Source: Ulva prolifera (Eukaryota; Chlorophyta; Ulvophyceae; Ulvales; Ulvaceae). Taken from it: 64,000 nt of DNA. Positions 1 through 64,000 of this stretch are shown one piece after another. The translations under genes and the position numbers were made by a program. The stretch spans positions 5,230,538 through 5,294,537 of the forward strand of contig CM041203.1 of the NCBI GenBank assembly GCA_023078555.1. Direction: 5' to 3'. How positions within the stretch are numbered: the stretch's first letter is position 1; each line of letters opens with the position of its first letter. The notes under the pieces are model-generated. The model was given only the letters and a program-made list of their open reading frames with translations. It had not been told where the DNA came from and did not search any database.

Positions 1-1075
1 CGATCCCCTGCGGCAGGTGCGTAAGGTGTTCGCACTTGCGGAGGTTGAGGTACTTCAGCTGGGCGCAGTCACCAATCCTCTGTGGGAGGTGCGTGAGGTG
101 TTCGCACCAGCTGAGGTTGAGGCGCGCCAGCTGGGCGCAGTCACCGATCGATTCCGGGAGGTCCGTGAGGCATATGCACCAGCGGAGGTTTAGGTGCATC
201 AGCTGGGCGCAGTCACCGATCCTCTCCGGGACGTGAGTAAGGTTCTGGCACCCACTGAGGTCGACGTGCGTCAGCTGGGCGCAATCACCGATCTCAGCCG
301 GGACGTGAGTGAGGTTCTGGCACCCACTGAGGTTGAGGCGCGCCAGCTTAGCGCAGTCACCGATCTCCGCCGGGACGTGAGTGAGGTTCTGGCACCCACT
401 GAGGTCGACGTGCGTCAGCTGGGCGCAATCACCGATCTCAGCCGGGACGTGAGTGAGGTTCTGGCACCCACTGAGGTTGAGGCGCGCCAGCTTAGCGCAG
501 TCACCGATCTCCGCCGGGACGTGAGTGAGGTTCTGGCACCCACTGAGGTCGACGTGCGTCAGCTGGGCGCAATCACCGATCTCCGCCGGGACGTGAGTGA
601 GGTTCTGGCAGTTACTGAGGTCGAGCTGCGTCAGCTGGGCGCAGCTACCGATCCCCTGCGGCAGGTGCGTAAGGTGTTCGCACTTGCGGAGGTTGAGGTA
701 CTTCAGCTGGGCGCAGTCACCAATCCTCTGTGGGAGGTGCGTGAGGTGTTCGCACCAGCTGAGGTTGAGGCGCGCCAGCTGGGCGCAGTCACCGATCCTC
801 TGTGGGAGGTCCGTGAGGTGTTCGCACCACCTGAGGTCGAGGCGCGCCAGCTGGGCGCAGTCACCGATCCTCTGTGGGAGGTCCGTGAGGCATATGCACC
901 AGCTGAGGTCGAGGCGCGCCAGCTGGGCGCAGTCACCGATCCTCGCCGGGACGTGAGTGAGGTTCTGGCACCCCCTGAGGTTGAGGTACGCCAGCTGGGC
1001 GCAGTCACCGATCCTCTGTGGGAGGTGCGTGAGGCATGCGCACTCCCTGAGGTCGAGGTGCGTTAGCTGGACGCA
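1..1075 (-). repeat. LRR-coding 72-bp repeats with higher-order duplications in NLR1
   Basis: The LRR exon is a chain of 72-bp (24-codon) units. Some are duplicated in blocks: 241-384 is repeated exactly at 385-528 (144 bp, two LRRs), and positions 1-150 recur at 649-798 (offset 648 bp, nine LRRs). All offsets are multiples of 72, so the reading frame is kept. This points to recent unequal exchange inside the gene. Confidence 0.85.
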
Positions 1076-3589
1076 GTCACCGATCGTCTCCGGGAGGTGC
1101 GCGAGGTTGAGGCACCAACCGATTTCGAGGTGCGTTAGCTGGGTGCAGCCACCGAGCCTCTCCGGGAGCTCCGTAAAGCCGACACACCAGCTGAGGATGA
1201 GGCGCGTCAGCTGGGTGCATTCGCAGATTGAGTCTGGAATGCCTTCCAGCCTCCTGCACCCGCGGACGCTGATGCTCCGCAGCATGCTGCAGCTACCAAT
1301 CCTGTCCGGCAGCCGCACAAGATCAATGCACTCTTTAATGGCTAGGCAAGCCAGCTGGGTGCAATCGCAGATGCTGTCCGGCAAAACGGTGATGTCGTCA
1401 GATGCCAGCAGCAGAAGACGTGTCAGCTGATTGCATTGGCCGATGCTGTCTGGCAGACGCGTCACATATGCATGCGAGAGCGATACGTCTTCCAGTTGGC
1501 CCATGGAAAAAAGCGCATCGAGCACTGACGAAGCACCGGTGCAATCAGTCAAGCGCAGATACCTCAGTCTTGGCCTTTGCCATACGGACCGCTCCTGGAG
1601 CAGGCCGGTCACATCGCCGTCAGTTACCGACAGGTACCGCAGCCTGAGCATGCTTGGCCATCCCTCTTGGCTGCCCCCCACATGCGGGGATGACACTGTC
1701 CTGTCAACATCGCCAGTGTCAATGATGCATGCCCGCAGCTGGTCGGCAGCGGTGCAGCCAGGTAGCCTCTGCCTTGGCCAGGAGGGCCCTTGCATGCTGA
1801 TGTAGCGCGCATCACCAATATCAGCCCTTCTGCTGTCGTCATAGATGCGCCTCGCCTTGGCCTGCCGTGCGCGGCTCCGCGCGAGGGTGTGAAGAACATC
1901 GTGCATGTAGTACAGAGGCGTGCCCCACACATCGGCAGTTCTATGCTGCTCCACTGACACGAGGCTCCGCTGCACGAGCTCTTTAAGCTTGAACTTTGCT
2001 GCTTGCACGCTGTGTGGCGAGTGCAAGGGTGCATGCGTGGCAAAGAGGTGCACAAGCTCCCCCTCCTCGACCCGTGCATCCTCCTGGAACGCAGCAAAGT
2101 CGATGAAGCACTCCTGCAGCGATGGCGGAAGGGCCTCGACGCTCACAGCACATGCTGCAGAGGCGCGGTCTCCGAGTTCTGCCCGAAGCTTACGAAACTG
2201 CTTGAGGCGTTGCTCCCACTCGTTTGTTGGACAGTCCTTGACGGCTTCGCCGAGGACCTCAAGGGCGAGAGGATTACCGCCACATTCCTTCAGAAGGTTT
2301 TGTAGGAACAGCTCCTCATGCACCTGCATGTCAGGCCGCGGACTGCCTGGACCGAGGGCGTGGTGCTCGAACAGCTGCTTTGCATGGTCGTCGCTCAGGG
2401 GCGGCGGCTCGACAACCTCAAGCTCGTCCATTTCCGTTGCTGGCTTCACATTGGGGTTGTCAGACAGCGTGCCGCGCTCACGCGTTGTGATGATAAGCCT
2501 GCTGTCGTCATGGCTGCTCTGGGGGTCCGTTGCGAAGTTCAGCGACGCCACGACCGCGTGCTTTTCATCAAGCCATACATCATCCAGCACTAGAAGCACA
2601 GGTCGGTCGCAAAGCCGATGCGCAAGGTCATTCAGCGCTTCCTGGGCATCCTTGAACGGTGGTGCATTGCGCGGAAACAGCTGGGCAAAGGCGTCGCGCA
2701 GAAATTTCAAGGCCCAGCCTGCGCTCGCTTTGGGCGCTTCCTTGCCAACGCTCAGCCACACCGCAGAGCCAGGGAAGCGTTCCTTGGCGCGCTCAAAGAC
2801 TGCCCTGGCGATGGTGGTTTTCCCGATGCCGGCCATGCCGACGATGCCGACGTGGCGGGCCCGGGTGGTTAACAAAATCTTGTCAATGTGAGGCACAAGG
2901 TCATCGCAGTGCTGGTAGACATGCTTTGGCGGGCGCTTCCGCTCGTGTGGAGGGCTGCTGTTGCCAGTGACGTTTGGAGGGCTGCTGTTGCCACGTCTAC
3001 ACGGCGTCCTCAGCGGCGGCGGAGTGTACTGGCTCTTATTGATGACGCGAGGCACCCCAGCTTGCGCTTGTTCAACCTCATTCACGAACTTCCACAGCCG
3101 TTCATACTTTTCAATGCACAGGAAATGCTTCAACGTCTTCACGAGATCGCGGGGATTCTTCCTGTGCGTGACCCTGTGCCACACCTGCTGTCCTGCAGTA
3201 ACTGCCTGCTCCATCTGCTCCATGAAGCTGCCAGGCTCAGCAGCCAGGCGATCCTCTTCTGCCATCAGCTGCCACTGCTCAAGCTCTAGGACCGCGTCTT
3301 CAAGAGCATCACACAGGCGAGTATACTCGTCCCTCCACACGCTGAAGTCGGGATGATCTGTGACAGAATCCAGGAGCCTGACATGTTCTTGTAGCTGGAT
3401 GCTGCCCAGCAACTCTACGAGCTCCTTAACCTCCTGCGGATAGTTGCCGATGGCTTGGCACTCTTTCACCGCCAGCTTGATGCCTTCTATGACGGCCCAT
3501 GCTGCGCCGCTACCAACAACGGGCCATAAGGCTTTGTTAAGCGCGTGATCAGCGGCCGTGGACACCACCACAGCTGTCATGACCTGCAT
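1..3589 (-). CDS. NB-ARC/LRR (NLR-type) protein 1, 3' end off the window
   Basis: Reading leftwards from an ATG at 3589, the frame stays open to the window edge, about 1196 codons with no stop. Order: a helical N-terminal region of about 200 residues beginning MQVMTAVVV; a Walker A P-loop GMAGIGKTT preceded by HVGIV; kinase-2 VLLVLDDVW; RNBS-B-like SRLIITTRE; a GLPL-type CGGNPLAL; an MHD-type YYMHDVLH; then plant-type leucine-rich repeats of 24 residues (consensus CAQLxxLxLxxCxxLTHLPxxIGD). This is the STAND ATPase architecture of plant disease-resistance proteins, normally cytoplasmic nucleotide-switched sensors whose LRR binds ligand or guards a host protein; the ligand here is unknown. No intron is seen. 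It is paralogous over its whole visible length to the NLR at 42.6-46.8 kb, and the 5' flanks match too. The start was chosen because both paralogues share the MQVM start and the flank diverges upstream. The N-terminal domain matches no family I can name with confidence. Confidence 0.9.
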   Translation of the reverse strand, partial: MQVMTAVVVSTAADHALNKALWPVVGSGAAWAVIEGIKLAVKECQAIGNYPQEVKELVELLGSIQLQEHVRLLDSVTDHPDFSVWRDEYTRLCDALEDAVLELEQWQLMAEEDRLAAEPGSFMEQMEQAVTAGQQVWHRVTHRKNPRDLVKTLKHFLCIEKYERLWKFVNEVEQAQAGVPRVINKSQYTPPPLRTPCRRGNSSPPNVTGNSSPPHERKRPPKHVYQHCDDLVPHIDKILLTTRARHVGIVGMAGIGKTTIARAVFERAKERFPGSAVWLSVGKEAPKASAGWALKFLRDAFAQLFPRNAPPFKDAQEALNDLAHRLCDRPVLLVLDDVWLDEKHAVVASLNFATDPQSSHDDSRLIITTRERGTLSDNPNVKPATEMDELEVVEPPPLSDDHAKQLFEHHALGPGSPRPDMQVHEELFLQNLLKECGGNPLALEVLGEAVKDCPTNEWEQRLKQFRKLRAELGDRASAACAVSVEALPPSLQECFIDFAAFQEDARVEEGELVHLFATHAPLHSPHSVQAAKFKLKELVQRSLVSVEQHRTADVWGTPLYYMHDVLHTLARSRARQAKARRIYDDSRRADIGDARYISMQGPSWPRQRLPGCTAADQLRACIIDTGDVDRTVSSPHVGGSQEGWPSMLRLRYLSVTDGDVTGLLQERSVWQRPRLRYLRLTDCTGASSVLDALFSMGQLEDVSLSHAYVTRLPDSIGQCNQLTRLLLLASDDITVLPDSICDCTQLACLAIKECIDLVRLPDRIGSCSMLRSISVRGCRRLEGIPDSICECTQLTRLILSWCVGFTELPERLGGCTQLTHLEIGWCLNLAHLPETIGDCVQLTHLDLRECACLTHLPQRIGDCAQLAYLNLRGCQNLTHVPARIGDCAQLARLDLSWCICLTDLPQRIGDCAQLARLDLRWCEHLTDLPQRIGDCAQLARLNLSWCEHLTHLPQRIGDCAQLKYLNLRKCEHLTHLPQGIGSCAQLTQLDLSNCQNLTHVPAEIGDCAQLTHVDLSGCQNLTHVPAEIGDCAKLARLNLSGCQNLTHVPAEIGDCAQLTHVDLSGCQNLTHVPAEIGDCAKLARLNLSGCQNLTHVPAEIGDCAQLTHVDLSGCQNLTHVPERIGDCAQLMHLNLRWCICLTDLPESIGDCAQLARLNLSWCEHLTHLPQRIGDCAQLKYLNLRKCEHLTHLPQGI

Positions 3590-4870
3590 GCGCTCTCAGC
3601 ATTGGGAATTGTGACGCTGGCCAATTGTGACAGCATGGTCGGCCCCCCACGTCGCACCAACCACAATGGCTGCCAGTTTGCAAGGGTTCACTCCAGGCTT
3701 TGACAGATGAGACAACAGTAGCAAACTGACAAATTTTGCGGGTGAAACATGTTGAGTGCCATTGCCACGATTTGAATCACAGGCGAGGGCCCAGCGTGCA
3801 CGCACCGGAGGCTGTGTGTCTCACACAGGCGGTGATTGCGGCTATGGCAGTCTGCCAGTGGTGGCACAGGTTACCAAGGTGCAGCACCGGGATCCTCTGG
3901 CACACAGGTGGATGATCCAATCCTCAGCGCCTGCACGGTCAGAGCGGGGTCTCAGATATATGCAGCCAGCAGGGAGCTGCAGACCGCTGACTCATATGCC
4001 CTGGCATCGTGATGGCATGCCATCACGATGCCAGGGCATATGAGTCAGCGGTCGCTGCCCAACACCATATGACGAGTCCATCGGTATCGCGGCATATATA
4101 GATAGACGTAACAGATATCACCACAATCAATGGCATCATGTTTAATTACACCTCACAATCGGTACAATGTACGCCCCATCGATACGCTGGTAATCCCATG
4201 CCCACGAGCGGATCTCTCGGTGGCATGTCCTGCAGACGGACACAAACGTGCGCTGCAATAATATCAACGTAGTCAAGAACTGCAGTCGGACACAGCACTT
4301 CACAGTGTCTGCAGGTCCATCCGGCGCTTGCGACCGCACACGGAGCTACATGAGCAAGCAGGAATGGCTAGAGGTGCTAAACTGCATCTGCGTTGTGCGC
4401 AGGGGTGTGATGGACAAGACGGACCCAGACCAGCAGCCTGCTGTGGTGCAGCTCCGGCTGCTCAAAGTCAAGGGTGGAAACGCGGATGTGTGGGATTGTA
4501 CGAGCAGCCGAGGGCTTGTGCTGCGCCGATATCACGGTATCTACACAGGCAAGCAAAGGTACTACCGATCGCGGTGATGCTTCCATGGCCAATTGAATGC
4601 CACAGTGCCAAGCTCAGAACGCCCTCAGGCCTGCGAGGAACGACCTCATGCCCGCGAAAAACACTCACACGCCTGCGCCCGCATGCACCGCTGCAGCTCT
4701 CTGACGGCCATTGTAACCTTTCACACGTGCCGACATGTTGTTCAGATCCACTTGAGCATTAAACCTCACGCTACCAGCCAGGCCGCCGCTGGCCACGGTC
4801 ACTAAAGGAACACTCCGGAGGCAAGCGCGGGCGCAGCAGCACAGGAACGCCGACTGCTCACAGCGGCACG
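3590..4870. other. 5' flank of NLR1, paralogous to 46805-47745
   Basis: No credible coding region is present. Scattered stretches match the flank of the second NLR; for example, GGCAGTCT and CAGTGGTGGCA recur in both. The two NLR genes were therefore duplicated together with upstream DNA. Promoter elements for the minus-strand gene should lie here, but I cannot single out a convincing TATA box. The flank contains the 72-bp palindrome described separately. Confidence 0.5.
3982..4053. repeat. Perfect 72-bp palindrome, no spacer
   Basis: Two 36-base arms are exact reverse complements centred between 4017 and 4018 (centre GGCATGCC). Symmetry ends at 3981/4054. The paralogous flank near 47.2 kb has no such palindrome, so the second arm appears to have been created in this copy. 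Confidence 0.95.
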
Positions 4871-6280
4871 GCGCATGCGACACATGTACTTGCAGTCGGT
4901 AGCGGACTCCGAGTCAGACCGGGTCTCCAGACGTAAATGAGACCTCTTATGTACTGGTGTTCAATCCCTGACGCAGGTACAGCGACATTGTTGATTATTC
5001 GTCGAATGCTGTGGGCTTTGTGCAATGTGTTGTGCAATGAATCTGAGCTCCCGTTTCACATCTGGTGTACAAGGCACATGTACAGACTCTTCGGAAGCAT
5101 GCATGGCCGGCCGTGGGGCGCACCAGCGTCTGTCCGTTGAAGCCTTGAGTTCCGCTGACTCCAAAGCCGTGGAGAGTTGAAACGCTGACGAGGATTCTCC
5201 GCAACGACTTGACCAGGGAGAAGGTTTGCTTGGCTAGAAAGCCACCAGCCTGCAGCGGTGGAGCAGCTCATTGGGCAGGCACCATGATCACATTTAGCAT
5301 GTGCTGTATGTGTGGTCTACGTAAATCAGAACACGGACAGTACTCCACGGCTGCTGATGTAAGGTCCAAGCACGCAAGTTTGTCTCGACGATGGTCACCT
5401 CTCCAGGCGCAATATCAAAGATTCGGCTTTGGAACGATGCTGGCGACCGTGAGGCGTTGTGACCAACCACGTGAGCCTCCTGCAGGAGTCAGGGGCAGCC
5501 ATGAAGATGCCCAGAGCACAACCAGCCTTGGCCAGATGCAGTGGACAACCCCAGCCAGTGGCTATAGCTGCGGCTCACCTTCCGAAACTTGCTTCAGCTT
5601 CTGACTCAGCGCCGGCTCAAGTCTGGAAGATGTTCCAAAGCACAGCCGCAGAGAGGAACCCTTTCACTGCACTGCACTGCAGTACCTCAGGCTGACATGC
5701 GTCGCTCTAAATTCAGCATCGCAGTCTATGGCATCACGGTAACAGCCGCGCCCATTGCACAACACCTCGTCACCCCGAAACACGTGGGAGCACAGGCTAT
5801 GCAGCGGCGCCAGTGGGAGTCTCCCACAATGATGTGCAGTTCAGGGACACCTTAGAATAAGTGAAAGTAGCACTGACAAACAAGGTGTTCAGGCGGTGCG
5901 ACTGTGCACATGCATGCCACATCCTGGCAAGAACTCACACCCACATTATCACCGAGGTCCTAACATCACACAGGGAATGTATCTGAAAACCATCCAATTG
6001 GACGCGCTGTGGACAAAACCGAATTGAAATCATCGTGACCGCTGCATTGACGCAGCTGCCACAGTGTATGCACACCAAATGTAAACCTCTACGGGTCATC
6101 ATGCCACGCAGTTGGCCTGTTGTCATGCACCGGTTCTGCTAGAACGCACCACTCTGTCTGCAAATTCCACGTTGTACTGCTCACCTGGACCGCGTGCATG
6201 TGCGGCAGCGGTGTATTTTGAACAGGTTTACCAGACCTGCAAAATAAACAGAGTGATCTACACTGGTGCGTGGTACAGGG
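4871..6280. other. Gene-free degenerate repeat DNA
   Basis: No supported gene. The stretch 5480-5830 is a diverged copy of a module also seen at 6390-6710, 7290-7650, 10690-11060 and in later copies. The module runs from a GATGCCCAGAGCA-like start to an ACAGCCACGCCC / GCAGTGGGA-like end. Compared with the second NLR flank, about 4855-8275 is an insertion: the partner sequence jumps from 47745 straight to the equivalent of 8276. Confidence 0.45.
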
Positions 6281-9200
6281 ATGCTGGAAGATTTGCTAGG
6301 CTGCAGCCTGAAAGAACAACGAGGCTTCAGCTGTGAACGCTGTGTGTCATTGTTCATGACCGTGATGGAGTCAATTATAAGGGCAGCCACGGAGATGCCC
6401 AGAGCACGTGCCGCCGGATGCAGCGGTCACCGCTGGCCAGGGGCTGAGCAGCACACCTTGGAATCGTTGCCTCTGCTTCAGCGTGTCACTGAAGGCTCAA
6501 GCCTGGATGTATCAAAGCAGAGCTACTCTGGACAGCGGGCTAACTGCGGAGTCAATTTTCAGGAGAACTGGCTTTGAAGTCAGTTCGTCAAGGTGACAGC
6601 CACGCCCTGCACAGCACGCCAGCATGCCGTGACCGAGCTGGATGGGACCACACGCCCTGCAGTGCCGGCAGTGGGAAAAAGCCCGCGCCCTGGGCAGTTC
6701 ACAGACACCTCAGGAGCAGCAACGACAGGTAAAGTGAGCATGCATTGTCGACCACGGAACACCTGTATCAGGGAGTTCGGATGCTGTGCCGGTCTGCATT
6801 ACCACAGAAACAGGTTGATTCGGGTAAGGCACAGTGACGTTGATTAGTATGATGTGGGGCGAGCAATTGCAAAACGTGTAGACTACGTGTGGCGTACGCT
6901 GGCAAAGGCGAGGCTGCTCTGTAAGCTTGCATACGGCGGGGGCGCACCAACTCGTGCAGATACGGCGTACTTGGTGTTTCGCAAAAATTCAGGAGGAAGG
7001 ACTTGAATTGGCAGATTATGATGGGTCAATGTAACAGATTCAATGCGGCCACTGGCATGGTGTAAGACAACAGACATGTGACACCACCAGAGGTCAAAAA
7101 TACTACACTGACATTGCCAAGGCCCTGCGGACAGGGAGGCTGAACCCATGCCAGATAACAGCCGGCATGAAAAGCACGGGCTCAGGGCCCGTGTTTGTGT
7201 GGGTCACAAGTCGACATATTTGTCTCTTCATGCATGAGCGTGATGGGCTTCGGGGCAGCGACGAACGGTTTCAAGATGATCAGAGCATGTGCAGCCAGAT
7301 ACAGCGGAATACGCGGGCCAGGGGCTGTATAGGCAGCTAGCACACCTTCCCAGAGATGCCTCTCCTCAGGCTTGTCACGCGAAGCGCTGGCGGAAGTCTA
7401 GATGATCTTCTAGTGCAGATCTGCAGACATGGACCTCGTCAGCTAGTTGGCCCACCAGGCTGCGGTATCTCGGGCTGCAGTGAACCTGGCAATTTAGATA
7501 TACACAGGGTGCGATGTCGCCAGACAGGGCATCGAGGCAATAGCCACGCCCTGTACAGAACCTCGAGCACAGGGACGAGTCCACGCCGTAATGCCATGCA
7601 GCGTCGGCGATGGGAGCATCACGGAAAACTTTTGTTGAACTGGGCAGTTCACAGACACCTTTTCAAGTGGCGATGACAAGCACAGTGTTCATGCATTGCC
7701 AACTGTGGAACACTTCCATGCATGCGGAGTCTCGGATGCACTCCACGTCTGCATCAGTATCAATCAACACAGAAATGGCTTGAGTTCAGGTGAAGCACAG
7801 TGAGGTGACGTGGCAGAGCTGTGGCGGCACGAACAGGACATCATGGAGACGCGATGTAGCAGGTGGTGTATGATTGCGCAGTGGAGGGGGCCATGCATAT
7901 GATGACGGGGTCGGCGGAGCTTCAGATTCTGCACATGCATGAACACGCCAAGGACGCACCCGCTCGTACAGGGACGGCGAGATCCGAATGTGTCAGCGAG
8001 ATCAATGCGATAGATTGCAATTACTGGACGCGATGAACTGATCTGGGCTGCGAATTTGAAGCTGGGAGCCTGCACAGGTGAGAGGTTGTCTGTCAGGCAG
8101 GCAGTGTGGAGATCATGCACGCGGTGATCACGAGTGTCGCACATGAGGAGAGGGGGTGAACAGTGCTGTTCACACGTACAGGACATGCAAGCTGGGGTTT
8201 CTGGTGAGGTGCGGCGACATTGATTGCGGTTGGCCGCCGGCAGTATCATGCCAAAACTCATGCACATGGCTTGCAGAGCTGCTGTCTCACAGTACGCTAA
8301 CAATGGCGACATGAGACGTGCTACGTTTGTTGGTGATGGAATCCTTGGCACCAGCCACACATCTCACTGTGGTACGGCGCATGAACACATGTAACTGCAG
8401 GTGGTGGTGGTCAGGGCGGCGTGAACGTGAGTGCGAAGGCTGCATGGCTGAGTGCGAAGGCTGTGTGCAGCGGATGCTCCCGCGGGATCCCGGCCCATGG
8501 CCAAGGCTCGCCACAATTTTGCGTTGATTGCACATGGCAGGGGATGCAAAATACGATCGTGAAACTGTTAGCTCGTGGCGTTCATGCGCATGTACCCAGG
8601 CCGGATCTCCCTGTGGCACGCCCGACCAGACAAATGTACTAGTACCATTGCGGATTTTTAATCAGAGCAGTTAACAGTATCAGCATGTCTATCCGCCGCA
8701 ATGCCAACTTCAAAGCGAGCTGTACTTTGTCAGACATTGCAAAGCAGCAACCAGAAGAGCTCCTGAAAGGGGCACAGTCGCGCGCTCAACAGGGACAACC
8801 AGCAGCCTGCTGGGGCATTGACGACTCAATGATACTGATGATGGTTTGCAATTGATGGCAAAAACAAAAATGTGTTCATACAATGAGGTAACGCCGGCTG
8901 CACATGGTCAAGGGTGGCACAGCGGGGGGGGGTTGTGCGAATGTAAGATCAGGAACAGGCAGGAACTGCAAGCGCACAGGCACCCACCGGCAAGTGCACA
9001 TACCACCGCTGACGCCCAAATCACCACCGATCTGCGCATACGCGTGAAAAGAACCGAGCTCAGAACTACCCAAAGCCTGCGAGACAACCCGCAAAACATC
9101 ATATGTGTGCGCACCCGTATGCACTGCAGCAGTTGGCGAGTATGACGGCTAGTAGCTGGTCCGATTGTGTGCATTGTACTGATTTAGCTGTGCCATTTGA

Positions 9201-12200
9201 AACCAAGCAACACCTGAAAGTGACAACCACGAGCCTGACTGCCGCTGACCGCAGCCGCCTATGGTTTCACTGACTTGGAGGTACGCACTACGTAGGTTAC
9301 GTGTGGATGCAGGAGCACAGGCCCTACCGGGTACGCGGCCTGGATGACATGTAGAATGTGCACAATGACAAGCCCCCACTCCCCACTGACACCTCCGGGT
9401 TATATCGAGTGAGGCTGTGGCGGAGAACACGAGACATTGTGATCATGTGATCACCATTCTTGTGATTCCAGGCTCACAGTTGCCAACGGTGGCAACTTGA
9501 ACAACATCGGCACAGGTTGCAGACTGCCCATGGGTCTCACATGGTTGAACTATTTCAGACCTCTGCCAGGCTTGTGTTTCGAACTTGACAAAGGCAAATG
9601 TCAGAGTCGGTCGCCTACTGGAAATATACTATCGCTGGCGTGTCGGGCGTTGTGCAAGTCGGGCGTTGTGCAGTGATCCTGATTGCAGCACCGTGCATGC
9701 AGGACGTCCTGTCGACGCACTGTATGGCATGTGCGGAAACATGCATGGCCGGCACCGGGGCACATCCGATCAGTCAGCTCGAGTGCGCACCACGAGTAGC
9801 GGCCTGCAGCTCTTTAACAGCCGAATAAAATACGCCGAGTTCAAAGTTTTTATGCCGAGCTGGAAGATTTCTCCGAGTTGTACAATGTGTTGATGAGAGA
9901 ACAGGTACCCCGGCTTGAAAGTAATCAGCCTGCAGTGCTATTGCGTTGAGGAGGCTCATACGGCAGATACCTTGATCATCATATCATATGATATAGCAAA
10001 TTCGACGCGGCAGCTGATGGCGTCCGGTGCAAAGAGGTAATTATAAGGACTGCTTACCGGTGATCCCCTTTGGAGGCGCAATATCAGTATGTACGCGTGA
10101 ATGTTTGGCTTTTGGACCGAGGATACTCTGGCGACCGCGGGTCGTTTTGAACACAATGACGTGCACCTCCTGCATGCCACACCCTGTCGCACAATTGACT
10201 CCCAGACGTTCCAATCTCAGACAGGAAATTCAGTGCGGAACGTGTACACTGGCTGGACAGCTGGACGGAGCATTGAGTGAACCGCGACATGGACGGTGAG
10301 ATCAACCTCTATCACCTCTACAGTAGTCATGCCACGCAATTTATCTGTTGTCATGCACTCACATGCTGGAACGCACCACTCTAGAGCTGTTTGCCGAGGC
10401 CTGCAAACAATGCTCAGTACAGAGGCTCTGCCGACTAAGTTCTTGCAGACCAATTGTTTTTTTTTTTGGTCACTGCCCGGGAGAGCTGCACTCTGGGATG
10501 CAGTGACCGCTTGTGGACACCTGATGTGCGTGTTGCACAGTCAAGACTGAGCCTCTCGACGTTCCTGCACAGATCCCGACCTGCTCAGATCTGGCACCAT
10601 GATGTGGCAGCAGCTGTACGATGCCCATGTGGTATTCCCGGACCCGGATGGCACGCTTCCCTGGCACACTTTGAACAGGTAGGCCAAGACGACGCTCAGA
10701 GCACGTCCCGCCAGATGCAGCACACAGAGCAGGACAGCGCTGGAGCTGCGCACCGTCCGAGCGGTGCCTTTTCCTAAGCTTGTGACTAAATTTTCGGCTC
10801 AAGTCTAGCTGTTCTGAAGCAGCTGCAGTGCTGCTGACATGGAGGTATTCTACTAGGTACTGTAAGAGGTTAGCTGCCAGCAGTGCAGTAAAACATTCAA
10901 TCTGAAGGCAGTATCGCCAGCCAGGACATCAAGGTCACAGCCACTCCCTGCATCTGTGCATCACCTCAGACAGTATATATATTTACATGGCCATGGCCAT
11001 GGCCATGGGGCCACGTGCCATGCGGTGTCGGCAGTGGGAGATGTCCAACACTCGGAAAGTTTCTCAGACACATTCACATGAGGAATGGCCCAAAGATGGT
11101 TCATCAAGTGGCATGCAATGCCCACATGCGGGTCGGTCTCGGACACTGTCCAGGATTCCAGCAATCAAAACAATTGTTTTGGGCTATAGGTTAACCACGG
11201 GGTGGTCCAGGTCAAGCACAATGAGGCTACTCGGTATACGTAGAGCTGTGGCCTGAGACCGACATGCAACAAGGGGACACGGCGCAGTTGCCGGCGTATC
11301 ATGGAAAAGCTGCGCCACTGCAGTTGCGAGTCTAGGCCCAGGGCGGGGACTCACCAGCTCAGTGCAGAAATCTGAATGTCGGGATCTGAGACTGTCAGTG
11401 AAACCAAATCGGTAGATTGCGATCGTGGGTTGCGATAAAGCTTTGAACCTGCAGAGGTGAGGGGTGTCTGCCATGCATGGGATAACTTATTTGAAAGTGT
11501 GGAATGCATGCATGCCGCCAGCGCTCCACCCAAGGAGAAGGAATTCCTTCTGACATTAATGGCAAACACTGCGCACATGTGCATGACATGAAACGCGCAA
11601 CTGGATCCTAAGTGAGTTGCAGCTACGCCAATACTACATTTGCCATTACTATATTTGCGGCATTCTCGAGCCGTCGCGAGCATGCAACACATGATGCCTA
11701 TGGCGATGGTGTGCATGATGCAGGCATGTACTGAAGTCGAGGACACTCACCGGATGTCACCTCCGCAGGTGCACTGAGTCGGTGTGTACAATATCTTGTG
11801 GAAACCTAGAAGAACTCCTGCTAGAAGAACTCCTGCATGCCAACGCCACTTTGATCAACAGCAGCAGCAGTGCGCAGATCTAGCCACAACAGTGCCAGCC
11901 AAAGCATGCAACAAACCGTCACCGTGTGACAGCCGGCCTCATGCAGAGCCCCATGGCATGCGTTTGAGAACGAGAGGCCGGGGATCAGGCAGCCTGTGGT
12001 GAAGCTCTTCTGGCGCACTGGAACACACCATGCGCTTTGCCTGCAACTGGCCGTGTCTGGAACTGCGCCGCGGAAGTCCTACTAGCACTGATGAGGCGTG
12101 TGACTGTTGGGCAGCTGGGTTCCTGCAGGCGAACCACACTGATGTCTGGCACTGTGACCGCGACCCAGGGCACCCCTTGGCCCTGCGGCAGATGTGCTCA

Positions 12201-12390
12201 TGGTGTGGTATGCCTGATGTGCAGCTAGAGACCTCGATCGATGGCAGCGTGCCCGCCTCCTGACAGTGTGCACTTGAGACCTACTACACTGGCCATCACC
12301 GGACGCAGTGTCATGTGGTGAAGCCCGCAAAGAGGCAACGGCCGTACTGATACCAGCACAGTGCTTGCTGCTGCAAAGCTCAGTCAAGTG
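6281..12390. repeat. 6.1-kb repeat unit, first copy
   Basis: Begins GTGGAAGATTTGC followed by AGGCTGCAGCCTGAAAG and is followed directly by a second copy starting at 12391 with nearly the same sequence. The left part, 6281-8275, matches 12391-14395. The right part, 8276-12380, matches 47755-51790 and, in pieces, 53490-55735. No conserved long reading frame is shared between copies, so I treat it as non-coding repeat DNA. Confidence 0.7.
10987..11010. repeat. Short CCATGG hexamer expansion
   Basis: CATGGC is repeated three to four times, where the paralogous copy at about 50524 has a single CATGGGGCC. This is a local slippage expansion. Confidence 0.6.
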
Positions 12391-13047
12391 CGTGGAAGAT
12401 TTGCAAGGCTGCAGCCTGAAAGAACAACGAGGCTTCAGCTGTGAACGATGTGTATCATTGTTCATGAACGTGATGGAGTTAATCATAAGGGCAGCCACGG
12501 AGATGCCCAGAGCATGTCCCGCCGGATGCAGTGGTCACCGCTGGCCAGGGGAGCAGCTCACCTTGGAATCGTTGCCTCTGCTTCAGCGTGTCACTCAAGG
12601 CTCAAGCCTGGATGTATCAAAGCAGAGCTACTCTGGACAGCAGGCTAACTGCGGAGTCAATTTTCAGGAGAACTGGCTTTGAAGTCAGTTCGTCAAGGTG
12701 ACAGCCACGCCCTGCACAGCACGCCAGCATGCCGTGACCGAGCTGAATGGATGGGACCACACGCCCTGCAGTGCCGGCAGTGGGGAAAAGCCCGCGCCCT
12801 GGGCAGTTCACAGACCTCAGGAGCAGCAACGACAGGCATGCATTGTCGACCACGGAACACCTGTATCAGGGATTTCGGATGCTGTGCCGGTCTGCGTTAC
12901 CACAGAAACAGGTTGATTCGGGTAAGGCACAGTGACGTTAAGTAGTATGATGGCGCCCACGGTGGGGCGAACAATTACACAACGCGTAGACTCCGTGTGG
13001 CGTCCGCTGGCAATGGCAAAGGCGAGGCTGCTGTTAGCTTACATACG

Positions 13048-13081
13048 GCGGGGGCGCACCAATTAATTGGTGCGCCCCCGC
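13048..13081. repeat. Perfect 34-bp palindrome, no spacer
   Basis: GCGGGGGCGCACCAATT is followed at once by its exact reverse complement. The paralogous site at 6935-6955 has only the left arm followed by CTCGTGCAG, so the right arm was added in this copy. Confidence 0.95.
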
Positions 13082-15043
13082 TTACAATTAATGAACTGGT
13101 GCAGATACGGCGTACTTGGCGTGTTGCAAAAGTGCAGGAGGACTTGGATTGGCAGATTATGATGGGTCAATGTAACAGATTCAATGCGGCCACTGGCATA
13201 GTGTAAGACGACAGATGACACATCAAGAGATCGAAAGTACTACACTGACATTGCCAAGGCCCTGCGGACAGGGAGGCTGAACCCATGCCACATCGCAGAC
13301 GGCATGAACAGCACGGGCTCGGAGCCCGTGTTCGCGTGGGTCACGATTCGACACATTTGTCTCTTCATTCATGAGCGTGATGGGCTTCGGGGCAGCGACG
13401 AACGGTTTCAAGACGGTCGGAGCATGTGCAGCCAGATGCAGCGAAACACGCAGGCCAATGGCTCTGTAGGCAGTTAGCACACCTTCCCAGAGATGCCTGT
13501 CCTCAGGATTGTCACGCGAAGCGCTGGCGGAAGTCTAGATGATCTTCTAGAGCAGAGCTGCAGACATGGAGCTCGTCAGCTAGTTGGCCCACCAGGCTGC
13601 GGTATCTGTGGCTGCAGTGAACCTGGCAATTTAGATATACACAGGGTGCGATGTCGCAAGACAGGGCATCAATGCGACAGCCACGCCCTGTACAGAACCT
13701 CGAGCACAGGGACGGGACCACGCCATACTGCCATGCAGCGTCGGCGATGGGAGCATCACGGAAAACTTTTGTTGAACTGGGCAGTTCACAGACACCTTTT
13801 TAAGTGGCAATGACAAGCACAGTGTTCGTGCATTGCCAACTGTGGAACACTTCCATGCATGCGGAGTCTCGGATGCACTCCACGTCTGCATCAGTATCAA
13901 TCAACACAGAAACGGCTTGAGTTCAGGTAAAGAACAGTGAGGTGAAGTGGCAGAGCTGTGGCGGCACGAACAGGACATGATGGAGACGCGATGTAGCAGG
14001 TGGTCTATGATTGCGCAGTGCAGGGGGCCATGCTGACCGGGTCGACGGAGCTTCAGATTCTGCACATGCATGAACACGCCAAGGACGCACCCGCTCGCGA
14101 GATCCGAAGTTGTCAGCGAGATCAATGCGATAGATTGCAGTTACTGGACGCGATGAACTGATCTTGGCTGCGAATTTGAAGCTGGGAGCCTGCACAGGTG
14201 AGAGGTTGTCTGTCGGGCAGGCAGTGTGGAGATCATGCACGCGGCGATCACGAGTGTCACACATGAGGAAAGGGGGTGAAACTGTGCTGTTCACACGTAC
14301 AGGACATGCAAGCTGGGGTTTCTGGTGAGGTGCGGCGACATTGATTGCGGTTGGCCGCCGGCAGTATCATGCCAAAACTCATGCACATGGCTTGCATTGT
14401 GAAGGCATGCATGCAAGAACTGAAGCCGCGGGAACTCACCGCCGGTCACCTCTTCAAGCGCAATGACTCGGCGTGTGAAACAGCTTGTGGTACCAAAAAA
14501 GAAACTGCAAATACCTCCTGCATACCAAAGGCCGTAAGCATGTGCGACATTAGTTCAACAAGTTGTCGTCGACAATCGCAGATTCTCGGCATGCAGTGAC
14601 GGAAGGGACCACCACTCTGCCAAGCAGAGCATGCAGAAAACACTCCAAGCAACAAATTTTGAGCTGCTCAGCCACATGTGAATCATGTCAGGATGCCTGA
14701 GGGTATACAAGGTGGGCACATGGTGGAGCAGAGTTGGCAGGCGGGGACGCACCACTCTCGACGCTTGCAATCGCGACCAAATTTGGACCGCCAAGGACTT
14801 GTCCTGATCACTTGTGCAGTTGTTGCGGAGTTGGTTTCCTGCAGGCAACCCACACTGACGTCTGGCACACGGCCTCAATTGGCCTGGAAAGAATACTTTG
14901 GGCCTGCGGCACTGGCAGATGTGCTCCTGTATGACGTTTTACACGGTGGATGAGCTCTGATAACAAGAGCTGTTGTTAGTCAGTGGCATGCATGGGGCCC
15001 TGGCCAAGCCTGTTCAAGTTGGTATACCTACGTAGGGGCAACT

Positions 15044-15082
15044 CAACTTTTGTTTTCTCCCGTCCACTCTTTTGTAATCATC
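15044..15082 (+). mobile_element. Truncated retro-insertion (TGTAA-tail family), copy 1
   Basis: A 39-bp insert ending in CACTCTTTTGTAATCATC lies between exact 14-bp direct repeats ACGTAGGGGCAACT (15030-15043 and 15083-15096). Target duplication plus a constant 3' end and variable 5' end is the signature of target-primed reverse transcription with 5' truncation. Confidence 0.75.
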
Positions 15083-15400
15083 ACGTAGGGGCAACTGCAG
15101 CCAGCATGCATCCGACTTTGTCTGAACATTGGGCAGGGGTCGATGCGGGGCTTCCAGTTGCCCTGATCAAACAATCACCCGGCTTCAATCTCCACAGTCA
15201 ACATCAAAGTACTACATGAAGAGCGAGGCCGCCTCTGAGCAGCCTCTGACCAGCATGCACTGAGAGCTGGCCATCACGCTCAACCGACCGAGTTCTGTGT
15301 TCCCAAGCCCGCAGAGAGACAACAGCCACGCCAGTACATATACAGAACGTGTGAGTATTTACTGCTGTAGGTCTCGTGCGCTCGAATGCAGCATGGTGTA

Positions 15401-17287
15401 ACCGCCACGCGTGCTCGCACGCTCTTTCAAACTTGCAAGCATGCGAGGAACGCACTCTCGAGAGCTGCGGTGAAAAGCGGCGAGGCGTCGTCGTGCATAC
15501 GAGCCTCACACCAGCACAGAGCTTGCCAGTTACAGAAAAGCAGAATACATATAGCAGACGAGTGCTGGGCGGCGTCGACTCGGCAGGCCTGGCAGTGGGT
15601 CGTGGCGCGGGAGCAATCTACAACCGCATCTTTATCCCCTCGGCGATCGCGAGCGGAACGCAGTTGCGACAGCGATGTGGCTTCGGGAAGCTTAAGATTG
15701 TGTATATTTGAATTAGAACACGGTTTTTTGAAGGCATGGAGGTGTTGGGGATGAGCATGGACAGCACACCGCGGCGGACTTGATGCACGGAATGCGAAAA
15801 TCCAATGAGATGCATTCACCGTTCTGCATTCAGCCACAACGCTGTATAATGTCTACATGAACTGTTTTGTACACATTGTACGTGTACCAGGCTCGCAGGT
15901 CGTTTCTGCGCTGACGATTGCGGTGCATCGCTGCGGGTCCTGGCAGTCGGCCCGCCGGGAATAAAGCCTCACCTTTTAGATCTGTCTATAGACAGTCGCA
16001 TCCAGAGCCAGGTGTTGCTTGCTTGACGCTTGTCGAAGGTCGCGAGCCTGCGGGCGTACGTACATCTGCCGACTAGTACCGCTCTTCTGTTCATGTGATA
16101 CGTCGCTGGAGAGCACGCTGAAGGTATGGTGCCAGATGTGTTGCGAAGGGGCGACGACTGCGCCCATAAATCCAAGCTCACGACCGGGTTCTTCCTCGTC
16201 TGCATGCGCAACCTGCGTTCAGCTGCCGCCGCGAAGCATGCTTGGTCAGTCGGGTGGGGACAGTTAACTGCCTGTCAGCTGCAGTCGGCTGCACTCAGGT
16301 GCGGTAATGCTTGGTGATGAGCCACGCGGTGCTCCGGGGTGCAAGCTCGCTCCCCACGATGCCTCACAGTGGCCTTTCAGCAGGCGTCGGAATGACGTGG
16401 AGAGCACTCGAGAAGATTCTGGAAGATCAGGAGGCTCTCAGCTGTAGGTGTGTCCGACCAGCTCCACGGCGCAGCCGAGCACTCTGGGTTGCCGAAGCAA
16501 GCATCAGTCACAGCGCCTGCAGGACCACTGCCGTACAATGGCGGACTTGAATCGGATCTGCCTGGAGCCGAACAGGTCAGGCAGGCGCACCCTCCGCCAG
16601 GCCCTCAATTGCCCCCTCTTGCGAGATGTGTCACAAGGGTGGCATGCAGAATTCATCGACCGGCCTGCGGAGCTCGCATCGGGAACTTGGTTACACGTAT
16701 ATATAGCGGACTATAGAATAAAACCGGCAGGCATGCATGACATCTCCGCGCCGCTGCGCCGAGGTGTGTGGCCGCGCAACTCTGTCTAGCTGTCTCTCTC
16801 AGATCACCGCAGCTGTTAGGCAGGCTGTCGGTCGGCAAGCGCATCCAGACTGGTCAGGTCTGTGCGTCAGGCATCTCGCGCCCCCATCCAGGCTGCATGC
16901 GTGCCGTTCGCCTCAAGCTAGGCGCCCCTTCCAGGGGCGCCGGCGGCACCAGTTCCTAGCTGCCGGCCTACCAGCAGCAGTTAGATAGTCGTCTCATCTT
17001 TGCCCGGCCATTGGGCTTCAGGTGCCTGTACGGCCGCGCTGTGCTGGGGTGATCAAATCGTCAATCACACCACCTGAGACGCCTGGCACGCGCCTGGCGT
17101 GTCGCACGGTGTCTACAAGCGCGGTGTAGTAGACAACCTACAGCGCGGTGACTACATGGGTGTAGCATGCATGTCCCCTGGAGGCGCTGACAGCACTGTC
17201 ATCAGGGCGGGAAGCTACGCGGTGCAGCAGACAGCGGACCACGGCAGCCGCCCAAGGTGACAGAGGGTCTGGAGCCACTCAACCGTT
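15401..17287. repeat. Gene-free block shared with 51.6-53.0 kb and 22.25-22.9 kb
   Basis: 15400-16340 is a diverged copy of 52000-53000; both have a GGAGGTGTTGGGGATG-type stretch and a CGCCCATAAAT stretch. 16320-17040 resembles 22250-22900; both contain GCATCCAGACTGGTCAGG. 17040-17290 carries the ACAAGCGCGGTG ... CTACAGCGCGGTGACTACA motif, also present at about 23395-23460 and 32115-32160. No coding region is supported. Confidence 0.5.
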
Positions 17288-17607
17288 GAGCCGCACGGGC
17301 ATCATCATGATACGGGCAGCGGCCGGGGCTGTCTCAGCGTGGCACGTCGCGGCAGCACGGCCCAGCGAGTCGCGCACGCATCTGACACCGCAACCTCACA
17401 CTGCAGTTTGGCAATGCATGTTTTGGCAATTATTTTGATGGTGTATGCTGCAGCCGGTGGCGTGGGGGTGAGCGTGTTGGGCTGGGACCGCGCATCGCAT
17501 GTCCATCCAGATCTCGGCCCGTTTGAGTGTGTGTGCTGCATTGGTAAGGCCGGGCGTGGGTGCTTGCGAAGAAAATGGTGGCCATGTTGAGGGGCGCTGG
17601 AAAAGGT

Positions 17608-17633
17608 GGGGGGGGGGGGGGGGGGGGGGGGGG
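17608..17633. repeat. Poly-G run of 26
   Basis: An uninterrupted run of 26 G. The D2 counterpart near 29260 reads GTGGGGTGGGGGC, so the run expanded in D1, or is an assembly artefact. Confidence 0.85.
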
Positions 17634-19478
17634 CTGGTATGCGCCATCACGATTGTTCTCGGGTGGCTGTTGTGTCGGTGGCCACAGGGGTGAGCAGGGC
17701 TGCAGGGGTTTGCGGAAATGCCGGCGCACGTGAGCGGTGGTGTCCGGGCGCCGCTGTCGCAGCCGAGGCTGCTGCCGCAGATTCCGACGCAGCCGCGCAG
17801 ACATGTAATGATTCCGAATATCCAGGTCTAATTTCTGGGTGGCAGCCCGGGGAATGCTGCAAAGCGACCCAACACTGCACAGTTCCTGCGGTTTGTGGGC
17901 TGTGTATAGCTGGCTGCCTTCGTTGCGCAGCACTGAAACGCACCGATGGTGCCCACAGCGTGCGATAAATAGTGGGCACAGCGCGGCAGACAGCATACGT
18001 GGCACACTAGGGAAACAGCATGTGTGGTGGGGAGTGGGGCTTGGGTGCGTGCGTACATGCCACACTGCTGCGTAGGCTGCACAGCAGCTGGTAAACATAT
18101 CATGTACACCTTGCGGCAGAGGCACCGCGGTATCACGAACGCCCACAGAAAGGGTCACAATTTTAATCTGACGCTGGTGTGCAGTATCTGATCAGCAGTG
18201 CGCGCCGCACCCACTTGCCATGGCTGACGCTGGACGTGAGAACGTCTCTGAAAAGTTGGGTTCACAGAAGACTAGCCACTTCACGAGCGCCAAGTTGCTG
18301 ATAGAAAACCATCAGTCGGTCCAATTCGCGAAATGGCCACAGTGATTTGCAAAGCAACGCGTGTGGTGTGCATAGCTACAGGCAGTTCGCGGCGCGAGAT
18401 GGACAGGCATCTAACGCACATCAGCCAAGCAGGACCACGAGCACATAACGTTCTGGCATTACGTATTCTGGGGCAGGCCCAGTGGCTGATGCTACACAGT
18501 AGCCATCGCTGATGACATGCCAAGTGCCGGCCAACGTCTGCATACTGCCTCGCTGCATCGATCAGCAGCTGTGAAGGTGGACATTGCGTCATTTGCAAAG
18601 CTTATATCTGGAGATATGGGTGGAAAGGCCTTTTGGTGCTGTTTTCGATCGCTGGTCGTTGTTTTGCGGATGGTGTCTTCAGGGATCGCAGACCGGGATG
18701 CATCGGTGGTTCATCGTTGCACATTTCCGACGCTCCAAGATATGAGAAGTCCAGCGTCACCCCTTAGCAGTCGCTTAGAAAATCCTGTTGGTCATTTGAA
18801 TTGTGACTGAGTACCATCGTTTCCCCACAGCATTCGAGCTCCATGGTGAAAGTCGAGAGTCTTCCGTGAAGCAATTCGCTGCCGTGGGTATGATGTACCT
18901 GCATCCTTCTGAATGTCGAATCAGGACGGATTTGGTACAATCGCTGCAACTGTGCCGCATGGTGTGCCTGTATCTGCCGAGCTATCGCAAACTCCGCCAG
19001 GTCTGCAACAGCAATAACCTACATCTGGGATGTGAAGAGATGGCTATCTTTCACGCCGCATACAGCTTCAAGAAATACCACGCTTTGTTTCAAACGTTTC
19101 AAAAGTAGGGCCGGGGCGGGTATAGTGCTGCAACGTCCCAGCATGGTCTGTGCTCACCACATAAATGCCCAGCTCGGCAACATGTTCAATCCACATCAGG
19201 ACCGTAAAGTATGGCTGTCACGCCCGAGTATGCTCTGGGGTTGGGCTGGGGCCCCTATCCTGGAGGCTTCATGCAACACAAGTGTGCTCACACCGCAACA
19301 TGCGCCTATGACGAAGCGGATGCAGACAGGGGCAACGTCGCTACAATCACAAGGTGGAAAGTGGTCGCAATTCAGCATACTCTTTATTGCAGAATGTCAT
19401 AGAGAAGTCAGTTCCACAGTGCAATGTTCTGCAGGTCCTGATGGCACATTGTTGTATTCGGGATCATCTCCAGCACAG

Positions 19479-21049
19479 AGGGGGGTGGGCACTCAGCCCT
19501 CATGCACGTCCACCGGGAGCGCGGCCACCTCAGAACGCTCTGGAAAGCGCTGGGAACGTCTACAGACTAATTAAAGCCTCCTGGGTGCCACTGTATCTTT
19601 GTTTCAAGTCGCTGGGCAAAGTCGCACTTTTCCGTCAGAATCGTATGCATGGCTGGGCATAAAGACAAGTTTTGCCCAACGCTGCCCAGCGCTCGCCCAT
19701 TGGGCTCAGAACATCCATTATAGTTATACATGGCCCATAACGAGGTTGTCTTGGTATTTGGTGGTGCTGTGGGCGGTTCAGCAGCAGTTTTGACATGTAT
19801 GGGTTGCTGCGCACCACCTGCAGCCTTCTTGGAAGCGACACTGCACGAAACAAGCACCATAGAAGTGTGATGTCAAGTATTGAGCTCTCCTGCTGATGTA
19901 CATGCTATTGCGCTGCCTGGATTGCTCAGGAAGCATTGTGCAGTGAGCAACACACTAATCACAGACTGAGTTAGCAGTATATGGCTGGCTGCTCACATCA
20001 GTATCAAAGGCTGGGTGGTTTACGAGCTAAACCTTGCTCGGGTCGTGTGACACTGGAAACATCCAGTTGTGTTACAAGGACAAAGGCAGCAAGAAACATC
20101 CAGTTGTGTGACAATTAAACTGCTTCTGTGTGACACAAGATACGTGTGTAGATGCCATGAGTCCATATGATGCTGCTGCGTCTTTCAATCGGAGACTTAT
20201 CAATTGTCGCGTCCGGTGTGGAGTCAGCTATGTTTTGTTGCAAGCCACTCCAGGTGTGAGCACATGTAGGCGTGCTGACATGTTTGTGAACGTGCACCAC
20301 ACAGGTCTGATGCATCAGGTCATGTATCGCAGTGAGACAGAGCTGTTACTTCATGGTATGAGAAAAACCAAAGCAGCGTGCGTTGTGCGTCACTCTCATG
20401 ACATTGTGCACTGCACGCCAGATCAATGCTGAAGGCGTGGCCTCAGCACAGCCTTTTCGTCTTGTGAATTCAGAATCAGTGGACCACGGCCAGTAATGGA
20501 CTGCTTCTTGCCTAGTGGCCAGGTACTGATCGGAAAGTGACACGTAAAATTCGCGCTGGTTGAGTCTTTCAGCTCGAAGCCAGGATGGTGTCCTCATCAA
20601 CCTGTTCCGGCCGATTGACACAAATGCTTCGTAGAGATAACAGACATATTATTCAGCAATATATGCCTAATCGTGGTGATCAGCCCCGGCGAGCTGGTCG
20701 CTCGCCGTGGCCACGCTGACGAGTCGTCGCGACCCGTGCCGTCAAGTCAGCTGACTTATCAATGATCACCAGTGACACATATTATGGTGTTTTCGAGGTG
20801 TTCTCGGCCCACCGAGCACAATGGGCATGCGCTGGGCGACGTTTGACGCCATATGAGCCGTGCTGGGCAAAACACTTTTGGTCAAGAACCCCTCGTTTCG
20901 ATGGGCATTCACACCTGTTTCGCCCAGTATGGTTAAGACCGATTCAGGTTGTTCTACTCAGTCTATAGCTCTTTAAAGCGTGTTCCAGAGCGTTCTGAGG
21001 TGCCCGCGCTCCCGGTGGACGTGCATGCAGACCGAGTGCCCACCCCCCT
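19479..21049. mobile_element. Non-autonomous hAT-like transposon (1571 bp)
   Basis: Flanked by exact 8-bp direct repeats CAGCACAG (19471-19478 and 21050-21057). Terminal inverted repeats begin AGGGGGGTGGGCACTC and stay similar for about 65 bp with a handful of mismatches. The related segment D2 (near 31430) lacks the element and reads CTCCAGCACCCCTGGTC at the empty site. Subterminal GCTGGGCAAA / TTTTGCCCA motifs recur at both ends. No transposase frame is present. An 8-bp duplication fits hAT best; P- or Merlin-type elements are alternatives. Confidence 0.85.
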
Positions 21050-21375
21050 CAGCACAGCTGGTCTTCCCTCACCACTGCAGGCCAGGCATACTTCCGCCAT
21101 GAAAGGTGTGTCCACCACGCCTCTTTCACACTGGCAGTGCATGGTCAACAGACACATGCCCTCCCAGTGGTTGGCAGAGTTGGCAAGAGTGGAAAGTTGT
21201 GTACGGCAAACCAGGAATTGCAGCTCATTGCCTAGATGATCAGAACTCATGCTTCCAAGTCGACACAAGCACACATCAAGATTTGTACAGAGGCCTCTGT
21301 CAGGCTACTACCACTCGGCAAACCTTCTCCACTAGCACATGCCAGCAACACGCTCCACACACTTGGCTGATGACT

Positions 21376-22885
21376 CGACACTTCCTGGAACTGGATGAAC
21401 AGAGCAGCCGCCAGCGTCGCGGGGGCGGCCTGCACGTCGCCGAACGCAAGCGCGCCAGTGACTGCGCAGGCGGCGAGAGCATCATCTACTGAGGATCTAC
21501 TGAGGATAGATGTATTTGTGCTGACCCGGCTGTCAATCCCCTCACCCAAACCCCACCCAACCCTTCAACCGCACACCATCCCGCCATGGGTGCGCGTCCA
21601 TACACCTGGACCCCCGATCCTCAAACACCAGCTTGGTCCGCCTGAAACGCCCCGTCCGCGCTCCTGCGGCGGGCCACAGGCAAATGCACGGCTAGGGCTG
21701 CGCCAAAGCACGGCACGCGGAGCGCAAGGCCGGCCACGCAAGGCTGACAGTAGGCCAGTGCGGGCGCTGCCATCAAGCGGCCGAGGCCACGCATGCGAGC
21801 AGCGACAACCGCCCGACCGGCAACCAGGGCGGGGGCGCACTGCCGGTCAGACAATCTGCCAGGTGGTCCGTGAGCGGCGTGAGGTCGTCGAAGGGGACCA
21901 CAAGGCCCGTCAAAACTGCATGGCCCGCATAACGTGTCATCAGCGGGGCAGCGGCGTGTACCTGCCGAGCCACCGCACGGCACAGTGCCTTGAAGAGGTT
22001 GCTCATCGCATTCTCCATGAAAAGCCTGGAGGCTGCGCCCAATCCTGCAGCAATGTTAGCAAGCCGGACGAGGCCTTCCGGAAGGCGAGCGCGGCCGGGC
22101 CAATCTGAAGCCGGCCAGCGGGTGAGACACGCACACGTCGCCGAGCCGGGGAAAACACGTGAATGTTGCCACGTTATGCGCCTCTATGCGACCGGGGGCA
22201 CTCAGCGACGGTGCGATCCTACAATGTGGGTAGACGTTTGCAGGTGTGCAGCGCCACCGCGGATCCCCGAAGCTCTAGACTGCCAGAGCGCTCTGGCTAG
22301 CAAGCACAGGCTAGCAAGCATCATTCACAGCGCCCTCGGGACCACTGACGTCGAACTCCGATCGCATCTGCCTGGAGCCCGTGGGCCACGCACGACAGGC
22401 AGGCGCCCCCTCGTCCAGTCCATTCCCCCTCCTGCGTAATGCAATACAGTGGTTCCGTGCCGAGTTGCATCGGCTGCATGCGGATCTGGCACACATCGGA
22501 CTCTCCCGGAGAATGGCGGGCATGAGAGACACCCCCGCACCGCTGCGCCGAAGTGCGTGGCCGTGCCCGTCTACTCAGCTGTGTCTCTCGGGACGCAGCA
22601 GTTGTCAGGCAGGGTGTCGACAGGCATGGGCATCCAGACTGGTCAGGTTTGTGTGTCAGGCATGTCGCGGCCCCCATGTCGCGGTCCCCTTCCAGGCCGC
22701 ATGCGTGCCAGTCGGCTCAGTCCAGGTGCCCCTTCCAGAGGCGCCGGCGGCTTCAGATCCTGGCTTCCGGCCTGCCAGCAGCATGTAGATACTCATCTCA
22801 TCTTTGCCTTACCATTGAGCTTCAGGTGCCTGTGCGGCCGCTCTACGCCGGGGTGCTGCTGCGGTGTTCACTGCCGGACGTGAGT
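21376..22885. other. D1-specific insertion carrying a possible gene fragment
   Basis: This stretch is absent from D2, where TTGGCTGATG at about 31750 continues directly into sequence matching D1 beyond 22885. Its right half (22250-22885) is a diverged copy of 16320-17040. Its ends show no clear inverted repeats, so the mechanism (Helitron-like capture, recombination, or deletion in D2) is open. Confidence 0.45.
21773..22104 (-). CDS. Possible exon or captured gene fragment, unknown function
   Basis: A plausible acceptor (CTTCAG, 22110-22105) opens a frame of about 109 residues ending at a stop at 21773. It includes LPEGLVRLANIAAGLG, MSNLFKALCRAV and VVPFDDLTPLTDHLADCL, a balanced amphipathic-helical composition unlike the low-complexity shadow frames nearby. 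I do not recognise the family; it could be an alpha-helical repeat segment. It sits inside the D1-only insertion, so it may be a captured, inactive piece. Several possible donor sites exist, so the 3' limit is uncertain. Confidence 0.3.
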
Positions 22886-25696
22886 GTGGCATTCATGTGG
22901 ACAGGGTGCACGAGTGTGCGTGAGTGAGCATGCGTCACGCACGGAGCGTCGTGGCGTGCCTCAGCAGCTGACAGTGCACGGGGCTGGCACACAAACCAGA
23001 TGTTCTGGCACACAAACCAGATGTTGTGACCAGATGTCGAACAGGGCGTCTCAGATTCTGAAGTCGTCTTGCTGGTCTCCGAATCAGAGGAGACCTCACC
23101 CGCGGCCACATCACACGGGCTCAGGCCATAGCATGGCAGAAACTCGGCAGCAGAACTCCATGAACTGCAACCGGGGTGCAACTCCAAACCCGCGAACTCT
23201 GTTTAAAGAGGCAGACCGACACGTGCACAAGCACCAGGGGCTGGGGCGGGAGTATACAGTAATTGTAAAGTCCTGGATCACACATCATCCGCCAGGTGCC
23301 GGGCCCAGCACGGCCTCGGCATTTCACGGAAGGGGCAAATCACACCACCTGAGCTGCTCGGCAACAAACTGGCGGCCAGCGTGGTGACTACAAGCGCGGT
23401 GTAATAGCCAGCCCGGCTGCAGTGCCACTGTGGCTGGGGCCTACAACGCGGTGACTACACCGAGGTAGCATGTATGTGCGTCGGAGGCCTCACAGCAGGC
23501 CATGTGCGAGGCTTGGCACTGCCGCAAGCACGTGCGCAGCATTGTACACGTTCAGTAGTAGTATGCTGGGCAGCCACGCGATGCCGTGCAGCACCGTGCA
23601 GTCGCACCGGCGGACCACTGGCAAGCTGACAGAGTGTGGCATATGATGCATCCGCAAGCCACGGCGACCTGCACAGGGACCGGAGCCTCTGACCTGTTTA
23701 AACTGCATTTCTTTGTTCTTCTAGCCGCATGTGCTGCGTTGTGCAAGCAGGGCAGAATGTGAGCCGGTCCCGGGGAACTGTAAGTGGAGGTGAGGGCACT
23801 GATGAGGGTGCAGGACCTCTCGATAGGGTGGATTTATGAACAGAGTCCATAGGCGCGGCAAGATAGCGAGAGATGTGGGGCATGCCGGCGCACGTGTGCT
23901 CAGCTTCTAGGCGCCTTTATCGCGGATGGGATTGCGGCCGCAGATGCCCGCCACACAGGGCCGGGGGGTGTGTGCGTGTTGTAGATCCTGTCGATCTGGA
24001 CGCAGCGAGGCTGCATAGGTTGCTGTGGCCAGGGGGCTGTGCCGACAGCATCGCTGGCCGCCATATCCGGTCATGATGGCAAGGCTGAGGTGGGTCGCGG
24101 CAGGGCGCTTGAGAGCATGGCGGAGCACTTCGGCCACGCTGCATGCCTGAGGCAGGACGGAGGACCCACTGCAGCGGAGTCTTGCGAGCGAGAGTGCACT
24201 GAAAGTTCTGGGCGGGAATGCTGATGGAGCAGACTCAGTTGCTGACCACACTGGCATTGATACTGAGAACTGCAGCTGCGGTAGAGCGCTCAGCGTTGCC
24301 AATGCCTGCTCTGGCTGCCTTGTAGTGCAGCACCAAGACAAGCTACACCTGGCCACGGCGTAGGGCGATTGATGTACATCACTCGCAGACAGCACGGCAA
24401 GGACGTGAGGAGCCAACCCGTGTCTGAGGGGGAGGGGAGTACATGCCAGAATGTGGGGGCAGCCACAGTGCGACCTAGCCTGAATAGCAGCTGGCCACAA
24501 CTGCAGAACACCTTGCAGCAGCGGCACCATCACAACCAGTCGGAAGCCAGTGGCGCTGCCGCAATTTGTAACTGTTGGGCATGCCTGCAGTATCTCTTGA
24601 GATATCTGATCAGCAGAGCGCGCCACGACACCACAGATGGCCGACGGGAAAAACTTGGATCCCCTTACGACCGATTGATAATTCCAAACGTACGAACTTT
24701 TAGAAGTCAAGCTGTTTCCTAGTCAGTCCATCAAGTCCCCACTGCGAACTGCAAAGCCACACGGGCGTGGACATGTACATGAAAATCAAGGTACGACATG
24801 CACACGCTGGTAGTACACACCAACCCAGCAAGATCAAGGTGCGGAAGTTGATACTGCGTTGGTGCTGAGGAAGGAGCGATGGCTGATGTCACACACATGC
24901 CAGCGCACGGGACGAAGGAGTCCCACGTAAGCGACTGCGACAGTCTAGATGGCCACGCTACAGCTGTTAGCAGCTGCGACAGCAACCACTGTATTGTTTG
25001 TGAAGCCAGTCGGTGCATGAAAGAATGCGTATGGTAGGAGGCTGGCATGTCGTTGAGCGACGACGCTCGATCGAGACGCGCCCCGGGAATGACGTGATGC
25101 AGGGCATGTCAACAATTGCGTAATCGCTGCTTGTGTGTGCAGCCAAAGCGCTTGCCGAAGCCCAAATGCGCCACGGACGATCAAAATTCAACATGCCTGA
25201 ATGTGCACCCCCGGCTTCAGATTCGCGAGGCAAGCACTGACCAGCGACGTCCGCGGAACGATATTAGCCAGTGTATGGTTTCAGGCCGATCGAGTGCAGG
25301 ATTTGGAATCCTTGGGGTCGAACATGTTGTGCCAGGCCATACAGGTGCGGCGGTGCCACGCCAAGCATGCGCACAGGCCTGGGTCACGGCCAAAGCAAAA
25401 TGGAATTGCAAGTTGCAAATGATTGCATGCGCGGTGCTCTCAGCTGCTGTCGCGATGGCTACACAGTGCGCAGCATCAATACCACGTCTCTTGAACATGC
25501 ATGTCCATATGGTTCAATGACTCGACATTGGTGTGAGCGTTCATGTAGGCGACAGCGCAGAACGGTAGTGCAATGTCTTTTGCTTGTGTTCGAGGGTCGA
25601 CGGCAGTGCTCTACAGTTGGGTTTTTTCTTGGCGGGAAAACCGATGCCAAACCCTTGTTTTGGTCGGGCTGCCCCCTCCAAGACGGTCGGTAGATG

Positions 25697-26587
25697 TCGG
25701 GGTTTCCCGCCAACGCTGTGGCAATCTGTCGGGGGTGTTCAAACCAAATTTCGGGGTCATTTGCATTACAGCATTTGCAAACTGGTTATTGCACGAAGTC
25801 TAATCAATTAAAGAATGGGTGCGGCACAACTCTGTGCGCATCTTTGTGCGCATCTTTGAACTTGCAACTCGTAAAGTCGCTGTTCTTACAAGAGTCACAT
25901 ATCGTACAGTGCCACTGGTGAGAATTGTTGACCACGCCTTCGTTTTTGTCTTCTCCCGTTCACTAATTTGTGATCGTACTTCGTATTCCACCCATGAAAA
26001 CTCAAGCTGGCGTGCGTGCACTTTGGTATCAGACAACCTTTACCGAACGACAGAGCCATCCGCAGCTACTCTTTTCGAACAACTGGCTTCGTTCCTGTCT
26101 TTGTCAGCTGATGATGAAGCATTATCATGATTATCATGATCAGCTGTGCGCTTGGGCACTCGGCCGGTTATGCAAACCCGAAGTTATGCAAGGTCATTCT
26201 CGCAACACTCAAGCAACAGGCAACACCGATGTCAGCAATAGTTCATTCCGTTTAGTGTTCTTCTGGCCGGACCAGGCTCGACAAGCTGTCGGGACTCCCG
26301 AGTCTTGACCAGGCCCGCCGAGCTGTCGGAATTCTGTCGGGGTTCCCTGGTTCCCGCCATGCCTCGGTGGCGGCCGGCGGGCTTCGCCCGCCAGCCCCCC
26401 TTGGCTTGACGGGAAAACCGATGGCTCGCTTCGCTGGCCATCGGGTTTTTCGCCTTTTTTTCAATTTTTGTCGGGAAACCGATCGGTCTGTAGAGCACTG
26501 GTCGACGGTGACGACGGTGCTGTCGCGCATGACTGCGGTCGCGTTTCCGTGGCGAGGGCACCTTACGCATTGTAACAAACCCCGACA
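25697..26587. mobile_element. Candidate small element bounded by TGTCGGGGTTT inverted repeats
   Basis: TGTCGGGGTTT at 25697 is mirrored by AAACCCCGACA ending at 26587. TGTCGGG-type motifs recur inside near both ends (25727, 26287, 26320, 26469). The motif GGGAAAACCGATG occurs both just outside the left end (about 25638) and inside (about 26410). Inside is a hairpin around CCGATGGC ... GGCCATCGG with a GCTTCGC top, and a GGCGGGC-TTC-GCCCGCC hairpin. It lies in a 1.6-kb stretch missing from D2. No clear target duplication is visible. Confidence 0.35.
25908..25972 (+). mobile_element. Truncated retro-insertion (TGTAA-tail family), copy 2
   Basis: Contains GTTTTTGTCTTCTCCCG and then TTCACTAATTTGTG, a mutated version of the family tail. 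ATCGTAC occurs at 25901-25907 and 25973-25979 as a possible 7-bp target duplication. This is an older copy than the others. Confidence 0.45.
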
Positions 26588-28280
26588 GAAGCATCCGCAG
26601 TGGGCCCGTGTTGTGGTGCTCTTGCGATGCTTGGGTGGCGTCTTGAGGGCCGTGGCTGCAGGCATCGATATCGCGATGCATCGGATGTTGCACACCTGTC
26701 CAACGTTAACGATCGTGCTACCTCTCTGGATTGGTCCTTGTAAAACGTACCCCATAAGCTGTACAGGTAACACGCCTGCATCCGATTCAGACTGAGTGAC
26801 AACTTTTCCCCACAGTGTCCGAGCTCCATGACGAAGTTGGAGGCCATGCTCTGTTGCTGACCAGCACTTCGCGCCGCTCTTTGCAGCCGAAAGTATAGTA
26901 TGAAGCTCCTTCTATCGCTATAGGGGAGCTCCGGCACAGCTTCTGCGATGCTATAGCCTGCATACTCTGTGCTCGCCACACAAGCTTGACCCCCTACCTC
27001 TGTACGAGCCACAAGAGCATCAGTCCTACATCTAGTTAGAATTTAAAGAGATGGACTTGCGTCCAGGCCACAATCTGCCTGTCGGTTGCGGCCTGAAACT
27101 GACCGGTTTCATGAAACCAAATGGTGTTGATAGAACACGACACAGAGCTGCTGCAGAGAGGTTTACTACAAACGTGATTTGGATGTCTGCCTCTGTGTAA
27201 TCACCGCATCACTGCAGTGCTATATGCTATATTGCACATCATGCACAAGTTCACAGAGCAATGTGCGCGGAGCCTGAGCCCACTTGACTTTCATGGACAC
27301 TCACTTCGGCACAGCTGGACTTCCCGCACCACTACAAGGTGGTCATAGCTTCTTCATTATGTTATTGCAACATTGAGTCATGAGCTACAGCTCACACTTT
27401 GCACACTGGCAGTGCTGCATGGAAGGACACGAGCGGCAATGAAAATTTGTGTTCCGGTTGATCAGCAATGTTGCTCCCAGGGCATTACTACATGGGCTAC
27501 ACATTTGGGTCCGCTCTACAGATACCAACACTGGACGCTCAGGCTACCGGCAATCTGCAAGCATGGTCCACCAGCATACTCTCCCAACATAGCAGGTGCA
27601 ACATCTGGCACTATCGCTGTGTCAGTTGGAAAGTCGTCTCAGGCATCTTCTGGAGAGCTCAAAAGGTGGACAACGTAGGGAACCATGGACATGGCCATGT
27701 GCTCAGAGCGCCATCTGGCTCTGAGCTTCAGACCAATGTGGTGTCCTACACCGCCAGTCACTCTACGTGAGCCCACAGGGCGTCGCAGCCTGCACCTGCA
27801 TAGTAGTCACCGCGGCGTTTGGAAGATGTGCTAATCATTTACAGGTGAACATTTCTCACGAGATGAAACACATGAAAGTGGTGTGTGCAGGGCATATGTG
27901 TCGAGATGCTGGGTGCATCGGGCAGGCATTTTCGCTCACCTGTATACGTTCAGCAACAGGCGGCTTTGTGGCCGCAAGTCAGTTCCGGCTCTTGCCTGCA
28001 GTTCTTCGTAGACATGTGGGATACGCGAGGGCGCCTGCAGCTCGAATGGGTATCTATACTATAGTATGTTTGAGCAGCACAGCGCTGTAGCAGAAACGGA
28101 ACGTCAAGGTCAGGTAATGCGCAGCAGATGGCAGACGAGTGCAAACGGCACGCAAGCTCAAGCTGAGCACACACACCACACGGCTCAGCTGCAAGCCAGA
28201 ACCTGGTCAGATCAGAAGGTGTGGCACCGCACCTTGCGCCGGGAACAGTCTCACTGTTACAGCGATCCACAGGCTGATCA

Positions 28281-28571
28281 TCACTGCGCTCCTTGACCTT
28301 CGGTGAATCCACAGCCTTCGAACTTGAGGTGCGTCAACTGGGCGCAGCCACCGATCTCCTCCGGGAGGCTTGAGTGAGGCTTTCGCACCAGCTAGGAGCA
28401 GCTACCGATCGCCTCTGGAATGTGCGTGAGTTGTTCACAACCTGGCAGGACGAGGTACGCCAGCTGGGCGCAGTCACCGATCGTCTGCGGGAGTTCCGTG
28501 AGCACTACGCACCCGCTCAGGTTGAGATCCGCCAGCTGTGCGCAGCCACCGATCGTCTGCGGGAGGTGCGT
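28281..28571 (-). pseudogene. NLR 3'-end remnant (LRR tail) closing D1
   Basis: Read leftwards it gives LRR units of the same family: PQTIGGCAQLADLNL, then PQTIGDCAQLAYLVL, then PEAIGSCS. A deletion of about 20 bases then creates a TAG and a frameshift, after which EEIGGCAQLTHLKFEGCG continues to a TGA at 28281. The tail KFEGCGFTEGQGAQ matches the ancestral NLR2 tail NFEGSGLAQDQGAQS at 35685. A TGTAA lies 20 nt past the stop (28261-28257). The 5' part of the gene is gone; homology stops at about 28571. Confidence 0.85.
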
Positions 28572-28961
28572 TTGTTAGAATGTGCAGCAGGCTGTAGGAC
28601 ATGCTTTCACTTGTTTCATCAGGCACACTGGCGGCGACGTCGTCCCTATGTTCTGCATGCAGACATAATCTGCCGATTGTACAAAACTTGCAATGAAAAA
28701 GTTAGACAGACTCACACCCAAATGTCAGACCCACGGGCATGGCAGTCCGTGACACTGACTCGCTCGAGGCCGGTGATGGAGCGGCGCTGCCTGCGCAGCA
28801 CACGCATCCATCCCGGACCTCTCACAGCAAGCCCCCCCCCCTGGGGCTCAACGCTGCTACACAGCCATGGCGACCGCGCCTGCGCAGCGACTATCACGAC
28901 CAGCAGGCATGGCGGGTGTGCTGGCCATGCTGATCTGCGCCGCGCAGCAGTTCATGTCGAG
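28572..28961. other. Junction segment between D1 and D2
   Basis: About 390 bases with no gene and no obvious match elsewhere in the window. It separates the truncated NLR end of D1 from the start of D2 and should contain the recombination junction. Confidence 0.4.
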
Positions 28962-31204
28962 CCGCACGGGCATCATCATGATACAGGAAGCGGCCGGGGC
29001 TGTCTCAGCACGGCCCGGCGAGTTGCGCAGGTATCTGACACCGAAACCTCACACCGCAAATTGGCAACGCGGGTTTTGGCAAAAAAAAATACCGTGTATG
29101 CTGCAGCCGGTGGCGTGGGGGTGAGCGGGTTGGGCCGGGATCCCGCAACGCATGCCCATCCAGATTTCGGAACGTTTGAGTGTGTGTGCTGCATTGGTCA
29201 GGCCGGGCGTTGGTGCTTGCGAAGAAAGAGCGGGCATGTCGAGGGGCGCTGGAAGAGGTGGGGTGGGGGCTGATATGCGCCATCACGATGGTTATCCGGG
29301 GGCTGTTGTGTCGGTGGCCACAGGGGTGAGCCTGCCTTCAGGGGAGCGGGGGGATGCCGGCGCACGCCGGCGCACGTGAGCGTGGCGTCTTGGCTGCTGC
29401 CGCGGAGTGTGACGCTGCCGCTCAGGGAACGTGTGCGCCTTGGCAGAAAAAGAATTGCTGGCGGTAGAGCTTGCCGCAATCAGGCTGCGGAGCCGGCTGG
29501 GCGATGCCGCTGACATCCCAGGCTGTGGTGTTGGCTTGTGTTAGGAAGGCTGGGGATGCGTGCGGCACTGGTGATAGTGTTCATAACGGAGCTGCACCGG
29601 CCGCACTGCTTGCTCCTTGCAGAGCATCCACGCACCGCAACGGATGCATGTTGTGCAGTGGCCGATGCCGGCGGGGATGCAGGCGAAGGATGTGCAGCTG
29701 CTGACTGCACTGGCATTTGTATGCTTGAGAGTCAAGTCGAGACTGCGTCTGTGGGTGTGCGCAGAGTGTTCACAGTGCCTGCAGGCTTTGGGCTGTCTGT
29801 GGCTCGCGGCCTTTGTTGTGCAGCACTGACATGCGCCGTTGGTGCCCACAGCGTGCGACAGTTCTTGGGCATAGCGCGACAGACAGCCTACCTAGCAAAC
29901 TAGGGAAACAGCGTGGCTGGTGGGGAGTGGGGCTTGGGTGCGTGCGTACATGCCACACTGCTGCCTAGGCTGCACAGCAGCTGGTCAACATCTCGCGTAC
30001 AGCTTGCACCAGATGCACCGCCATATCAAGAAAGCCCATAGAAAGGATCACAATTTGTGTGATTTCTTTTCTGTGACGCTGGTGTGCAGTATCTCATCAG
30101 CAGAGCGCGCCGCACCCGCTTGCCACCGCTGACGCTGGACGTGAGAACGTCTGTGAGAAGTTGGACTCACAGAAGACTAGCCGTTGCACAAGCGCTAGGT
30201 TCCATATGAGTGATCAGCAGTCGGTGCAATTCGAGAAATAGCCACAGCGATCTGTAAAGCAACGCGCGTGGTGTGCATAGCTACAGGCAGATCGCGGCGC
30301 GAGATGGACAAGCATCCAACACACATCAGCCAAGACAGACCACGAGAGCATAATGTTCTGGATTGGCATATTCTGGGGCAGGGCCATTGGCTGATGCTAC
30401 ACGGAAGCCAGCGCTGAGGACATGCCAAGTGCCGGCCAAAGTCTGCATTTATTCTGCCTCCCTGCAGGGATCAGCAGCTGAGCCGATAGTAATCTCATCA
30501 TCTGGCAATCAGCTAATGTGGGGTGGCCTTGTGGGGCCCTCTTTCGATTGCTGGTAGGTGTTCTGCGGATGGTGTCTGCAGGGATCGCGTACCGCGATGC
30601 ATCGGTGGTTGAACGTTGCACAAGTCCAACGCAACAAGCGAGGAGAAGTCCAGCATCAACCCTCAGCTTGGAGAGACCATTTCATAAGTTAAACTGGACC
30701 GAGTGGCAGCGTTTCTCTACCGCGTTCGAGCTCGAAGGTGAAGTTGGACACCTGGCTGCGTCTTCCGTTCCGAAAATTGCTGCCACGAGTATGATGTACC
30801 TCCATCTTACTGAATATCACATCAGGGCAGGCTTCGCATGTTGCTGCAGGTTGGCGGCACAGCGTGCCTGCATCTGTTGTGCTCATGGCAAAAGCAACTG
30901 GGTCTGCCACAGCAACAAACGTACATCTAGGACGTGAAGAGATGGCTCTTTCACGCTGCGCTTTGAAGTTTCCAGAATGACGAAGCTGCGCCTTTCATAC
31001 GTTGCAGCAGGGTCGGGGTGGGTACAGTTGCTGCAATGTCGCGGCATACAGTCCCAGCATGTGCTTTGATCACCACACCAGCGCCCAGATCTGCCACATG
31101 TCCGATCATACATCCGGGTTGTGAAGAGTTGCTGTCAGGCCCGAGTATACTCTGGCTTTCGGCTGTGGCCCTAGCCTGAAGGCTGCATGCAACACAAGTG
31201 TGCT

Positions 31205-31262
31205 CAGCAGGAACACATGCCTTTGACGAACCAGCAGGAACACATGCCTTTGACGAACCAGC
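31205..31262. repeat. Two-copy 30-bp tandem repeat
   Basis: CAGCAGGAACACATGCCTTT followed by GACGAAC occurs twice in direct succession. D1 lacks the duplication. Confidence 0.6.
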
Positions 31263-34200
31263 TGTAGACCGGGGGCAACATTGCTGCAATCACGAGGTGC
31301 ATGGCTGTCTTACTTTTGGACTAATTCTGGTTTCTCTTCATTGCACAGTGCCACACACAACTCCCTACCACAGTGCAATGTGAGCAGGTCCGGTTGGCGC
31401 GTGGACTCATTGAGCATCAACTCCAGCACCCCTGGTCTTCCCACACCGCTGCAGGCTTGGCGTAATTCCCTCACGAAACATATGTCCGCCGCACAACTTT
31501 CACACTGACAATGGTTATTGACAGACACACGCTCTGCCAGCGGTCGGCTCATTGGCAAGGGTGGAAATTAGCACACAACAACGCAAGGGTCTCAAATCGT
31601 TGCCCGGACGATCAGAACTCATGCTCCCGAATATATAGACAGCACAAACAGATGTTGCCCACAGGCCGCCTTGTGTCAGGTTGCCAGCAGTACGGAACAT
31701 CTTCTTTGTTACAATTGTAGCACATGCCAGCGCCATGTTCCACGCACTTGGCTGATGCGAGTGAGCGTAACGTTCATGTGTGCGGGTGCCACTTCGCCAC
31801 GCGTGAAGCCTTGCTACTTTCCCGAACAGAGGAGTGCTCACCAGCGGCGACATCACCCGGGCGCAGGCCATTGCTTGGAGCGAATTCTGCAGCAGAACAC
31901 CATGAACTGCAATCAAGGCGCAGCTCCAAGCACACGAAGTCTGATAAGGTAGACCGACACGCGCATGAGAACTGGGAATCGGGGACTTAAAGCAAAGCCC
32001 GGGATCATACATGACCTGCTTGGTGTCGGGCACAGCATGGCCTCAGCATTGCACGGGCGGTGCAGAGCACACCACCTGGGCCACATGGCACATGACTGGC
32101 GGCCAGAACGGTGTCTACAAGCGCGGTGCAGTACCCAATCTACAGCGCGGTGACTACACCGGTGGAGCATAGACAGCGTCCGGTGGGAGCGCTGACAGCA
32201 GGCCGTGTGCGAGGCTCGGCACCGGCGCGGGCGATTCCACAGCATTGCTCACGTTCAGCAGGTCACAGCAGCCGCCCAGGCTGACTCATGACTCAAAAAG
32301 GGATGAACAATCGGATGGAGTGTGGCTTGATGCAGCAGCAGGCTACGGCGAGCTGCACAGGGACCGGCGCCGCTCACCGTTTTTCACTCCATTTCTTTTA
32401 TATTTATTCTCGCCGCGTTTGGCAGGTAGGGCGGGACGTGAGCATGTTCGGAGGAGCTGTAGGAGAAGGTGAGGGGGGCTGGTGAGGGTGCAGGAGCTGC
32501 AGTCGCACATGGCAGGCATGCTGGTATAGTCACTGCAACTGCATCTAGTGTCAATCGGGCGGGTGTTTCATCAGAGTCCACTAGCGCGGCAAGACCGTGC
32601 GAGATGTGGGGCGTGCCGGCGCACGTGCGCTCGCCGTCTAGGCGCATGTATTGTACTGCTTGTACTGCGGATGGGGGTCCTGCTGCCGCTTATGCCGGCG
32701 CTACTGGGCCGGGGGCACATGCTTGTTGTAGACCCTGTCGCCAGATGAGCTGTACGCAGCGAGACTGCAAGGGCGCTACAGCGGAGGGGCGGTGCCGATA
32801 TATAACAGCGCTGGCCGCCATGGCCGGGCATGATGGCAAGGCTGAGGTGAGTCGCAGCAGGGCGCTTGTGACGATGGCGGAGCACAGCGGCCACGCTGCT
32901 TGCCGCAGGCAGGTCGGTGGACCCAATGCAGTGGAGTGTTGCGAGCGAGAGAGAGCTGAAAATGTGGGCGGGGACGCTGGTAGAGCAGATGCAGGTGGTG
33001 ACCAGACTGGCATTGCGAGTGAGACCCGCAGCTGTGGTAGAGCGCTTTGTGTTCAATGCCTGCCACTGGATGCCTTGTAGTGCAGCGCCAACACAAACTG
33101 CACCTGGCCACCACGTACGGCGCTTGGTGTATGTAACTCGCAGACAGCACACCAAAGATGCAAGACAGAAAGTGTGCTTGAGGAGGAGAAGAACGGCCTT
33201 CGAGGGAAGTGATCAGGGGAGTGTGGGGGCAGCCACAACGCGACCGAGCCCGAATAGCAGCCTGCCACCACTGCAGAACACCTTGCAGCAGCGGCACCAT
33301 CACAACAATTCAAGCCACCGGTGCAGCCACAATCTGTGTCTGACGCTGTTGGGCAGGCCTGCAGTATCTCTTAGATCTATATTAATCACTGGCAGCAGAT
33401 CGCGCCACGCCACTACAGATGGCCGACTTAAAAGCTTGGATACCCTTACGGCGGACTGATCATTCCAACGTACGACTTTTGAGAATTCAAGCTGTTTCCT
33501 GGTCAATCCATCAAGTCCCCACGGCAAACTGCAAAGCCACACGGGCGTGGACAAGAAGGTCAAGGTACGAGATGCACACGCATACAGTACACACCAACCC
33601 AGCCAGATCAAGGTACAGAATTGGTATTTTGTTGGTACTGAGGAAGGAGCGGTGGCTGATGTCACACAGATTCTAGCGCAGGGGACGAACGAGTCCCACG
33701 CCGTGGGACGTGCCACGACTTCGTAAGCGACTGCGACAGTGGCAGAGGGCCTCGCTACAGCTATTAGCAGCTGAGACAGTAACCCACACATCGCTTGCAA
33801 TGCATCTTCAGTGGAACCGTGTTATGGTGCTGTTTCGACCTCCGGGTGAAGCTTTGCGGGCTGTGGCTCCAGGCATAAATACCGGTGATAGGATGCTGCA
33901 CACATCCGCTGTTCGAGCTACATGGATATCGCTTACAAGGGCAACGCCAGAGAGGACGTTCGGAAAGCAGCACAGATACAGCTGCATATATCCGGATCAG
34001 ACTGAGTGACAACGTTTCCCCACACTGTCCGAGTTAGCGACGTCGGAGAGCTCTATTGTTGACCATTACTTCGCGCCCCGCATTGCAGCCAACACTTCCA
34101 TATCATAAAGTTGCTTCTATTGATATAGGAGAGCTCTGGTATAGTTTCGACGATGCTATAGCATGCCTGCATATTCTGTGCTCGACACACACTCGCCTAG

Positions 34201-34377
34201 CTCTGTACGAGCTGTAAGAGCATCAGTCCTAAATCTAGTCAGAGAGTGAAGTGCTCAACGTGTTGCCTGGATGCAAGCTGCCTGTCGACCGCGGCCCCAA
34301 ACTGACCGGTTGCATGCAACACAATGGTGCCGTTGGAAGCACGAGACGAAGCAGCTGCAGAGAAGTTTACTACAAAC

Positions 34378-34620
34378 GGGAGGTGTGTTACAAGGACAGA
34401 GCAAGCAAGGCAGGTGGCACCGCGAGCAACAACCAGAGGAACTCACACCACGCAACGGACCACACGCAGAACACACCAACACACCCACACAACGGCAGCA
34501 CTCGCGCCGGCCACAGCCACACAGCCACACACACATGTGCGTGTGAGGGTTGGTTCGTGTGGGAGTGTGGGGGGGTGTGGGGGTGTGTGGGTGCTTGTTT
34601 TGCCTTGGCGTTGGCTGTTG
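34378..34620. repeat. D2-specific insertion with a dispersed TGTTACAAGGAC module and a GT/CA-rich hairpin
   Basis: The D1 counterpart near 27165 continues TACTACAAACGTG without it. It begins GGTGTGTTACAAGGACAGAG, a module also present (minus) at 62517-62560 as TGTTACAAGGACAAAGC. It contains CA-rich sequence (34470-34540) facing GT/G-rich sequence (34541-34605), able to fold on itself. No coding gene is supported. Confidence 0.5.
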
Positions 34621-35684
34621 CTCACACCTTGCACACGGGCACTGGCAGTATCAGTGCGGCATAGACAGCTTCATGCCCTTGCAATGTCTGCCGAACATGA
34701 CATTCTACCAGACAAAATTGGCTGTGGCAAAATCATGATGTAGCAAGGCTATGTAGCATGAAGTAAGCCTATGTAGCATGAAAACTAGCTGGAATCAAGA
34801 CACATATACTGGATGATCAGAACTGTTCTTCCCAAGGCATCACACATCTGGGTCTGCCCCGCAGGCCTCTACAGAATCCATCACTGAGCAGGCTACCAGC
34901 AATCAGCAGGCATGCTCCACTAGCATACTATCCCAACATAGGGGGTGCGACTGTGCAACGTGTGGCATTATCACGGTGTCTGTCCGACACTTGTCTCAGT
35001 CATGTGCCGGAGAGCTGTACTTCAATGCTGCTCTAATGATGTACAATGTAGGACAGCGTGGACGCGGTCATGTCGTCACAGCGCCATCTGAAACTGCGCT
35101 TTATACAAATGCGGCGTCCTGCTGCGCCAGTCATTCTATGCGAGCCCAAAAGCCCAGCCTGCACCTGCACAGTAGTCAACGTAGTGCACGTGTTTGGAAG
35201 ATATGCCCACACCGTACAGCTGAACAGTGAATGCCTTACACACGATGAAACATCGAAGCGGCGTGTGCAGGTCATATATACGTGTCGAGATGCTGGGTGC
35301 ATCAGGCAGGAGGTGCCGCCGCAACTGTACATGCCATTCCAAAACAATGGTGGCGGTCACGATATTAAATGGTTCTGCGATACAAAGTCAGCTCTAGCTC
35401 GCGCCTGCAACTCTGCAGGACATGCGGGCTGTGCGAATGCATCTGCAGCGACAATGGGTATCTCCTCAATGTTTGGGTGTAGCATAGGGCTGCAGCAATA
35501 ACAGAACTGAAAGATTTGGACCATCTGCTGCAGATTGCAGCTGAGGCCCCATGTCACGCAAGCTCAGACCGAGCACACAAACTGGAAGTCTCAGCTGCAA
35601 GCCACAACCTGGCCAGATCGGAAAGTGCAGTAACTTACCACGAAACGCGAATGGTCCAAAGCGTCACAGCAATCCACCGGCTGC

Positions 35685-35833
35685 TCATGACTGCGCTCCT
35701 TGATCCTGGGCAAGCCCACTACCTTCGAAGTTGAGGTGCGTCAGCTGGCCGCACCCACCGATCTCCGCCGGGAGGTGGCTGAGACTTTCGCACCACCTGA
35801 TGTCGAGGTGTGCCAGCTGGGCGCAGCAACTAA
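35685..35833 (-). pseudogene. Severed C-terminal coding segment of NLR2
   Basis: Two LRR units and a tail: SCCAQLAHLDIRWCESLSHL, then PAEIGGCGQLTHLNFEGSGL, then AQDQGAQS and TGA at 35685-35687. It joins in frame to NLR2 codon 1407 (42584-42586) once the CACTA element and one TAA are ignored: the split codon uses 35829-35831, and 144 bases (48 codons) remain before the stop. The ancestral protein would be about 1455 residues. Today it is cut off by the transposon at 35834. Confidence 0.9.
35831..35833. other. Left TAA target-site duplication of the CACTA element
   Basis: TAA directly outside CACTAGG; matched by TAA at 42583-42585 outside the right end. Confidence 0.85.
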
Positions 35834-35851
35834 CACTAGGAGAATGGTGAC
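35834..35851 (+). repeat. Left terminal inverted repeat of the CACTA element
   Basis: CACTAGGAGAATGGTGAC, identical to the reverse complement of 42565-42582. Confidence 0.93.
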
Positions 35852-36282
35852 GTGGTGGTGAGGAAGGTGCGAGGATGGTTTGAGGAAGAGTGGCGGAGGC
35901 CTAGCGGAACCCCGGGAACGGCGAAAGGACCGTTGGCGGAGCGCCCGGAAGGCAGCCCGGATTGTGGACGGAAGTTCCGCGAGCGTTCCGGACGGGGTGT
36001 TTCAACGGGCACTCCACGTGGGGGTTCCGCCGGAACGTTTCCGGAGTGATGCCGGAACGTGCGAAGGATCCGCAATGCTTCCAGAGGACTGTTTGAGGAA
36101 GAATGCTTAAAATTTCGGAATGGTTACGGATCCGATAACGTTCCGGCAGAGCCTTGCGGAAGCCTCCCGGAAGCCTGGAAGAACAGGATGGTTCGTGAGA
36201 GGTTAATCTCTGCCCGGATGTGCTGGAGACAGATTACGTAAGTGGTGAGGTCATCAAGGCCTTCTTTACATGCGTGCCACGT

Positions 36283-36350
36283 GTAGGTTGCCGTTGATTC
36301 GGATGCAACTCGGTCTCAATGTTTGTTCTCTCCCATTCACTCTATTGTAA
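36283..36350 (+). mobile_element. Truncated retro-insertion (TGTAA-tail family), copy 3
   Basis: A 68-bp insert ending CCCATTCACTCTATTGTAA lies between near-identical 14-bp repeats CATGCGTGCCACGT (36269-36282) and CATGTGTACCACGT (36351-36364). It is nested inside the CACTA element. Confidence 0.65.
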
Positions 36351-36722
36351 CATGTGTACCACGTTTTCGACAGAGAATCGCGATTAGTGCACAGGACATA
36401 CGGTCCTGCGGGAAAGGCAGTTTCGAGTGCATATACAAGCAGCATGTCATCAACTGTACACCGTGATTCCGGAACAAGACAGATTTATTGATGTGTTCAC
36501 ACGAGCTCGTAGGCAGGGGTGGTCATGGCTTGCATAGGCATATCATAGACATTGCTTACATTGATATCTCGTCACCTTGGGTGCCCTCATCATGTCCATA
36601 AGGAACGATGATACTACGATCACATGTAGTGCCACCTCTAACATGTCATATACTCCACTCATACATTTAATCACGATCACCGCATGTGTACAGTTTCTTT
36701 CCGAGCCCACGTTGGTATACAA

Positions 36723-36959
36723 CTAATCGACATACTTCTTCCGGGTAATCTTCAACGCGAGGCCAACCTTCTGGCTCCTCTTATGGGTGGGATGCAACGG
36801 AGATTCCGCTGTCCCCTCCGTTTTTAGTGCGCCAAGGATGAATCTCTTGAAGTACTCGTAGTCAGCCACGTACAGTCCGTCTTCTTGTGCCCACTGCGCG
36901 GCCGGCTTCATCGTGCCCTCGCCGTCAGCAGTCCTCGCTCCGAGTCTGGACAACTGCAT
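36723..36959 (-). CDS. Small ORF or terminal exon in the CACTA element, unknown function
   Basis: From ATG 36959 (or an acceptor ATGCAG ending at 36954) the frame gives 78 residues: LSRLGARTADGEG, AAQWAQEDGLYVADYEYFKR, FILGALKTEG and a basic tail KRSQKVGLALKITRKKYVD before a TAG. The composition is protein-like and the basic C-terminus suggests nucleic-acid binding. It may be the last exon of a transposon protein whose upstream exons were lost to the satellite. I do not recognise the family. Confidence 0.4.
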   Translation of the reverse strand: MQLSRLGARTADGEGTMKPAAQWAQEDGLYVADYEYFKRFILGALKTEGTAESPLHPTHKRSQKVGLALKITRKKYVD

Positions 36960-37079
36960 GGATAGGTTATGTGTCAGTGGCTTGCGCTCATTCACGCGCA
37001 CTGGTATGTTGTTGCCCAATGTGTTTGTTTTGCAGTAGCACAACGTCTACATCAGATGGGTCTGTCAGGGAATGTGGGG

Positions 37080-38185
37080 CGCGGCGCCCGAGAATGGTTG
37101 GTGGGCCACCAACCATTCGGGAAGTCATGCATGTAAGCATCCATGCACGGCGCGGCGCACAAGAATGGTTGGTGGGCCACCAACCATTCGGGCGGTCATG
37201 CATATGCATGACATATATCATGATCCAGGCTCCCCGGAATGGTTGGTGGGCCACCAACCATTCGGGCAGTCATGCATGTCACGATGCAGGCTCCCCAGAA
37301 TGGTTGGTGGGCCACCAACCATTCGGGAAGTCATGCATGTAAGCATCCATGCACGGCGCGGCGCACAAGAATGGTTGGTGGGCCACCGACCATTCGGGCG
37401 GTCATGCATATGCATGACATATATCATGATCCAGGCTCCCCGGAATGGTTGGTGGGCCACCAACCATTCGGGCAGTCATGCATGTCACGATGCAGGCTCC
37501 CCAGAATGGTTGGTGGGCCACCAACCATTCGGGAAGTCATGCATGTAAGCATCCATGCACGGCGCGGCGCACAAGAATGGTTGGTGGGCCACCAACCATT
37601 CGGGCGGTCATGCATATGCATGACATATATCATGATCCAGGCTCCCCGGAATGGTTGGTGGGCCGCCAACCATTCGGGCAGTCATGCATGTCACGATGCA
37701 GGCTCCCCAGAATGGTTGGTGGGCCACCAACCATTCGGGAAGTCATGCATGTAAGCATCCATGCACGGCGCGGCGCACAAGAATGGTTGGTGGGCCACCA
37801 ACCATTCGGGCAGTCATGCATATGCATGACATATGTCATGATCCGGCTCCCCGGAATGGTTGGTGGCCCACCAACCATTCGGGCAGTCATGCATGTCACG
37901 ATGCAGGCTCCCCAGAATGGTTGGTGGGCCACCAACCATTCGGGAAGTCATGCATGTAAGCATCCATGCACGGCGCGGCGCACAAGAATGGTTGGTGGGC
38001 CACCAACCATTCGGGCAGTCATGCATGTCATGATCCAGGCTCCCCGGAATGGTTGGTGGGGCACCAACCATTCCAGTAGTCATGCATGTGACGAACCATG
38101 CGCGGCGTGGCGACTAAGAATTTCAGTGTCGTTTTTCTCTCGTTCACTCTTTTGTAACTACGAATGGACGGTGCTCCACCATCCG
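37080..38185. repeat. Palindrome-bearing satellite, 206-bp higher-order unit
   Basis: Fifteen copies of a 27-bp inverted repeat (arms GAATGGTTGGTGG and CCACCAACCATTC around one G) sit at 37092, 37163, 37237, then again at +206 (37298, 37369, 37443), and so on to about 38075. Spacers within a unit differ (about 44, 47 and 34 bp) but repeat every 206 bp. A few copies carry single changes, such as CCACCGACC at about 37385 and CCGCCAACC at about 37665. The last, diverged copy (GAATGGACGGTGC ... CCACC) is split from the array by a retro-tail at 38122. Confidence 0.95.
38122..38156 (+). mobile_element. Truncated retro-insertion (TGTAA-tail family), copy 4
   Basis: A 35-bp insert ending CTCGTTCACTCTTTTGTA lies between ACTAAGAAT (38113-38121) and ACTACGAAT (38157-38165). 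It interrupts the satellite, where other units read ACAAGAATGG without a break, so the empty site is known from neighbouring copies. Confidence 0.7.
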
Positions 38186-40167
38186 CTCTCGCGGACTCTT
38201 GAAAACGAACGGTGCGGGACTGCCCGCTCTAGCAGGCATGCAGAAGAACACTAAACGAACTTACGATGGTGCAGATGTATTCCGCGTGCCTCTTGGGATA
38301 TGCAATGTGCATCAGCTATCAAGGCGAGACAGGACACCACGTGGAGGCACCACGTACGCAGCTAAATGATACATGTATACACTCGAAGGATTGCAACCCC
38401 AACACAACGCACTCAAACAAGGAACGCGCCGGATAATTCTCTAAGCCCTCACTTCTGTCGACATATTCCGGTCCTCTTAATCCTTTGGCTGCCTTGTCTT
38501 ACAGTTTTGATCCCATGCATGCTTATAGACGCCCTGCGGGTACTAACGAGGTCAAACTTGGACGCACGTGTGCACACACAAATGCGATGTTTGGGCGCCT
38601 GCTTGTTGCCACGAAGTAACTGTCGATGGCAGTTGTGCATGTAAACTTTGTTCGCCGAGATTTATGCAAGTCTCGCGAGAGTGTTCGGTACTGTCCAACC
38701 ATAGTCAATCTAGAACATACTCCATATGTTTGCTCTCCACAATGGAAGCACTTGGTATAGGATCGCACCACCTCCATGCCATGCGGTTTTGCTTGATGTC
38801 ACGATCCCATGGCCGGCTCGAAATAACTTCCACGTGAGTGTGTGTTCCTCAGGTAGGCTACGTAGGTATACCGGAAGATGCTGATACCCGTGACCTGCGA
38901 AAACACACCTGGTCAACAACCGATGGTGCACGCAAATGCCAGGCGCACCACAATGATCTCGATCGAGCAGCAGAGAAGCAAGCGTAGATAGGCTCCAAGT
39001 AACATTACTGCTTACGCGCACTCTAAGAATGTCAGTTTGTTTGAGACACGGAGTCGGACGGCAATCACCTCAAGCAGCTGCTCTGCAAGCAAGGTGAACG
39101 TGGTTCATGCGATCGGGCGCCATCGCACATCCGAAGCTACAACATATCCAAAGCTACAGCATACAGCTACAGCATATATGATATACGAAGTAGTTCTAAA
39201 CTGGTGGCAGGTGCCATCTCGAACAGAACAATGTGTGCGCCTCGACCATCGATATCGGCACATCAGCTGCGTCTTCGGCGCCTTCGCAAGGAAGTGATGT
39301 CCACGACAGCGCCGTCAGACATATACAAACGTCACACCTTGCAGCATACTTCAATTGAGCATGTCGGAAGTTGAGCAGCGGCGATGACGCCTGCGGCTGC
39401 TGCTTGCTAACAATTAGACGCCAGCCCGGGAGTGAAAGACCCGCCTACGATTCACACCACATTATACAATAATACCCACAGACAGAGATTGTAGAAGACT
39501 TCAGGCGCTTTGTTCAACCAGGTACGCCGCAATGATCATGTCGGTGCGCCCGCACACGCAGTACGGATGTCATGGCTTGCACTCCAACGCATTGAGACAG
39601 CACAACGAATTGATAATACATTTATGCTCACTGATGCAATGTTTAGGTTTTGACAGCTCACATATGGAGATCGCGCCTGGAATGGCGAGCGTTACCGCCA
39701 CACATCGCATGCACGCATGCATGCAAAAACAGCATCGCGGTGAGTGTGGCGTTAGTGGACCCAGCCATGCACGCAACCCAAACAGCCCCAGGCCACCATT
39801 ACACAGATCTCATGGTGCCTCCTGGCGCTAGCATGAACCCCGGATGATTGGCGACACCGAAAGCAGAGACACAACGGAAGTATGAGCCATACATATGTAC
39901 GTGGTAAAGTAATAAAATCGTTTTAGTGGTTCCGATGCAAGACAAGTCGGGCAAAAATGTAGTATATGCACCGCTGCTGCAGTACGTACCGTTGAACGTT
40001 GTACCAATGTGGGTGTGCATGCGTGTTTGTGCGGGTGGGCATCATGTGTCGCGTGGCCTCCCCCCTCTCAGATGGCAGAGGCGCATAGTATGGCTGTGAC
40101 GCAGCATGCTACAGCAGCAATGGCTCGGCAATGTATTGGGATGTCGGCAAAAGTGCGTCCTCTGCCC
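38186..40167. other. CACTA interior without recognisable genes
   Basis: About 2 kb of unique, AT-richer sequence. The frames are short, no transposase motif is seen, and no repeat links it to other parts of the window. Confidence 0.4.
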
Positions 40168-41395
40168 TCCCACGCAGTGCAGCGGGGTTGACAGTGGTGC
40201 TGCCCATCGTTGCCGTAGCACAGCGGCACCTGGTCCTTCTGTGCTGTTACCCCCTCTGCCCCCCCACGCAGTGCAGCGTGGTTGACAGTGGTGCTGCCCG
40301 TCGTTGCCGTAGCACAGCGGCACCTGGTCCTTTTGTGCTGTTACCCCCTCTGCCCCCCCACGCAGTGCAGCGTGGTTGACAGTGGTGCTGCCCATCGTTG
40401 CCGCAGCACAGTGGCACCTGGTGTTTCTGTGCTGTTACCCCCTCTGCCCCCCCACGCAGTGCAGCGGGGTTGACAGTGATGCTGCCCATCGTTGCCGCAG
40501 CACAGCGGCACCTGGTCCTTCTGTGCTGTTACCCCCTCTGCCCCCCCACGCAGTGCAGCGTGGTTGACAGTGGTGCTGCCCGTCGTTGCCGTAGCACAGC
40601 GGCACCTGGTCCTTTTGTGCTGTTACCCTCTCTGCCCCCCCACGCAGTGCAGCGTGGTTGACCGTGGTGCTGCCCATCGTTGCCGCAGCACAGTGGCACC
40701 TGGTGTTTCTGTGCTGTTATACCCTCCGCCCCCCCACGCAGTGCTGCGGGGATGACAGTGATGCTGCCCATCGTTGCCGCAGCACAGTGGCACCTGGTGT
40801 TTCTGTGCTGTTACCCCCTCTGCCCCCCCACGCAGTGCAGCGGGGTTGACAGTGGTGCTGCCCATCGCTGCCGCAGCACAGTGGCACTTGGTGTTTCTGT
40901 GCTGTTATACCCTCCGCCCCCCCACGCAGTGCTGCGGGGATGACAGAGATGCTGCCCATCGTTGCTGAATCACAGTGGCACTTGGTGTTTCTGTGCTGTT
41001 ATAATTACCCCTCCTGCCCTCTCACGCAGTGTAGCGGGGTTGACAGTGGTGCTGCCCATCGTTGCCGCAGCACAGTGGCACCTGGTGTTTCTGTGCTGTT
41101 ACCCCCTCTGCCCCCCCACGCAGTGCAGCGGGGTTGACAGTGGTGCTGCCCATCGTTGCCGCAGCACAGTGGCACCTGGTGTTTCTGTGCTGTTACCCCC
41201 TCTGCCCCCCCACGCAGTGCAGCGGGGTTGACAGTGGTGCTGCCCATCGCTGCCGCAGCACAGTGGCACTTGGTGTTTCTGTGCTGTTATACCCTCCGCC
41301 CCCCCACGCAGTGCTGCGGGGATGACAGAGATGCTGCCCATCGTTGCTGAATCACAGTGGCACTTGGTGTTTCTGTGTTGTTATGCCCTCTGCCC
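40168..41395. repeat. 94-bp minisatellite, about 13 copies
   Basis: The unit starts TTGACAGTGGTGCTGCCCAT and ends CCCCCCCACGCAGTGCAGCG. Unit starts fall at 40188, 40282, 40376, 40470, 40564, 40658, 40752, 40846, 40940, about 41037, 41131, 41225 and 41319. One unit near 41010 carries a 3-bp length change. Since 94 is not a multiple of 3, all frames are read in turn; the long open frames on both strands are by-products. Confidence 0.95.
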
Positions 41396-41816
41396 CCTTC
41401 ATGTCTGGGTGCTGCCACGCCAGGGTCAGGCTGACCATCGCCTTAAAGACAGGCCACAGCGCCCTCACCACCCAAGCCAGACATGTTATGCCACGCTATA
41501 CAAATGAATCGCAAGCATTATTCGTGCCACATGCTGTTAACCTTCAGCTAGCCTCCCTGCACGTCAGGACAGTACCAGAGAAATACAAAGAGAGTCGATA
41601 CAAATAAACTAGAAATGCATTATCATGAGACGATATCGACGCCGACGCCGCCGAGAGACTCCAGACGCTTATAATAGCTCATATGAATTGGCTTACATTG
41701 CTGTGGGAAGATGCTCCGTTGGTACTATACTCGCTCCAGAGATCGTTGATGGCGAGATGCAATGCTCGTGGGCTATCCATCGACACTGCAGTGGTGACTA
41801 GCGCATGCATTACTCG

Positions 41817-41995
41817 ACCCCGTAATGGTCGGTGAGGCACCGACCATTCCACGACGTTGCTGACTGGGCCGTAATGGTCGGTGAGGCACCGACCATTCCA
41901 CGATGTTGCTGACTGGGCACACTTGCATCGATTCAGACCGGAATGGACGGTGCCACACTGACCACTCAGCGACAGGAGCACGCCATTTGTCTCCT
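41817..41995. repeat. 54-bp tandem repeat with inverted-repeat core
   Basis: Two near-identical 54-bp units each hold AATGGTCGGTG-AGG-CACCGACCATT, followed by CCACGA(C/T)GTTGCTGACTGGG. A third, decayed core, GAATGGACGGTGCC, follows at about 41940. The core is a variant of the 27-bp palindrome of the satellite at 37.1-38.2 kb. Confidence 0.85.
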
Positions 41996-42127
41996 CTGAA
42001 CGCGGTTCATGCTTGACCACCTAAAGGAGAGTAGCACCAACTTGTCAGGCACGTCCTCGTCTTCCGTGGGCATCGGATATGCAGGCATGAGTGCTCAATC
42101 CTTTTCAATATCCTTTGGTGTACATGC

Positions 42128-42158
42128 ATGTATGTCTTCTCCGTTAACTCTTTTGTAA
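42128..42158 (+). mobile_element. Truncated retro-insertion (TGTAA-tail family), copy 5
   Basis: TATGTCTTCTCCGTTAACTC followed by TTTTGTAA matches the family tail. No clear target duplication could be assigned. Confidence 0.5.
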
Positions 42159-42215
42159 ACTTGTTCCAGCTCAAACTCTGAGCAGTCGGACTGCTGGACG
42201 TACATGGGCGCAGCT

Positions 42216-42266
42216 TCTTTGATGTTTGTCTTCTTCCATGTGCTCGTTTGTAATGTTTTTATTTGT
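42216..42266 (+). mobile_element. Truncated retro-insertion (TGTAA-tail family), copy 6
   Basis: Contains TTTGTCTTCTTCCATGTGC then TCGTTTGTAATG, between GCGCAGCT at 42208-42215 and again at 42267-42274. It has a longer T-rich tail after TGTAA than the other copies. Confidence 0.5.
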
Positions 42267-42386
42267 GCGCAGCTGCGTTCGCCTCAGTACGCAATGGATT
42301 TCCAGTGCTTTTCATCTGCGGAGACTGATTGGCCTGTCTCGCGCGATGGAAGAGCACACAATCATGTCAGCGCTGTTGCCGAGGAA

Positions 42387-42475
42387 GCCATAGGACATTC
42401 CGCAGCCACCAAGGAAGCCATAGGACATTCCGCTGCCACCAAGGAAGCCATAGGACATTCCGCCACGATCGTTCC
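42387..42475. repeat. Threefold 30-bp subterminal repeat of the CACTA element
   Basis: AGGAAGCCATAGGACATTCC followed by GCNGCCACCA occurs three times in tandem, 90-190 bp inside the right end. Position and GGAA/TTCC content fit a transposase-binding array. Confidence 0.85.
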
Positions 42476-42564
42476 TTGTGAAGCATACGGACGCGGGCGG
42501 AAGGTCAACAGCCTCGTAGGAATGTTCCTCTGTCAGCGGAACGCCTTCGGTTCCGCCCCGGAAT

Positions 42565-42582
42565 GTCACCATTCTCCTAGTG
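42565..42582 (-). repeat. Right terminal inverted repeat of the CACTA element
   Basis: Reverse complement of CACTAGGAGAATGGTGAC. It also encodes the last residues and stop codon of the NLR2 frame. TAA (42583-42585) follows as target duplication. Confidence 0.93.
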
Positions 42583-45500
42583 TAAGCTCTGTAGGAAGCA
42601 AGGCTAGGCTTGTGCACCAGCTGAGGTCGAGGTGTGTCAGCCAGGTGCAGTCACCGATCCTGTCCGGGAGGTGCGTGAGGCGTTCGCACTTGCTGAGGTC
42701 GAGGTGCGTCAGCTGGGCGCAGTCACCGATCCTCTGTGGGAGGTGCGCGAGGCGTTTGCACAGGTTGAGGTCGAGGCGCGCCAGCTGGGCGCAGTCACCA
42801 ATCTCCGCCGGGACGTGAGTGAGGTTCTGGCACCCACTGAGGTGGAAGTGCGTCAGCTGGGCGCAGCCACTGATCGTCTCCGGGAGGTGCGTGAGTTGTT
42901 CGCACTCTCTGAGGTTGAGGTTCACCAGCTGGGCGCACCCACCGATCCTCTCCGGGAGGTGCGTGAGCATTCCGCACCCGCTGAGGTCGAGGTGCTTCAG
43001 CTGGGCGCAGTCACCGATCCTGTCCGGGAGGTGCGTGAGGCGTTTGCACCCGCTCAGGTCGAGGTGCGTCAGCTGGGCGCAGTCACCGATCCTCTGTGGG
43101 AGGTGCGCGAGGCGTTTGCACAGGTTGAGGTCGAGGCGCGCCAGCTGGGCGCAGTCACCAATCTCCGCCGGGACGTGAGTGAGGTTCTGGCACCCACTGA
43201 GGTGGAAGTGCGTCAGCTGGGCGCAGCCACTGATCGTCTCCGGGAGGTGCGTGAGTTGTTCGCACTCTCTGAGGTTGAGGTTCACCAGCTGGGCGCACCC
43301 ACCGATCCTCTCCGGGAGGTGCGTGAGCATTCCGCACCCGCTGAGGTCGAGGTGCTTCAGCTGGGCGCAGTCACCGATCCTGTCCGGGAGGTGCGTGAGG
43401 CGTTTGCACCCGCTCAGGTCGAGGTGCGTCAGCTGGGCGCAGTCACCGATCCTCTGTGGGAGGTGCGCGAGGCGTTTGCACAGGTTGAGGTCGAGGCGCG
43501 CCAGCTGGGCGCAGTCACCAATCTCCGCCGGGACGTGAGTGAGGTTCTGGCACCCACTGAGGTGGAAGTGCGTCAGCTGGGCGCAGCCACTGATCGTCTC
43601 CGGGAGGTGCGTGAGTTGTTCGCACTCTCTGAGGTTGAGGTTCACCAGCTGGGCGCACCCTCCGATCCTCTCCGGGAGGTGCGTGAGCATTCCGCACCCG
43701 CTGAGGTCGAGGTGCTTCAGCTGGGCGCATTTAACGATCCTCTGTGGGAGGTGCATGAGGCGTTTGCACCCGCTCAGGTCGAGGTGCGCCAGCTGGGCGC
43801 AGTCACCGATCGTCTCCGGGAGGTGCGTGACTGCTCCGCACCCGATGAGGTCGAGTTGCGCCAGCTGGGCGCAGTCACCGATCCTTTCCGGGAGGTGAGT
43901 GAGGCTCTGGCACGCACGGAGGTTGAGGCGCGTCAGCGGGGTGCAGTCACAGATCGTCTCCGGGAGGTGCGTGAGCGCTCCGCACCCGACGAGGTGGAGG
44001 TGCGCCATCTGGGCGCAGTCACCGATCCTTTCCGGGAGGTGTGTGAGCGCTCCGCACCCGATGAGGAGGAGGCGCACCAGCTGGGCGCAGTCACCGATCC
44101 TTTTCGGGACGTGCGTGAGCGTTTTGCACATGCACAGGTTGAGGTGCGCCAGCTGGGCGCAGTCACCGATCGTCTCCGGGAGGTGCGTGAGCGCTCCGCA
44201 CCCGAGGAGGTCGAGGTGCGCCAGCTGGGCGCAGTCACCGATCCTTTCCGGGAGGTGCGTGAGCGCTCCGCACCCGAGGAGGTGGAGGTGCACCAGCTGG
44301 TCGCAGTCACCGATCCTCTCCGGGAGGTGCGTGAGCGCTCTGCACCCGCCTAGGTCGAGGTGCACCAGCTGGTCGCAGTCACCGATCCTCTCCGGGAGGT
44401 GCGTGAGCGCTCTGCACCCGCCTAGGTGGAGGTGCGCCAGCTGGGTGCATTCGCAGATTGAGTCTGGCAGGCCTTCCAGGTTCTTGCAGTCGCTGAGGCT
44501 GATGTGCCGCAGCATGCTGCAGCTACCAATCCTGTCTGGCAGCAGCACAAGATTAATGCAATCTTGAATAGCAAGGCAAGCCAGCTGGCTACAATCGCAG
44601 ATGCTTCCCGGAAACTCGGTGAGGTCGTCAGATGCCCGGAGCAAAAGACGTGTCAGCTGGCTGCATTGGCCGATGCTGTCTGGCAGACGCGTCACATGCG
44701 AGAGCGATACGTCTTCTAGTTGGCCCATGGAAAAAAGCGCATCGAGCACTGACGAAGCACCAGTGCAATCAATCAAGCGCAGATACTTCAGTCTTGGCCT
44801 GTGCCATGCGGACCGCTCCTGGAGCAGGCCGGTCACATCGACGTCAGTTACCGACAGATACCGCAGCCTGAGCATGCTTGGCCACCCCGCTTGGCTGTTC
44901 TCCGCAAGCGGGGATGCCACTGTACTGTCTACGTCAACATCGCCATTGTCAATGATGCATGCTCGCAGCTGGTCGGCAGCGGTGCAACCAGCTAGCCCCT
45001 GCCTCGGCCAGGAGGGCCCTTGCATGCTGATGTAGCGCACATCACCAATTTCAGCCTTTCTGCTGTCGTCATAAGTGCGCCGCGCCTTGGCCTGCCGTGC
45101 GCGGCTCCGCGCGATGGAGTGAAGAACGTCATGCATGTAGTACAGAGGGGTGCCCCGCACGTGCACGCGACTAATGCGCCGCCACTCCACTGACACGAGG
45201 CTCCGCTGCACGAGCTCATCAAGCTTGAACTTTGCTGCTTGCACGCTGTGTGGCGAGTGCAGGGGCGCGTGCGTAGCAAAGAGGTGCACAAGCTCCCCCT
45301 CCTCGACCCGTGCATCCTCCTGGAACGCAGCAAAGTCGATGAAGCACTCCTGCAGCGAAGGCGGAAGGGCCTCGACGCTCACAGCACATGCAGCAGAAGC
45401 AGCGTCTTCGAGTTTGATGCGGAGCTCGCGGAACTCTTTCAGGCTCCGTTCCCACCCATTCGCAGGACGCCGCTTGACAGCTTCACCGAGAACCTGAAGG

Positions 45501-46804
45501 GCAAGAGGGTTGCCGCCGCACTCCTTCAGCATGCCCTGGAGCAATGACTCCTCTTGCGGATTCAACTCGGGGCGCTGGCTGCCTGGATCAAAGGCGTGGT
45601 GCTCAAATAGCTGTTGTGCATGTTCGTCCCTGAGAGGCGTCGGCTTCACAACCTCAAGCTCGTCCATGGCACGGGCTGGCTTCGCGTTGGGGTTGTCGGA
45701 CAGCGTGCTGCGCTCACGCGTTGTGATGATAAGCCTGCTGCCAGCACGCCTGCTCTGGGGGTCCGTCGCAAAGTTCAGCGACGCCACGACCGCATGCTTT
45801 TCATCGAGCCATACATCATCCAGCACTAGAAGCACAGGTTGGTTCCGCTCGCGATGGAGCCGATGCGCAAGGTCATTAAGCCCGTCCTGCGCGTTCTTGA
45901 ATGGTGGTGCATCGTGCGGAAACAGCTGGGCAAAAGCAGTTCGCAGCAGAGTCAGTGCCCAGTCTGGTCCCGACTGCGGTGCTTCCTTGCCAACGGTCAG
46001 CCACACCGCATTGTCAGGGAACCGTGCCTTGGCGCGCTCAAACACTGCCCGGGCGATGGTGGTTTTCCCGATGCCGGCCATGCCCACGATGCCGATGTGG
46101 CGGGTGGTTGACAAAAGCTTGTCAACGTGAGGCACAAGGTCATCGCAGTGCTGGAAGACATGCTCCGGCGGGACTGGAGGGCTGCTGTTGCCAGTGGTCA
46201 CAGGACCACACGCCTCACTGCATGTTGGCGGAGTGTACTGGCTTTGATTGATGACGCGAGGCACCCCTTGAGCTTGCGATTGTTGAATCTCATTCTCGGC
46301 CGCCTGCAGCCGTGCAAAATTTTCAAAGCACACAAAGTGCTGTAGCGTCTTCCTGAGATGGCGGGGTGTGTCCCTGTGCATGGCCCTGCGAAACAGCTGC
46401 TGTCCGGCAACAAATGCCTGCTTCATCTGCATCTTTAGGCCGCCTCTAGGCTCAGCGGCCAGGCATCTCTCTCTTCTCATCAACCGCCACTGCTCAAACT
46501 CCAGCACCGCGTCTTCAAGAGCATCACAAAGTCGAGTATAGTCGTCCCTCCACGCGCTGAAGCCGGGATGATCTGTCACAGAGTCCAGGAGGCTTGCAGT
46601 CTGTTGCAAACTATCTGCGGCCAGCATGTCCTCAAGCTCCTGGAGCTCCTGCGGATACTCCCCGGCGGCGTGGAACTCTTTCACCGCCCACTTGAGGCCC
46701 TCGATGACACACCATGCTGCGCCGCTACCAACAGTGGGCCAGACGGCTTTGTTCAGCGCGTGATCAGCGGCAGTGGACAGCACCACGGCTGCCATGACCT
46801 GCAT
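42566..46804 (-). CDS. NB-ARC/LRR (NLR-type) protein 2, C-terminus replaced by transposon
   Basis: An uninterrupted 1412-codon frame. Residues 1-200 are a helical N-terminal region of unassigned family. NB-ARC follows: P-loop GMAGIGKTT at 241-249, kinase-2 LLVLDD at 325-330, SRLIITTR at 356-363, GGNPLAL at 430-436, MHD at 557-559. About 30 plant-type 24-residue LRRs (CAQLxHLDLSGCxxLTHLPxRIGD) run from about 610 to the end. Such proteins act as nucleotide-dependent switches in plant immunity; the role in an alga is inferred. No intron is visible. The last five residues TLGEW and the TGA (42566-42568) are read from the CACTA terminal repeat; the original 48-residue end lies at 35685-35831. The start is supported by the paralogue at 3589, which shares MQVM. 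A truncated protein may still fold, since only about two of 32 LRRs are lost. Confidence 0.93.
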   Translation of the reverse strand: MQVMAAVVLSTAADHALNKAVWPTVGSGAAWCVIEGLKWAVKEFHAAGEYPQELQELEDMLAADSLQQTASLLDSVTDHPGFSAWRDDYTRLCDALEDAVLEFEQWRLMRRERCLAAEPRGGLKMQMKQAFVAGQQLFRRAMHRDTPRHLRKTLQHFVCFENFARLQAAENEIQQSQAQGVPRVINQSQYTPPTCSEACGPVTTGNSSPPVPPEHVFQHCDDLVPHVDKLLSTTRHIGIVGMAGIGKTTIARAVFERAKARFPDNAVWLTVGKEAPQSGPDWALTLLRTAFAQLFPHDAPPFKNAQDGLNDLAHRLHRERNQPVLLVLDDVWLDEKHAVVASLNFATDPQSRRAGSRLIITTRERSTLSDNPNAKPARAMDELEVVKPTPLRDEHAQQLFEHHAFDPGSQRPELNPQEESLLQGMLKECGGNPLALQVLGEAVKRRPANGWERSLKEFRELRIKLEDAASAACAVSVEALPPSLQECFIDFAAFQEDARVEEGELVHLFATHAPLHSPHSVQAAKFKLDELVQRSLVSVEWRRISRVHVRGTPLYYMHDVLHSIARSRARQAKARRTYDDSRKAEIGDVRYISMQGPSWPRQGLAGCTAADQLRACIIDNGDVDVDSTVASPLAENSQAGWPSMLRLRYLSVTDVDVTGLLQERSAWHRPRLKYLRLIDCTGASSVLDALFSMGQLEDVSLSHVTRLPDSIGQCSQLTRLLLRASDDLTEFPGSICDCSQLACLAIQDCINLVLLPDRIGSCSMLRHISLSDCKNLEGLPDSICECTQLAHLHLGGCRALTHLPERIGDCDQLVHLDLGGCRALTHLPERIGDCDQLVHLHLLGCGALTHLPERIGDCAQLAHLDLLGCGALTHLPETIGDCAQLAHLNLCMCKTLTHVPKRIGDCAQLVRLLLIGCGALTHLPERIGDCAQMAHLHLVGCGALTHLPETICDCTPLTRLNLRACQSLTHLPERIGDCAQLAQLDLIGCGAVTHLPETIGDCAQLAHLDLSGCKRLMHLPQRIVKCAQLKHLDLSGCGMLTHLPERIGGCAQLVNLNLRECEQLTHLPETISGCAQLTHFHLSGCQNLTHVPAEIGDCAQLARLDLNLCKRLAHLPQRIGDCAQLTHLDLSGCKRLTHLPDRIGDCAQLKHLDLSGCGMLTHLPERIGGCAQLVNLNLRECEQLTHLPETISGCAQLTHFHLSGCQNLTHVPAEIGDCAQLARLDLNLCKRLAHLPQRIGDCAQLTHLDLSGCKRLTHLPDRIGDCAQLKHLDLSGCGMLTHLPERIGGCAQLVNLNLRECEQLTHLPETISGCAQLTHFHLSGCQNLTHVPAEIGDCAQLARLDLNLCKRLAHLPQRIGDCAQLTHLDLSKCERLTHLPDRIGDCTWLTHLDLSWCTSLALLPTELTLGEW
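42650..43729 (-). repeat. Near-identical 360-bp block (five LRRs) repeated about three times
   Basis: 43021-43380 and 43381-43729 differ by about one base (43651), and 42698-43020 matches the equivalent bases 360 further on. Each block codes five LRRs ending in turn PERIGGC, PETISGC, PAEIGDC, PQRIGDC and PDRIGDC. The high identity points to very recent amplification by unequal exchange. Confidence 0.93.
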
Positions 46805-47754
46805 GCGCTCTCAGCGTCGGACCATGCGGCGCTGCAACATCGATGATAACGCCAGCATGACCGGCATCCGCGCCGCACCGACGACCGCTGATTGACACCA
46901 TTGTGAAATTCCACTACAGTCACTGACAGAGACAACAACAGCAGTCTGCGAGCAACTACATCCTGATACAATGTTGGATGCCACTGCAAGAATTAGCTAC
47001 ACAGACAAGACCTTGACATTCACGCACCGGTGGCTGTGCTACTTCGGTAACGGTGGCTGTGGCGTTGGCAGTCTAGATCTGTCAGTGGTGGCAGAGGCTG
47101 GTCTGGTGCAGCCGAGGGAGTCTCTCGCTCTCGGGTGGACGATGCAATTCTCCGCGGCCGCGCCTGCACAGGCGGAGCGGGGTCAGGCGCATTCGCGGCC
47201 AGCATGCATCCGCCATCATGATGCCCGGTCTGCTATTTCCGCGGTCGCTGCCCGACATCATGATGATACCTTGACCGTGGCCTCAATGCAGTAGGGCTCC
47301 CCACAAACACAAGCGTTGACTACACCTTGCAATGGGTACGTTATACTGCGTGACGCCCTATCGATGCGCTGGTGATCGCATGCCCATAACCGGATGTTCC
47401 CGAGAAAACCCGGCCGGACGGATGTGAACTTGCACTCTAGCAACATCACAGGAGGTTACACCGGTACTTTAATTTGACACAACTTGAACGTAGCGCAGCA
47501 TATGCAAATCCATCCATTGGCAAACACGACTGCACACCGAGCTATATGACCAAGCAGTAATGGCTTGAGGTGCTGAATTGCAATGCGCAGCAGCTGTCTG
47601 ATGGCCGCTGCGCATTGTACACATGCAGTCATGCTGTTCAGATCCACTTGAATATCAAACCTCACAGAACCAGCGTGACCACCGCTGGCCACGTCCGCTA
47701 ATGGCACATATCGAGGCAGACGTGGATGCAGCAGCACAGGTACACAGCCGTCAG
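46805..47754. other. 5' flank of NLR2, paralogous to 3590-4870
   Basis: No gene. Similar to the NLR1 flank in blocks, without the 72-bp palindrome. The promoter of NLR2 should lie here, but I cannot assign elements. Confidence 0.45.
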
Positions 47755-50700
47755 AGCTGCTGTGTCACACAGTACGCTAACAATGGCACAAGGGCAAACA
47801 CCCACACAGACCTCCGGTGAATCCAGAGAGGTCACGGCAGAGAACATGAGACGTGCTGCGTTTGTTGGTGATGGAATCCTTGGCACCAGCCACACAACTC
47901 ACAGTGGTACGGCGCATGAACACATGTAACTGCAGGTGGTGGTGGTAAGGGCGGTGAACGTGAGTGCGAAGGCTGTGTTCAGCGGATGCTCCCAGCCCAT
48001 GGCCAGGGCTCGCCACAAGTTTGCATTGGTTGCACATGGTAGTGGATACAAAATATGATCGTGAAACTGTTAGCTTGTGGCGTTCATGTGCCGTTCATGC
48101 ACATGTACCCAGGCCGGATCTCCCTGTGGCACGCCCGACCAGACAAATGTACTAGTACCATTGCGGATTTTAAATCAGAGCAGTTAACAGTATCAGCATG
48201 TCTATCCACCGCAATGCCAACTTCAAAGCGAGCTGTACGTTGTCAGACATTGCAAAGCAGCAACCAGAAGAGCTCCTGAAAGGGGCACAGTCGCGCGCTC
48301 AACAGGGACAACCAGCAGCCTGCTGGGGCATTGACGACTCGATGATACTGATGATGGTTTGCAATTAATGGCAAAAACAAAAATGTGTTCATACAATGAG
48401 GTAAAGTCGGCTGCACATGGTCAAGGGTGGCACAGCGGGGGGGGGTTGTGCGAATGTACGATCAGGAACAGGTAGGAACTGCAAGCGCACAGGCACCCAC
48501 CGGTAAGTGCACATACCACCGCTGACGCCCGAATCACCACCGATCTGCATATGCGCGTGAAAAGAACCGAGCTCAGAACTACCCAAAGCCTGCGAGACAA
48601 ACCGCAAAATTTTAAACATCATATGTGTTCTTAAACATCAGATCTCGTCGACGTCTGCGCACCCGGGGCCCGTATGCACTGCTGCAGTTGGCTAGTACGA
48701 CGGCTAGTAGCTGGTCCAATTGTGTGCATTGTACTGATTTAGCTGTGCCATTGAATGAAACCAAGCAATACCTGAAAGTGACAACCACGAGCCTGACTGC
48801 CGCTGACCGCAGCTGCCCATGGTTTCACTGACTTGGAGGTACGCACTACGTAGGTTACGTGTGGATACAGGAGCACAGGTACGGGGCCTGGATGACATGT
48901 AGAATGTGCACAATGACAAGCCCCCACTTCCCACTGACACGGTGTCAGTGACACCTCCGAGTCCAGGTTACATCGAGTGAGGCTGTGGCAGAGAACACGA
49001 GACATTGTGATAATGTGATCACCATTCTTGTAATTCCAGGCTCACAGTGGCCAACGGTGGGAACTTGAACAACATCGGCACAGGTTGCAGACTGGGCCTC
49101 ACATGGTTGAACTATTTCAGACCTCTAGATCTGCCAGGCTTGTGTTTCGAACTTGACAAAGGCAAATGCCAGAGTCGGCTGCCTACTGGAAATATATCAT
49201 CGCTCGCGTGAAGTCGGGCGTTGTGCCAGCGTTGTGCAGTGAACCTGATTGCAGCACCTTGCATGCAGGACGCACTGTATGGCATGCGCGGAAGCATGCA
49301 TGGCCGGCACCGGGGCACATCCGATCAGTCAGCTCGAGTACGCACCACGAGTAGCGGCCTGCAGCTCTTTGACAGCCGAATAAAATACGCCGAGTTGAAT
49401 TTCTTTACGCCGAGTTGAAAGAATTCTCCGAGTTGTACAACGTGTTGATGAGAGAACAGGTACCCCGGCTTGAAAGGAATCAGCCTGCAGTGCTGTTGCG
49501 TCGAGGAGGCTCATATATAGGGCAGATACCTTGATCATATCATATGATATAGCAAATTCGACACGACAGCTGATGGCGTCCGGTGCAAAGAGGTGAGGAC
49601 TGCTCACCGGTGATCCCCTTTGGAGGCGCAATATCAGTATGTGTGTGTGAATGTTTGGCTTTTGGACCGAGGCTACTCTGGCGACCGCGGGTCGTTTTGA
49701 ACGCAGTGACGTGCACCTCCTGCATGCCACACCCTGTTGCACATTTGACTCCCAGACGTTCCAATCTCAGACAGGAAATTCAGTGCGGAACGTGTACACT
49801 GGCTGGACAGCTGGACGGAGCATTGAGTGAACCGCGACATGGACGGTGAGATCAACCTCTACCACCTCTACAGTAGTCATGCCACGCAATTCGTCTGTTG
49901 TCATGCACTCACATGCTGGAACGCACCACTCTAGAGCTGTTTGCCGAGGCCTGCGTACAATGCTCCGTACAGAGGTTCTGCCGACTAAGTTCTTGCAGAC
50001 CAATTGGTTGTCTTTTTTGGTCACTGCTCGGGAGAGCTGCAGTGACCGCTCGTGGACACCTGATGTGCGTGTTGCACAGTCAAGGCTGAGCCTCTCGACG
50101 TTCCTGCACAGATCCCGACCTGATCAGATCTGGCACCACGATGTGGCAGCAGCTGTGCGACGCCCATGTGGTATTATCTGGATCCGGATCACACGCGGCC
50201 CTGGCACACTTTGACCAGGTCAGCCAAGACGAAACTCAGCGCACGTCCCGCCAGATGCAGCACACAGAGCAGGACAGCGCTGGAGCTTCGCACCGTCCGA
50301 GCGGTGCCTCTTTCTGAGCTAGTGACTAATTTTTTGGCTCAAGTCTAGATGTTCTGCAGCAGCTGCAGTGCTGCTGACGTGGAGCTCTTCTACTAGGCAC
50401 TGTAATAAGTTGGCTGCAGGCTGCAGTAAAACAGTCAATCTGAAGGCAGTATCGCCAGCCAGGACATCAAGGTCACAGCCACTACCTGCATCTGTGCATC
50501 ACCTCAGTCATGATATATATTTACATGGGGCCACGTGCCATGCGGTGTCGGCAGTGGGAGATGTCCAACACTCGGACAGTTTCGCAGACACATTCACATG
50601 AGATATGGCCACAAATTGTTCACCAAGTGGCATGCAATGCCCACATGCGTGACGGTCTCAGACACTGTCCAGGGTTCCAGCAATCAACACAAACACGGGG

Positions 50701-51790
50701 TGGTCCAGCCTGAGGTCAAGCACAATGAGGCTACTCGGTATACGTAGAGCTGTGGCCTGAAAACAACATGCAACAAGGACCACGACGCAGTTGCTGGCCT
50801 ATCATGGGACAGCTGCGCCACAGCACTAGCGAGTGCAGGCCCACGGCGGGGACTCACCAGGTCGTGCAGAAATGTCGGGATCCGAAACTGTCAGTGAAAT
50901 CAAATCGGCAGATTAAGATTCTGGGTTGCGATGTATTCGAATTCGAAGTTGCCTTGGCTTTGAACTCGACGGTAAGAGCCTGCAGAGGTGAGGGGTGTCT
51001 GCCATGCACGGCATAAATTGTGGAATGCATGCATGCATGCCGCCAGCGCTCCACCGAAGGAGAAGGAATGTCAAACGCTATGTGCATGACATGAAATGTG
51101 CAACTGGATTCTCAGGCCGCATGATGCCTATGGCTATGGTTTGCATGACGCAGGCACCGAGGTCGAGGATGTCACCTCTGCAGGTGCAATGAGCCGGCGT
51201 GTACAATCTCTTATGGAAACCTAGAAGAACCCCTGCTAGAAGAACTCCTGCATGCCAGCGCCACTTTGATCAACAGCAACAGCAGTGCGCAGATCTAGCC
51301 ACAACAGTGCCAGTCAAAGCATGCAAAAAACAAGCTTATAATATATGCAGAGCCCGATGGCATGCGTTTGAGAACGAGAGGCTGGGGTTCAGGCAGCCAG
51401 TGGTGAAGCTCTTCTGGCTCACTGGAACACACCATGCGCTTTGCCTGCAACTGGCCGTGTCTGGAACTGCGCCGCGGAACTCCCACTAGCACTGATCAAA
51501 TGTGTGACTGTTGGGCAGCTGGGTTCGAATTCCTGCAGGCGACCCACACTGATGTCTGCCACTCCTTTGACCTGCGGCAGATGTGCTCATGGTGTGGATA
51601 GCCTGATGAGCAGCTAGAGACTGCAATCGATGGCGGCTGCCATCCCTGGACCTGCAGCGGGCCTTGGGATCCTGGCAGTGTGCACTGGAGGACTAGTGTA
51701 CTGGCCATCACCGGACGCGGTGTCGTGTGCCCAAGCCCGCAGATGTAAACACACAACAGCCGTGCTGACTTCAACACGGTCCTTGCGGCG
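47755..51790. repeat. Repeat unit paralogous to 8276-12380
   Basis: Co-linear with 8276-12380 from GTACGCTAACAATGG to GCAAGCCCGCA-like sequence, with small indels. For example, about 70 bp is extra here at 47785-47845, and about 100 bp of the 11530-11690 stretch is missing here at 51068. No frame is conserved between the copies. Confidence 0.75.
48932..48950. repeat. Small inverted duplication (9-bp arms, 1-base spacer)
   Basis: CACTGACAC-G-GTGTCAGTG. The paralogous site at about 9387 has only CCCACTGACACCTCC, so the second arm is an insertion of about a dozen bases in this copy. Confidence 0.8.
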
Positions 51791-53489
51791 ACTACGCGAT
51801 ACTTGCTACTGCGAACCCAAATCATGTGCGCTTGTACTAATCATGTGCGCTTGATCATCCAGCGTGATGATGCATGATGTGATGCCGCATGACGACCCGC
51901 GGTGTCACAGCAAAAAGCGGCATGCCCGCCTCGCCACCTTTGACATTGTAACACACAGTATGAAGCGATGTTGTTTGCGCTGTTCCGGGGTAAGCCAGAC
52001 TTGGAGAGTGTGTTCTTGGACTACTCTCTGTTTCGCGGTGCTACCTTCATCGTCCTTGTCCCACCGCTCGGTGTCACCGCTCGGCACATGCAAGCTTGCA
52101 CGCCTGTGAGCAGCGCTACAGCTCTTTCCGATCGACAGCGGCACGTCGTCGTCGTGGAGCCGAGGCCCACACACACACAGATGCGGTGCAGACCGTGTAT
52201 CTCGACATTCAGCAGAATACTGCATTACAGAAGTTCAGCAGCATTCTGCTGACCTCACGCCACAGACGTCTAGACTGCAGCTGCGCAGGCGTGAGCGCTG
52301 GGTTATGGCGCGGGAGAGCAAGCGCTACACACCCCACGACGATCACGAGCAAGGGAAAGCTGCGCCGACGATGTGGCTCTGGGAGGTGTGCATTCGTAAG
52401 GTAAACGTCGGGTGCTGGAGGTGTTGGGGATGGCATGGACGGTGGATTAGGTACACGGCCCGCGGCCGCTTGTATCCGTTCACCAATATGCATTCGGCTG
52501 GAACATTGCATATATCGTGTGTACATGACGTGCTGTGATTGCATCATATGCGTGCCGGGTCTGCAAGGCGTTGCTGTGCTGACGTGAGCAGCGCAAACCA
52601 TGCAGCCCATGCAGGCCCCGGCAGTCTGGCAGCGAAAAAATCAGCCTACCTTTCAGAGATTCGCTGAGCCTCGAGGGGTAGGCGATGCGTGCCTGGTGCT
52701 TGTCGGCGTATAGCACGCTTGCACGTACAGCTGCCGATCAGCTGACCTTTTTTGAAATGTCGATATAGAGAACGCGCTGAATTAATGAAGGCGTAGTGGC
52801 AGATGTGTGGCAAAGGGGCAATGACCGCGCCCATAAATTGTTGTTCACGATCGGTTCCGTCCTCGCTTGTATGCGCATGCTGCGTTCAGCTGCCGCGGCG
52901 ACGCACACCACTGTGGCCAGCCAGCTGCCCGGCAGCTGCGCCCGCCCAAGTCTGACAATGCATGCAAGGCAATGAGCCACGCGGGTGTCCGGGGGTGTGA
53001 GCTCCCTCCGAACGCGTTGACGTTGCACCGGTGCCTCACACTTTCTGAGCCAGGCGGCGCGCTGGATTGACGCTGTGGGCAATGAAGAAGAATCTGGAAC
53101 GTCATGGAATCTGGAACGTCATGCTTGCGCGGCCCAGCTCGTTCCTGTTAACAATTGTTGCTGCTAGCTATAGGTCCTATAGGCCCAAAGCTTTGGGGAT
53201 TTCGATGATAGACAAAGAAGAATCTAAAACGGGGTTCGGGTGACGACACGAGGTCTGCCTTAAGCTTGGTTTGAAAGCAAGCAGCCTGCAGTGGTGTGTG
53301 GTATGGTGGGCAGCAACCGCATCACACTCAGCATGTACTGCAATTTCAAAAAGGAGCTGTAGGCCACAGGGGCTGCTGGAACCTCATATCAGGAGTGTAT
53401 GGGTGGATCAAACAGCTACGTAAGGGCGGATCGTAAGAGCGTAGTCATGGCAGTTTGACTTTAGTCCAAGGGCGGCGTAAGGGCGGAGG
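51791..53489. repeat. Gene-free block, 52000-53000 shared with 15400-16340
   Basis: Diverged match to the block upstream of D1 (GGAGGTGTTGGGGATG near 52420, CGCCCATAAAT near 52830). 53085-53125 holds a short tandem ATCTGGAACGTCATG. 53130-53489 shows nothing recognisable. Confidence 0.45.
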
Positions 53490-55735
53490 CTCTTACAGAC
53501 GGATGCTGCCGGCCCGTGGCCAGGGCTCACCACAACTCTCAATTGATTGCACATGGTAGTGGATGCAATATGTATAATTGTGACACCATTGGATCGTGGC
53601 AATCCGCAATCCAATATGATAGCATTCATGCGCATGAACCCTGTAGCACGCCCGACCAAACGAATGCACTAGTACCGTAGCGGTTTCTGAAACTGAGCAG
53701 TTCACAGTATCGCGCTCAACAGCGACAACCAGCAGCCTGCTGAGGCATTGACTCAATAATACATATTATTCTGTACTGATGATGGTTTGATGGCAAAAAT
53801 AAACATGTTTTATACGCTAGCCTCACCTCGCTCGATACAACCCAGAGTTGTCAGTGGGGAGTGGGGGCTTGTTGTTGTGCACATTCCACATATGTCATTC
53901 ATGCTGCGTACTTGTGATCCTGCATTCACACCTACGAGCCAGTGAAACATTTTTTATATATAGCTAGCTGCGGCGGAAAACACGGGACATTGTGAACATC
54001 CGGTCACCGTTCATGCAAGGCTAGGCTCACAGTGGCCAATGGTGGCAACAACATCGGTCCAGGTTGCAGACTGGGCCACACATGCATTAAATATGAAAGA
54101 CCTCTGCCAGGCTTTTGTTTGGTCCTTGACAAAAAGCAATTTAATTTTAATGACAGAGTCGGTTGCTGCCTACCAGTACCATACTATCGCTCGCCTGAAG
54201 TTGGGCGTCGTGCAAGCGTTGTGCAGTGAACCTGATTGCAGCACCTTGCATGCAGGACACAGTGTATGGCATGTGCGGAAACATGCATGGCCGACACTGG
54301 GGCGCATCAGCTCGAGTACGTACCACTAGTAGCAGCCTGCAGCTCTTCAACGGCCGAATAAAATACGCGTAGTTGAATTTCTGGAAAGAATTCTCCGAGT
54401 TGTGTTGACAAGGAAACAAGTACCTCGGCTTGAAAGGAATCAGCCTGCAGTGCTATCGCGTTGAGGAGGCTCATAGGGCAGAAATCTTACATAGAAAATT
54501 AGACACGAACAGAACACCAGCTCTGATGGCGTCCGGTGCCAAAAGGTGAGGACTGCTTACCGATGATCCCCTTTGGAGGCGCAATATCAGTATTTATAGG
54601 TGCAAATTTAGCTTTTGGACCGAGGATATATCGAGATTATATCATCTGGCGATCGCGGGTCGTTTTGAACGCAATGACGTGCACACTGTCAGGAGCTCCT
54701 GAGGCAGGGACGCTGCCATCGATCGAGGTCTCTAGCTGCACATCAGGCAAACCACACCATGAGCACATCTTTCGCAGGGCCAAGGGGGTACCCTGGGTCG
54801 CGGTCACAGTGCCAGACATCAGTGTGGGTCGCCTGCAGGAACCCAGCTGCCCAACAGTCACACATTCGATCAGTGCTAGTAGAATTTCCGCGGCGCAATT
54901 CCAAACACAGGCACTTGCAGGCAAAGCACATGGTGTGTTCCAGCGAGCCAGAAGAGCTTCACCACTGGCTGCCTGATCCCCAGCCTCTCGTTCTCAAACG
55001 CATGCCATCGAGCTCTGCATGAGCTTGTTTGTTGCATGCTTTGGCTGGCACTGTTGTGGCTAGATCTGCACACTGCTGCTGTTGTTGATGAAAGTGGCGT
55101 TGGCATGCAGGAGTTCTTCCAGCAGGAGTTCTTCTAGGTTTCCACAAGATATTGTACACGCCGGCTCATTGCACCTGCGGAGGTGACATCCGGTGAGTGT
55201 CCTCGACTTCAGTACATGCCTGCATCATGCAAACCATAGCCATAGGCATCATGTGTTGCATGCTCGCGACGGCTCGAGAATGCCGCAAATATAGTAATGG
55301 CAAATGTAGTATTGGCGTAGCTGCAACTCACTTAGGATCCAGTTGCGCGTTTCATGTCATGCACATGCGCGCAGCGTTTGCCATTAATGTCAGAAGGAAT
55401 TCCTTCTCCTTGGGTGGAGCGCTGGCGGCATGCATGCATTCCACACTTTCAAATAAGTTATCCCATGCATGGCAGACACCCCTCACCTCTGCAGGCTCAA
55501 AGCCAAGGCAACTTTATCGCAACCCACGATCGTAATCTACCGATTTGGTTTCACTGACAGTCTCAGATCCCGACATTCAGACTTCTGCACTGAGCTGGTG
55601 AGTCCCCGCCCTGGGCCTAGACTCGCAACTGCAGTGGCGCAGCTTTTCCATGATACGCCGGCAACTGCGCCGTGTCCCCTTGTTGCATGTCGGTCTCAGG
55701 CCACAGCTCTACGTATACCGAGCCATGGGATGGAC
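53490..55735. repeat. Third, rearranged copy of the repeat unit (part direct, part inverted)
   Basis: 53490-54683 follows 8460-10165 in the direct orientation with deletions. From 54678 the sequence is the reverse complement of 12255 back to about 11235, ending at about 55722. The internal junction lies at GTGCAC, present in both parent sequences. The inverted half matches 11235-12255 very closely, including about 100 bp that the copy at 47.7-51.8 kb lacks. Confidence 0.8.
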
Positions 55736-57060
55736 GTCCATCCGGATCCAGCCCCCGAGGTGTGGACGGTCACCGTCACTGCGCCCCCGCCGCCATTGCC
55801 GGAGAACTGCGGCACTTTTGCATTGACCTCAAGTCCGACTTGAGTCAATGCAGCTCGGGCCGTTCCCGGAGGCTCCGCGGGGGCTTGAGTCCGATCCGAT
55901 GCACTTCTTTGCGGGACATGCCCAAATCCACACGCCGCACAGCACAAGGTCGCTGGGAACACGCAGCGCAGCTTCGTGTCGGGCATGGCGGACGGCTTGT
56001 TGCACAGCATGCCGGTGTTATGTGTACTACATGCGTGCGCATGCCATCCTGCAAGCCCCGGCGCAGCGCTACGCGGCTACGGCGGGTTCGCGCCGGCTCC
56101 AATGCAGCCCCGGCGCTACGCGGCTGCGGCGGGTTCGCGCCGGCGCTCCAACACCGCCCGGGCCTGGCTTCAAGTTTGATGCCCGGATATCTGCAGATGC
56201 CCAGCGGCACATAAGTCTGCGCATGTCTCCGCTCGAAGTTGAAGCGCAGCCTCGGGGCTTCCCGTGCTGCTGCGGAGGAGCCTAGCAGCTGCCGGTGTGC
56301 ATCATCAACAGCTTCAACTCGTTTGCTGGCAAGGCCAGCGAGGCTCCGGCTGAGCACCGGTAGGCATGGCCATGCATTCCACGACTGCGGTACGCCCCGG
56401 CAAACGGCGGTGGCCTGTGTGGCTTCGCTACGGCTCTGGCTCGATGCAGGGTGCCTCGGTTGAGTTGTCTCTGCTTTTGACATGCAAGGCCACCCTAGAG
56501 ATGCCGGAAGCCGCGCTGTCGGCCACCGCGGCCTTAAGGAGCTCTTCATGAGTACCAGAGTGTTGTGCGGTTAGCGTTCCTCGATTGCATCAGCGGCTGT
56601 TGCAGCTGCGAGCTCTCGTACAGTGCGAGAGGTGCCAGCCGCACCTGCACCTGTGCGCGTTTCAGCGGCTGGCGAAATTGTTGGAGGTTATTGGGAATTG
56701 CAGCGTCTGGAGCACCTCTAGCTGAGTGGCTGTGGGGCCCTCACGCATCTCCCAGCGGCTTAGAGCATCGGCGGATGCGGGAAGCGGAGGCAGCCTGTGC
56801 CGGTGTGCCCAACGTCATTCCAGAAAAGCAAAATTGTATCAGCGGTCAGCACTTGCACAAACCGGCACTTCATGCATAATGCAATAAAAACATATCAAAA
56901 CATGAGAAAGAGGCCTGACCGAGCCATGCACAGCGCATATGGAGCAGTTTTGTGGCAATGCATGCATGGGCTACGATGCCCTAGCAGGCGAGCACATCAA
57001 GTAAATGAAAGATGTGACGAACGGCATAGTAAAACAGAGGGTGTCTCAAGTGGCCTATAG
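55736..57060. other. GC-rich stretch with decayed coding character, no intact gene
   Basis: On the minus strand, pieces such as DALSRWEMREGPTATQLEVL (about 56760) and THEELLKAAVADSAASG (about 56540) look protein-like but are broken by frameshifts and stops. An imperfect tandem repeat with GGCGGGTTCGCGCCGGC occurs at 56065-56160. I cannot assign a family. Confidence 0.3.
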
Positions 57061-57989
57061 AATGCTTGCACGGTGAAAATGGTGGAGTACAGGCTCTTGC
57101 ACAGCCGAGTGACCGTCCTAGTGATACAGGCACTCGAGCAACCTGTGGCATACCGCACTCAATTTCGACTGTTACAGCTATCTGCAAACTATATTTTCAG
57201 GCCGTTATGGCCGTGCACGCCAGCGACGCTACGCTACGCTCCAGGTACGCTGCAGGTACGGAGACGTGTACCGGCGAGCTCAAGTCAGGTGATGTCTTGG
57301 TGTGTCAGCTACATGTCCCCAAAGAATCAAGGCCAGAATTGCAACATGTTGCTGTGAACCTAGAGGTGCAGCCACAGTGTGCTCCTGTCATGGGGGCTGG
57401 GGGCTGCAGAGTCAGCCACACGACCACCGCAGCAAAAAAGCTGAATAGTGCGATCACCCGCTTCACTCCAGAATTGGTCACACAGCATGCACATTTGGTT
57501 ATCAAGGATGTGCACTGTGTTATCCTTATTGAATTCTTATTTGCTATATATATTTGCTATTTGCTATTTGAATTCTTCTTTGCTTAGCGGTTTCAGTGAT
57601 ATGCAGTGTTTTCGAAATTTGAAAGTGCCTATTTCTATGAAAGCTGACCGTCAGAGAAACCAGAGAAACTGCGATGTGCATGTATGCATGATCATATGCT
57701 TGTGTGGAACCCCGCAGGGCTATTGTCGACTCGGAGTCGCTGGGTCCGGTCAAGCTTTCACCGGGACTAGACTCCTAGCATTCTATTCACGGTGACAGAC
57801 GTGCGTGAGATCGAGCTAGAGACCGGACAGAGCAGAGCAGGCCTGCTTACATGCCCACACCCTTCACCTGTGTCCACGCCCATGCATGTCAGCATACCAC
57901 ACTGGCCATGGTTGCCAGTTAGTACATGGTTGCCTATGTCCAAGTCCCATGCATGTCAGTGGTGCTGTGATCGCCTGTGGCCATGCCCG
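57061..57989. other. Intergenic, nothing recognised
   Basis: Short frames only. AT-rich TTGCTAT repeats occur at 57540-57575. Confidence 0.35.
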
Positions 57990-58470
57990 GATCCCATGCA
58001 TGTGCAGATGCTTGATGGTGACTCAGCTGCCATCCTCCCTGCCCCACTGCACCAACCTGCAACACCTCAGCCTGAGGCTCAGGCCCTGAGCATATGTTAT
58101 GGCTGTTGCGAGCCTGACATGTCCACACACCTGCTAGAAGACTAAAGCATCGGCGGCTGCAGCCAACTGCCACCCCGCCGTGGCCGCCTCAACGAGCTGC
58201 CGCTTAGCATTGGAGACTGCAGCCAGGAAGCCCGCCTCAACGTCCGCTGCTGCTCGCACCTCATAATGCTGCTGCTGACAATTCAGGAATACAGACAGCT
58301 GTCCAACAAGATAGATTTAAACTGAGCCGGTCCGAGGGAGTCAAATGGTCCACGGATCCAAGCAGTGCCCGCTGCCGCTGGAAGCTTGAACGCCTTGACT
58401 TCAGCTGGAGCTGCCAGATGCACCGGCTGCCTGAATTCGGCTGCAGCGAGCTGTATCAACCAAGACGCTT
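57990..58470 (+). pseudogene. Degraded LRR remnant on the opposite strand
   Basis: In shifting plus-strand frames: LPSSLPHCTNLQHLSLRL (about 58030-58080), then LNELPLSIGDCSQ with ARLNVRCCSHLIML (about 58185-58270), then KLERLDFSWSCQMHRLPEFG (about 58383-58442). The SIGDC and LPxSI signatures belong to the same LRR family as the two NLRs. Stops and frameshifts separate the pieces, and no NB-ARC is near. It is an old relic in reverse orientation to the other NLR genes. Confidence 0.65.
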
Positions 58471-60733
58471 AAAGTTTTTGATTTTTTCTCATGAAAGACG
58501 CAGAGCTTGAAGTGGCCTTGGGGAGCGCTGGCAGCACCCACAGCGCACAAGCACAGAACGGCCCTGTCGCCTCCAGCGCGGCCGAGGGTGGCCCTCCCCG
58601 AATGCCCGGCTGCCGCTGGCCCCACCAATTGGGTCCAATGGGTTGAGGACGGATTAAAAGCTACCCCCTCCGTTTCAGGAGGTCGTGGGTTCGATTCTGC
58701 GTGCGCTTTCGGGAATCGAAACGGCCGTACGTGACCACCTTGCTTAGCACAGCAGGAGGCCCTGTGAGTTGCGTACGGTCATCTGAAGGGGGTTTCCAGG
58801 TGGTTTACCCCTTCGGCATATGTGGTCCCGTTAATTCGGAGTTGTCAATGTCCAATAGGATACGGCTCAGTAAATTCAGATTTACTTTACCAACGCAGAG
58901 GGGTCCCCAGCACCCGCCCCCAACCCTAGCAGCTCCCTGCGGTCAGGTGGCCTGGTCGGGCAGCCTCGAGTGGAACCGCCCTGGGCGCGGATCCGCACTG
59001 GAGGGCAGGTATGCGTGTCGGTGGGGGCTCTTCTGAGAGAGAACTGGAGAGTGCGGGGGTATACCACGGTGTGAGTGTGTGCGCATGCGTGTTGGTGCAT
59101 GCTACACGGACAAAGCCGGAGAGGCCGGCGGGACCACGGGATCCGCGCAGAGCCACCGAACTGCGCCCGCGAGCAGCCTCCGGCACCACGACAGTGCAAC
59201 ACACCGATCCATGCATATGGATGGCCATATCAAGCTGCGCATGTGTGCACGGACCCTGCTGCCCACCCGCACTGCCCAAATGGCCCATATATATACATGC
59301 ATGTACCCGGTGGCCCAGGGGCCCTATGGCAGCTTAAGCTTGAGCACCAATTGCTGTTGCATTAATGGTGTGGGAGCCCCCATATATGCCCCGCATATAG
59401 TCAACCTGTTCATGGAGGTATGCGTGTGCTTCTCGGAGTCGTCAGGGGCTGTGGGATCACCAGAGTGCACTGGCTGTGGCTGTGGCATGGGATTCAGGTT
59501 CGTGGCCGGTTGTGTTCTTGTGATGCTCGCGGTCGCCCACAGTGCCCACCTTGTGACCCCGATCCTGCAACATGTGCAAGAACAAACGCTCACCATATGT
59601 ATCAATGCCAGAAGAGTCAACGGGTGCAGACCAACAGAGGAAAGGATTATCTTCAAGTTTCCTCCACACAATGCGCAACAGCTGTGTTGCAGGTGAGTGC
59701 ATGGGTCTCAACAATGTGCATCAGTCATCTCACACACCTAGACTGTCGACAGGCGTCGAGAATCGCAGAAGCCGGATGTCCAACGTTCGCCGCCTTTACT
59801 ATGCAGTACGTCATTGGCCAGTGAAGGAGCCGTGTGTTGAGTCGACAAATAGGAGCACGGGCGTGCATGGATGTATATGTAGTTACGAAGGACAGAGGCC
59901 GGGGTATACATGTATGTGCACACAGTAATGGCGAAAGTATTCGACGCAGCTGCCTCAAGGTCCATGATCCTCGCAGCTGAGCATGACCTGGTGCAGACGT
60001 AGCTACCTGGTGCGTATACAATTATCTTGAGATACATCTCTACAGGTAGCTTGCGGTGCAGTAGGTACCGTGTATGTGTGCGGTCGACATCGATACATCG
60101 CGACCGATGTCAATGGAAAACATGAGCAGAACCACACTTCGCACCACTCTTTTGTAAACACTTCGCACCACACAGTCAGCACCAGGGGCTTCGTCATTGC
60201 GTGCCTGCCCCACTTCGTCGAGAATTGTGGCCGACAGTGCACGTGCACGGATGCAAGCTGCAGTCGAGCTCGAGATAGCGCGCTGCAGCTGCCTTGCGCT
60301 GACCATTATCTAGAGATACAGAATAGCCCACAAGCGCTGAACAAAACATCACAAGACGTTCCCACGAAACAGCCCTATTATCTAGAGGTTCATTCAGGTT
60401 GGGGTCCCGGGATGCGAAGCGGGCACGCCTCGAAGTCCGACACACGAGGACATTTCAGAAGCGGGTACTTCGTTACGCTAGTATAGAACGTGTTGTCTCG
60501 CCGTCTTCTCGATTACCATCGTTGCTGCAGCGTCCCTTTCCGATGCTCTGGCCTCGGCTTGCCAGCCCAGTGGAGTGAACTTCCGTTGAACGGCGAGACT
60601 GGAATTTTCAGCACAGTCAGCCACTCGTACAATCGCACATCTAGCGCCTACCTCCTCACTGTTGCACTGCAGCGCTAGACCATGGCTATGTAGACTGCAT
60701 ACATCCCTCCATCAGTTCATCTACCAATTGTGG
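58471..60733. other. Gene-poor region upstream of the GT61-like gene
   Basis: No coding region is supported. GTGGGTTCGATTCTGC near 58687 resembles a tRNA B box, but no tRNA fold closes. A 10-bp retro-tail lies at 60148. The rest is unassigned. Confidence 0.35.
60148..60157 (+). mobile_element. Minimal retro-insertion (TGTAA-tail family), copy 7, 10 bp
   Basis: TCTTTTGTAA lies between exact 14-bp repeats ACACTTCGCACCAC (60134-60147 and 60158-60171). Only the last ten bases of the family consensus were inserted. Confidence 0.65.
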
Positions 60734-60775
60734 CGACGCCGGCAGTGCTAGAGGCATCGGAGACAGCTGCAGTGA

Positions 60776-60794
60776 TTACAAAAGAGTGAACGGA
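60776..60794 (-). mobile_element. Truncated retro-insertion (TGTAA-tail family), copy 8, reverse strand
   Basis: Minus-strand TCCGTTCACTCTTTTGTAA (19 bp) lies between exact 15-bp repeats AGACAGCTGCAGTGA (60761-60775 and 60795-60809). It sits about 70 bp before the start codon of the GT61-like gene. Confidence 0.78.
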
Positions 60795-60862
60795 AGACAG
60801 CTGCAGTGACTCGAAAACCTAGCGGGCCTCGAAGGCGACACGGCCCTCGCGCAGCCGAAGAC

Positions 60863-63769
60863 ATGGCCAGAGCGCTCAGATGCTTCCTCTCCATTGCGGC
60901 AGCGGTGACTCAAGACACAGCAGCACGCTCGCTCGCCCTCCCGGTGCTGGCCCGCGGGCTCGCCGCAGAGCAGCGCAAGTTGTGGCAGCCTGCCGACGTC
61001 CCCGCGTCGACTTCACTATCATCGTCAAACTCCAGGGCCACAGCTGATGCAGCTGTTCCTGAGGACGAGGCAGGTGCAGCGGTACTGCAAGACGAGCATC
61101 TGCATGTCCCGTTTTGTAGGCAGGCAGCCGAGGCAACCGAGGCTGCAGTACTAGCTACAGATGATGCCAGTGGGGACACGTCGGAGGGCAAGCTGGATGA
61201 GGACAGGACCCAGTTGCAAGCTGGGGTGGGAAGTCAGCGCAGGACATACATGAAGTGTCTCGGGACCACCACAGCCACCCGGGCCTGCCACTTCCAGAAT
61301 GTATACTATGACATAGACAGCGAGCGGTTCATCTACTACGGTCCGGAGGGAGCGGAGGCGGAGGTGTTTGGGCAGCCGGTGAAGGCGGGGGACCCCTGGC
61401 TGCGCCTCGTCCGGTGCGCTGCAGCTGCAAACTTTGAATTTATAAACTGTTATAATCCAGCATTTGCCTGTATGCCAATGTACGTTCATATCCCCTGGTG
61501 CTCATGCTGCAGCTGCTCGCGGGCAGTGCCGCAGTGGCCATGGTCAGATGTACGGCGTCGACAGCGCTGCTGTAGAAACGTGCACTAGCTGCTGTAGATG
61601 TAGTACAGCAGCATGAAATTTGTCAACACGACCCGGCCGGCCTAGCTGGCTATAGCACACACAGGGCCAGCTTGGTTGTACATGTACAGTATTGAGGTCA
61701 CGTAGCGTTTGACTGCCAGCCGGGGCGCCCCGGGCAGCAAGGACCTCTGGCGGCGTGTGCACCCTCCACACCGCCATCACGGGTGTTTTTTGGTGAACCG
61801 CTGTGCATGAGCCAAGGCTCAATGTCCCGATCTGATCAAGAACACTCGATTGCGGGCCGTGGGAGGCAGCCCGCACCAGTGCTGGGTCGCTTTGCAGCAT
61901 TTTCAGGGATGCCACCCAAAAAATAGACCTGCATATTCGGAATTGTTCTATGTGATCGGGCCCGGTGACCCGACACTAACCCACACGTGTCGGCGTATCA
62001 GGCTGGCTGCCCCGCATGCAGGGGGGTAAATGACTGGAAGCGTGAGCGGAAGACGCAGTTCTTCCTGGGCTTCCGGAGCGGCGACCCGCTCCCCCCGGCC
62101 GACAGAGTGGTGACGTTCCAGCAGCCCCTGCACCTCCGCGCCCCGATGCACATCCGCAGCTTCGGCCACTTCATCCGCGACAACGTGTTGCCCCTGATCG
62201 ACCTCCCGATGCGATTCGGGCGCGACCCGGTGGACTTTGACTGGGTGCGCACCACGGCAGTTGCATCCCGTTTCATTTCAGATTTTTTTACCTTGCTAAA
62301 GGAAAATAAACAAAAGGATATTAGAAAAATTCCAAATGATGGTGTACACAGCAACTCACTACACGCATGTGGCCACAGCGACTCGCTACATGCATGTGCA
62401 TGCGTAGGTGCTGCGCCTGAGGTGTAGCCCGGTTCGCTAGCTATGGACGGCTCTGTGCGCCAGGCCCCGCCCGGAATCAGTGGCCACGCTTTTTGGCCGC
62501 TCGTGTGTCCTCACAGCCCCCCCTGCCTTGCTTGCTTTGTCCTTGTAACACAGCCCCCCTGTGGCCATGCAGTCAGTGCCACTCATGCAGTGGCGGCCGG
62601 GGCCGGGCTTGAGGGAACTCATGCATGTTTCATCTCACGCGCATTAATATTCCCGCCATATGTATACATATGGCGGGAATATTAATGCGCGTGAGATGCT
62701 GTGCCTCTGCAGTCGTGGCACGTTGTGGCAGCCAGGCGCCCGGTCTTGCAGTGCGCTGAACAACTTTCCACTAGCTATAGGTTACGGAAGCATGATTGCG
62801 TGGGAGGCAGACGCAGCAGAACGGTGTCCCGAGACATGCCCCAAGCAGATTCCACACTCATCTGACAGTTTCTACGATCAGAATCATTTGGAAAACTTGG
62901 CTTGCCCCAGACTACTAGCGCCCCAGACTGGCGCTGAAAGTTTGCCTTAGACTACTAGTAGTATCCAGACTACTAGCGCGCCAGACTGGCGCTGAGACAT
63001 GCGCGGGGGAGGTCATGGCCACGGGGTGCTGATGTGTTTGCACCGACGTGTAGGTGCGGTGGCCGAGCGACATGGACCGGGCGTACTGGGACGCAGAGAC
63101 GCCGGTTGCGGAGCACTACCGGGGGCTGCACAGCGGCCGGCCCTCGGTGACGTGGCAGGAGGTCCTCGACCAAGCCCTCCAGGGCCAGCCCTCCGGTGCG
63201 CCGCCAGACACACGATCTCAAAGCGGCCTTGTGAGAGTGCCGCGAGCTTACGCGGCCACTGAGATGTTGGCTGTGCATTGTGTTCTGCCTGTGGCCAGCA
63301 TGCCTGTGCGCATGAGTGCAACCTCGCTAGGTAGCAAAGCCTGTCACATCTGTATTGATGCTGGCATGCGTGGCTGCCACTGGCAGAAATGAGCCTGCAT
63401 GGAGCAAACATGTGTAATTGTTTGCCCGAGCCCCGTGTCCGGCTGCGGCGGAATTTACTGAAGTCTTGCTGCAGTCTCACGATTTACTTGTGCAAACCCA
63501 CGGCAGCGACTGCGCACTGAGCTCCGGCCCGACTAGTCACAGCTACATCATGGATGATCCGGCAGCGGAATAGTTTGGTTACCGGTGCAGGTGTAAAGTT
63601 CATCCGCTTCTCGGAGATCGTGGCCGGGCAAGGCCCCGCCGACCTCGTGTCCCATTCGTACGTGGGCTCCGGGATCCCCGAGGCGAAGCTGGCGCAGTGG
63701 GCGCACATGTGCGACCCGTACCCGTTCACTGCAATGCGGGAGGTCGCCTACCGCAACCACGGCCTCCAG
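60863..63769 (+). CDS. GT61-like (DUF563-type) glycosyltransferase, four exons, 3' end off the window
   Basis: Exons 60863-61413, 62022-62244, 63054-63195 and 63591-63769 join with matching phases (2, 0, 1, 0) to 365 codons without a stop. All four donors read GTGCG, and acceptors end in AG. Exon 1 starts MARALRCFLSIAAA, a possible signal or anchor, followed by a low-complexity Ala/Asp/Glu stretch, then ATRACHFQNVYYDIDSERF. Exon 2 has APMHIRSFGHFIRDNVLPLI, resembling the conserved GHFxxDxxxPL segment of GT61 enzymes. Exons 3-4 give RWPSDMDRAYWDAE and SHSYVGSGIPEAKLAQWAH. GT61 enzymes transfer xylose, arabinose or GlcNAc to glycans in the Golgi or ER; the substrate here is unknown. The ATG at 60863 is the first in frame. 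The catalytic C-terminal part lies beyond the window. The splice model is mine and lacks transcript support. Confidence 0.65.
62435..62640 (-). repeat. Intronic copy of the TGTTACAAGGAC dispersed module
   Basis: Minus strand reads GCTGTGTTACAAGGACAAAG then CAAGCAAGGCAGG, the same module as at 34385-34430. It lies inside intron 2 of the GT61-like gene, next to the 68-bp palindrome. Confidence 0.5.
62631..62698. repeat. Perfect 68-bp palindrome, no spacer
   Basis: Exact 34-base arms centred on GTATAC (62662-62667). Symmetry ends at 62630/62699. It lies in intron 2 of the GT61-like gene. Confidence 0.95.
62912..62996. repeat. Short direct repeat in intron 2
   Basis: CCAGACTACTAGCGC, one base, then CAGACTGGCGCTGA occurs twice (about 62909-62938 and 62968-62995), separated by a stretch holding ACTACTAGTAGT. 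Confidence 0.6.
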
Positions 63770-64000
63770 GTGCGGCTTCCCTCCCCCGCTGTGATTCGTC
63801 AGGGCTGTGACCCTGATAATGATGGAAGATTGTCAGAAACCTTGAGCTACTCGGGAACATCGATGGGCCTGACATGGATCCAGGCTCAGATGTCCAGCTT
63901 GTAGGACGTAGACGCCCAAGCGTAGCCTGTTCAATGGCTAGCTGGTGCCTGACGCCACACCTTGGTAAGGCTGTGCCTAGAGCAGAACGTGAATTCTCAT

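Follow-up and report, generated by a model that had tools for sequence, protein, structure and literature searches.

A CACTA-type transposable element within a tandem-duplicated NB-ARC-LRR gene of Ulva prolifera

Described parallels and the layout of the locus

To our knowledge, algal NLRs have been little studied. Those reported from the chlorophytes Chromochloris, Botryococcus and Ulva have an NB-ARC domain followed by leucine-rich repeats (LRRs), as does the gene described here; the excerpted accounts (PMC8891106, PMC7145615) give one NBS-LRR protein for Ulva, against the 33 NB-ARC rows that we obtained. In Arabidopsis, hybrid necrosis is caused by the DM10 risk allele, from which three of eight LRRs are missing together with the post-LRR region, according to the excerpt of PMC7826191. 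This truncated TIR-NLR resembles the Ulva gene in the shortening of the LRR end, in showing little other decay and in its authors' inference of a recent event; it differs in that the cause is a premature stop codon, no transposon being named in that excerpt, and in that its phenotype is known (PMC7826191). COPIA-R7 in Arabidopsis RPP7 is likewise a transposable element in an NLR gene, with poly(A) sites and a bearing on full-length expression. Unlike the Ulva element it is a retrotransposon, it is intronic rather than exonic, and the protein end is not derived from a terminal inverted repeat (PMC8116057, in the sections available).

The soybean element Tgmt*, a CACTA (En/Spm) element, shares with the Ulva element its CACTA ends, a 3-bp target-site duplication (TSD), asymmetric subterminal regions, and the occurrence of very long putative autonomous copies alongside shorter derivatives. 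As given in the excerpt of PMC2613891, Tgmt* is 20.5 kb long with an ATA duplication and nearly identical 13-bp terminal inverted repeats (TIRs), and it sits in an intron, whereas the Ulva copy has exact 18-bp TIRs, lies in coding sequence of a green-lineage host and is of a kind whose transposase is not recognised by Transposase_21. The event is thus known in kind, and the evidence for it here is unusually clean; the insertion itself was not named in the open-licence literature searched.

We analysed a window of 64,000 nucleotides (contig C8, 5230538-5294537) and searched the 88.9-Mb genome, in 44 contigs, to which it belongs. Exons of the RuBisCO small subunit on the large contigs C1 and C9 assign the genome to the green lineage, and features of the RuBisCO sequence point in part to a probable chlorophyte alga. 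A non-autonomous CACTA-type element, moved by transposase made elsewhere, has very probably cut a tandem-duplicated NB-ARC-LRR gene in recent time. The features concerned are as follows.

1-3595, minus strand: 5' part, within the window, of an intact tandem paralog; 1414-codon frame, unoccupied homologous site
34784-35684, minus strand: 3' flank of the native gene, with 80% identity to that of the neighbour
35685-35831, minus strand: severed C-terminal coding segment of the native gene; 48 codons with the native stop, keeping the frame and the LRR register
35831-35833, no strand: TSD TAA, left copy, flanking the element
35834-42582, no strand: CACTA-type element, non-autonomous; 6749 bp, exact TIRs and TSD
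35834-35851, plus strand: left TIR, 18 bp
37083-38094, plus strand: tandem array within the element, 206-bp unit
40159-41397, plus strand: tandem array within the element, 94-bp unit, 13 copies
42565-42582, minus strand: right TIR, 18 bp, supplying L-G-E-W-stop in the receptor frame
42583-42585, no strand: TSD TAA, right copy, flanking the element
42566-46804, minus strand: truncated NB-ARC-LRR gene in its present reading, ATG to TGA; 1412 codons, NB-ARC and LRR families

The element, its relatives and its probable source of transposase

The two TIRs are identical over 18 bp, CACTAGGAGAATGGTGAC at 35834 and its reverse complement ending at 42582, and the match breaks at base 19. A preliminary description of this DNA had reported inverted ends identical over 18 bp and a duplicated TAA, and both are confirmed. 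The ends start with CACTA and are repeated across the genome, and beyond base 18 the left and right ends differ, giving the subterminal asymmetry of CACTA elements. The largest stop-to-stop ORF of the element is 274 aa long and lies mostly within a tandem array. We call the window copy a non-autonomous derivative because it has no transposase of its own; an own transposase is a requirement for an autonomous copy, not for membership of the CACTA family.

A generic CACTA-end pattern, used for the first genome search, was dropped, its matches being no commoner than those of its control. The TIR itself, with two or fewer mismatches, matched 127 times in the forward and 136 times in the reverse direction (263 in all), against one forward and no reverse match for a reversed control pattern in the same genome. 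Among the 100 matches listed, 74 fell into 37 plus/minus pairs spanning less than 40 kb: 14 of 6.0-8.8 kb, two of 10.6-10.7 kb and 21 of 15.1-37.1 kb, the longest of which may include nested or unrelated ends because pairing was by order alone. The preliminary description had asked whether other copies have different ends, and their ends proved to be the same.

Both ends were available for 22 elements: the window copy, 16 retrieved in full and five known from end loci only. Of these, 18 have an abutting 3-bp TSD. Two of the 22 match as 4 bp (GGGC, CCAC), and two have no abutting match, identical 3 bp appearing one extra base out. Random re-pairing of flanks gave a mean of 1.02 matches in 22 and a maximum of five. 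The triplets of other copies are unrelated (GGC, GTT, ATG, AGT, CCC and more), so TAA is no target rule for the family. Targeting of NLR genes was also considered and dropped: NLR coding occurs in one of the 30 other junction flanks (L017), where the LRR frame stops about 0.9 kb short of the element.

Three long elements (16.9-18.4 kb) share the left 575-923 and right 300-320 bases of the window element at 82-89% identity, again as expected of CACTA relatives. All three, when scanned, gave DUF4218 matches that fall short of the curated cut-off (E 0.0015-0.0044), and the one long-element protein tested gave a Peptidase_C48 match at E=0.27. The genome search returned no Transposase_21 match above the cut-off, with one weak row at 18.9 bits (E=0.0325). 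According to the excerpt of PMC8978399, plant CACTA elements carry DUF4218 and Peptidase_C48 alongside Transposase_21. The ends, TSD and subterminal asymmetry of the Ulva element support its assignment to CACTA; the transposase domain matches are sub-threshold. The 17-18-kb relatives with the same ends are probably the source of the transposase, which would have mobilised the window element from elsewhere in the genome.

The receptor gene before the insertion

The minus-strand frame at 42566-46810 runs for 1414 codons from stop to stop and 1412 from the first ATG, and is open as originally described. It contains an NB-ARC domain (PF00931, E=1.4e-24, 87.2 bits against a Pfam cut-off of 23.5) and, in its C-terminal part, matches to several LRR families of Pfam, with LRR_8 at E=2e-35. 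No Pfam match above cut-off was obtained for the N-terminal 233 residues (counted from the ATG), TIR, CC and RPW8 domains having been sought. Solved structural relatives over the NB-ARC domain include At5g66900 and MLA13. Those of the LRRs include Roq1, and the top-scoring rows are LRR receptor kinases, matched in their LRRs alone.

All of the 33 NB-ARC rows in the genome are above the family cut-off; some are fragments, and many are clustered (11 on C4, 11 on C6, six on C1, two each on C8 and C31, and one on C3). Several of the clustered NLR genes have long open frames. The ten other ORFs of the window had no Pfam match at E 0.01, and no telomere repeat of recognised type was present at the four contig ends inspected.

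When the flanks of the element are joined with one TAA, they read ...LPTEL-SCCAQLAHLDIRWCESLSHLPAEIGGCGQLTHLNFEGSGLAQDQGAQS-stop, giving 1457 codons from stop to stop and staying in frame and in LRR register across the junction. The first of the 48 severed codons borrows one base from the TSD, and the native TGA is reached in frame at 35685-35687. An intact tandem paralog lies on C8 at 5229891-5234132 (window -646 to 3595), its 3' end 646 bp to the left of the window and the gene about 39 kb from the receptor. The paralog lacks any insert, is 70% identical to the receptor across 1399 residues and terminates in LTHLNFEGCGFAHDQGAQS-stop. At the DNA level, the joined flanks and the paralog can be aligned across the junction, at 79% identity in 1185 columns, 20 of them gap columns, and from the stop codon (included) onward 904 bases of the two genes align at 80%. 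Because the paralog aligns through the junction, with the same C-terminus and 3' flank, the 48 severed codons are the receptor's real end. The continuation of LRR coding to a stop at 35685, noticed at the outset, is upheld by this alignment.

The extent of the loss had been put at about two of 32 LRRs. By pattern count the present frame has 29 regular 24-aa repeats, and what is gone is one whole LRR, five residues from the end of the preceding repeat, and a C-terminal half repeat with the tail. The paralog provides an unoccupied homologous site; an allelic empty site, for which a search had also been suggested, was not seen among 78 genome rows (33 of 111 candidates scored), the best non-self row being 75% identical.

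Two other accounts of the locus bear on these data. The parts of the receptor might never have been one gene, the junction being an assembly chimera or the severed part a chance neighbouring LRR fragment, and matches to the receptor family are indeed common, as the 78 rows attest. Such an origin is hardly credible in the face of an exact TSD, junctions that run from TIR to TIR, and a frame and LRR register that are both kept, and it is already contradicted by the match of the severed C-terminus and 3' flank to the intact neighbour. The element might instead belong to another superfamily with a 3-bp TSD, such as PIF/Harbinger, which prefers TWA targets. The TAA of the window copy and the failure of Transposase_21 to rise above its cut-off would agree with this assignment; the unrelated TSD triplets of other copies, the CACTA start of the ends, and sub-threshold DUF4218 and Peptidase_C48 matches that fit the CACTA domain set (PMC8978399, in part) make it very unlikely. 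Taken with the NB-ARC and LRR matches and the paralog alignment, the ends and TSD support the original proposal that a CACTA element cut an NLR-like gene. On this account the element entered the next-to-last complete LRR of an intact receptor gene, duplicating TAA.

The insertion is young. A 1001-base internal piece of the element gave at least 44 match rows in the genome, at least 24 of them at 98% identity or more over at least 950 bases, self included. Dating was limited to three unique segments because the tandem arrays swamped whole-element BLAST output. The alignment comprised nine copies in two segments and seven in the third, from which S48 and XL064 are absent, and it omitted S45, S46, S53, S54 and the 15.1-kb copy E15d as too diverged or rearranged. 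In 4424 ungapped columns the window copy has two private substitutions, the other copies two to 15, which directly supports a recent insertion. Its nearest relative among those examined (L063), about 243 kb away on C8, shows five mismatches and 22 gap columns when compared across the three segments. Between receptor and paralog, dS and dN/dS are 0.33 and 0.33 in the NB-ARC region, 0.29 and 0.77 in the N-terminus, 0.22 and 0.80 in the first LRRs, and 0.20 and 0.84 in the very short 48-codon tail, all by a simple counting method. With two private substitutions set against a dS of 0.2-0.33, the insertion is far younger than the tandem duplication. The genome combines clustered NLR genes with a very young transposon family.

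The new protein end and the fate of the transcript

The receptor frame now ends T-L-G-E-W-stop. The preliminary description had derived this ending entirely from the transposon; L-G-E-W-stop is indeed wholly TIR, with the stop codon finishing at element base 17, but T is a hybrid codon, taking A from the host TSD and CA from the element. A frame entering either TIR meets a stop after one codon in phase 0 or five codons in phase 1, whereas entry in phase 2 gives nine codons at the left end of the window element and 90 at its right end. The receptor enters in phase 1, and its TLGEW ending is, as read from the sequence, simply a consequence of the TIR. Provided that the gene is transcribed and the element stays in the mRNA, the product would lack the last 48 residues and end T-L-G-E-W, making the predicted receptor 43 residues shorter (48 lost, five gained).

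Candidate splice sites are present in the TIRs and across the edge of the TSD:

42568-42569, minus strand: candidate splice donor GT in the TIR, overlapping the new stop by one base
35836-35837, minus strand: candidate splice acceptor AG in the far TIR, following a pyrimidine-rich stretch
35830-35831, minus strand: second candidate AG, spanning the TSD edge

In receptor sense the TIRs read CACTAGGAGAATG^GTGAC ... CACCATTCTCCTAG^TG, where ^ marks the candidate splice points. With the AG at 35836-35837 the frame is always restored, because 13+2 TIR bases and the 3-bp TSD make 18, and the predicted product, L-TLGECV-SCCAQL, would be the full-length protein with six additional residues.

The clipped receptor may be functional, as first suggested, or it may be dead or over-active. 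The allele may simply have lost its function, its transcripts entering the 6.7-kb element and being degraded or made inefficiently. The element does place 6.7 kb between the frame and its native 3' end, and the insertion is too young for an intact frame to indicate function; on the other side, only 48 codons are lost, the new stop ends at element base 17, and truncated plant receptors can be active, as with DM10 (PMC7826191, in the excerpt). We consider plain loss of function a substantial possibility that falls a little short of probable. The preliminary description had taken the absence of decay to mean that the event was recent or tolerated. Recency stands, and because the insertion is so young the intact 1412-codon frame is no evidence on tolerance or function. 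Another possibility is that the element is removed from the mRNA by splicing between its TIRs, with the reading frame restored. The 50 junction bases examined (30 before, 20 after) contain a single GT, the donor that overlaps the new stop, and both AGs in the 37 far-end bases examined would give in-frame products with the native C-terminus. Insertions of dSpm, a CACTA element, have reportedly been spliced out of maize exons. Against this, the donor is only moderate (5.06 bits by a splice-donor matrix, a score reached by 8.3% of the 3935 plus-strand GTs of the window), the intron would span 6734 bases, the dinucleotides GT and AG are frequent in any sequence, and a footprint that is a multiple of three arises by chance one time in three. 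Removal by splicing thus appears unlikely. The insertion of a CACTA-type element into the gene, as set out above, is unaffected by either fate, and a comparison of poly(A) motifs between the element and the native flank yielded nothing decisive.

A broader form of the splicing idea, which we consider quite unlikely, is that the TIRs act as a portable intron which, in any insertion phase, would leave an in-frame scar of 18 bases. The exact inverted ends would provide the same splice sites in both orientations; in one phase out of three, the TIR part of the scar includes a stop codon. If this were true, the locus would encode two proteins: the clipped form ending in TLGEW, and a complete form carrying an additional six residues between LRRs. 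It would also offer a direct case of a DNA transposon with its own in-frame removal signals. The uninterrupted tandem paralog, present in this same genome, makes it possible to test what the loss of 48 C-terminal residues does.

For the family as a whole, a rule follows: insertion into a coding frame in phase 1 would give a protein ending xLGEW. We rejected the idea that such an ending is unique to the receptor, since long frames run into other elements among the 30 other flanks, and the xLGEW ending is probably not peculiar to this gene. The longest of these frames are 499 codons (L016), 419 (L024), 181 (L034) and 174 (L025). The 499-codon frame lies in a repeat-rich flank. At L024/L025 a plus frame in phase 1 resumes for 119 codons beyond the element; the opposite strand is also open, in phase 2, with 174 codons before and 300 after. 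Either strand may therefore be the coding one here, and the search for Pfam families found none. At L034/L035 a phase-1 frame resumes for 102 codons and carries a sub-threshold Pif1 2B match (E=0.0038). Agreement in phase 1 at two other long-frame insertions is too little and too unsure to mean anything. At the other three of the five sites followed beyond the element, the frames are short, with 65-74 codons before the element and 19-32 after it.

Repeats and possible duplications related to the receptor gene

In the LRR region of the interrupted receptor, an NB-ARC-LRR (NLR) gene, Tandem Repeats Finder identified a 360-bp super-unit of five repeats between positions 42614 and 44449 of the window. 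Because this super-unit occurs about five times at a 91% match, the array is taken as a sign of in-frame LRR expansion through unequal crossing-over.

Matches to the receptor also occur elsewhere in the genome. Those in C4:7463506-7476614 recur in C4:7498848-7511956, and given that their spacing is constant at 35,342 bases, the arrangement looks like an NLR cluster duplicated as a recent tandem segment. Matches with identical scores are found on two separate contigs, at C1:4818797-4822195 and C6:33925-37323; either the sequence was duplicated to a dispersed position or the pair reflects a haplotig in the assembly.

Element copies near or inside other reading frames

The transposon family, defined by the CACTA-type element in the window and the copies sharing its terminal inverted repeats (TIRs), also has members beside or within other reading frames. 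One 16.9-kb copy (L017/L039, C1:4754021-4772729) starts about 0.9 kb past the end of the LRR frame of another NLR. An 18.1-kb copy (L034/L035, C2:3718496-3736605) cuts a frame that resumes for 102 codons on the far side; this frame has a sub-threshold match (E=0.0038) to Pif1 helicase 2B. A third copy, of 18.4 kb (L024/L025, C1:10269245-10287642), sits where both strands carry an open frame, with 419 codons before the copy and 119 after it on the plus strand, and 174 before and 300 after on the minus strand. No Pfam match was found for the plus-side frame.

Edges, flanks and contents of the copies

Among the 22 copies examined at both ends, the window copy included, four (L045, L048, L053 and L055/L056) can be read with one extra base between the right end of the element and the 3-bp duplication, every time at the plus-strand right end, and for two of these, L045 and L048, a plain 4-bp duplication also fits. 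The flanks of the TIR sites L021 (C1:9447810) and L022 (C1:9491374) are identical over 1500 bp, and one of the two sites was therefore probably copied within a duplicated segment and not through transposition. The 15.1-kb copy at L055 (C2:10747540-10757500) contains a nested 1049-codon ORF, which appears from its motifs to be copia retrotransposon-like.
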